This document shows, piece by piece, positions 1 to 41,199 of a DNA stretch of 41,199 bases. How positions within the stretch are numbered: the stretch's first letter is position 1; each line of letters starts with the position of its first letter. The notes under the pieces are model-generated. The model was not told the DNA's origin. It saw nothing but the letters and a program-made list of their open reading frames with translations, and searched no databases. Origin of the DNA: Oscillatoriales cyanobacterium CG2_30_44_21 (lineage in GTDB: Bacteria; Cyanobacteriota; Cyanobacteriia; Pseudanabaenales; Pseudanabaenaceae). The stretch lies in the NCBI GenBank assembly GCA_001873375.1, contig MNZA01000207.1, positions 1 through 41,199 on the forward strand, written 5' to 3'. A program made the position numbers and the translations under genes.

Positions 1-2
1 GT

Positions 3-275
3 TTTAAAACCCGTGGCTTTTGTTTGGAGTCTACTCATCTTCAAGACTCCGAGCGCCTCTCTAAGCTCATTGCGTTGCTTACTCTCGCTTTATGTTGGGC
101 TTTTTCTTCTGGGCTTTGGCTTGCTCAACTTAATCCCCTCAAGCCCAAAAAGCATGGTCGGCTACCTAAAAGTATTTTTCGCCTTGGTTTTGATTTCCTT
201 CGGCATATCATCTTCGATCTTCACGCTAATTCTGAAGCATTCTTTAACTCCATTAAATTTTTGTCCTGTACTTAG
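3..275 (+). mobile_element. IS4-family-like transposase, C-terminal fragment (truncated by window start)
   Basis: Open frame from the window edge reads FKTRGFCLESTHLQDSERLSKLIALLTLALCWAF...KKHGRLPKSIFRLGFDFLR, typical of the C-terminus of IS4-type cyanobacterial transposases. Confidence 0.7.
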
Positions 276-417
276 GAATTATTGTTAAGTAAGTAATACT
301 ACAAATTAATTTGTTATTTAAGCCGCAGATTTCTCATCGATCACCTGCCAATCCTTGACCTGCTGCAATTGTTCTGTGGATACAGCAGGTTTTCGTGGGA
401 AAAGATCGATCATGGTG

Positions 418-1515
418 TTAAGGTGTCTTCAATTGAAATGCAGTATACTTACCGCCCAATCCTTCGACAATTGTGCGAGTATTAGCAATCAACATCCCTG
501 TATAGGTTTCAGCTTCACTACCTTTTGCTCCCAAACCATCAGCATAGAGTTCGCGTTCAGCAACTTTGACATTCGCTTCCTTAGCAACGGTGGTAATCAA
601 TTTTGGATTGATCGATACTTCTGCAAAAATGGTGGGAACTTTACTGGTTTTAATCACCTCAACGAGTTCCTTAACTCTGGTTGGCGTTGGTTGTTCCTCA
701 GTGCTAATTCCATTCAAAGCACCTTCAACGGGAATGCCATAGGCTTGAGCATAGTAGCCAAGAGCATCGTGAGTTGTAACTAGCTTACGAGAAGCTTCAG
801 GAATTGTGGCGATTTGAGCCTTGATCCAAACATCAATTTGCTCAAGTTCGCTGACAATTTTGGCAGTGTTTTTGGCATAGGTTTCCGCTTGATCGGGACG
901 AAGTGAACTCAAGCTTTTACTGATTGACTGGGTGATTTTGATCCCATTCTGAGCATTGTTCCAGACATGGGGATCGGCTTCTTTGGCATCTTTTTGACTA
1001 GATTTAGTCTCTTTTTTTTCTTCCTTATCATGATCATGACTATGCCCATCTTCAGACAGCAAGGGACTCGGTACAGCAAACTCGTTAACTGCAATTTTAG
1101 GTGCTGTATTAGAACTAGCTTGAATTAATTTGATCAGACTTGGCTCAAAGTCATAACCACCATAGAGAACTAGTTTTGCAGAGTCGATCGCTTTACGATC
1201 ATCGGGTTTAGGTTGATAAAGATGAGGATCAGTACCCGCTTCGATCAGGCATTTCAAGTCAATCGTATCGCCTGCAATTTGTTTGGTCAAAGCACAGGCT
1301 ACCGAGTTTGTCGCTACGACTAGCGGTAAGCTTTCAGTTTTTACAGGAGTTGTGGCTGATGTCGTAGTAGCTGTGGTAGTCGTTGCAGTTGGGGTGGAGA
1401 CGGTACAAGCAGTGATACTACTAGCGATCGCCATTACGAGCGCTATTGATGAAAATTTGAAGGCGTTATCTGCCCTTAACCCTGACGATGATTTTGTAAA
1501 TAAGTTTAGAGCCAT
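418..1515 (-). CDS. znuA: Metal (zinc-type) ABC transporter substrate-binding lipoprotein
   Basis: Signal/lipobox-like N-terminus (SSITAC), ZnuA-type motifs (GTDPHLYQPKPDDRKAI, DPHVW, THDALGYYAQAYG) and an acidic/His-rich loop DGHSHDHDKEEKKE. Confidence 0.85.
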   Translation of the reverse strand: MALNLFTKSSSGLRADNAFKFSSIALVMAIASSITACTVSTPTATTTTATTTSATTPVKTESLPLVVATNSVACALTKQIAGDTIDLKCLIEAGTDPHLYQPKPDDRKAIDSAKLVLYGGYDFEPSLIKLIQASSNTAPKIAVNEFAVPSPLLSEDGHSHDHDKEEKKETKSSQKDAKEADPHVWNNAQNGIKITQSISKSLSSLRPDQAETYAKNTAKIVSELEQIDVWIKAQIATIPEASRKLVTTHDALGYYAQAYGIPVEGALNGISTEEQPTPTRVKELVEVIKTSKVPTIFAEVSINPKLITTVAKEANVKVAERELYADGLGAKGSEAETYTGMLIANTRTIVEGLGGKYTAFQLKTP

Positions 1516-1536
1516 TTTGTTTTTTTACTACAAAGA

Positions 1537-1553
1537 ATGATAATCATTATCAT
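1537..1553. promoter_or_regulatory. Fur/Zur-family operator-like palindrome ATGATAAT-C-ATTATCAT
   Basis: Perfect 8+1+8 palindrome between the divergent znuA-like and ABC ATPase genes; matches Fur/Zur box style (GATAATNATTATC). Confidence 0.75.
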
Positions 1554-1572
1554 AATACCTTTAAGTAAAAAT

Positions 1573-2310
1573 ATGCTAGAAGTTGAGCATTTAGCAGTTA
1601 GTTATCACGATGTCAGTGCAGTGGAGGATGTCAGCTTTGAGATCGCTTCTGGGCAGATGGTGGCGGTGATTGGTCCTAATGGGGCTGGCAAAAGTACGTT
1701 TTTTAAAGCCATTTTAGGATTAGTTCCTGCTTCTAGTGGTCATGTGCGCTATCGATCGCGGGCGTTGCACCGACAGCTTCACATGGTTGCCTATGTGCCG
1801 CAGCGATCGCAGGTTGATTGGGATTTTCCTGTGACGGTTTGGGGCGCAGTGATGATGGCGCGTACCCGCCATCGTAATTGGTTAGGCTGGCTCAGAAAGT
1901 CAGGCTGTCACTGTGAAAGCATTGTCAATTCGGCGCTCCAGCGTGTCGGGATATGGGAATTACGCGATCGCCAAATTGGTGAGTTATCAGGCGGGCAACA
2001 GCAAAGGGTATTTCTGGCGAGGGCGATCGCCCAAGAAGCCGAATTGCTATTTTTTGATGAGCCGTTTGTCGGTGTCGATAAGAAAACTGAAGATGTAATT
2101 TTTGATGTATTTGCCGAATTAAAATCTCAAAACAAAATTCTGTTAGTAATTACCCACGATCTTGGTTCCAATTTGGATAATTACGATCGCCTATTGCTGA
2201 TCAATAAGGAACTAATTGCCGATGGCGATCGCGATGCGGTGATTACCACCCAGAATATTAAACGCGCCTATGACGATAGTGTGATTTTGATGCAAAAAGA
2301 ACTTACCTAA
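1573..2310 (+). CDS. znuC: Metal ABC transporter ATP-binding protein
   Basis: Walker A GPNGAGKST, signature LSGGQQQR, Walker B LLFFDEP. The track ORF starts at 1537 inside the operator; the ATG at 1573 (MLEVEHLAV) is more plausible. Confidence 0.88.
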   Translation: MLEVEHLAVSYHDVSAVEDVSFEIASGQMVAVIGPNGAGKSTFFKAILGLVPASSGHVRYRSRALHRQLHMVAYVPQRSQVDWDFPVTVWGAVMMARTRHRNWLGWLRKSGCHCESIVNSALQRVGIWELRDRQIGELSGGQQQRVFLARAIAQEAELLFFDEPFVGVDKKTEDVIFDVFAELKSQNKILLVITHDLGSNLDNYDRLLLINKELIADGDRDAVITTQNIKRAYDDSVILMQKELT

Positions 2311-2339
2311 CTTAAACGGCGCTTCGCGCCATTTAAGTT
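2309..2339. repeat. Intergenic palindrome with GGCGC-TTC-GCGCC core
   Basis: AACTTAAAcGGCGCTTCGCGCCaTTTAAGTT, one mismatch in the stem, between ATPase and permease genes. Confidence 0.7.
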
Positions 2340-2360
2340 CATACTTTAGGAATAGAAATT

Positions 2361-3050
2361 ATGTTGAATTGGTTAATTGAGCCTTTGGGCTTCGAGTTTA
2401 TGCGAAATGCGATCGCCATTGGCGTTTTGATTGGGATTTTGTCGGCAGTAGTTGGCAGTTATCTAATCGTGCAGCACATGGGACTTTTAGGCGATGTGGT
2501 CGCCCATGCGGTCTTACCAGGATTGGCGATCGCTTTTTATATTGGTATGGATATTTTTCTGGGCGCATTCATCGCAGGCACGATTAGTACCTTTGTCGTG
2601 GCTTGGATTCAGACCCATTCCAAAATTAAAGTTGATACAGCTATGGCTTTGGTATTTTCAGGATTTTTAGCTTTGGGTGTGATGTTGATTACAACACTCA
2701 AGAGCAAATTAGATCTGCATAGTTTTCTATTTGGCGATATTTTGGGGGTGACGAGTACTGACCTATGGCGAACGTTGATTATTGTGATCGCGGTTCTATC
2801 CTGTGTGGTGATCTTCTATCGCGAACTAATTTTCTATTGCTTTGATCCTCTAGCATCAAAAGCAATGGGCTTACCTGTTCATTTCATTCACTTTGGACTG
2901 ATGGCAGGAATTACGCTCACAATCATCGCCAGTATGCAATCGGTCGGTGTGGTGTTAGTGGTTTCGCTCCTGACTGGTCCCGCCACCACCGCCTATCTCT
3001 TAGTCGGCGAACGTTATCTGAGTACTGCCATGTGGAATGATGGGAGTTAA
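2361..3050 (+). CDS. znuB: Metal ABC transporter permease (ZnuB/MntB-like), apparently C-terminally truncated
   Basis: Multi-TM ABC-3 family permease (MGLLGDVVAHAVLPGLAIAF, FGDILGV, LVVSLLTGPATTAYLL); ends after 229 aa with YLSTAMWNDGS instead of the usual last TM helices. Confidence 0.8.
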   Translation: MLNWLIEPLGFEFMRNAIAIGVLIGILSAVVGSYLIVQHMGLLGDVVAHAVLPGLAIAFYIGMDIFLGAFIAGTISTFVVAWIQTHSKIKVDTAMALVFSGFLALGVMLITTLKSKLDLHSFLFGDILGVTSTDLWRTLIIVIAVLSCVVIFYRELIFYCFDPLASKAMGLPVHFIHFGLMAGITLTIIASMQSVGVVLVVSLLTGPATTAYLLVGERYLSTAMWNDGS

Positions 3051-3056
3051 TACAGA

Positions 3057-3551
3057 CTAAGATTTGGCGATCGCTTCACCCGCTTGTTTCCAACCAGCAA
3101 GACTAGGCGGAAAGCCCTTCACATTGTCATAGTTGAGCAAATGTAAGGTCATCACCCCCATTGAAGAGCGATAGCCAGTAGAACAATATAAAATTACGGG
3201 GCGATCGCTAGGAATTTGGCTTAAATTGCGTGATATCGTCCGTAGGGGAATATTAATGGCATTCGGGATATGCCCCGATTGATATTCCGATGGTTCACGG
3301 ACATCAACTACTAGAGCTTGACGATCTGCGACTAGACTTTTTAATTCTGCGACATTGGCGATCGTGTAGTATCCCGATGGAATTGCCATGAGATATTTAT
3401 CCAAAGCCATTTCTAATCGAGGATATCCTTCGATACTCGACAGCAGATCGGGTTTAGATATTGGTTCTAATGCGATCGCGTTTGGTTGAATGCCCAGTAA
3501 GAGACAAAATGACAAAACGAATCCGAGTAGTAAAGTAGAGATTGATTTCAT
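3057..3551 (-). CDS. Exported rhodanese-like domain protein
   Basis: N-terminal signal peptide; rhodanese motifs VDVREPSEYQSGHIPNAINIP and active-site loop YCSTGYRS. Confidence 0.88.
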   Translation of the reverse strand: MKSISTLLLGFVLSFCLLLGIQPNAIALEPISKPDLLSSIEGYPRLEMALDKYLMAIPSGYYTIANVAELKSLVADRQALVVDVREPSEYQSGHIPNAINIPLRTISRNLSQIPSDRPVILYCSTGYRSSMGVMTLHLLNYDNVKGFPPSLAGWKQAGEAIAKS

Positions 3552-3594
3552 AAAATTTCTTCTTGTAGTAGATCAGCGTATCTATGAATAATAA

Positions 3595-4221
3595 TTAAGG
3601 AGTAACAGAATCTTGAATTGCTTGTTTCATTTCATCGGGAATGAACAAGGCATACATACCGCGCAAGTCGCCGACTTTGAAGTTATAGGCTAAATCTTGA
3701 GGATAGCCTTTCTGCACAAACTGAGGACGGCGCTCCTTTGCCCCATGACAGACCAAACAACTTGCTTCCACATCAATGCGGCGATAGTAGCGCGTTCCTG
3801 TTTGCTGATTAATGGTTTCGCGATCCCAAAGTCCGACTAGATCACGATCCTGTTCAAATTTTGCCAATGCCATCTTGTCATGGAGACTTTCGGGGGCATG
3901 GGCAGGATTGCGATACTTAGTCGCGATTTGCTTGACCTGCCAGCCATTTTCTTTGCTGAGTTGCATCGCTTGCATTCCCACAGGACGACAGACCTCTTTC
4001 ATCGTTTGTTGTGTTAGCTCTTCGGTACTTCCCTCTAAACTTGAAGCCAAGCCAGTTCGCATCGCATCCAGAGATTCAATTTCCTGAACGGCGTGAACCA
4101 ATTCTTCAGGATGGGGAATAATTGGAGCAGCTAGGACGATCGCAGGATGCCAAGCGATCACAAATAAACTCATCCCAACTACTAGAAAAAGATTGAGAAC
4201 GAACTGAAATGATTTTTGCAT
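3595..4221 (-). CDS. Exported DUF3365 (Tll0287-like) c-haem protein
   Basis: Signal peptide, single CxxCH motif (ASCLVCHGAKE), RNPAHAPE motif typical of DUF3365 haem proteins. Confidence 0.75.
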   Translation of the reverse strand: MQKSFQFVLNLFLVVGMSLFVIAWHPAIVLAAPIIPHPEELVHAVQEIESLDAMRTGLASSLEGSTEELTQQTMKEVCRPVGMQAMQLSKENGWQVKQIATKYRNPAHAPESLHDKMALAKFEQDRDLVGLWDRETINQQTGTRYYRRIDVEASCLVCHGAKERRPQFVQKGYPQDLAYNFKVGDLRGMYALFIPDEMKQAIQDSVTP

Positions 4222-4261
4222 GGTCTACTCCTAAATCTCTTTATAAAAATCTACTTAAAAT

Positions 4262-5182
4262 CTATTCAAGCAATGGCAAAATCTGGCGAATTAGTCCAGT
4301 CATTACCGCAGGCTGCTCTAGCTGGGGTGTAAATCCCACATCATCGAGATAGTAAAAACGCCGAATAACTTCAGGGTTCATCGCCGCAAGATCGCGACCG
4401 ACATTAGGGTTGGTGAATTGAGAACCTCTACCCCAAATCATGGCGGTGGGAATCGTCAATTTTGTGATGTACTGAGATAAATCAAAGCATAAATCACCGC
4501 GAACGAAGGATAGCGCTGCGTACTCCGCATTCTCCCGTTGAGCCGATTCCAGATATGCTTCGACAATTTCAGGGGAAATTAGCGCGGCATTGGCAAACTG
4601 GCGTTGCTCTAAAAAACTACGAATGCCAAAGCTGTTTGCCACACCCGTACCGTAAAGCAGTTGATTGAGAATAGGAGTATTTACAGCCTGAGCAAACTGT
4701 GCGAAACCGCTACGGCGATAGTCTTGCCCAAACTCACTTAAACCAGAGGCTGTTGTCACAATTAATGACTTGAATAGCTCTGGGTGATCGATCGCTGCCC
4801 GAATCGTGAATGCGGCTGTTAATGACGAAGCAATTACCGTTGTGGGAACGGAACAGGTCTGCTCCATAAATTCGATGATCGTGTCGATGTAATCTTCGAC
4901 TTTGTAGCTACGGACAGGATGATCTGAGCGTCCCCAGCCAATTAAGTCGGGTGCTAAAACTTGATAATCTGCGGCAAAGGCTGGATATACTTTTGACCAT
5001 TCGTAAGCGGAGGAACCTCCGCCAAAGCCATGCAGAAAGACTAAGGCTGAGGCTGGAGTATGTTCGTTCCAAGGTTCACTTTGAGCGGTGTAATAGACCA
5101 TCCTGCCCAGCTTGGTCAAGACTGAACGTTCGTTAAAGCCACGCGGGATAAACATTGATTTCTTATTTATATTAGTTTGCAT
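4262..5182 (-). CDS. Alpha/beta hydrolase
   Basis: FLHGFGGGSSAYEW, DLIGWGRSDHP, nucleophile-region IASSLTAAF, alpha/beta hydrolase organisation. Confidence 0.8.
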   Translation of the reverse strand: MQTNINKKSMFIPRGFNERSVLTKLGRMVYYTAQSEPWNEHTPASALVFLHGFGGGSSAYEWSKVYPAFAADYQVLAPDLIGWGRSDHPVRSYKVEDYIDTIIEFMEQTCSVPTTVIASSLTAAFTIRAAIDHPELFKSLIVTTASGLSEFGQDYRRSGFAQFAQAVNTPILNQLLYGTGVANSFGIRSFLEQRQFANAALISPEIVEAYLESAQRENAEYAALSFVRGDLCFDLSQYITKLTIPTAMIWGRGSQFTNPNVGRDLAAMNPEVIRRFYYLDDVGFTPQLEQPAVMTGLIRQILPLLE

Positions 5183-5201
5183 AAGTAATTTTTGATATCA
5201 A

Positions 5202-5702
5202 TTAACCAGCAGCAGGTGCATTCATGGAAGCCAAAATTTTCTGCACAATTTGGATACCAGTTAGAGCTTGCCAACCAAATAGACCCATGACTACCATATT
5301 GATCCCAACATGAACGCTGCGAACCCAGTCATGCTTCTGCATAAAGGGAACTAGGGATGCGGAAACGGCGATCGCGCCGACCATACCTAAACCAGCAAAT
5401 AAATGGGCGTTAATGAAAATCTTGCCACTACTTATATATGTCGCCACAATGCCGCCAATCGCGCCTAATACCATAATCGCGAGAACGATAGAACCAATTT
5501 GGTGATGACGAATCGCGAATTTACCTTTGATCATTTCTTTCTTAACATCGCCTTCAGCTAGTCTGGTGCGGCGAGACTGCACACCCAAGTACATCGCATA
5601 GATAGCAGTTCCCAGTAATATCCACATCATCACGGGATGGGAAAAGCTGAGATAGGGCTTAATAGCCGACAAGGTTTCTGAATTCATAACGATTATCTCC
5701 AA
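5202..5702 (-). CDS. DUF4079-like integral membrane protein
   Basis: Four predicted TM helices, conserved His (SFSHPVMMW, RHHQIGS, NAHLFAGLG); likely start at 5687 (MNSETLS). Confidence 0.65.
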   Translation of the reverse strand: MEIIVMNSETLSAIKPYLSFSHPVMMWILLGTAIYAMYLGVQSRRTRLAEGDVKKEMIKGKFAIRHHQIGSIVLAIMVLGAIGGIVATYISSGKIFINAHLFAGLGMVGAIAVSASLVPFMQKHDWVRSVHVGINMVVMGLFGWQALTGIQIVQKILASMNAPAAG

Positions 5703-5939
5703 TGCGATCGCATATAAAATAAGTGAATAAGTGAGTGAATATCTTTTCTACTTTCCATTTGCAGAACAAGGCGAAAGAATTGCTAAAATATTATACTTGG
5801 ATATAATGTATGGAAGAGTAGATGGGAATAAGAATGAGCATGATTTCCTGACGTATAACATCCTGTATAAGCTATAAGAATTGTCCTGAAATCATATAAT
5901 TCTTCACGATGGAACAGGTAAGTGATCATAGGTTGATGA

Positions 5940-5976
5940 AAAGATAAACCCTATACCTAGTATAGGGTTTATCTTT
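5940..5976. promoter_or_regulatory. Perfect 17-bp inverted repeat (AAAGATAAACCCTATAC-CTA-GTATAGGGTTTATCTTT)
   Basis: Read directly; sits between two divergently transcribed genes. Confidence 0.7.
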
Positions 5977-6140
5977 CGTAAATCATAACCTTAATATAGT
6001 TTTAAGATTAGTCTTGTTTAATTATATTACTAATAAGTTATATTATAGGAGATCGCAAAAACATTGCAATACTTCAAGTACTAAATCTTCCAATATTGCT
6101 GTAAGTTTTTGCCATCTATTTAACATTGGAAATTAATTCT

Positions 6141-6362
6141 ATGAATACAAATGTTGGCACTGCCGATCGCCTGATTCGTCTATTAATGGCTGCGGTACTG
6201 TTCTATTTAGGCTTTTTCCTCTATGGCGGCACTGGATTAGGGATTGGTCTAGTTGCGATGGGTGGCGTAATGCTGGTAACTGCTCTAGTGGGCTTTTGTG
6301 GGCTGTATCAATTGCTAGGAATTCGCACCAATCAAACTACAGGGTCTTCTCATGGAAAGTAG
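6141..6362 (+). CDS. DUF2892-type small membrane protein
   Basis: MNTNVGTADRLIRLLMAAVLFYLGF...GFCGLYQLLGI is the DUF2892 pattern; overlaps the start of the Rieske gene by 11 bp. Confidence 0.8.
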   Translation: MNTNVGTADRLIRLLMAAVLFYLGFFLYGGTGLGIGLVAMGGVMLVTALVGFCGLYQLLGIRTNQTTGSSHGK

Positions 6363-6888
6363 TCTTCCTCTTGAAAGTCCTTCCCTGTCGCGGCGGCAAT
6401 TGCTCAACTTTATTACGGGTTCAGCGATCGCTGTGACCGCAGGATCGGCACTCTATCCCTTTGGTAATTTTTTCGTTCCCCCATCGGAAGCCGTTGGTGA
6501 AGGCGGAGCCATTCTTGCTAAGGATATTGTGGGCAATGTAATTCCTGCTTCGCAAATCTTGGCTGAGCCAGCCGAAACACGCGCTCTAGTGGCAGGCTTG
6601 GCAGGTGAACCGACATATTTAATTGTCACCGCCGATCGCACTCTGGACAATATTGGCATTGTCGATAATTGTACGCATCTTGGCTGCACCTTTCCTTGGA
6701 ATCCCAACGATCAACAGTTCCAATGTCCTTGTCACGGCTCTCTCTATGCCCCTGATGGCAGTGTTGTCAGAGGTCCCGCCCCTTTACCGCTCAAGATTGT
6801 CAAGGTGGCTGTAGCTGACAACAAGATCTTGATTGCGCCTTGGACAGAAACCGATCCCCGCACTGGTCAAAAGCCTTGGTGGGTATAG
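6352..6888 (+). CDS. petC: Cytochrome b6f-type Rieske iron-sulfur protein (alternative PetC)
   Basis: CTHLGCTFPWN...CPCHGSLY Rieske cluster-binding motifs, RGPAPLPL, N-terminal TM after SRRQLLN, C-terminal WTETDPRTGQKPWWV. Confidence 0.9.
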   Translation: MESSLPLESPSLSRRQLLNFITGSAIAVTAGSALYPFGNFFVPPSEAVGEGGAILAKDIVGNVIPASQILAEPAETRALVAGLAGEPTYLIVTADRTLDNIGIVDNCTHLGCTFPWNPNDQQFQCPCHGSLYAPDGSVVRGPAPLPLKIVKVAVADNKILIAPWTETDPRTGQKPWWV

Positions 6889-7003
6889 CCAGAACTAATC
6901 CTGTAGCAAGGCGATCGCAGTCTGTTTAAACTTCTCAGTTCAGTTACATTCTATGCACTATTGAATTGTATTGACAAAGAGTAATTAAAAAAGAGTAATT
7001 ATT

Positions 7004-8077
7004 ATGGCAACTTATATTTTCTCAAAACAGCCGAAGTATGCTCAGATCAGTTCTTGGCAACTCTTCACTGAATGGATTGCCAGCACCAACAACCGCATCT
7101 ATATAGGTTGGTTCGGTATTCTCGCAATTCCCACATTGCTCGTAGCCGCGATCGTGTTTGTATTAGCGATCGTCAATGCTCCATCCGTTGGTATGGAGGG
7201 AATTCGCTCTCCTATCGCAGGCTCGCTGATGGCGCACAACAACTTGATCACGGCTGCCGTTGTACCAACTTCGGCGGCGATCGGGTTGCACTTTTATCCC
7301 ATCTGGACAGCCGACTCCATTGATGAATGGCTCTATAATGGCGGACCTTATCAATTAATCGTGTTTCATTTTCTGATTGGCATCTGGGCTTATCTGGGTC
7401 GGCAATGGGAATTGAGCTACCGCTTAGGAATGCGTCCTTGGATCGCCGTAGCCTTTTCTGCTCCCGTAGCCGCAGCCACTGCTGTACTGTTTATCTACCC
7501 AATCGGACAGGGAAGTTTCTCAGAGGGAATGCCTTTGGGGATTTCGGGTACTTTCTACTTTATGCTCTCGCTCCAAGCCAAGCATAATATCTTGATGCAT
7601 CCGTTCCACATGATCGGAGTGGCGGGAATTTTGGGTGGTGCGCTTTTGAGTTCGCTCCACGGCTCTCTGGTTACTTCAAGTTTAATTCGCGAAACTACAG
7701 AAATTGAATCTGCGAACCTCGGCTATAAATTTGGTCAAGAGGAAACTACCTATAATCTGCTTGCCAGTCACAGTGGTTATCTCGGTAGATTGCTAATCCC
7801 AACATTGTCTTTGCGGAATAGTCGGACTACCCACTTTCTCTTAGCCGCCTTGCCAACGATCGGGATTTGGTTTGCCGCTTTAGGTATTGGCGCGATCAGC
7901 TTTAATCTCAATGGTTTCAACTTCCAGCAATCGATTTTAGATGATTCTGGTCATCCTATTCGCACTGATGCCGATCTGCTTAATCGCGCAGACCTCGGAA
8001 TTGAAGTCATGCGATCGCCAAATGGACATAACTTTCCCATACCATTGGCGCTCACATCTCCTGATATTTCTGCTTAA
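7004..8077 (+). CDS. psbA: Divergent D1 protein (rogue/sentinel-type PsbA) lacking most Mn4CaO5 ligands
   Basis: D1 scaffold conserved ([55 protein letters not shown]). [10 protein letters not shown] replaces [26 protein letters not shown] replaces EVMHERNAHNFPLDLA. Confidence 0.93.
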
Positions 8078-8105
8078 ACAACTGATGTTAATTAGAACGA
8101 AGATT

Positions 8106-8146
8106 ACCCTCACCCCCCAGCCCCCTCTCCCATGAAGGGTGAGGGT
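8106..8146. repeat. Interspersed palindromic repeat family B (ccctcaccccccagccccctctccc...gggtgaggg)
   Basis: Same core as 11397-11496 and 35496-35588. Confidence 0.75.
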
Positions 8147-8199
8147 CTTAGAAACTTTCACACAACATCAACTAAAAAATAAAAAATAGGAGCCATTCC

Positions 8200-8619
8200 A
8201 TGAAAATTGCCGTATCTAGCCAAAATCAAACCAACGTAACAGGACATCTCGGACATTGCCAGAAATTCTGGATCTATGATGTGGATAGTATGACCATTCA
8301 AAACAAGCAACTGTTGCAACTTACCAAAGCCCAAAGCTTCCATGAAAGTTCTCCCAAAGAATCACATCCCTTGGATGAAGTGCAGGTTTTGATCAGTGGC
8401 GGCATGGGCAATGGCTTGTCGCGCCGCATCGAATCCAAAGGCATCAAGCCCATTGTCACTCCTGAAACCGATCCCGATGCTGCCGTAAATGCCTATCTTG
8501 CAGGTTCATTAATTGTGAAAACTCAAGAAGAACGCGATCGCGACCATGCCGCAGAACATGGAGAGGAGCATGGGGCAGAAGCTGAACATGATGGTAAGTG
8601 TGGCTGCGAAAGCAATTGA
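8200..8619 (+). CDS. NifX/NifB dinitrogenase-cofactor-type domain protein with acidic His/Cys-rich tail
   Basis: MKIAVSSQNQTNVTGHLGHCQKFWIYDV...VLISGGMGNGLSRRIESKGIKPIVT; tail DHAAEHGEEHGAEAEHDGKCGCESN. Confidence 0.8.
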   Translation: MKIAVSSQNQTNVTGHLGHCQKFWIYDVDSMTIQNKQLLQLTKAQSFHESSPKESHPLDEVQVLISGGMGNGLSRRIESKGIKPIVTPETDPDAAVNAYLAGSLIVKTQEERDRDHAAEHGEEHGAEAEHDGKCGCESN

Positions 8620-8651
8620 ATAATTGCCCCAGTCACAACCCTTTCCCATTG

Positions 8652-8692
8652 AAAACAAGCGTTGCGGCGCGAAGCACCGCAACGCTTGTTTT
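8652..8692 (+). terminator. Putative intrinsic terminator
   Basis: 16-bp perfect stem AAAACAAGCGTTGCGG/CCGCAACGCTTGTTTT followed by T-rich tract, just after the NifX-like CDS. Confidence 0.65.
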
Positions 8693-8871
8693 TGGTTTTG
8701 TAGATCTATTTCTCCAGTGGCAAGGAGGAAAGTACAGCACAAGAATTTTTTTGCCAAGGTGCAAAGCGCTGTGAGCAACAAATATGTTTCAAAATATTTT
8801 ATTTATAAACTAAACTACTGTATAGTGATATAATCATTTCATTGGTTTAGATTATTGGTTGAAATAACATA

Positions 8872-9090
8872 ATGCAAAAAACAATGGGTAGCGGTCAGTC
8901 TTGGAATCAATCGCAATGGTTGCGCTTAGTCGCAGGCACTATGGTTTTGCTCAGTTTGTCTCTCTCGCTACTCATCAATGCCAACTGGTTATTTTTGACT
9001 GCATTTGTCGGACTGAACTTGCTGCAATCTGCCTTTACCAACTGGTGTCCGTTGATTGTGATACTGCAAAAACTTGGTGTAAGAGAGTGA
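8872..9090 (+). CDS. DUF2892-type inner membrane protein
   Basis: QWLRLVAGTMVLLSLSLSLLINANWLFLTAFVGLNLLQSAFTNWCPLIVILQKLGV, YgaP-C-terminus-like pattern. Confidence 0.8.
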   Translation: MQKTMGSGQSWNQSQWLRLVAGTMVLLSLSLSLLINANWLFLTAFVGLNLLQSAFTNWCPLIVILQKLGVRE

Positions 9091-9181
9091 AAGTTTAAGG
9101 ATGGTGCTTCACGCCATTCTCAAACTAGGAGCATTTATTAAATATTTTTATTAAAAAATTACTTTTTTAGGAGTCGAGACT

Positions 9182-10486
9182 ATGGCTCGTGTTGTTGTGA
9201 TTGGTGCGGGATTAGGCGGATTACCCGCCGCCTATGAATTGAGGCACGTTCTGCCCCGCGAACATAAGATCACGCTGATTTCTAATCAGCCCAAGTTTAC
9301 CTTTGTGCCTTCCCTGCCTTGGGTGGCGCTAGGATTAAAAACCCTTGATAGCATTCAATTAGATTTAGCTAAAACCGTTACTAAGCATGACATTGAGTTC
9401 ATTCATGCAGCAGTCACGGCGATCGATCCCAAATTGAAGCAGATCAAAATGGGCGATGATCGAACCTTGGACTATGACTATGCAGTGATTGCCACGGGAC
9501 CCGAACTAGCGATGGACAATCTCAAGGGATTAGGTCCAGATAATGGCTACACCCAATCGATTTGTAATCCTCACCATGCAACCTTAGCGGGTGAAGCGTG
9601 GGAGAAGTTCTTAGCAAATCCAGGTCCAATCGTGGTCGGTGCATCGCCTGGGGCAAGTTGTTTTGGTCCTGCCTATGAGTTCGCTTTATTAATTCATGAT
9701 GAATTGAAAAAGAGAGGACTGCGATCGCAGGTTCCGATGACCTTCATTACCTCAGAACCCTATGCAGGGCATTTAGGGATTGGCGGTATGGCAAGTTCGC
9801 GCTGGCTGATGCGGAAGTTCATGGCGGATCGGGAAATCGAACTGATGGAAAATACTGCTATTTCCCATTTTGAGCCTAATGAGGTGCATTTAGTCGATGG
9901 GCGAGTGATTCCTTCTAGTTTCACGATGGTTTTACCGCCTTTCCGAGGTCCTAAGTTTCTCCGTGAAGCCGAAGGCTTAACCGATGCTAAGGGCTTTGTG
10001 CCTGTGTTGCCGACCTATCGCCATCCCGAATTTAGCTCGATTTATTCTGTCGGTGTGGTCACGCAATTAAAGGCCGTGGAACAAACACCAATTCCCACAG
10101 GTGCGCCCAAGGTGGGATTGATGTCAGAGGAAATGGCTTTAGCGATCGCCCAAAATATTGCTCTAGAGTTGGGAGTCACTTCTGGTAATCAATTCAAACC
10201 AACCTTGCAAGCAATTTGTTTTGCCGATTTTGGCAATACGGGGGCGCTATTTTTAGCCGATCCGCTTCTGCCTGATGCTTCTGGCGAACGCAAACGCGCT
10301 GTCATTTATCATGGCTTTTTGGTTCCTTTGATTAAAGCAAGTTTCGAGAAGTACTTTCTCACGAAAATGCGCCTTGGTTGGACGATTCCTTGGTGGGAGA
10401 AGCTTGGGTTTAAGGCGATCGGGTTGCCCTTGGTGGAGCCAATTATTCCTGTTCCCGAACCTGAAGCAGTTCCAGTTAAAGCATGA
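9182..10486 (+). CDS. sqr: Sulfide:quinone reductase (FAD-dependent)
   Basis: FAD motif VVIGAGLGGLPAAYEL, DYDYAVIATGPEL; three candidate catalytic cysteines (TQSICNP, GASCFGPAYEF, AICFADFGNTG); VLPPFRG SQR-like motif. Confidence 0.85.
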   Translation: MARVVVIGAGLGGLPAAYELRHVLPREHKITLISNQPKFTFVPSLPWVALGLKTLDSIQLDLAKTVTKHDIEFIHAAVTAIDPKLKQIKMGDDRTLDYDYAVIATGPELAMDNLKGLGPDNGYTQSICNPHHATLAGEAWEKFLANPGPIVVGASPGASCFGPAYEFALLIHDELKKRGLRSQVPMTFITSEPYAGHLGIGGMASSRWLMRKFMADREIELMENTAISHFEPNEVHLVDGRVIPSSFTMVLPPFRGPKFLREAEGLTDAKGFVPVLPTYRHPEFSSIYSVGVVTQLKAVEQTPIPTGAPKVGLMSEEMALAIAQNIALELGVTSGNQFKPTLQAICFADFGNTGALFLADPLLPDASGERKRAVIYHGFLVPLIKASFEKYFLTKMRLGWTIPWWEKLGFKAIGLPLVEPIIPVPEPEAVPVKA

Positions 10487-10505
10487 GTAGGCAGCCGCAT
10501 TTTGA

Positions 10506-10817
10506 ATGGCAGGAGCAGGTATGGACATCACTCTCAATTCCAGCGAAATAGAAATTCTGGCAAATCGTTTCCGCGCTTTGTCAGACCCAACCCGTTTGCA
10601 AATCCTGATGGCAATTTGCAATCAAGAGCGGAGTGTGCAGGATATTTGCGATCGCACGGGACTCCATCAAGGCAATGTATCAAAGCATTTGCGATTGATG
10701 AAGGATGCGGGAGTGGTGGCTTGTCGGCGCGAGAGTGTATGGCGCTATTACCGAGTGATTGATACGGAATTGCTGATGCTATGCAGTTCCCATCGTGGCT
10801 CAGTAATGGTTCCATAA
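10506..10817 (+). CDS. ArsR/SmtB-family transcriptional regulator
   Basis: FRALSDPTRLQILMAI...VQDICDRTGLHQGNVSKHLRLMKDAGVVACRRE wHTH; cysteines at AIC, DIC, AC and LC. Confidence 0.88.
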   Translation: MAGAGMDITLNSSEIEILANRFRALSDPTRLQILMAICNQERSVQDICDRTGLHQGNVSKHLRLMKDAGVVACRRESVWRYYRVIDTELLMLCSSHRGSVMVP

Positions 10818-10829
10818 CAGTTCAAATCT

Positions 10830-11396
10830 TTGATTTCAAAGATAACAAAAACAGAAGACATAAATGCTATGAGTTGCCAAATTCGTCAATTTTTTTCTTG
10901 GTTATTGCTGATCGGCGCGATCGCCATTTTTACCCTAATCGGATTCGGTGTACTTGATACGCCGAGTGCATCGGCGGCAATTCGCCAACTCGAAGAAGCA
11001 CCAAATCAAATGGTCTATCAATCGCGCCAATCCCTCAAAGATCAGCATGGCAATACTTGGCAAACAATCGCTTTCAAGCGATCGCGTCCCGATGGCAATA
11101 GTAGCTTTGAGTTACGCTTGGTGGGGTTCCCCAATTTGGTGGCGATCAATCATGCTCAGCCTTTGACTTTAACTAACTCTTTGGGTAAAACCCTCATGGC
11201 GGCTGATACCTCTAGCAATATTTTCAAAGAGGGAGCGCAGGGGAATGTCGGACAGTACAATCTGCAACCTTTGTTAGCGGAGTTGCAAGCGGAGATTCCT
11301 TTAAAGATTTCTCTGCCCATGCTCAAAGGTGAAGCGATTAGTCTGGCGGTTCCCCCTGCATTAGTTGCAGAATGGCAGACTGTGGCGAATTATTAG
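10830..11396 (+). CDS. DUF3122-like exported protein
   Basis: Signal peptide ending ASAAI; RQLEEAPNQMVYQSRQSLKDQHGNTWQTIAFKR pattern. Start may be 10869. Confidence 0.65.
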   Translation: MISKITKTEDINAMSCQIRQFFSWLLLIGAIAIFTLIGFGVLDTPSASAAIRQLEEAPNQMVYQSRQSLKDQHGNTWQTIAFKRSRPDGNSSFELRLVGFPNLVAINHAQPLTLTNSLGKTLMAADTSSNIFKEGAQGNVGQYNLQPLLAELQAEIPLKISLPMLKGEAISLAVPPALVAEWQTVANY

Positions 11397-11496
11397 CCCT
11401 CACCCCCCAGCCCCCTCTCCCTCAATGAGAGAGGGGGAGTAAGAGAAGAGTCTTGTTCCCCTCTCCCTCAATGGGAGAGGGGCTAGGGGTGAGGGT
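11397..11496. repeat. Palindromic repeat family B, two-arm copy
   Basis: ccctcaccccccagccccctctccctcaatgagagaggggg...cccctctccctcaatgggagaggggctaggggtgagggt. Confidence 0.8.
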
Positions 11497-11539
11497 CTTA
11501 TCCAAATCTAAAATAACTTAGGAAACTTAGGAGAAAACA

Positions 11540-11935
11540 ATGGCAGATTTATTTTCCCATGAATGGATGGAATCCTTTGGTAATCTGTGGAATGCAGATC
11601 CACAAATTGTTGATTCTTTGGCGAAGATTCACTTCAATTCCACGATTGGTTATGGATTTGAAAGTGATGAGCAGCCTAAAGGGGTAATTGTGGTGGAAGA
11701 GGGGAAAGTAATTTCCGCAGGGGCATATGCTGGTCAGGTTCTCAATTGGGACTTGCGAGCCGACCTCTCCCATTGGCAAAAGTGGACAAATAAGGGTTTA
11801 GACATGATGGGCTTGAGCATGGCATATATGAGCCGCAAGCTGCAATTCCGTGTCGGTGACTACACAGCGATGATTAAAGATCCGCGCATGGCTTCGCCAT
11901 TTATCAAGTCATTTTCCGTGATGAGCAGGGTTTAA
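11540..11935 (+). CDS. SCP2/sterol-carrier-like domain protein
   Basis: GVIVVEEGKVISAGAY...DLRADLSHWQKWTNKGLDMMGLSMAYMSRKLQFRVGDYTAMIKDPRMASPFIKSFSVM resembles SCP2-like proteins of sulfur-metabolism clusters. Confidence 0.6.
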   Translation: MADLFSHEWMESFGNLWNADPQIVDSLAKIHFNSTIGYGFESDEQPKGVIVVEEGKVISAGAYAGQVLNWDLRADLSHWQKWTNKGLDMMGLSMAYMSRKLQFRVGDYTAMIKDPRMASPFIKSFSVMSRV

Positions 11936-11937
11936 AG

Positions 11938-12014
11938 AGATCCCCCTCAATCTCCCTTGTAAAGGGGGAAGCAGAAAATTCTCCCCCCTTTACAAGGGGG
12001 GCTGGGGGGGATCT
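11938..12014. repeat. Palindromic repeat family A (agatccccctcaat...gggggatct), two-arm copy
   Basis: Same ends and core as 17151-17195, 18737-18812 and 35416-35651. Confidence 0.85.
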
Positions 12015-12046
12015 TCCAAATCTATAAAACACAAATTTCTAAAACA

Positions 12047-12403
12047 ATGAATAGTAAACAAAACAAACAGAAATCAGCTAAAAAGCCAGTCCTAAAATCT
12101 TCGCCTCTAACTCCTTCGCAATTGCAGTCGCGCCAAGAGCAATTACTTGTAATCGATGTACGCGGCTGGTTTGAGTATTTCATGGGACATATCGCAGGGG
12201 CAAAAAGAATGAGCCGAGATCGCATTCTCAAAGAAATTCCCAAAGATCAAGCGATCGCGATTACTTGCCTGTCGGGACATCGTAGCGATATGGCAGCACA
12301 ATGGTTAGTCTCTGAGGGCTATAGTAAGGTGCATAGTTTGCAGGGTGGCTTACTGGCTTGGCAAGGCGCTGGCTATCCTGTGCATCGTGGCAATCAACCT
12401 TAA
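12047..12403 (+). CDS. Rhodanese-like domain protein
   Basis: LLVIDVRGWFEYFMGHIAGAKRM, active site CLSGHRSD. Confidence 0.88.
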   Translation: MNSKQNKQKSAKKPVLKSSPLTPSQLQSRQEQLLVIDVRGWFEYFMGHIAGAKRMSRDRILKEIPKDQAIAITCLSGHRSDMAAQWLVSEGYSKVHSLQGGLLAWQGAGYPVHRGNQP

Positions 12404-12435
12404 TCCTTAATATTCACGCAGGAAGGCTTAATCCT

Positions 12436-13779
12436 ATGACTCACAGCACATCAGACCAACCGATCCATGAATCTCTCCAGCAAACGGGCGATCAATTAAT
12501 TGAAGGAACTAATGAGCCGCCCCAAAAATTGCCATCATCCAAAACCTTGCCTAAGCTATCACCCAAAGGATGGGGAATCTTAATTGGTGGGGTGTTGCTG
12601 CTGACAGGTGGAACTTGGACAGTTTTGCAAATGAACCGATCGCCTAATTCGCCAGAAACAGCCGCCACTCAAGCGATCGCAGTTTCTACAGTTACCTTAA
12701 AATCGCAATCGGTGACGAATACCTTAGAATTATCTGGCTCCATTCGTCCTGTGGAACAGGCTACGCTCTCCACAAGGGTAATGGGTCGGATTACGGCTTT
12801 GTCATTGGAATCAGGCGATCGCTTCCGTAAAGGTGATGTCCTCGCTAGTATTGATGTGATGGATCTCAATGCTCAAACGGGACAGGCTGAATTAGGTGTC
12901 GCCCAAGCCCAAGCGGAAGTATTTCGTTCTCAAGCGAGTCTCAATCAATTGGAATCGCAGAAATTAGAGGCACAATCGGCTTTGCGCTTGGCACAGGTCA
13001 CGCAATCGCGAACATCTCGACTGCAAGCCGAAGGTGCGGTTTCGCAATCAGCATTAGATGATGCGAATACGGCGCTCGAACAGGCAAGGGCAAGGGTCGC
13101 CCAGTCAGAAGCAGGGATTCGGCAGTCACAGGCGGCGATCGAGCAAACCCAAGCGGCAGTAAGTCGCGCCGAACTGAGTGTTGTTTCATCAGATATCAGT
13201 GCCAGTTACGGTACAATCTTCGCCCCCTTTGATGGTGTGGTCGTGCAGAAGATGGCTTACGAAGGCGAAATGGCAGCCCCTGGAACTCCATTATTGAAAG
13301 TGGAAAATCCCAATAAACTGGAGCTAGAAATTTCTGTGCCTGAAGAGAATCTGCGCTTAGTGCGGGTTGGGCAAGCGGTTAAAGTCCAGTTTGATGCGGT
13401 TAACCAAACCATCAATGGCACAATTCAACAAATTGTCCCCGCAGCCAATGCTCAATCGCGCAGCTTTATGGTCAAAATTCCATTGAATAATTCCAATAAA
13501 TTAATTTCGGGAATGTTTGGCAGGATTGCTTTACCCATCGGTGCAAATAAAGAGACTCTATTTGTTCCCAATACGGCCCTGATCCAACGCGGACAGTTGC
13601 AAGGAGTCTATGTGGTGGAAAGTGTGGATGAGAAGGCGATCGCGGTCCTGCGTTGGGTGAAAACAGGCAAAACTCAAAATGAACAAATCGAGATTGTATC
13701 GGGATTGAAAACAGGCGATCGCATCATTACCAGCAACATCGGTCAACTCAGCGACGGTCAACCCGTTGCATTGCGGTAA
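12436..13779 (+). CDS. RND efflux periplasmic adaptor (HlyD/AcrA family)
   Basis: LELSGSIRPVEQATLSTRVMGRI...GDRFRKGDVLASID, long coiled coil, IFAPFDGVVV; start at 12436 (MTHSTSDQ) preferred over 12358. Confidence 0.9.
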   Translation: MTHSTSDQPIHESLQQTGDQLIEGTNEPPQKLPSSKTLPKLSPKGWGILIGGVLLLTGGTWTVLQMNRSPNSPETAATQAIAVSTVTLKSQSVTNTLELSGSIRPVEQATLSTRVMGRITALSLESGDRFRKGDVLASIDVMDLNAQTGQAELGVAQAQAEVFRSQASLNQLESQKLEAQSALRLAQVTQSRTSRLQAEGAVSQSALDDANTALEQARARVAQSEAGIRQSQAAIEQTQAAVSRAELSVVSSDISASYGTIFAPFDGVVVQKMAYEGEMAAPGTPLLKVENPNKLELEISVPEENLRLVRVGQAVKVQFDAVNQTINGTIQQIVPAANAQSRSFMVKIPLNNSNKLISGMFGRIALPIGANKETLFVPNTALIQRGQLQGVYVVESVDEKAIAVLRWVKTGKTQNEQIEIVSGLKTGDRIITSNIGQLSDGQPVALR

Positions 13780-13791
13780 AAGGAGGAAATT

Positions 13792-16700
13792 ATGCAAGAT
13801 TCACCAAATGGTCTTAATGGCTCGCAGTCGCCGCCACCGCGGCACAAGTTAGGTTTTGTCGGTCAATTAGCGAAGCAATTTATTGATTCTAAACTAACTC
13901 CCTTGATTATCATTGTGGCGATTCTGTTGGGAATTGGCGCAACTCTGATGTTACCAAGGGAAGAAGAACCACAAATTACTGTGCCGATCGCCGATGTATT
14001 TGTGCAGATGCCAGGCGCTTCGGCTAAGGATGTGGAACAGCGCGTCACAGTGCCGATGGAGAAGTTGATTAAAGAATTGCCAGGAGTGGAATATGTTTAC
14101 TCCACTTCACGCCCCGGATCGTCTTTAGTGATCGTCAGATTTGTAGTCGGGCAGAATACAGAAGATGCCATTGTTCAGCTTTACAACAAGCTCTATGCCA
14201 ATTTTGACAAAATTCCTGCGGGAGTTTCCCAACCACTCATTAAGTCACGCGCGATTAATGATGTGCCAATTCTGGCGCTGACCCTTTCAGGAGATGGGGT
14301 TTCAGGCACGGAATTACGACAGATTGCGGCGCAATTGGACGAGCAGATCAAGCAAGTTCCTGATGTTTCAGAAACAACGATCATTGGCGGACAGAAGCGC
14401 CAACTGCGGGTAGAGCTAGATCCCACGCGCTTAAAGGCTTATGGACTCACCCCTCTAGAAATTTCCCAAGCATTTCAGTCCCAAAACTCAGAACTAGCGG
14501 GTGGAGCTTTAAGCCAAAATAACCAATCCTTTTTGGTGCGAACTCAAAGTTTTATCCGATCGCCTGAAGATGCCAAAGGTTTAGTGGTGGCAGTGGCGAA
14601 TAATCAGCCCGTATATTTGCGGGATGTGGCAGTCGTCACCGATGGTGCAGAAGAGCCTGCTAGTTATGTCTTGTTTGGCTATGGCGATGTTGCTCATCAC
14701 GATCAAAAAGAAGCACCAACTAAGCATCAAGGTGAAACTGAAGCTGTCACGATCGCGATCGCTAAACGTGGCGGTGCGAATGCAATTCAAGTTTCCCATC
14801 ACGTCTTACATAAATTAGAAGAGATTAAGCATAACTACATTCCCAAGAATATCGATCTGACCGTTACCCGTGACTATGGCGAAACCGCCGCCGAACGCTC
14901 CAACGAATTGCTCTTTCATATGCTGATTGCTGTGGGTTCGGTGACGGTGCTGATGTGGTTTGCCATGGGGCGCAGAGAGGCGACCGTGGTGGCAGTGTCG
15001 ATTCCTGTGACCTTAGCGCTAACCCTTGCCAGCTTTGTCTTTTACGGATTCTCTCTCAATCGCGTTACCTTCTTTGCCTTGATCTTCTCCATTGGCATTC
15101 TCGTTGATGATGCGATCGTGGTTGTAGAAAATGTCGGTCGTCATTTGGATCTTCCCGAAAATGTAACTCGTCTCAAATATTCTCCCAATCGTCACAATAC
15201 CTTGAGACAGATTGTGCTGGAGGCAGTCGATGAAGTGGGGAACCCCACAATTTTGGCAACGGTGGCGGTCATAGCCGCGATCTTACCGATGGCATTTGTG
15301 GGCGGATTGATGGGACCCTATATGCGTCCGATTCCCTTGGGTGCTTCCGCCGCGATGATTTTCTCGGCTTTAGTTGCCTTCATTGTCGTGCCTTGGACAA
15401 CCCTGAAAGTTTTTGCAGGCGGTCATCATGGCGGACATCAAGCAGGTGAAGAAGATGTCCTTAGCAAGCTCTATCGCCGCTTTATGTATCCTCTGGTGCA
15501 TTATCCCAAAAGGGGAACAACCTTCTTAGTTGCGACAACATTGGCTTTAGTAGTGATTGTCGTGGGAATGGCAGGATTCAAATTAGTAATTCTGAAGATG
15601 CTTCCCTTTGATAATAAGAGCGAGTTGCAAGTAGTAGTGAATATGCCCGAAGGCACGACCCTAGAGCAGACAGCGAGAGCAACTAGAGAACTGGGACAGT
15701 ATCTAGCCTCTGTACCTGAAGTTACCCATTATCAAAGCTATATCGGCACTTCTTCTCCTTACAATTTCAACGGATTAGTGCGCCATTACTTTTTGCGATC
15801 GGGTTCCAATGTTGCTGATATTCAGGTCAACTTTTTACCAAGGGAAGAGCGCAAACGGCAGAGCCATGACATCGCCAAAGCGATGCGTCCTTATCTCAAG
15901 GAAATCGGCGATCACTATAGTGCGCGGATTCAAGTTGCCGAAATCCCCCCAGGGCCGCCTGTACTGCAAACCTTAGTGACGGAAGTCTATGGACCTAATT
16001 ACCAAGGACAGATTGATGTTGCCAAAGAAATCTATCAATTGTATAAATCCACTGATGGTGTGGTGGATGTGGATTGGTATGTGGAATCACCCCAAACTGA
16101 TTATCATTTGGTAATCGATCGCGAAAAAGCAACTCTCAATGGCATCAGTCCCGCCCAAATTTCCCAAGTTTTACAAATGGCAATTTCGGGTCAGAATGTG
16201 GGCTTACTCCATGATGAAAATTCCCGCGAGGATGTGGCGATTAATCTTCGCTTCAGTCAGTCCAGTCGCAACAGCCTAGAGGATCTCAAGGCTCTCAATG
16301 TCAAGGGTGCAAATGGTAATCTCGTTCCCCTCAGTTCCCTTGTCAAAACCGAAACCGCCACCGTTGATACGAGTATCTATCACAAAAATCTTCAGCCCGT
16401 AGTCTATGTCTTAGGCGATGTATCTGGTCGAGTGGAGAGTTCTGTCTATGCGATGTTGGCTCTGCAACCGCAGATCGACAAAATCACACCGCCCACAGGC
16501 GCGAAAGTGCAGACATTTCTCACCGAACAACCGCCGAATACGGAAACCTATTCCATGAAATGGGATGGGGAATGGCAAGTTACCTATGAAGTCTTTCGGG
16601 ATTTGAGTATTGCCTTTGCGGTGGTGATGCTGCTGATTTATGCCCTCGTGGTCGGCTGGTTCCAATCCTTCACTACGCCCCTCGCGATCATGGTTGCCAT

Positions 16701-17136
16701 TCCCTTCTCTCTCGTGGGGATTATGCCAGCCCATTGGTTGATGGGTTCCTTTTTCACGGCAACTTCAATGATTGGCTTTATTGCGGGTGCAGGAATTGTA
16801 GTACGCAACTCGATTATTCTGGTTGATTTTATTGAGTTGCGCCTCAAGGAAGGAATGCCCCTCGAAGAAGCGGTGATCGATGCGGGAGCCGTGCGTTTCC
16901 GTCCAATGTTGCTGACTGCCGCCGCCGTCATTGTTGGATCGGCAATCATTCTCGCCGACCCGATTTTCCAAGGTTTAGCGATCTCGCTGATGGCAGGTGA
17001 AATTGCATCCTTATTACTTTCGCGATCAGCAGTTCCAATTCTCTACTACAAACTCTGGCGCAATAAGAAACCGCCAATTTTAGAATCTGCCGAGGAAGAA
17101 CAGGAAATCGCGATCGCCGCTACTGTTGACATCTAA
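13792..17136 (+). CDS. RND efflux permease (AcrB/HAE-type)
   Basis: 1114 aa, tandem RND architecture, [36 protein letters not shown]; His-rich insert [13 protein letters not shown]. Confidence 0.92.
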
Positions 17137-17150
17137 AAAAACAAATCAAG

Positions 17151-17195
17151 AGATCCCCCTCAATCCCCCTTGTAAAGGGGGGCTGGGGGGGATCT
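17151..17195. repeat. Palindromic repeat family A, short copy
   Basis: agatccccctcaatcccccttgtaaaggggggctgggggggatct. Confidence 0.85.
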
Positions 17196-17229
17196 TAAAC
17201 AGACTCTGACACTACACTCAAAAGAATTA

Positions 17230-17907
17230 ATGGAACCGATTCGCATCTCTTACTATTCCGATGTCCTTTGCATTTGGGCATATATCGCCCAAATCCGTCT
17301 CGATGAACTCGCTGCTAACTTTCCCGATCATGTGGCGATCGACTATCATTTCTTCCCTATATTTGGTAATGCCCATGAAAAATTAGAAAAAAGTTGGCGC
17401 GATCGCGGTGGGTTGCGTGGCTATAGCGATCATGTGCATACAGTCGCAGCTAAGTTTCCCCATATCACCGTGCATCCCGATGTCTGGGTCGTGAATACAC
17501 CGACCTCAGCCACCTCCTGTCATCTATTTCTAAATGCAGTTCAACTATTAGAAATCAAAGGACTGATTCCCAAATCTGAAAAAATATTTGAGAAAGCCAA
17601 TTGGGAAGTTCGCCGCGCCTTTTTTGCGGAAACTGCCGATGTTAGCGATCGTCAAGTCCAGTTTCAGATTGCCGAGAAATTAGGTATTGCGATCGCCGAT
17701 CTGCAAGCTCAAATCGATAGTGGCGCAGCCTATGCATTGCTATCAAGGGATTTCGAGTTAATTCGCGAAAAAACTGTTTCCGTTAGTCCCACAATGATCT
17801 TCAACGAAGGACGACAAAGGCTAAATGGCAATGTCGGCTATCGGGTGATTGAGGCAAACATTCGCGAGTTGTTGAATAATCCCGAAGATGAACATTCTTG
17901 GTGTTAA
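17230..17907 (+). CDS. DsbA-family (FrnE/HCCA isomerase-like) thioredoxin-fold protein
   Basis: MEPIRISYYSDVLCIWAYIAQIRLDEL N-terminus and SVSPTMIFNEGRQRLNGNVGYRVIEANIREL C-terminus; active-site position reads CIWA rather than CxxC. Confidence 0.78.
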   Translation: MEPIRISYYSDVLCIWAYIAQIRLDELAANFPDHVAIDYHFFPIFGNAHEKLEKSWRDRGGLRGYSDHVHTVAAKFPHITVHPDVWVVNTPTSATSCHLFLNAVQLLEIKGLIPKSEKIFEKANWEVRRAFFAETADVSDRQVQFQIAEKLGIAIADLQAQIDSGAAYALLSRDFELIREKTVSVSPTMIFNEGRQRLNGNVGYRVIEANIRELLNNPEDEHSWC

Positions 17908-17951
17908 GGGGCTTGCCACTACTTGCAGGGACGATCGCTACATCAATAGTT

Positions 17952-17998
17952 GGTTTTGTCCTTGACATTATATATCGCCATATAGTAATATATTGAGA
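17952..17998 (+). promoter_or_regulatory. Promoter with AT-rich dyad upstream of persulfide dioxygenase
   Basis: TTGACA - 18 nt - TAATAT spanning TTATATATCGCCATATAGTAATATAT, about 40-60 bp upstream of the ATG at 18028. Confidence 0.5.
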
Positions 17999-18027
17999 GA
18001 GTTTTAAAAGTTTGGAAATTTACTGCC

Positions 18028-18726
18028 ATGCTATTTCGCCAATTATTCGATCAAGAGACAGGAACCTATACCTACCTAATTGCTGACCCAGTTAGCAAGG
18101 AAACAGTCCTCGTCGATCCAGTTTTAGAACAAGTTGAGCGTGATCTTAAACTCTTGAGAGAGTTGGGTTTGACCCTAAAATTTTGTTTGGAAACCCATAT
18201 TCACGCTGACCACATCACAGGTACGGGCAAATTACGCGAACTCACGGGTTGTGAAGGCATTGTTCCTGAAAATGCCCATGCTGCCTGTGCCAACCGCTAT
18301 GTCAAACATGAAGAAGTTTTAAATGTGGGGGAAATTAAAATTCAGGCGATCGCCACATCTGGACATACCGACAGCCATATGTCTTTCTTGGTTGATGGCA
18401 CACATTTATTAACGGGTGATGCCCTTCTCATTCGCGGCTGCGGACGCACCGACTTCCAAAGCGGCGATGCGGGTACTTTGTACGATCATGTCACCCAAAG
18501 GCTGTTTACTCTGCCCGATACTACCTTCGTTTATCCTGGACATGACTATCGCGGCAATTTGGTATCCACCATTGGCGAAGAGAAACAATGGAATCCGCGT
18601 TTTGTAGGGCGCGATCGCGCTCAGTTTATTGAGTTTATGGGTAGTCTCAATCTGCCTAATCCCAAAAAGATTGCCGAAGCCGTACCCGCTAATGAGCGTT
18701 GTGGCAAGGTTGCACTTGCGGTTTAA
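18028..18726 (+). CDS. Persulfide dioxygenase (ETHE1/Blh-type MBL-fold hydrolase)
   Basis: MBL motif THIHADHITG, SGHTDSHMSFLVDG, LLIRGCGRTDFQSGD, YPGHDYRG; ETHE1-like iron-site pattern. Confidence 0.87.
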   Translation: MLFRQLFDQETGTYTYLIADPVSKETVLVDPVLEQVERDLKLLRELGLTLKFCLETHIHADHITGTGKLRELTGCEGIVPENAHAACANRYVKHEEVLNVGEIKIQAIATSGHTDSHMSFLVDGTHLLTGDALLIRGCGRTDFQSGDAGTLYDHVTQRLFTLPDTTFVYPGHDYRGNLVSTIGEEKQWNPRFVGRDRAQFIEFMGSLNLPNPKKIAEAVPANERCGKVALAV

Positions 18727-18736
18727 TTGATAAAAT

Positions 18737-18812
18737 GATCCCCCTCAATCCCCCTTAAAAAGGGGGAAGAAGAAAATCCTCCCCCCTTTTTAAGGGGGGC
18801 CGGGAGGGATCT
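18737..18812. repeat. Palindromic repeat family A, two-arm copy
   Basis: gatccccctcaatcccccttaaaaagggggaagaagaaaatcctcccccctttttaaggggggccgggagggatct. Confidence 0.85.
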
Positions 18813-18854
18813 CTACCCGATACTTTTGCAATCATTTACAACTTCCTTAAACCT

Positions 18855-19412
18855 ATGACAACTTCACAAAATTTCACCTCTATATCCGAATCCCAAATCA
18901 AGTTAATTGATGCCCAAGATCTGAAAGAACTGATTGAACGCCAAGCTGTGGAACTAGTGGATGTGCGCGAAGCTGATGAGTTTGCCAGCGAGAGAATTGA
19001 TGGCGCAATTTTAGTTCCGTTATCGAAATTTGATTCTCGACAGATCCTCAATAATCCAGACAAACAAGTAGTTCTCTATTGTCGTTCTGGCAATCGTTCC
19101 ACCCGTGCCGCCGAGAAATTGATCGATGCGGGTTATGCAGAAGTGACGCATCTCAAGGGTGGGATCATGGCATGGCGATCGCAGGGTATGCCGATCAAGG
19201 CAAATAAGAATGCGCCCATCAGCATTATGCGTCAAGTGCAAATTACGGCTGGTTCCCTTGTTTTCTTCGGCACAATTTTGAGTGCAACGGTTTCTCCTTG
19301 GTTCATGTTTTTGACAGGCTTTGTCGGTGCGGGACTGATGTTTGCAGGAATCTCTAATACCTGCGCGATGGCAAATCTATTGTCAATGCTGCCCTACAAC
19401 AAGCAAAGATAG
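18855..19412 (+). CDS. Rhodanese domain plus DUF2892-like transmembrane domain (YgaP-like)
   Basis: ELVDVREADEFASERIDGA, YCRSGNRSTRAAEKL, then two TM helices (MRQVQITAGSLVFFG...SNTCAMANLLSMLPYN). Confidence 0.88.
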   Translation: MTTSQNFTSISESQIKLIDAQDLKELIERQAVELVDVREADEFASERIDGAILVPLSKFDSRQILNNPDKQVVLYCRSGNRSTRAAEKLIDAGYAEVTHLKGGIMAWRSQGMPIKANKNAPISIMRQVQITAGSLVFFGTILSATVSPWFMFLTGFVGAGLMFAGISNTCAMANLLSMLPYNKQR

Positions 19413-21128
19413 ATGATTCAGCAATATATTCCTGCACTCAATTGGTTAAGGAACTATCAATCTAAACATCTATTTGGCGATATTACCGCAGGGATTATTG
19501 TCACCAGTCTTTTGATCCCGCAAGCAATGGCGTATGCTCTGCTTGCGGGACTGCCGCCGCAGATTGGACTCTATGCCAGTATTTTGCCTGCGATTATCTA
19601 TCCATTACTGGGAACCAGTCGCGTGTTGGCAGTGGGACCTGTCGCCGTTGATTCTTTAATGGTAGCGGCGGCGATCGCTAAGCTTGCGCCCCAAAATAAT
19701 TCAGAATACCTAATCCTCGCCATAACTATGGCGTTTTTAGTAGGAATTATTGAAATTGGTATGGGGATTTTGCGGATGGGATTTTTAGTTAACTTTCTTA
19801 GCCGTTCCGTAGTTTCAGGATTCATTAGTGGAGCCGCGATCATCATTGGATTCAGTCAGGTCAAACACTTACTGGGTTTGAAGATTCCTTCTACGGAGTC
19901 ATTTATTGAACTTCTGACTCTGATTTTTGGCAAAATCACTGAAGTGAATTGGATCACGCTGAGTTTGGGATTAACTAGCACTGGCATCTTGCTCTATTTC
20001 AATCAACCGCTAGTCAAATTATTGAAACGAAACGGTTGGAACGAACAAAAGATATTACCTATTTCCAAAAGTGCGCCTCTGCTGGTGGTAATTTTGGGAA
20101 CCTTGCTAGTCGCAATTTTCCGATGGGATCAAGTTGCGGGAATTAGAATTGTCGGCATAGTTCCATCAGGCTTACCGCCTTTGAGTATGCCTAGCTTTGA
20201 TCTGCAAACTTGGCGATCGCTTTTACCTGCGGCTCTAGCGATCGCTTTAGTTGGTTACATGGAAGGCTTCTCAGGAGCGCAAGCCCTCGCCAGTAAACGC
20301 CGCGAAAAGATTGATCCCAATCAAGAATTAATTGCTTTTGGAGCAGCGAATGTGAGCGCCGCTTTTGCAGGGGGATTTCCTGTGACGGGTGGAGTTAGTC
20401 GCTCGGTGGTAAATTTTAGCGCAGGCGCAAATACGGGCTTAGCCTCAATCATTACGGGAATATTAGTCGCAATCACGGTGATGTTCTTTACATCTTGGTT
20501 CTATTTTCTGCCGCAAACCTGCCTCGCCGCGATTATCATCACCGCCGTTTATAAATTGATTGATTTCACTACCCTCAAACGGATGTGGAATTATGACAAA
20601 GCCGATGCGATCGCTTGGCTAGTCACCTTTAGCGCTGTATTAGGTTTAGGCGTGGAAAAGGGCATAATTTTTGGCTCAATTGTGGCTTTGTCGCTGCACC
20701 TATGGCATACCAGTCGTCCCCATATTGCGATCGTGGGACGCTTAGGTGACTCTGAACACTTTCGCAATGTCCTTCGTTACGAAGTCAAAACCAGTCCTCA
20801 AGTTTTAGCGATCCGTGTTGATGCCAGCCTTTACTTTGCCAATGCCAAATATATGGAGAATTTTCTAAATCGTGAAATTAGCGATCGCCCTGATGTCAAT
20901 AGCATTGTGCTGGTATGCAGCGCCGTCAATCTGATTGATGCCAGCGCCTTAGAAGTTCTCGAAAGTTTGATTGCTGATTTAAAAACCACAGGCATTAACT
21001 TCTATTTCTCTGAGGTCAAAGGTCCCGTGATGGATAAATTGCTGAATATTGGCTTTGTCGATTATGTTGGTCGCGATCGCTTCTTTATGTCCACCGATAT
21101 CGCCATGCGTGAATTAGCAGGTATTTAA
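19413..21128 (+). CDS. SulP-family anion transporter with STAS domain
   Basis: GDITAGIIVTSLLIPQAMAYALLAGLPPQIGLYASILP, GFPVTGGVSRSVVN; C-terminal STAS (VLVCSAVNLIDASALEVLE). Abuts the upstream stop codon. Confidence 0.93.
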   Translation: MIQQYIPALNWLRNYQSKHLFGDITAGIIVTSLLIPQAMAYALLAGLPPQIGLYASILPAIIYPLLGTSRVLAVGPVAVDSLMVAAAIAKLAPQNNSEYLILAITMAFLVGIIEIGMGILRMGFLVNFLSRSVVSGFISGAAIIIGFSQVKHLLGLKIPSTESFIELLTLIFGKITEVNWITLSLGLTSTGILLYFNQPLVKLLKRNGWNEQKILPISKSAPLLVVILGTLLVAIFRWDQVAGIRIVGIVPSGLPPLSMPSFDLQTWRSLLPAALAIALVGYMEGFSGAQALASKRREKIDPNQELIAFGAANVSAAFAGGFPVTGGVSRSVVNFSAGANTGLASIITGILVAITVMFFTSWFYFLPQTCLAAIIITAVYKLIDFTTLKRMWNYDKADAIAWLVTFSAVLGLGVEKGIIFGSIVALSLHLWHTSRPHIAIVGRLGDSEHFRNVLRYEVKTSPQVLAIRVDASLYFANAKYMENFLNREISDRPDVNSIVLVCSAVNLIDASALEVLESLIADLKTTGINFYFSEVKGPVMDKLLNIGFVDYVGRDRFFMSTDIAMRELAGI

Positions 21129-21251
21129 CCAGCTAAACCTTAAAACTTTCCTAATAAACTGATTGTTTAGATTCTTTATAAACTATATTATCAACCAAGT
21201 ATATTGTTAATCAAGCCAGTGCTTAGTTTTTAATCCACTTCAAGATAAATC

Positions 21252-22694
21252 ATGGATATCCTGTCAAATACAGTTGCACTGTCACGAATGCAATTTGCAT
21301 TAACCGCCATTTTTCATATGCTCTGGCCAGTCCTGACTACAGGCATGGCAATCTATCTCGTCATTGTCGAAGGGCTATGGCTGAAAACCCGCAATCCTGA
21401 TTACTACCGCCATGCTCGCTTCTGGTCAAAGTTATATGTGCTTAACTTTGGGATTGGAGTCGCTTCAGGGCTACCGATGGAATTTCAATTTGGTACAAAC
21501 TGGGCTCCATTTTCGGAAGCAGTGGGTGACTTCTTTGGCAGTATTCTCGGCTTTGAAGGCGCAATGGCTTTCATGCTCGAAGCAGGATTTTTAGGAATCA
21601 TGTTATTCGGTTGGGAGCGCGTCAATCCATCGATCCATTATCTCGCCACGATCATGGTTGCCTTTGGCGCAAACCTGTCTACCTTCTGGATTTTAGTCGC
21701 TAACTCTTGGCTGCAAACACCAGCAGGAGGTGAGATGGTCGATGGCAAATTTATTGTCAGTGATTACTTTCAGGCGATCACTAATCCATTCATGGTCAAA
21801 AGCGTATCGCATATGTTTTTTGCCACCCTCGAAACATCACTATTCGTGATCGGGGGGATCAGCGCTTGGTATATTCTTAACAATCGTCATCAAGCCTTTT
21901 TTGCCAAATCGCTCAAAATTGTGATTGCCGCCGCGATCGCCGTTACGCCTGTGCAGATTTATGTTGGACATTTGAGCGCCGAACAAGTTGCTCAATATCA
22001 ACCCACAAAACTAGCAGCGATGGAAGCCAAATGGGAAACTAGCCCTGCGGGACAACCTGCGGATTGGAGTCTCTTGGCAATTCCCGATGAAAAGACCCAA
22101 AGCAATAAATGGGAAATTACGATTCCTAACGGGCTAGGCTATGTTTTGGAATTTAAAAAAGATTTGACCGCGCCTGTGCTTGGCTTAAAGGAATGGAAAT
22201 ATAGCGATCGCCCTCACATGGTGGGCTTGATTTACTACGCCTTTCGGATCATGAGTGGGATTGGCTTTTTCTTGGCAGGGCTAATGCTCTGGAGTGCCTT
22301 GCAATGGCTATTAGGCAATCTCTCCGCCGAAAAAGTTGCTAAGCAAAAGTGGCTGCTCCGCACTTGGATTTTTGCTGCACCCTTAGGTTATATCGCTGTG
22401 GAATCAGGCTGGATTGTCCGATGTGTGGGACGACAACCTTGGACAATGTATGGACAGATCCGTACGGCTGATGCCGCTTCCGTTGTCCCCGCCAGCAATG
22501 TCTTAACTTCATTAACTCTATTTGCAGTAGTTTATTCCATTTTGCTGGTTGCTACTCTCTATTTTGGCAGCAGAATAATTCGTCATGGTCCTAATTTAGA
22601 AATTCCCATCCCTGGACTAGAAAATGATCTGGCAATTAACATGGAACCAGCGATATTCATTCCCGATCAACGTCCAGCAGAAACTCAATTGTAA
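21252..22694 (+). CDS. cydA: Cytochrome bd-type ubiquinol oxidase subunit I
   Basis: SRMQFALTAIFHMLWPVLTTGMA, FGIGVASGLPMEFQFGTNW, GRQPW motif, KLAAMEAKWET. Confidence 0.93.
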   Translation: MDILSNTVALSRMQFALTAIFHMLWPVLTTGMAIYLVIVEGLWLKTRNPDYYRHARFWSKLYVLNFGIGVASGLPMEFQFGTNWAPFSEAVGDFFGSILGFEGAMAFMLEAGFLGIMLFGWERVNPSIHYLATIMVAFGANLSTFWILVANSWLQTPAGGEMVDGKFIVSDYFQAITNPFMVKSVSHMFFATLETSLFVIGGISAWYILNNRHQAFFAKSLKIVIAAAIAVTPVQIYVGHLSAEQVAQYQPTKLAAMEAKWETSPAGQPADWSLLAIPDEKTQSNKWEITIPNGLGYVLEFKKDLTAPVLGLKEWKYSDRPHMVGLIYYAFRIMSGIGFFLAGLMLWSALQWLLGNLSAEKVAKQKWLLRTWIFAAPLGYIAVESGWIVRCVGRQPWTMYGQIRTADAASVVPASNVLTSLTLFAVVYSILLVATLYFGSRIIRHGPNLEIPIPGLENDLAINMEPAIFIPDQRPAETQL

Positions 22695-22784
22695 TCAAGG
22701 ATAGTAGGCGGCTCTTTGTGCCTCCTGTTCTCTCATACGATAAAAAATGGCATAGCTATTTCTTATCGCAATTGTCAAGCAAAC

Positions 22785-22843
22785 GAACCCAAAATGATTT
22801 TGAAAGCGTTGCTTTGCAACGCTTTCAAAATCATTTTGGGTTC
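22785..22843. repeat. Perfect 28-bp inverted repeat with 3-nt loop between cydA and cydB
   Basis: GAACCCAAAATGATTTTGAAAGCGTTGC-TTT-GCAACGCTTTCAAAATCATTTTGGGTTC; followed by ggctttgagcgcaaagcgctgta (family C 3' end). Confidence 0.9.
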
Positions 22844-22899
22844 GGCTTTGAGCGCAAAGCGCTGTAATTGAATATGGAACTAATTTCTAGGTAAATTTC

Positions 22900-23913
22900 A
22901 TGGAAGCCTTAAAAGATTTTCTGCCTCAAGTTTGGTTTGTGATTCTAGCTCTATTTCTATTCCTGTACGTCATGCTCGATGGCTTCGATCTGGGCGTGGG
23001 TATTCTCTCCCTCACTAGTTCCGATGAAGAACGCCGTGGCATCTTGATGACCAGCCTCGGCAATATTTGGGATGCCAATGAAACTTGGCTAGTAATTATG
23101 GGCGGTGCATTATTTGGCGCATTTCCCCTCGCCTATGGCACGATTCTCAGCGCCTTATACATTCCTATTTTCATTATGATTTTCGGGCTGATTTTTCGGG
23201 CTGTTGCCTTTGAGTTTCGCGAACATTCTAACAATAAAACATTTTGGAATTTCGCTTTCGGTATTGGTAGCTTTATCGCGGCTTTGGGACAAGGTTTTGC
23301 CCTTGGCAGCGTTATTGCAGGGATTAAAGTTGATGCGTCAGGACATTTCATTGGCTCCACTTGGGATTGGCTCGATTGGCGATCGCTCTTGGTTGCCCTC
23401 ACTCTGATCCAAGGATATGTGCTGATTGGTTCCACTTATTTGATTTTGAAAACCGAAGGAGAATTACAGAAAACCCATTTTAAGACTGCAAAAATCGCGG
23501 CAATTACCACCTTCATCGGCGCGATTTTAATCACGATCGCTACGCCGATTGTCTATGAAACCGTAAGGACAAAGTTGTTTAGCGCTCCCTTAGTTTATAT
23601 TTTTGCAGTGATTCCCGTTATCGGCGTGTGGTTGATTTGGAATTTATTAAGCAGCCTTAACCGTGAGCAGGAAAATACTCCATTTGTCTGGACAATTCTG
23701 TTGTTTCTGCTGACATTTATTGGTTTAGGATTAATTGTATTCCCTTACATCATCCCTAACCAAATCACAATTTATCAGGCGGCAGCAGCACCCAGCGCCC
23801 TTGTATTTATGCTTACTTTTATTGGTGTTCTCATTCCGATTATGTTGTTTTACAACATCTACAACTATGTCGTATTTCGCGGGAAAGTGGTCGGTAGTGC
23901 CTATGGCGATTAA
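22900..23913 (+). CDS. cydB: Cytochrome bd-type ubiquinol oxidase subunit II
   Basis: VWFVILALFLFLYVMLDGFDLGVGIL, GNIWDANETWLVIMGGALFGAFPLAY. Confidence 0.93.
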   Translation: MEALKDFLPQVWFVILALFLFLYVMLDGFDLGVGILSLTSSDEERRGILMTSLGNIWDANETWLVIMGGALFGAFPLAYGTILSALYIPIFIMIFGLIFRAVAFEFREHSNNKTFWNFAFGIGSFIAALGQGFALGSVIAGIKVDASGHFIGSTWDWLDWRSLLVALTLIQGYVLIGSTYLILKTEGELQKTHFKTAKIAAITTFIGAILITIATPIVYETVRTKLFSAPLVYIFAVIPVIGVWLIWNLLSSLNREQENTPFVWTILLFLLTFIGLGLIVFPYIIPNQITIYQAAAAPSALVFMLTFIGVLIPIMLFYNIYNYVVFRGKVVGSAYGD

Positions 23914-23947
23914 GCGGTTGGCATTTCATAAGTTGCTCAACATAATT

Positions 23948-23998
23948 AAACCCTGAGGTTGTTCCGCCCGCGTAGTGGGCGGAACAACCTCAGGGTTT
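23948..23998 (+). terminator. Intrinsic terminator after cydB
   Basis: Perfect 22-bp stem AAACCCTGAGGTTGTTCCGCCC/GGGCGGAACAACCTCAGGGTTT plus T tract. Confidence 0.85.
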
Positions 23999-24024
23999 TT
24001 AGGTTACTATGCCTAGCTACTTAA

Positions 24025-24135
24025 TACAGCCTGTTGAGGCTTTGAGTAGTACATAGAAAACTTTGAAAGAAGTATCGCTTCGCGATACTTCTTTCAAAGT
24101 TTTCTATGGGTTTTAAGTCAGCGCAAAGCACTGTA
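24025..24135. repeat. Family C palindromic element (tacagcct...gcactgta) with 24-bp perfect stem
   Basis: Ends match 34336-34430; inner AGAAAACTTTGAAAGAAGTATCGC-TTC-GCGATACTTCTTTCAAAGTTTTCT. Confidence 0.8.
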
Positions 24136-24196
24136 TCCTTATGAGTCCATGCCAAGATTTCTGGGTGTTGCATTTCATCCTTGAATTGACGAATCG

Positions 24197-26149
24197 TTAT
24201 GTTTCTGTCAACCAACAAAACTGATAACCATTAAGAACAATACGTTCATCATGTTGAGACGGCTTTTTACTAGTATATAAATCGATAAATCGGCTATAAG
24301 TACTAAACCCTTTACCACTTAGGGCTGACAAGTCGAAATATTGCGGATTTATATCAAAATTGGCAACTACTAGTACTTTCTCTGATGGACGCTGATGATC
24401 GAAGCGAATAAAACTGAGTAAATGCTCATTGTCTAACTGAAGCAATTCACGATTATTAAAATCAGCAAACGCCGAGATTTCTTTGCGAATGGAAATCATC
24501 TTTTTCATAGCAGTGAAGATTGCATACTGTTCAGTGCCTTGTTTTTTGCGTAGTTCGGCTTTTTCCCAATCGATTTTTGGACGATGAACCCATCGATTAT
24601 CATTGCTTTTGGTAGGATCTTCATAAAAGCTGTAATCATTGAGTACGCCGATCGCATCACCGTTATAAATCAGAGGAATTCCACCAAAGGATAAAATGAT
24701 TCCATGCAGTAAGAGAATTCGATTAATAGCAGCCGCAATCAAGTTTTTGTCTTCCGACTCCAAGGCAGATTCTAGCCCAACTAGAGAAGCCAATGACCCA
24801 CAGATCCGTCCATCGCCCGTGGACTCATTGTGCATGAATTCTAAGCCTCTGGCTGAAGCATCAAACTTACCGCTAAAGTAATCAATTAGAAAGCGTCTGT
24901 GAGAATAGGGCTCATAACCTGCTAAGCGAATATCATTGTCATCAAAGCCAAACCCGATATCATCGTGACATCGAACATAATTTAGCCAAGTCGCGCGTTC
25001 TAGTTTATTTGGTAAGCTCTTGATTCCTTGGCTGAGGAGTTTCGTGTTTTTAGTTGCCACGCTATCCCAAAGTAGCGCCATCAAAGTCGCGTTATAGGCA
25101 ATCTCACATTCTTTTGCAGCGATCGCATCTTCTCCAAAATACTTAATCACTTCTATAGGCGCAACGATCGCTTCCGCAATAAATAACACCCCTGGGGCGG
25201 AAACTTGGCAACAGTCCTTCATTAACTGTAAAATTAGGTGGGCTTTGCGTTCATTTTGACAAGAAGTGCCAATCTTCTTCCACAAAAAAGCCACCGCATC
25301 AAGACGCAAAATATCCACACCTTGATTTGCCCAAAACAAGATAATGTCCAGCATTTCAATAAATACCGCAGGATTACTGTAGTTCAAATCCCATTGATAA
25401 TTATGGAAAACTGTCATCACCCATTTTTCCATTTCAGGATTCCAAGTGAAATTACCTGGATCAGTTTCAGGAAATACCTGTGGCATACTCTGCTCGAACA
25501 TATCAGGGACTTCTCTACCCTCAAAAATGTAGTAATAGTCTTGAAAACGACTATCGCCTTTAATCGCTTTCTTTGCCCATTCATGTTCGTCAGAAGTATG
25601 ATTGAGAACAATATCCAGAACTAACAAAATGTCTCGTTTGCGGAAATCTTCGGCAATCAGACGGACATCTTCTAGGTCGCCAACGCGATCATCAATTTGG
25701 CGAAAATCACTGATTGCATAGCCTCCATCACTTTTACCTTCAGGACATTTCAAAATTGGCATAATATGCACCATATTGATCCCTAATTCCTGAAAATAGT
25801 TGGTTTTGCTAACGAGATCGCGTAAATTGTCGGCAAATCCATTGGAATAAAGCGCCATCCCTACCCATTTTTGCGACAAAAACCAGTTGTGATCCTGTTC
25901 GCGCTGAATATCTAGACGCTCTAATTCGGGAGAGCGATCAATATAGCCCTTTGCCATGGTTTCCACTAGGCGCAACATTTGCAATTTAAAATCATCGCGA
26001 TGACCATACAGCGTATAGAAAAGCGAATAGATTGCGTAAAAATTAGCGCCCAGTCGAGTATAAAAGTGTCGTAAATCTTGACGGCGAATTTCAGGTTTTA
26101 AATCGTCAAGGATAGAATTTAAAAGTGAATGAGAAATCTGTTCGTACAT
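24197..26149 (-). CDS. Amylosucrase-type GH13 alpha-glucosidase/transferase
   Basis: GH13 motifs LVLDIVLNHTSDEHEW, VDILRLDAVAFLWKK, LFIAEAI, NYVRCHDDIGFGF; amylosucrase-like N-terminal helical region. Confidence 0.85.
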   Translation of the reverse strand: MYEQISHSLLNSILDDLKPEIRRQDLRHFYTRLGANFYAIYSLFYTLYGHRDDFKLQMLRLVETMAKGYIDRSPELERLDIQREQDHNWFLSQKWVGMALYSNGFADNLRDLVSKTNYFQELGINMVHIMPILKCPEGKSDGGYAISDFRQIDDRVGDLEDVRLIAEDFRKRDILLVLDIVLNHTSDEHEWAKKAIKGDSRFQDYYYIFEGREVPDMFEQSMPQVFPETDPGNFTWNPEMEKWVMTVFHNYQWDLNYSNPAVFIEMLDIILFWANQGVDILRLDAVAFLWKKIGTSCQNERKAHLILQLMKDCCQVSAPGVLFIAEAIVAPIEVIKYFGEDAIAAKECEIAYNATLMALLWDSVATKNTKLLSQGIKSLPNKLERATWLNYVRCHDDIGFGFDDNDIRLAGYEPYSHRRFLIDYFSGKFDASARGLEFMHNESTGDGRICGSLASLVGLESALESEDKNLIAAAINRILLLHGIILSFGGIPLIYNGDAIGVLNDYSFYEDPTKSNDNRWVHRPKIDWEKAELRKKQGTEQYAIFTAMKKMISIRKEISAFADFNNRELLQLDNEHLLSFIRFDHQRPSEKVLVVANFDINPQYFDLSALSGKGFSTYSRFIDLYTSKKPSQHDERIVLNGYQFCWLTET

Positions 26150-26207
26150 GGAATTTTCCTAAGATATGTTTACCGATAGAATGATCTGCCGCGCAAAGCG
26201 TAGCACA

Positions 26208-27053
26208 TCATTCTATCCATTTTTTTTTGTCTGGATAATAATGGACAATTCCTTCCAAAATTCCTGCGCTATAGTTCCCATTCATGCCCAAGAAGTCGCC
26301 ATGAGCTAAATATAAACTGTGGATATTCCCTTGTTCCTTTGCTTGTTGTTGAGATTGAGCAACTATATCGACATGAGCATTGGCAACCAAAACAGAAGGC
26401 ACAGCACTAATCAGCAACGGCAGATCATTACCACTGTCACCTGCAAAAACCGTATTTGTAAGATCAAAATCCAATTGATTCATCAGAAATTCTACTGCAT
26501 GGAGTTTGGTAGCATGGGCTGGCAATATATCTAGCAACCCAATTCCCTTGGCTTCATCAACGCTATAGATCAAACTTGCCGCAATATTTTTCTCTTTAAG
26601 GCGATCGCTGATGTACTGCTGCAAGGCATTTTTTTCGATTTCCAAGGGCAGATAGTAACTGAGTTTAAAACGGCTCTGTTGATCGGGTTCTTGCAAAATC
26701 AAATGCGATATTTCCGCTAAATCGGTAAACCAAGGCTCTAAATCGACAGCGTTTAGACCTCGCCAATCACCCGCAATTTGCTGTGACCAGCTTTGCCAAG
26801 ATTTCCAGCAATCGCCATCAAATTGATAGATCGTGCTACCGACATCACCAACGATCCAATCAGGGGTTGGCAAATCATATTCTTGAATGGCTTCTTGAAC
26901 TAATGCAAGATTTCTACCGCTCACATACACTAAGCAGACTTCGGGGCGACTGACTAAACGGGTAAATATGGCTCGCGCTTGAGGGGATTCGGGTTGAGTT
27001 CCATTGGGCAATAGAGTGCGGTCAAGGTCAGTACAAATTAATAATTTTTGCAT
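26208..27053 (-). CDS. spp: Sucrose-phosphate phosphatase (HAD-IIB)
   Basis: LICTDLDRTLLPNG, VYVSGRN, DWIVGDVGSTIY, FAGDSGNDLPLL. Confidence 0.85.
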   Translation of the reverse strand: MQKLLICTDLDRTLLPNGTQPESPQARAIFTRLVSRPEVCLVYVSGRNLALVQEAIQEYDLPTPDWIVGDVGSTIYQFDGDCWKSWQSWSQQIAGDWRGLNAVDLEPWFTDLAEISHLILQEPDQQSRFKLSYYLPLEIEKNALQQYISDRLKEKNIAASLIYSVDEAKGIGLLDILPAHATKLHAVEFLMNQLDFDLTNTVFAGDSGNDLPLLISAVPSVLVANAHVDIVAQSQQQAKEQGNIHSLYLAHGDFLGMNGNYSAGILEGIVHYYPDKKKWIE

Positions 27054-27077
27054 AGGTCACAATTGTATTAGTTAGTG

Positions 27078-27114
27078 TAAAGAGTTTTTCTGTCGAAGGC
27101 AGAAAAACTCTTTA
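27078..27114 (-). terminator. Hairpin between SPS and SPP genes, overlapping the SPS stop codon
   Basis: 15-bp perfect stem TAAAGAGTTTTTCTG/CAGAAAAACTCTTTA. Confidence 0.6.
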
Positions 27115-29247
27115 TAAGTTAAAGAAATCATAATGGGCGATCGCCTCTAAAATACCTCCAGCATGAGCGCTATCCGCAAAATAAACGCGATCGCTATCAC
27201 TCAAATTCAATAGCTCCTCACGGTGACGATTATCAACGACCACGCCTAAAGTATTGCCGCGCAGCATATCTTCATCGCCGCCCGATCCACCATTGACCAA
27301 GACTTGCTCTAGGGGAATGTTCCATTGTCTAGCGACATAGCGCAAGGCAAGCCCCTTAGAGGCTCTGACAGGTACAAAGTCTAGATATTGACCAAAGGAA
27401 AGCGTGGCATTCACCGACAATTCCTGTTGACGCAATAGAGTCAAAATCTCCTCCATTGACGGCGCAATATTGGCATCGTAATAATAAGAAACTTTAAACC
27501 GACTTTGCTGATCTTTCGGCTGTGGGGTAATCCCTAGCAAGGGATCGATAATGCGGCGTAATACTTGCGGTGTCCACCCATGATCAATATGGTGATTCCA
27601 AGCAATATCCGCATTGTATAGAGGTGGATAGTAAATTTCTGTGCCTAAACTGGTGATCAAAACATCGGGTGTGGGAATCCCATAGGTTTTTAAAATTTTG
27701 AGGGCGGAATCTAAACGCCGACCTGTGGCGATGCCAAACAAAAATTTTCTGTGTTGTTGGCGGACAAGCTGAGTAAATTGCGCCAATGCTTCCGCATCCC
27801 CCAGTAAGGTATTGTCGATCGCCGTGAAAATTGCTCGATTGCGATATTGCCCTGCTTTTGGTGAGAATGTTGGCTTTGGCAAAGGTTCCTGTTGCAATAC
27901 AAGCGGTTCAATTTTTTGCAAATAGGTTTGAGCATGAGCCTCCCATGAATAGAATTTGGCAACATTTTTTAATCCATTTTCGGAAAATTGCTGCCAGAGA
28001 TCGGCATCTTCTAAAATCTGCAATAAAGCCTCAGCGATCGCCTTCTCATTCAAAGGATCAACTAATAATCCATTCTCACAATTACCAATAATATCCACTG
28101 GCCCTCCATTTTCGGTGGCAACCAATGGCAATCCACTTGCCGCCGCCTCTAATAGCGTTAGTCCAAAAGGCTCGGTGAGAGCAGGATTGATAAAAACACC
28201 CTTAGACCTAGCCGCTAATCGATAAATATCGGCAACTTCATCAGAACTATGATGCTTGGGTAGAGCTACTCGACCATACAGATCATAGCAATCCATGACC
28301 AGCAACAATTCTGTTAAGACATTTTGCGCCCCCTCATTTAGTTCGCGAATGTCTTCTCGATTACCCGCCACAATTACAAGATTGGCTAATTCTTGAAGAC
28401 GTAGCGATTGACCATAGGCTTCTAAAAGCGTAACGATATTTTTGCGTTGGTCGGGGCGAGATAGAGCCAGAATAATTGGCTTTTCAGGATTATTGAGAAA
28501 CTTGGTTAGAACTTCCTGAAAAGCGATCGCATCTTGATCATCAGTCAGAGGATGGAACTGCTCTAAATCTGTCCCTGGCGGGATGATTGCCATTTTTTCG
28601 GGCGTGTAATAGTCATACAGTTCATATTGATCTTCAATTTCATTGCGAGTACTAGTAATCACCAAGTCCGCATTACTTAACGTATCTTCTTCAGCGCTGA
28701 CCCTTTGGAGCATATGATAGCGTTCTTCGATCTGTTCGAGGGGCATTCCTGAACCTAGCAATCTTCGCATTTTGTCTCGTCCTAAGGAATGTCCCGTATG
28801 GATTAGGGGTAAACCTGTTAAATGGGAAAGGCGCACGCCTACATACCCCGCATCGGCATAGTGGCAGTGGATTACGTCAGGCAAACGCGGCTGTATGAGT
28901 AACCAAGCAAACAGGCGATCGGTAAAGCCATCCAGATGACTCCATAACTCTTCTTTAGGAATATAGCCTTCAGTCCCTGCTTCAATCCGCACGATCTGAG
29001 CATTGTCGGCTAAAACTTCCTTCTCTAAGCGATAGTCAGCATCTACAGCATCATCAATAATTAGTCTGGTAACCAAATCAATACGTTCTACATTAGAGTT
29101 TTTAGCCAGAGCTTTAGCCAACTCGACAACATATTTTGTTTGTCCACCTGTATCGGCATCTCGCCCCAATTCTAGATTATGACTTCTAATCAATCCATGA
29201 ATGCTGATAAGCAGAATGTATAACGGTTTGTGATTCTTATTGGACAT
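27112..29247 (-). CDS. sps: Sucrose-phosphate synthase, two-domain (GT4 + HAD)
   Basis: LLISIHGLIRSHNLELGRDADTGGQTKYVVELAKAL, HYADAGYVG, ALTEPFGLTLLEAAASGLP, C-terminal HAD-like domain with NGGSGGDEDML. Confidence 0.92.
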   Translation of the reverse strand: MSNKNHKPLYILLISIHGLIRSHNLELGRDADTGGQTKYVVELAKALAKNSNVERIDLVTRLIIDDAVDADYRLEKEVLADNAQIVRIEAGTEGYIPKEELWSHLDGFTDRLFAWLLIQPRLPDVIHCHYADAGYVGVRLSHLTGLPLIHTGHSLGRDKMRRLLGSGMPLEQIEERYHMLQRVSAEEDTLSNADLVITSTRNEIEDQYELYDYYTPEKMAIIPPGTDLEQFHPLTDDQDAIAFQEVLTKFLNNPEKPIILALSRPDQRKNIVTLLEAYGQSLRLQELANLVIVAGNREDIRELNEGAQNVLTELLLVMDCYDLYGRVALPKHHSSDEVADIYRLAARSKGVFINPALTEPFGLTLLEAAASGLPLVATENGGPVDIIGNCENGLLVDPLNEKAIAEALLQILEDADLWQQFSENGLKNVAKFYSWEAHAQTYLQKIEPLVLQQEPLPKPTFSPKAGQYRNRAIFTAIDNTLLGDAEALAQFTQLVRQQHRKFLFGIATGRRLDSALKILKTYGIPTPDVLITSLGTEIYYPPLYNADIAWNHHIDHGWTPQVLRRIIDPLLGITPQPKDQQSRFKVSYYYDANIAPSMEEILTLLRQQELSVNATLSFGQYLDFVPVRASKGLALRYVARQWNIPLEQVLVNGGSGGDEDMLRGNTLGVVVDNRHREELLNLSDSDRVYFADSAHAGGILEAIAHYDFFNL

Positions 29248-29446
29248 AATTGGTTAATCTCAGTTTGGTAGTCCTAAACAAGTAAGGCACAAAGAGATAG
29301 GTCGATGCAAACTCAGTGCGATTGCGATAGCCCAGCAACTCCGCACAGTCTTCGCTAAAAGTATTGCCACACTTTTAGCAGTTGCAAGCCAACTCCAGTA
29401 AGAGTTTTTAGATCAGGCAATGGCTATGCCATTGCTTGATCTAGCA

Positions 29447-29758
29447 TTAGCTAGGACTTGCTTCTTCAGCAGGTTTAGCTTCTTTGGGCTTTTTCTCAAA
29501 TACTTGGACATTTGGCTCAAGCAATACAAATCCTGTCTCAGTAGCATTACCCATCTTGCCTGCGATCGCCGCTACCCACATTGGAAAATTAGCCTGTGCA
29601 TCTTCCAGTTTCTTAAACACTTTGGGCTTCACCGTAACGCTAAAGATCTGCCCCCCACAATCTAAATCAAAGGATTTCCAACCGTTTTTATCAATAGATA
29701 CATCGTTAGGAAGCTCATTGATTTTGATAGTTAATTCTAGTTTTCCTTGTATTGCCAT
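29447..29758 (-). CDS. Conserved-looking cyanobacterial hypothetical protein
   Basis: 103-aa ORF with plausible composition; followed by hairpin GATCAGGCAATGGC/GCCATTGCTTGATC at 29411-29441. Confidence 0.6.
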   Translation of the reverse strand: MAIQGKLELTIKINELPNDVSIDKNGWKSFDLDCGGQIFSVTVKPKVFKKLEDAQANFPMWVAAIAGKMGNATETGFVLLEPNVQVFEKKPKEAKPAEEASPS

Positions 29759-29938
29759 ATTTCTACTGTATACCTAATGAATAGTATGTATTCATAACAC
29801 ATTTATTTTCTCTATGACTAACGGTATTCCTGAAAAGTGTAAAAAGTGTGCGATGCTTTAGGCGGCTCAGGCTCAAGAGATTCATGGCAGTGATAGCGAT
29901 CGCAATTTTGCATTCACATAATAATTTCTGGAGAAGCT

Positions 29939-30601
29939 ATGCAAGTTAAACAACTTGAGTTAGATCTGTGGGATTTTATTTCAACTGCAAGGAAAACTCC
30001 TAATGATGCAAATTTGCCAATGGTGTTTCAGCTTTTGAATTTGACTTTAGTTGATCTTGATATGCGATCGCAGTTGCGAGTAGCAGGAGAGGCGATATGT
30101 CAGATTGCAGATTTGTTTTGCGATCGCTCTAATTTTTTATTTGAGGAAATACACTCTCGTACCGTAAATGGTGAGCCGATCATGGCTAATGATGCTTTTG
30201 ATCGTTATGTGCGTCAGTCGATGGTTGTTGATTTGGAACAGTTTATTGAGCCTTTGCAAAGTTTACCTAGGAAGATTCCTGAACCAACGAAACATGGTAA
30301 TTCGATGGTTGACACAATTGAAAAGGAGGTTTTAATTCAAGCTTTGGAGCAGGAAAGTTTGCTTAGTTGTGAGGAGAAGTTTGAACAAGCGATTAGTACG
30401 GCTCATGCTGAAGATGTTTCGGCTTGGATTGAGGCGATCGCCCATTGTGTTGCAACCAATTTTTCTCCTATACGTTTAATGGATATACAATCTGCTTTAC
30501 CATTATCGATGGTGGAAATTTGGCTAGGTTTACTTTTGGGTGATTTTAAACTTGAGCAACGAGGAAGTTTTTATAATGCAAGCGAAATTTGGATTAGTTA
30601 A
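29939..30601 (+). CDS. Hypothetical protein, likely partner of plasmid-type ParA
   Basis: 220-aa ORF; stop codon overlaps the ATG of a ParA remnant (TAATG). Confidence 0.6.
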   Translation: MQVKQLELDLWDFISTARKTPNDANLPMVFQLLNLTLVDLDMRSQLRVAGEAICQIADLFCDRSNFLFEEIHSRTVNGEPIMANDAFDRYVRQSMVVDLEQFIEPLQSLPRKIPEPTKHGNSMVDTIEKEVLIQALEQESLLSCEEKFEQAISTAHAEDVSAWIEAIAHCVATNFSPIRLMDIQSALPLSMVEIWLGLLLGDFKLEQRGSFYNASEIWIS

Positions 30602-30747
30602 TGAACAAAAAGGAAAAGAGAATTCCGAGGCTAAAAATATTTGTGACTAAAAATATAGCTATTTTTAATCAAGCTGGTGGCGTGGGTAAAACTACGCTTA
30701 CTCATAACTTAGGCTACCAAATTGCAAGTCCCTTGGCTCTGGGATGA
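30601..30747 (+). pseudogene. ParA/MinD-like ATPase, truncated just after Walker A
   Basis: MNKKEKRIPRLKIFVTKNIAIFNQAGGVGKTTLTHNLGYQIASPLALG*: deviant Walker A GGVGKTT then stop after 48 aa. Confidence 0.8.
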
Positions 30748-31102
30748 ATTTCAGACTACACCTCTAAATATAGAATTCTCATGGTGTAAGCGTTACGCTA
30801 ATGCCGCCGAGATGTTTGAGGATATTAAGCAAAGTCATCTATGGGTATCTGCCGAAAATTATGATACTTTAATGGGGCTTAATCCCATTTATAGTTTTAT
30901 CTTCCAAGCAGTGTATGATCGCGATCATTATCTTACCGATAGCGATTTTAGTTTGGAAGGAGAAATCGCCACTTACAAGGCAACTGCTAGAAGGGCAACC
31001 AGTCTAAATATTCAAAAGATTATCTATTCGGAAAGCGTGCTGAGACCTGCTGCTTACGTTTACTTTGGACATCCGCCGATCTCCAAAATTGTCTTTCCAT
31101 AA
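30722..31102 (+). CDS. Hypothetical protein, possibly 5'-truncated
   Basis: 126-aa ORF starting at the ParA breakpoint, no recognisable family. Confidence 0.4.
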   Translation: MQVPWLWDEFQTTPLNIEFSWCKRYANAAEMFEDIKQSHLWVSAENYDTLMGLNPIYSFIFQAVYDRDHYLTDSDFSLEGEIATYKATARRATSLNIQKIIYSESVLRPAAYVYFGHPPISKIVFP

Positions 31103-31127
31103 TTTACCCACACAAAGGAATAATCCC

Positions 31128-31469
31128 ATGGCCATAATGACCCCAGAGAATACCGCTATTCATTGGCAAGAAGTAATTGAGTATGTGCCCACAGGTATCA
31201 AGAGTAAGACTTTAATAGAAGATGGAAACTGTCGATATACTTTGATGTCGTTATCTTTAGGAAAAGCGATCGCCGAACATACTAACCCTCGCAATGCCAC
31301 AGTGAACGTGATCGAAGGGCAAGGAGTATTTAACCTAGCAGGTAAGGAGATTGGTATGGAGGCTGGAGTATTTATTTTTGTTCCTGCTAATACTCCCCAT
31401 GCCATTCAATCGTCAACCGAATTTACATTTTTGCTGACTCTTTTAGAACAGAAAGAGAATACTAAGTAA
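31128..31469 (+). CDS. Cupin-domain protein
   Basis: TPRNATVNVIEGQGVFNLAGKEIGMEAGVFIFVPANTPHAIQ-type cupin motif (sequence NPRNATVNV...). Confidence 0.8.
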   Translation: MAIMTPENTAIHWQEVIEYVPTGIKSKTLIEDGNCRYTLMSLSLGKAIAEHTNPRNATVNVIEGQGVFNLAGKEIGMEAGVFIFVPANTPHAIQSSTEFTFLLTLLEQKENTK

Positions 31470-31529
31470 ATACCCGTGGCGATCGCATTAACAATCGCTC
31501 TCCTAAAGGCGATCGCTATTACCGTGAGT

Positions 31530-31592
31530 CGTTGCTACACCCTTATTCGGGAGTTGTTGCACAATCCGACTGATGAGCAATCATGGTGTTAG
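31530..31592 (+). pseudogene. 3' tail remnant of a DsbA-family gene like 17230-17907
   Basis: Frame reads RCYTLIRELLHNPTDEQSWC*; intact gene ends IEANIRELLNNPEDEHSWC*. Confidence 0.75.
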
Positions 31593-31656
31593 TCCTGTGA
31601 AAAGATCACTAGCTCACTCACCAAAATATTTATAAATATTTATTAAAATCATTTCT

Positions 31657-32559
31657 ATGGCACACGATCATCATCATGCTCCCAAAACCTATAACCGCGC
31701 CTTTCTGATTGGTACGGGCTTAAATATTGGCTTTGTGATTGTAGAAGCATCCTTTGGGTTGATTACTAACTCCTTGGCTTTACTTGCTGATGCAGGACAC
31801 AATCTTAGCGATGTCTTGGGGCTGTTGCTGGCGTGGGGGGCTAGTTATCTAGTCAGGGTTGCGCCGAGTCAGCGCTATACCTATGGCTTGCGGCGATCTT
31901 CTATTTTGGCAGCGTTGATCAATGCCGTGCTGTTATTGCTGACGATGGGTGGCATTACTTGGGAGGCGCTGCGCCGATTGCAAGAGCCGAGTGCAGTTGC
32001 TGGCGGTACGGTGATTTTAGTCGCGGCGATCGGGGTGGTGATTAATACGATTACCGCGCTTCTGTTTATGTCAGATGGCAACAAAGATATGAATATTCGC
32101 GGTGCTTTTCTGCATATGGCAGCCGATGCACTGGTGTCGTTGGGTGTGGTGCTGGCGGGTGTGGCGATTTTGTGGACGGGTTGGCTCTGGTTCGATCCTG
32201 TGATTAGCTTAATTATTGTGGCGGTAATTGTGGTTGGCACATGGAATTTATTTAAAGATGCGGTGAAGTTAATCCTTGATGGAGTTCCTGAACAAATAGA
32301 ACTACTTGCTGTGAAGACATTTCTCCAAAATCTAGAGGGCGTAACCCAAGTTCACGATCTGCATATCTGGGCAATCAGTACTACGGAAACGGCGCTGACG
32401 GCTCATTTAGTAATTCCTGAAGGATACATTGGCGATCGCTTTTTGTGCGATACGAGCGAGGAGTTACATCATCACTTTGATATTGATCACGTCACTCTCC
32501 AGATCGAAACAGGCGATCGCGAATATCCATGCGACCTAGAGCCAGATAGCCATGTTTAA
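31657..32559 (+). CDS. Cation diffusion facilitator (CzcD/ZitB-like)
   Basis: His-rich N-terminus, ALLADAGHNLSDVLGLLLAW, HMAADALVSLGV, DLHIWAIS. Confidence 0.92.
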   Translation: MAHDHHHAPKTYNRAFLIGTGLNIGFVIVEASFGLITNSLALLADAGHNLSDVLGLLLAWGASYLVRVAPSQRYTYGLRRSSILAALINAVLLLLTMGGITWEALRRLQEPSAVAGGTVILVAAIGVVINTITALLFMSDGNKDMNIRGAFLHMAADALVSLGVVLAGVAILWTGWLWFDPVISLIIVAVIVVGTWNLFKDAVKLILDGVPEQIELLAVKTFLQNLEGVTQVHDLHIWAISTTETALTAHLVIPEGYIGDRFLCDTSEELHHHFDIDHVTLQIETGDREYPCDLEPDSHV

Positions 32560-32600
32560 ACCAAAAGATGAGTGGCGGCGCTTTGCGCCGTCACTTGTTG

Positions 32601-33728
32601 CTACTTACAACGGGGATCGTGTAATAAAGCTTTATCGGGATGACGCGGAAACCAAAAAGCAGTGCGTTTGCAGACTTCTACCAACATCAACATCACAGGC
32701 ACTTCGATCAATACGCCCACGACGGTCGCTAGAGCCGCGCCAGAGTTTAAACCAAATAGAACCACAGCTGTGGCGATCGCCACTTCAAAGTGATTACTCG
32801 CACCAATCATCGCCGCAGGGGCAGCATCTTCATAGTCCATCCCTAATTTCAGCGCCGCCACATAACTGATCGTGAAAATAAAGATAGTTTGGATAAATAG
32901 AGGTACAGCGATCAAGAGAATATGCAGAGGATTTTTAACAATTACTTCTCCTTTGAAAGCAAAGAGAACAATCAGAGTGGTCAGTAAGGCGATCGTGGCA
33001 ACGGGAGATAGCGCCTTCAAAAATTTCTGCTCAAACCATTGCTTGCCTTTGTTTTTAATCACCCAATAACGACTAAACACGCCCGCTACTAACGGTAATG
33101 CCACATAAATCAGCACCGATAGAACCATCGTCTGCCAAGGCACAATAAAATCACTAGCACGTAAGAGCCAATTACCTAATGGCGCATAGAGAAAGAGCAT
33201 CGTTAAGGAATTAACCGCCACCATAATCAAAGTCAATACCTGATTGCCATAGGACAAATAGCCCCACATCATCACCATCGCTGTACAAGGCGCAATTCCC
33301 AATAAAACTGTGCCTGCGATGTAGGAATCAGCAAGAGCAACTTCGGCTCCGCGTAGGATTTCTGTACCTGTGATCAAGGGGCGAAATACAGTTCCCAAGA
33401 AAAAAGTGGCAAAGGCAACCATCGTAAAGGGCTTGATCAGCCAATTGACAACTAGGGTAAGGATCACTGGCTTGGGGGCGCGAAGGGCATTTTTCGCCTG
33501 TGTGAAGTCAATTTTGACCATGATCGGATACATCATGAAAAACAAACAAATAGCGATCGGCACGGAGACTTCATAGATGTTCATTGAGTCTAAAGTTGCC
33601 GTGATACTGGGAAATAGGCGACCAATGACAATGCCGATCACAATGCAAAGAGCAACCCAAACAGTCAGATACTTCTCAAAAAAGCTAAGTTCTGAGGTAA
33701 CAGGTTGTTGAGAATTATGTATAGTCAT
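32601..33728 (-). CDS. acr3: ACR3-family arsenite efflux permease
   Basis: [55 protein letters not shown]. Confidence 0.92.
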
Positions 33729-33771
33729 GTTTGCCTAATGAAATTTAATGTGGCTGCGTAAAACTTTAGCT

Positions 33772-33800
33772 ATATATCGATATATATCAATATATAAATT
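33772..33800. promoter_or_regulatory. AT-rich dyad upstream of ACR3 gene
   Basis: TATATATCGATATATATCAATATATAA; ArsR/SmtB-operator-like, resembles the 17960-17990 dyad. Confidence 0.45.
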
Positions 33801-33828
33801 ATAGAGCAATCACTCACTACCATAAATC

Positions 33829-33860
33829 TATACTCTATATCTAGGTATAGGACTTAAAAT
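33829..33860 (+). promoter_or_regulatory. MerR-type operator/promoter M0
   Basis: ATACTCTATATCTAGGTATAGGACTTAAAAT; dyad CTATA-N6-TATAG matches M1-M3. Confidence 0.65.
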
Positions 33861-33886
33861 GGGGGGGATTAGATTTTTATGGACTC

Positions 33887-34291
33887 ATGGCAATGTTTAA
33901 AATGGGTGAAGTTTCCAAGAAACTAGGACTTAATCCACAAACTTTTTATTTTTACGAGCGCATTGGCTTAATGCCATCACCACAGCGCACTGAGTCAGGC
34001 TATCGTCTATTTAGTCAATGGGATATTGATCGCCTGACGTTTATTACTCGCGCTAAGTCTTTAGGACTAAGCTTGGACGAAATCAAAGAGATTTTAGAAT
34101 TGAAGGAAGGAAAATTGCTGACTTGTCGAGCTGTCTATGAGCGTCTCAATAATAAGGTTAAGGATATTAAAGAGAATATACAGAAATTGCAATCGCTGCA
34201 TGATGAATTAGTACCTTTAGTTGAGCAATGCCAAATTAATCTGGAAAATTCTAATCCTGATTACCAATGTATTGTTCTTGATCCAAAATAG
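33887..34291 (+). CDS. MerR-family heavy-metal-type regulator
   Basis: FKMGEVSKKLGLNPQTFYFYERIGLMPSPQRTESGYRLF; C-terminal cysteines EQCQINLENSNPDYQC. Confidence 0.92.
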   Translation: MAMFKMGEVSKKLGLNPQTFYFYERIGLMPSPQRTESGYRLFSQWDIDRLTFITRAKSLGLSLDEIKEILELKEGKLLTCRAVYERLNNKVKDIKENIQKLQSLHDELVPLVEQCQINLENSNPDYQCIVLDPK

Positions 34292-34335
34292 AAACCCAAA
34301 TTTGTTTGCTTTTTAGCTAAATACTAGCGAAGGCT

Positions 34336-34430
34336 TACAGCCTATTTAGGCTTTGAGGGGTACAGATAAAGTTTTGAAAGCGCCGCTTTCAAAACTTTAT
34401 TTAGGTTTTAAGTCAATGTAAAGCGCTGTA
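34336..34430. repeat. Family C palindromic element (tacagcct...gcgctgta)
   Basis: Same ends as 24025-24135; inner stem ATAAAGTTTTGAAAGC-GCC-GCTTTCAAAACTTTAT at 34366-34400. Confidence 0.85.
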
Positions 34431-34523
34431 CATCATTACTTTGCTATTGAGCGCGTTACCCTCCATATCGAAATAGGCGATCGCGAATACCCATGTCATT
34501 TGGAGCCAGATAATCATGTGTAG
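34431..34523 (+). pseudogene. 3' tail remnant of a CDF transporter gene
   Basis: HHYFAIERVTLHIEIGDREYPCHLEPDNHV* versus HHFDIDHVTLQIETGDREYPCDLEPDSHV* of the intact CDF gene. Confidence 0.85.
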
Positions 34524-34660
34524 AAATATCAGTGAATATTAACTTTTGAATTGATCGTTACGCTTCATACGTTACTTAATCAATTCAATTACCAAATCAA
34601 ACAACTGCCTGCCAATGTAGTACTTTAAAAGTATTTAGTAAAATTTTAGGAATTATAAAA

Positions 34661-35293
34661 ATGACAAAAGCGCAAACTTGGCATGGCATTCCCCGTGAAG
34701 AGATCCCTTGGTATCCCACGGTAAATGCCGAAACTTGTATTGGTTGTGGGTTGTGTTTCACCACTTGTGGACGCAATGTATTTGACATCCAAAACCATAA
34801 ATCTATTGTTGAACACGCCCTAGACTGCATGGTTGGCTGTAGCACCTGTGCAAATGTCTGTCCTGTAGATGCAATCACATTTCCTAGTCGGGATCTGGTT
34901 TGGAAGCTAGAACGTGAGCGCAAGATTTTTAAGGTTGTGCGCCAAGAAACTCGTGAGAAGAAAGATCGGCTTGAAGCTTTGAAAGCGCGGGCGATCGCTG
35001 AAGAGCATATCTCTCAATCGACAACCAGAACAAAGATGGAAGTTGCGGGTGAATTTGGTGAGAAGCAATTTCTAGTCAAATTAGAAGAGTTAATCCGCGA
35101 TCGCCCCTATGATTTTGTCAACTTACGTCTGGAGGTTCCAACTGTTAAGGGCGCTCTCGAAAAAACACCTTCATTCATGTCCTTTGAAGTGACTTCAACT
35201 GAGCAAGAAGATATTCAAACTTTTTTATCAGAAGTACGGGCGTTGATTGCTGGTAATGGCTTAACTTTGGTGAGCGAACACAAGTTAGGTTAG
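34661..35293 (+). CDS. 2[4Fe-4S] ferredoxin-domain protein with C-terminal extension
   Basis: CIGCGLCFTTCGRNVF and CMVGCSTCANVCPVDAI, then about 140 aa without recognised domain. Confidence 0.82.
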   Translation: MTKAQTWHGIPREEIPWYPTVNAETCIGCGLCFTTCGRNVFDIQNHKSIVEHALDCMVGCSTCANVCPVDAITFPSRDLVWKLERERKIFKVVRQETREKKDRLEALKARAIAEEHISQSTTRTKMEVAGEFGEKQFLVKLEELIRDRPYDFVNLRLEVPTVKGALEKTPSFMSFEVTSTEQEDIQTFLSEVRALIAGNGLTLVSEHKLG

Positions 35294-35310
35294 TCCAAAT
35301 TTATTTTCCG

Positions 35311-35349
35311 AAAACCCTTGACTCTATATGTGAGTATAGATTTTATAAT
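35311..35349 (+). promoter_or_regulatory. MerR-type promoter M1
   Basis: AAAACCCTTGACTCTATATGTGAGTATAGATTTTATAAT: TTGACT - 20 nt - TATAAT with CTATA-N6-TATAG dyad in the spacer. Confidence 0.8.
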
Positions 35350-35415
35350 TCAGCCATATTCCCCTCTAAGTCTACCGTGTACACAAAAGTTATTAGCTAT
35401 AGCGTGAGTTATTAA

Positions 35416-35651
35416 AGATCCCCCTCAATCCCCCTTAAAAAGGGGGAAGAAGAAAATTCTCCCCCCTTTTTAAGGCATTAATATACTTGACGCATCCCTC
35501 ATCCCCCAACCCCTTCTCCCGCAGGAGAAGGGGAGGAAATTCTTTCTCTTGTACCCCTCTCCTGCGGGAGAGGGGCTAGGGGTGAGGGCAAAGAGTCTTT
35601 TGGTGTGTCAAGTATGTTAACCCCCTTTTTAAGGGGGGCTGGGGGGGATCT
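35416..35651. repeat. Palindromic repeat family A copy interrupted by another element
   Basis: Family A halves at 35416-35475 and 35621-35651 with matching ends. Confidence 0.85.
35476..35620. mobile_element. MITE-like ~145-bp element carrying family B palindrome
   Basis: Terminal inverted repeats TTAATATACTTGACGC / GTGTCAAGTATGTTAA (14/16); flanked by 14-bp direct repeats CCCCCTTTTTAAGG (35462-35475 and 35621-35634). Confidence 0.75.
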
Positions 35652-35734
35652 AAACCTTAAAACGTAGTCAGAGAGACTTGTGTATACACAGTAACTTCTA
35701 AGTGAAGAAAGCATTTCATTAATATTTCTTAAAT

Positions 35735-36712
35735 GTGGTTACTATGATTAATCGGCGCAATTTTCTCTCAGCAGGAGCCGCGATCGCAACTAGTGGTTTT
35801 GTAATGGCGATGCCATCACAGGCTGCGGATGTCCCCAAACAAATACCGACAGGAGCCGTCACCTTCTATGCCGAAATTCGAGTGGCGGAGCCAGAAAATG
35901 CAGCGCTCTTGGCAGATATTCAAAACAAATCTCAATCTCTGCAAAAGGCTACAGGATTCTTGAGTCTGTCGGTCAAACAAATGACAGGGGATTCCACAAT
36001 GGTTAAAAACTATCCAGAATCCTATAAAGGATTGTTAGCAAACGCCTATACTGATGCCGTTAAAGCGGGTTCTCTACCCCGTTTTTATTCTCTATTTGTG
36101 AGATTTGCTGACTATCAAAGTTTGGCACAAGCCAAGGTTGATCAATGGTTTGATCAGGCGATCACCCCACATTTATATGCCTATCGAGTCACCCCAGAGG
36201 GCGCACAAAAAACTGCCCTATTGATGGAATCCTATCGCGGCATTTATCAAACCGTAGTAGCAGGCGATCGCATGGCGATTTATCAAAAACCCGATGACAT
36301 CCTTGCTTTTTTACGCCGTCCTGCCGATCTTCCTAGCCGCAACTACATCACCGTTGAGAATCACGTCATGATTCAAGATCAGAAGTTGCAAGGCTTTGAA
36401 ACAATTACCGCCAAACTATTAGGCATCGCGCAGCAGACTTATCAGCCCACCGATGCAAATGATGGCATAGGTATCGCAGGAGCCGCCGACAATCGCTATT
36501 ACCGTAAAGCCATCAGCACCGAAATTTTGCGTAATGCTTTCCCTGATGGTGATTTGCGAGCCTACCTGATGCATGGTGTATGGGAATCGGTATGGGATCA
36601 CGAAAATTCTCACCTCGATCCTCGCTTTAAGCAAACTGCGGCTCCCGTTGGCGCGATGGTAGTGAGTGGCCCCGTTGAGCCGTTCTACGAAACGCGGATT
36701 GTTTTGCTTTAA
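35735..36712 (+). CDS. Tat-exported protein of unknown function
   Basis: Twin-arginine signal INRRNFLSAGAAIATSGFVMAMPSQA followed by about 295 aa with no recognised family. Confidence 0.75.
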   Translation: MVTMINRRNFLSAGAAIATSGFVMAMPSQAADVPKQIPTGAVTFYAEIRVAEPENAALLADIQNKSQSLQKATGFLSLSVKQMTGDSTMVKNYPESYKGLLANAYTDAVKAGSLPRFYSLFVRFADYQSLAQAKVDQWFDQAITPHLYAYRVTPEGAQKTALLMESYRGIYQTVVAGDRMAIYQKPDDILAFLRRPADLPSRNYITVENHVMIQDQKLQGFETITAKLLGIAQQTYQPTDANDGIGIAGAADNRYYRKAISTEILRNAFPDGDLRAYLMHGVWESVWDHENSHLDPRFKQTAAPVGAMVVSGPVEPFYETRIVLL

Positions 36713-36740
36713 AACCTTTAGGCAATGTTATGTTTTGCCA

Positions 36741-36780
36741 GAACCCTTGACTCTATATGTGAGTATAGATGTTAACGTCT
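36741..36780 (+). promoter_or_regulatory. MerR-type promoter M2
   Basis: GAACCCTTGACTCTATATGTGAGTATAGATGTTAACGT, 30 bp upstream of the FmdE-like ATG; -10 less canonical. Confidence 0.75.
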
Positions 36781-36809
36781 TAACCAGTTACTGAAATTAA
36801 ATAATCATC

Positions 36810-37433
36810 ATGATTGATCAAGAATTGTTAGAATTTGGACAAAAGTTCCATGGACATAAATGCCCAGCGATGCCTTTGGGCTTGAGAGTCGGGGCTGCTG
36901 CCATGCAAGCCCTCGGCGTAGACCGCGCCAAAGATGGGCAGTTGATGGCGATGGTGGAACTTGGTGATAATCACTGTGCAACTTGCTTTGCGGATGGCAT
37001 TCAGGTAATTACAGGTTGCACCTTCGGTAAAGGCAATATCCAGAAACAGCAGTTGGGTAAGTGGGGCGTGACCCTGATCGATAAAAAAGCAGGTCGGGCG
37101 GTGCGGGTAACTCCCAAAGCCGAAGCCATGAAAGCCAACAAGGAAACCACTTTCTTCAAGGACTATCGAGAAGTGGGCATACCTGCTTCGCAAGTGCCTG
37201 ATGAATTTGTCGATCCGTTGATCGAGAAGGTATCTAATGCTCCTGATGCCATGCTGTTGAGCATTGGTGAAGTCTATGAATATCAATGGCAAGAACCTAC
37301 CCATTGTTTTGCCACATTTGTATGCGATCGCTGTGGTGAAATGACGGTCGAACCCTACAGCCAACGCATCAAAGGTCAGCACGTTTGTCTGCCATGCAGC
37401 GAAACGATGCAACTTGAAAATATGCACAAGTAA
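36810..37433 (+). CDS. FmdE-like domain protein with C-terminal zinc-ribbon
   Basis: FHGHKCPAMPLGLRVGAAAM, DNHCATCFADGIQVITGCTFGKGNI; C-terminal CDRCGEM...CLPC. Confidence 0.85.
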   Translation: MIDQELLEFGQKFHGHKCPAMPLGLRVGAAAMQALGVDRAKDGQLMAMVELGDNHCATCFADGIQVITGCTFGKGNIQKQQLGKWGVTLIDKKAGRAVRVTPKAEAMKANKETTFFKDYREVGIPASQVPDEFVDPLIEKVSNAPDAMLLSIGEVYEYQWQEPTHCFATFVCDRCGEMTVEPYSQRIKGQHVCLPCSETMQLENMHK

Positions 37434-37442
37434 AGAAAAATC

Positions 37443-38702
37443 ATGAACGAACCACTCCCGCCATGTGCTTTACCACCTGAGAAACCCTTTGATGCCATGA
37501 CTATTTGGCAAATGGGGCTGTCGTTTTTAAAGTTAGGTGCGATCGGCTTTGGTGGCGGTGTGGCTGTGGTTGCGATGATGGAGCAGGAATGTGTGCAGAA
37601 GCGCCACTGTCTAGAAACAGAAGAGTTTCTACATGGTGTGGGTTTAGGACAGATTTTAGGTCCTTTTGCGGTAAACACAGCCATTTTTATTGGTTATCGG
37701 ATGTTTGGTTTCGGTGGTGCTTTATTAGCAGAAATAGCTTTTCTCGCACCATCGATCTTTTTAGTGCTTTTGCTATCTTGGCTATATTTTGCCTTCCACC
37801 AAATTCCCTCACTCCAAGGCGCATTAATCGGTTTAGGGCCTGTGGTAATTGCGCTAATTATCAATGCAGCTTGGTCAATGGGACGTAAATCGGTACGAAC
37901 TTCGGCGATCGCCACTGGTTTATTTATTGCCGCCATAATTGGCAGCATTTTGAGAGTAAATCCTCTCGCCATTCTCGCGATCGCAGGGCTAATTGGCTTT
38001 TTATATAAGCTTGGGCAGAAACAACCAACTGCGGGCAAGGCTTCCAAACCCAGTTCCAAGAACAATTTGGCGATCGCGCCGCCAATTTTCTTACCGTTGC
38101 TCCAAAATAATTTCGCTTACCAAACTCTGGCGATCGCCCCCGATGTTGCCGCACCTGTCACCGCTAGTTTGATGAGCGTAGCCACCGTATTTATCAAAGT
38201 GGGCTTAGCTTTCTTTGGTGGTGGATTCGTCCTCATCCCGATTTTGAGCAATCAATTAGTAACCGATTTGCATTGGCTCACCCATCAACAATTTATTGAT
38301 GGTGTCGCCATCAGTCAACTTACCCCAGGTCCGATCGCCGTCCTTGCCACTTTTGCAGGCTATCGAGTTGCGGGATTAGTTGGTGGATTAGTGGCGACAG
38401 TGGCGCTCTTTTTACCTGCGACAATTCTGATGCTTTTGATTTCTCACTATTATCAAATTTTGCGAAATGTTAAGCAAATCAAGGATTTTCTCGCAGGGAT
38501 TAATCCCGCCGTGGTGGGGCTAATTTTATCCGCCGCCATTACCCTCGCGCCTACTGCTCTTCAATGGTCGCACCCTTTGAGCATTGTTCTTTGTGGGATT
38601 GCCCTAGCCTTACTAGCGCGTTGGAAATGGCATCCTGCCTTCGTTCTAGGGGTTGGCGCTCTCACAGGAATCATTATTCCTAGCGCCCTAGCGCAAATCT
38701 AG
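37443..38702 (+). CDS. chrA: Chromate transporter ChrA-family, two-domain
   Basis: FLKLGAIGFGGGVAVVAMMEQECV and FIKVGLAFFGGGFVLIPILSNQLV; SQLTPGPIAVLATFAGYRVAG. Confidence 0.9.
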   Translation: MNEPLPPCALPPEKPFDAMTIWQMGLSFLKLGAIGFGGGVAVVAMMEQECVQKRHCLETEEFLHGVGLGQILGPFAVNTAIFIGYRMFGFGGALLAEIAFLAPSIFLVLLLSWLYFAFHQIPSLQGALIGLGPVVIALIINAAWSMGRKSVRTSAIATGLFIAAIIGSILRVNPLAILAIAGLIGFLYKLGQKQPTAGKASKPSSKNNLAIAPPIFLPLLQNNFAYQTLAIAPDVAAPVTASLMSVATVFIKVGLAFFGGGFVLIPILSNQLVTDLHWLTHQQFIDGVAISQLTPGPIAVLATFAGYRVAGLVGGLVATVALFLPATILMLLISHYYQILRNVKQIKDFLAGINPAVVGLILSAAITLAPTALQWSHPLSIVLCGIALALLARWKWHPAFVLGVGALTGIIIPSALAQI

Positions 38703-38730
38703 ACTAGAGTTGCAGCTTTAATTTTGCTAA

Positions 38731-38767
38731 AACCCTTGACTCTATATGTAGGTATAGATTTTATAAT
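38731..38767 (+). promoter_or_regulatory. MerR-type promoter M3
   Basis: AACCCTTGACTCTATATGTAGGTATAGATTTTATAAT: TTGACT - 20 nt - TATAAT, 45 bp upstream of the DUF442 ATG. Confidence 0.8.
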
Positions 38768-38812
38768 CAAATTCATCCAAACCTATATTTTCAAACCCCT
38801 AAATTAATCTCT

Positions 38813-39241
38813 ATGTTTCAGACCATCACCCCCAACCTTGCGATCGGTTCTATTTCTCAGCCCGAAGATTTACAGGGAGTTGCTGAACAAGGCTACAAGA
38901 CTATTATCGATCTATGTACTTCGGCTGAGTGCAATCAGCTTGATGCAACCATGGTGCAAGGACTCGCTTTAAAATATGTGAATGTGCCAATTTCACCCAA
39001 AAACTTAAACCTAGAAACCCTTGACACCTTCAAGAAAGCCCTAGAATCTTCACCCCAACCCACCTATGTGCGTTGCGCTTCGGCATTACGAGCCGGTGTA
39101 TTCAGCCTGTTGGTACTGGCGAGTGAAGAAGGTTGGACAGAAGCACAATATTTGGAGAATTTTCAAAGTCTAGGCATTAACCAGAAGTCAGACTGTCCCC
39201 TTAGCGCTTTTGCCCATAGCTACTTTGAGCAGAAAGTTTAA
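38813..39241 (+). CDS. DUF442/beta-lactamase-hydrolase-like phosphatase-fold protein
   Basis: ITPNLAIGSISQPEDLQGVAEQGYKTIIDLC...VRCASALRAGVFSLL. Confidence 0.8.
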   Translation: MFQTITPNLAIGSISQPEDLQGVAEQGYKTIIDLCTSAECNQLDATMVQGLALKYVNVPISPKNLNLETLDTFKKALESSPQPTYVRCASALRAGVFSLLVLASEEGWTEAQYLENFQSLGINQKSDCPLSAFAHSYFEQKV

Positions 39242-39272
39242 TCATATAAATCATTTAATTTAGGAGTACATC

Positions 39273-39512
39273 ATGGATACGATTAAGATTGAAATTTTGG
39301 GTACAGGCTGCAAGAAGTGCCAACAGCTAGAGGCAAATGCTAAGGAAGCTGTGGCAAATCTGAATCTCACGGCGGAAGTTTTGCATATTACCGATCCTGT
39401 AGAAATTGCTATGCGTGGCGTGATGACAACTCCCGCGATCGCGATTAACGGCAAAGTTGTCGGCAAGGGTGTCATCAGTCCCGAACAGATTCAACCGCTA
39501 TTGCAAAATTAA
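39273..39512 (+). CDS. Small thioredoxin-like redox-active disulfide protein
   Basis: IEILGTGCKKCQQLEANAKEAV...TTPAIAINGKVVGKGVIS; CxxC = CKKC. Confidence 0.88.
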   Translation: MDTIKIEILGTGCKKCQQLEANAKEAVANLNLTAEVLHITDPVEIAMRGVMTTPAIAINGKVVGKGVISPEQIQPLLQN

Positions 39513-39539
39513 ATATTCCAGAAGTAGAGAAATAAAACC

Positions 39540-40541
39540 ATGTTTGATCCCTTCTATCCCTATGATTGGTTGGCAACGCAGATTGTGTCAGGATTAATGG
39601 GAATATCGGTTAAATCCCCCCTTGGCTCAAGCTTGCATTTTTTCTTCTACGATGTGCCGAAGGTATTGACCTTGCTGGCGGTAATTAGCTTTGTAATTGG
39701 CACACTCCAAAGCTTTATGTCTCCCGAAAAGGTACGCAACTTTCTTGAGGGCAAACGCACTTTCGCAGGAAATATAATGGCGGCGCTGTTAGGATCAATT
39801 ACGCCTTTTTGTTCTTGTTCAGCAGTGCCACTATTTATTGGATTTTTGCGGGCAGGTGTGCCGCTCGGCGTTACCTTCTCTTATTTGATCTCCGCGCCAA
39901 TGGTTGATCCGGTTGCCATTTTCTTGTTGTGGAGTCTATTCGGATTACAGGCAACCTTAATCTACGTTACTTTTGGTATCAGTTTAGCAATTGTGGCAGG
40001 CTTTATAATTGGCACTCTCAAGCTAGAGAAATGGGTGGAGCCATCGATCATCAAAATGCAACAGCTTCGCCAAGCGGGTGAAGTTGAGATGGAAGATGAA
40101 GCTTTTAGCCCTGTAATAACATGGAAAGAGAGAATTGCCGAAGCACAATTTCAGACCGCAGAAATCATGAAGTCAGTATGGCTTTATGTAGTAATTGGGA
40201 TTGGCATCGGTGCTGGAATTCACGGCTACGCACCAACGGAACTAATCACTCAATGGGCGGGGCGTGATAATCCTTTTGCAGTGCCAGTTGCTACCTTGAT
40301 TGGTGTACCACTCTATACCAATGTTGCGGGTGTGCTTCCCATTGCTGAGGCGTTGGTGACTAAAGGAATGCCTTTAGGTACTGTTTTAGCCTTCACAATG
40401 GCAGTCACTGCCCTATCACTGCCTGAAATGGTTATTCTCAAAAAGGTATTGCGCCCTCAGCTTTTAGCTGTATTTATTGGTCTGATGGCGATCAGTATTG
40501 TCAGCATCGGTTATATCTTCAATGCCATTCTTTTATCTTAG
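39540..40541 (+). CDS. Permease of DUF318/ArsP-like (YraQ) family
   Basis: GSITPFCSCSAVPLFIGFLRAGVPLGVTFSYLISAPMVDPVAIFLL. Confidence 0.88.
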   Translation: MFDPFYPYDWLATQIVSGLMGISVKSPLGSSLHFFFYDVPKVLTLLAVISFVIGTLQSFMSPEKVRNFLEGKRTFAGNIMAALLGSITPFCSCSAVPLFIGFLRAGVPLGVTFSYLISAPMVDPVAIFLLWSLFGLQATLIYVTFGISLAIVAGFIIGTLKLEKWVEPSIIKMQQLRQAGEVEMEDEAFSPVITWKERIAEAQFQTAEIMKSVWLYVVIGIGIGAGIHGYAPTELITQWAGRDNPFAVPVATLIGVPLYTNVAGVLPIAEALVTKGMPLGTVLAFTMAVTALSLPEMVILKKVLRPQLLAVFIGLMAISIVSIGYIFNAILLS

Positions 40542-40571
40542 TTAAAACTCTTGGTGCGAATTTATAACCCG

Positions 40572-40608
40572 CAAAGATTTTTGAAAGCGTTGCTTTCAAA
40601 AATCTTTG
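40572..40608. repeat. Perfect 17-bp inverted repeat with 3-nt loop (family C-like core)
   Basis: CAAAGATTTTTGAAAGC-GTT-GCTTTCAAAAATCTTTG. Confidence 0.85.
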
Positions 40609-40640
40609 TGTAAACATCAATTAGGAAGCATCAGAAAAAT

Positions 40641-41153
40641 ATGAATCAATTTAAAGAATGGGGATTTTCCGCCCAATGGTGGCGCGGTGAGAAAGGCGAG
40701 TATTGGGTGCTTGGGCAAACAGTTCTTTCTGTTGGTTTTGCACTGTTGCCCGTTTATCCCGCGATCGCCTTAAATAATTTTTCACCGATCTGGAAATATG
40801 CAGATTGGGGATTAACAGGATTTTTTGGACTAATTGCCTTGCTGTTATTACTTTCGGGCAGCATTAAATTAGGAACAAACCTGACTCCATTGCCTCATCC
40901 CAAAGATGATGGCGAATTGGTAACTGGTGGCGTGTATGCATTGGTTAGACATCCCATTTATAGTGGCGTGATTTTCCTCGCGATCGCCTATAGTTGTTGG
41001 AAATTGAGTCTCAGTCATGCGATCGGCGCAATTGTCCTGTTACTATTTTTTGACATCAAAGCGAGAAAAGAAGAATCATGGCTGAGTAACAAATTCTCTG
41101 ACTATGATCAATATCGATCGCAGGTTAAAAAATTGATTCCTTGGATTTATTAG
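40641..41153 (+). CDS. Isoprenylcysteine carboxyl methyltransferase (ICMT)-family membrane protein
   Basis: LVTGGVYALVRHPIYSGVIFLAIAY motif and C-terminal EESWLSNKFSDYDQYRSQVKKLIPWIY. Confidence 0.88.
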   Translation: MNQFKEWGFSAQWWRGEKGEYWVLGQTVLSVGFALLPVYPAIALNNFSPIWKYADWGLTGFFGLIALLLLLSGSIKLGTNLTPLPHPKDDGELVTGGVYALVRHPIYSGVIFLAIAYSCWKLSLSHAIGAIVLLLFFDIKARKEESWLSNKFSDYDQYRSQVKKLIPWIY

Positions 41154-41199
41154 AATTATTCCCTGACTGGCATAAAATTAGAAATCATAATTCCAATAT

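Follow-up and report, generated by a model that had tools for sequence, protein, structure and literature searches.

The analysed window is a stretch of 41,199 nucleotides (contig MNZA01000207.1) from Oscillatoriales cyanobacterium CG2_30_44_21, whose source assembly is a 3.5-Mb draft in 272 contigs with 99.97% completeness. Between a MerR-type promoter, M1, and a gene for a protein with ABM-like and CT0912-like domains, two MITEs lie one inside the other (Table 1). The inner element, assigned to the IS1595 type, splits a family A palindrome, and this palindrome in turn forms the core of an outer element of IS4 type.

Table 1. Features of the nested MITE locus and of the neighbouring promoters and genes
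Feature	Position	Strand	Remarks
MerR-family regulator gene	33887..34291	+	Pfam MerR_1 E=7.8e-18, MerR-DNA-bind 2.6e-18
Promoter M1, MerR-type	35318..35349	+	TTGACT, 20-bp spacer, TATAAT; near-identical copies at 36747, 38736
Outer element, left target duplication CCTCTAAGT	35363..35371	+	8/9 match to right copy
Outer MITE, IS4-type	35372..35694	+	CTACCGTGTACACACAAGT-like TIR, family A core; 164 bp without inner insert; relatives L238, L239
Family A palindrome, split by inner MITE	35416..35651	+	
Inner MITE, left 8-bp target duplication CTTTTTAA	35466..35473	+	
Inner MITE, IS1595-type, 151 bp	35474..35624	+	about 46 two-ended family elements; TIR-sharing elements with IS1595 transposase
Inner MITE, left TIR	35474..35493	+	
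Family B palindrome, two inverted hairpins (inner MITE core)	35496..35588	+	relatives stand alone at many loci (for L010, 89/99 identical)
Inner MITE, right TIR	35605..35624	-	
Inner MITE, right 8-bp target duplication CTTTTTAA	35625..35632	+	
Outer element, right target duplication CTTCTAAGT	35695..35703	+	
Downstream gene, ABM-like / CT0912-like domains	35735..36712	+	PF22087 E=4.8e-61, PF21931 4.4e-37; TAT-like signal by eye
Downstream gene start	GTG 35735 or ATG 35744		
Sibling promoter of FmdE-domain gene at 36810	36747..36778	+	63 nt from -35 to ATG
Sibling promoter of gene at 38813	38736..38767	+	77 nt from -35 to ATG

The promoter that a sequence-only reading of this DNA had placed upstream of the insert is sound, and it belongs to a set of three near-identical promoters of MerR type: M1 (TTGACTCTATATGTGAGTATAGATTTTATAAT, with its 20-bp spacer) is repeated almost unchanged in front of two further genes, where shuffled sequences gave an expectation of 0 by chance. 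Promoters controlled by MerR proteins typically have a spacer of 19–20 bp. The sigma-70 scan, which allowed spacers of 16–18 bp, overlooked M1 for this reason. The MerR-family gene at 33887–34291 probably regulates all three promoters, a link that we infer. Together with them it would make up a putative small regulon, a probable arrangement spanning genes between 33887 and 40541. Apart from the gene for the CT0912-like protein, the set comprises one for an FmdE-domain protein, with a chromate transporter gene behind it, and one for a BLH-phosphatase-like protein, behind which comes the gene of an ArsP-type permease.

The proposed insertion of a MITE into a family A palindrome is borne out, with both the boundaries and the length of the duplication corrected. 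Related copies define a 20-bp TIR (GGCRTTMAYATAYTTGACRC), over which the TIRs of the inner MITE match at 16 of 20 positions (14 of 16 over the shorter ends described before), and which shifts the limits of the insert from 35476–35620 to 35474–35624. The target duplication had been given as 14 bp; its real length is 8 bp, an exact repeat of CTTTTTAA, and family-wide the 8-bp duplication is exact in 25 of the 46 two-ended elements, with not one of them showing an exact repeat of 9 bp. The 14-bp version is made up of this 8-mer and six element-end bases that match by chance (GG at the left end and CCCC at the right). Excision of 159 bp does rebuild the family A palindrome, as had been claimed, and is better split into 151 + 8 than into 145 + 14. 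Two uninterrupted sites align continuously with the restored one, namely the copy L175 on C166 of the same genome (94% over 114 bp) and L238 (91% over 135 bp); intact family A copies also lie at 18737–18812, at 11939–12014 and elsewhere across the genome. The inner MITE is wholly taken up by its TIRs and the palindrome, with no transposase gene, and is well below the limit of about 300 bp for a short element of this kind (lengths in the family range from 132 to 177 bp), and the presence of a family B palindrome within it likewise held.

Further copies with the same TIRs were found, as the transposition reading had anticipated. Three more two-ended copies are present in the same genome (C93, with ATAATTTA twice; C67, also within a family A-type palindrome; and C165) along with several one-ended ones, and there are about 46 two-ended elements in Pseudanabaena. 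When no more than one mismatch is allowed, the TIR is present in 16 of the 38 genomes searched, while the same pattern read backwards gave 0 matches in all 38; with so many same-TIR copies and no match to the backwards pattern, the structure is not due to chance. Perfect 8-mers occurred in 1.8% of the mismatched flank pairs that served as a control, and the A+T content of the family duplications is 88%. No direct orthologous empty site was obtained for the nest, as its downstream gene lacks an orthologue in 25 other Pseudanabaena genomes. At another locus of the genus, L149, the MITE is absent in other genomes, and the intergenic region there is too rearranged for a clean empty site.

A matching transposase, of the IS1595 family, occurs in elements with the same TIRs. 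In Pseudanabaena sp. UWO311, these TIRs and perfect 8-bp duplications bound elements of 4683 and 7219 bp, and the same holds for elements of 2.1–2.5 kb in Gemmatimonadetes, Chloroflexi, Nitrospira and Acidicapsa records; TIR-sharing elements thus lie in UWO311 and in four other phyla. Their transposase has Zn_ribbon_IS1595 and DDE_Tnp_IS1595 domains. The UWO311 element carries GGCGTTAATATACTTGACACACC at either end and an IS1595 transposase (NF033547, E=9e-55), the copy in the 7.2-kb element being broken. The inner MITE has only about 21 terminal bases in common with the UWO311 element (19/21), so its descent from a known autonomous copy would be putative, and its core is a palindrome found elsewhere. 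Within the genus, a close IS1595 transposase was seen in UWO311 only; none was found in the genome of the window, which holds a contig-edge fragment of another IS1595 type, so either the window copy is an orphan or its partner has been lost or is missing from the assembly. The two UWO311 elements (L135, 525–5207, 4.7 kb; L136, 485–7703) also carry passenger genes, which encode a P63C-domain protein, a HATPase protein weakly similar to type II restriction models and a SocA/Panacea antitoxin-like protein. DUF3800 passenger genes adjoin IS1595 transposases in elements of different phyla (L073, 2538–4640; L102, 3271–5790).

These data bear on whether the nest might have arisen by recombination or template switching between A and B palindromes, the TIRs being part of a repeat mosaic. 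GC-rich palindromes recombine easily, and an exchange of cores between shells is apparent in the genus, for example at L149/L234 (described below). However, precise 8-bp duplications at more than half of the copies and uninterrupted paralogous sites speak for insertion and against recombination, as does the finding that identical TIRs and 8-bp duplications bound transposase-bearing elements. The duplications already largely refute a recombinational origin, which we consider very improbable.

The family A repeat indeed hosts the insert, as had been read from the sequence, but it is not the outermost layer: a second MITE, at 35372–35694, had been missed. This outer element has the TIRs of an IS4-family element and a duplication within the range of about 9–12 bp that goes with an IS4-type MITE; CCTCTAAGT and CTTCTAAGT are 9 bp long with one mismatch, and the duplications of its relatives measure 9–11 bp. 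The outer TIR CTACCGTGTACACACAAGT is frequent across the genus, and full-length relatives are identical at 144 of 159 (L238) and 136 of 163 (L239) positions. An IS4-family transposase gene lies between outer-type TIRs at UWO311 L310 (NF033590, E=6e-112); a search of the genome of the window for an IS4 transposase of this kind found none. At L238 and L239 the outer-type element sits within IS1595-type MITE sequence, the reverse of the order in the window, and hence the two families nest both ways. The IS4-type MITE is also often located at the tip of a family B-like CCCTCTCCC..GGGAGAGG hairpin (L306, L311, L312 and, in the same genome, L184 on C263), which suggests that it targets hairpin tips.

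The choice of target by the IS1595-type elements was assessed on 35 insertions with a duplication matching at no fewer than 6 of 8 positions, each counted once. Their insertion sites share a consensus of a C-rich stretch, eight A/T positions and a G-rich stretch. Flanks with at least three C of four on the left and at least three G of four on the right accompany 16 of the 35 insertions and 0.26% of window positions (p about 2e-32). The family A core, recognised by at most two mismatches to CCCCCTTTTTAAGGGGG or CCCCCTTAAAAAGGGGG, was struck by nine of the 35 (26%), compared with 0.23% of positions in the window and 0.28% in the fetched loci of the genus. The preference persists outside family A, where the flanks are 50% C and 51% G versus 22%. 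Family A is a near-ideal landing site and a hot target, given the preference of the elements for an AT-rich 8-mer between a C-rich 5' flank and a G-rich 3' flank.

In our judgement, the segment 35474–35624 is with high probability a non-autonomous IS1595-family MITE that was set by transposition into the family A palindrome at the core of a presumably older IS4-type MITE. It would have been moved in trans by an IS1595 transposase that the genome no longer has, and an 8-bp staggered cut at the AT centre of the family A hairpin would have led to the duplication of CTTTTTAA. At that time, if the presumed order of insertions is right, the hairpin would already have been the core of the IS4-type MITE between the MerR-type promoter and its gene. 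Mobilisation may now be past, or the transposase may have been lost or not assembled.

Across the genus, alignment of the elements revealed one IS1595-type TIR shell with two palindromic cores, A-like in about 30 and B in about 16 of the 46 when assigned by motif (L122 is counted as A by motif yet aligns as B). The A-like core and family A share 75% identity across about 60 bp, which exceeds the shuffled controls. Both cores are found outside the IS1595-type shell as well, and family B also occurs within at least two other inverted-repeat shells (L008, L011 and L219, with ACTGATGTTAC.. and AGAACTTACGCA..). L149 and L234 are orthologous loci of two species whose flanks are 82–83% identical on both sides. 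They hold an apparently orthologous insertion, its left TIR identical and its decayed duplication shared, but one core is A-like and the other B. Replacement of the core in place is the simplest reading of this pair; two independent insertions at one site are a possible alternative. The pair L122/L123 was considered as a second orthologue with swapped cores, but its junction flanks differ, and the two were taken as separate insertions. Hairpin cores could thus be modules interchangeable among several MITE families, with shells that nest mutually and with recombination or conversion substituting one core for another in situ, a tentative view to which we give somewhat less than even weight.

M1 now lies 417 nt from GTG 35735; without the outer element and one duplication, it would lie 85 nt from this codon and 94 nt from ATG 35744. 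The 5' leader would be longer by about 330 nt and is predicted to form a single very stable hairpin, with a folding energy of -175 kcal/mol with the inner MITE versus -88 without it; this may affect the downstream gene. Compatible with an origin by transposition is the idea that the insertion is a regulatory module, an attenuator or leader hairpin under M1 that selection has favoured through its influence on the gene. Its position between a MerR-type promoter and a gene, the predicted leader fold, and the terminator-like hairpin with a T-run on either strand of family A all point that way. In contrast, the sibling promoters manage without the nest, the element is scattered across many loci, and the terminator scan returned 3 against 1.0 expected; we regard selection for such a role as unlikely. 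As it stands, two presumably successive insertions widened one promoter–gene gap of a MerR-type set, and its two siblings are built-in controls.

The insertion of a MITE is an ordinary kind of event, well supported here, and the type of element is already known. What is informative is the anatomy of the locus, with its two MITE families, hairpin-targeted insertion and apparently modular cores. The origin and spread of cyanobacterial palindromic repeats have so far been poorly explained; such repeats may spread as MITE cores while also being preferred landing sites of other MITEs. Searches of the literature for MITEs of Pseudanabaena and for palindromic cores in nested arrangement yielded no relevant work.

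The IS1595 family of insertion sequences was reportedly treated by Siguier and colleagues in 2009. The present elements resemble this family in their TIRs starting with GG and, as described in an excerpt of the ISApl4 paper, in their A/T-rich 8-bp duplications; the C-rich/G-rich flank preference measured here was not found reported in that excerpt (PMC12561309). Further likenesses are the DDE_Tnp_IS1595 transposase of the TIR-sharing elements and the passenger genes in some of them, whereas the window element is without transposase. Nezha, a cyanobacterial MITE said to have been described by Zhou and colleagues in 2008, is likewise short and non-coding, with TIRs and a target duplication; the present elements differ in holding large palindromic cores, the likeness and the distinction both being drawn from descriptions. 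Very small mobile repeats of cyanobacteria, reportedly the subject of work by Elhai and colleagues in 2008, are similar by general type only. Families A and B resemble these repeats and REP-type palindromes (PMC3733652) in being short, palindromic and intergenic, and differ from them in that the palindromes studied here sit inside the TIR shells of transposons.
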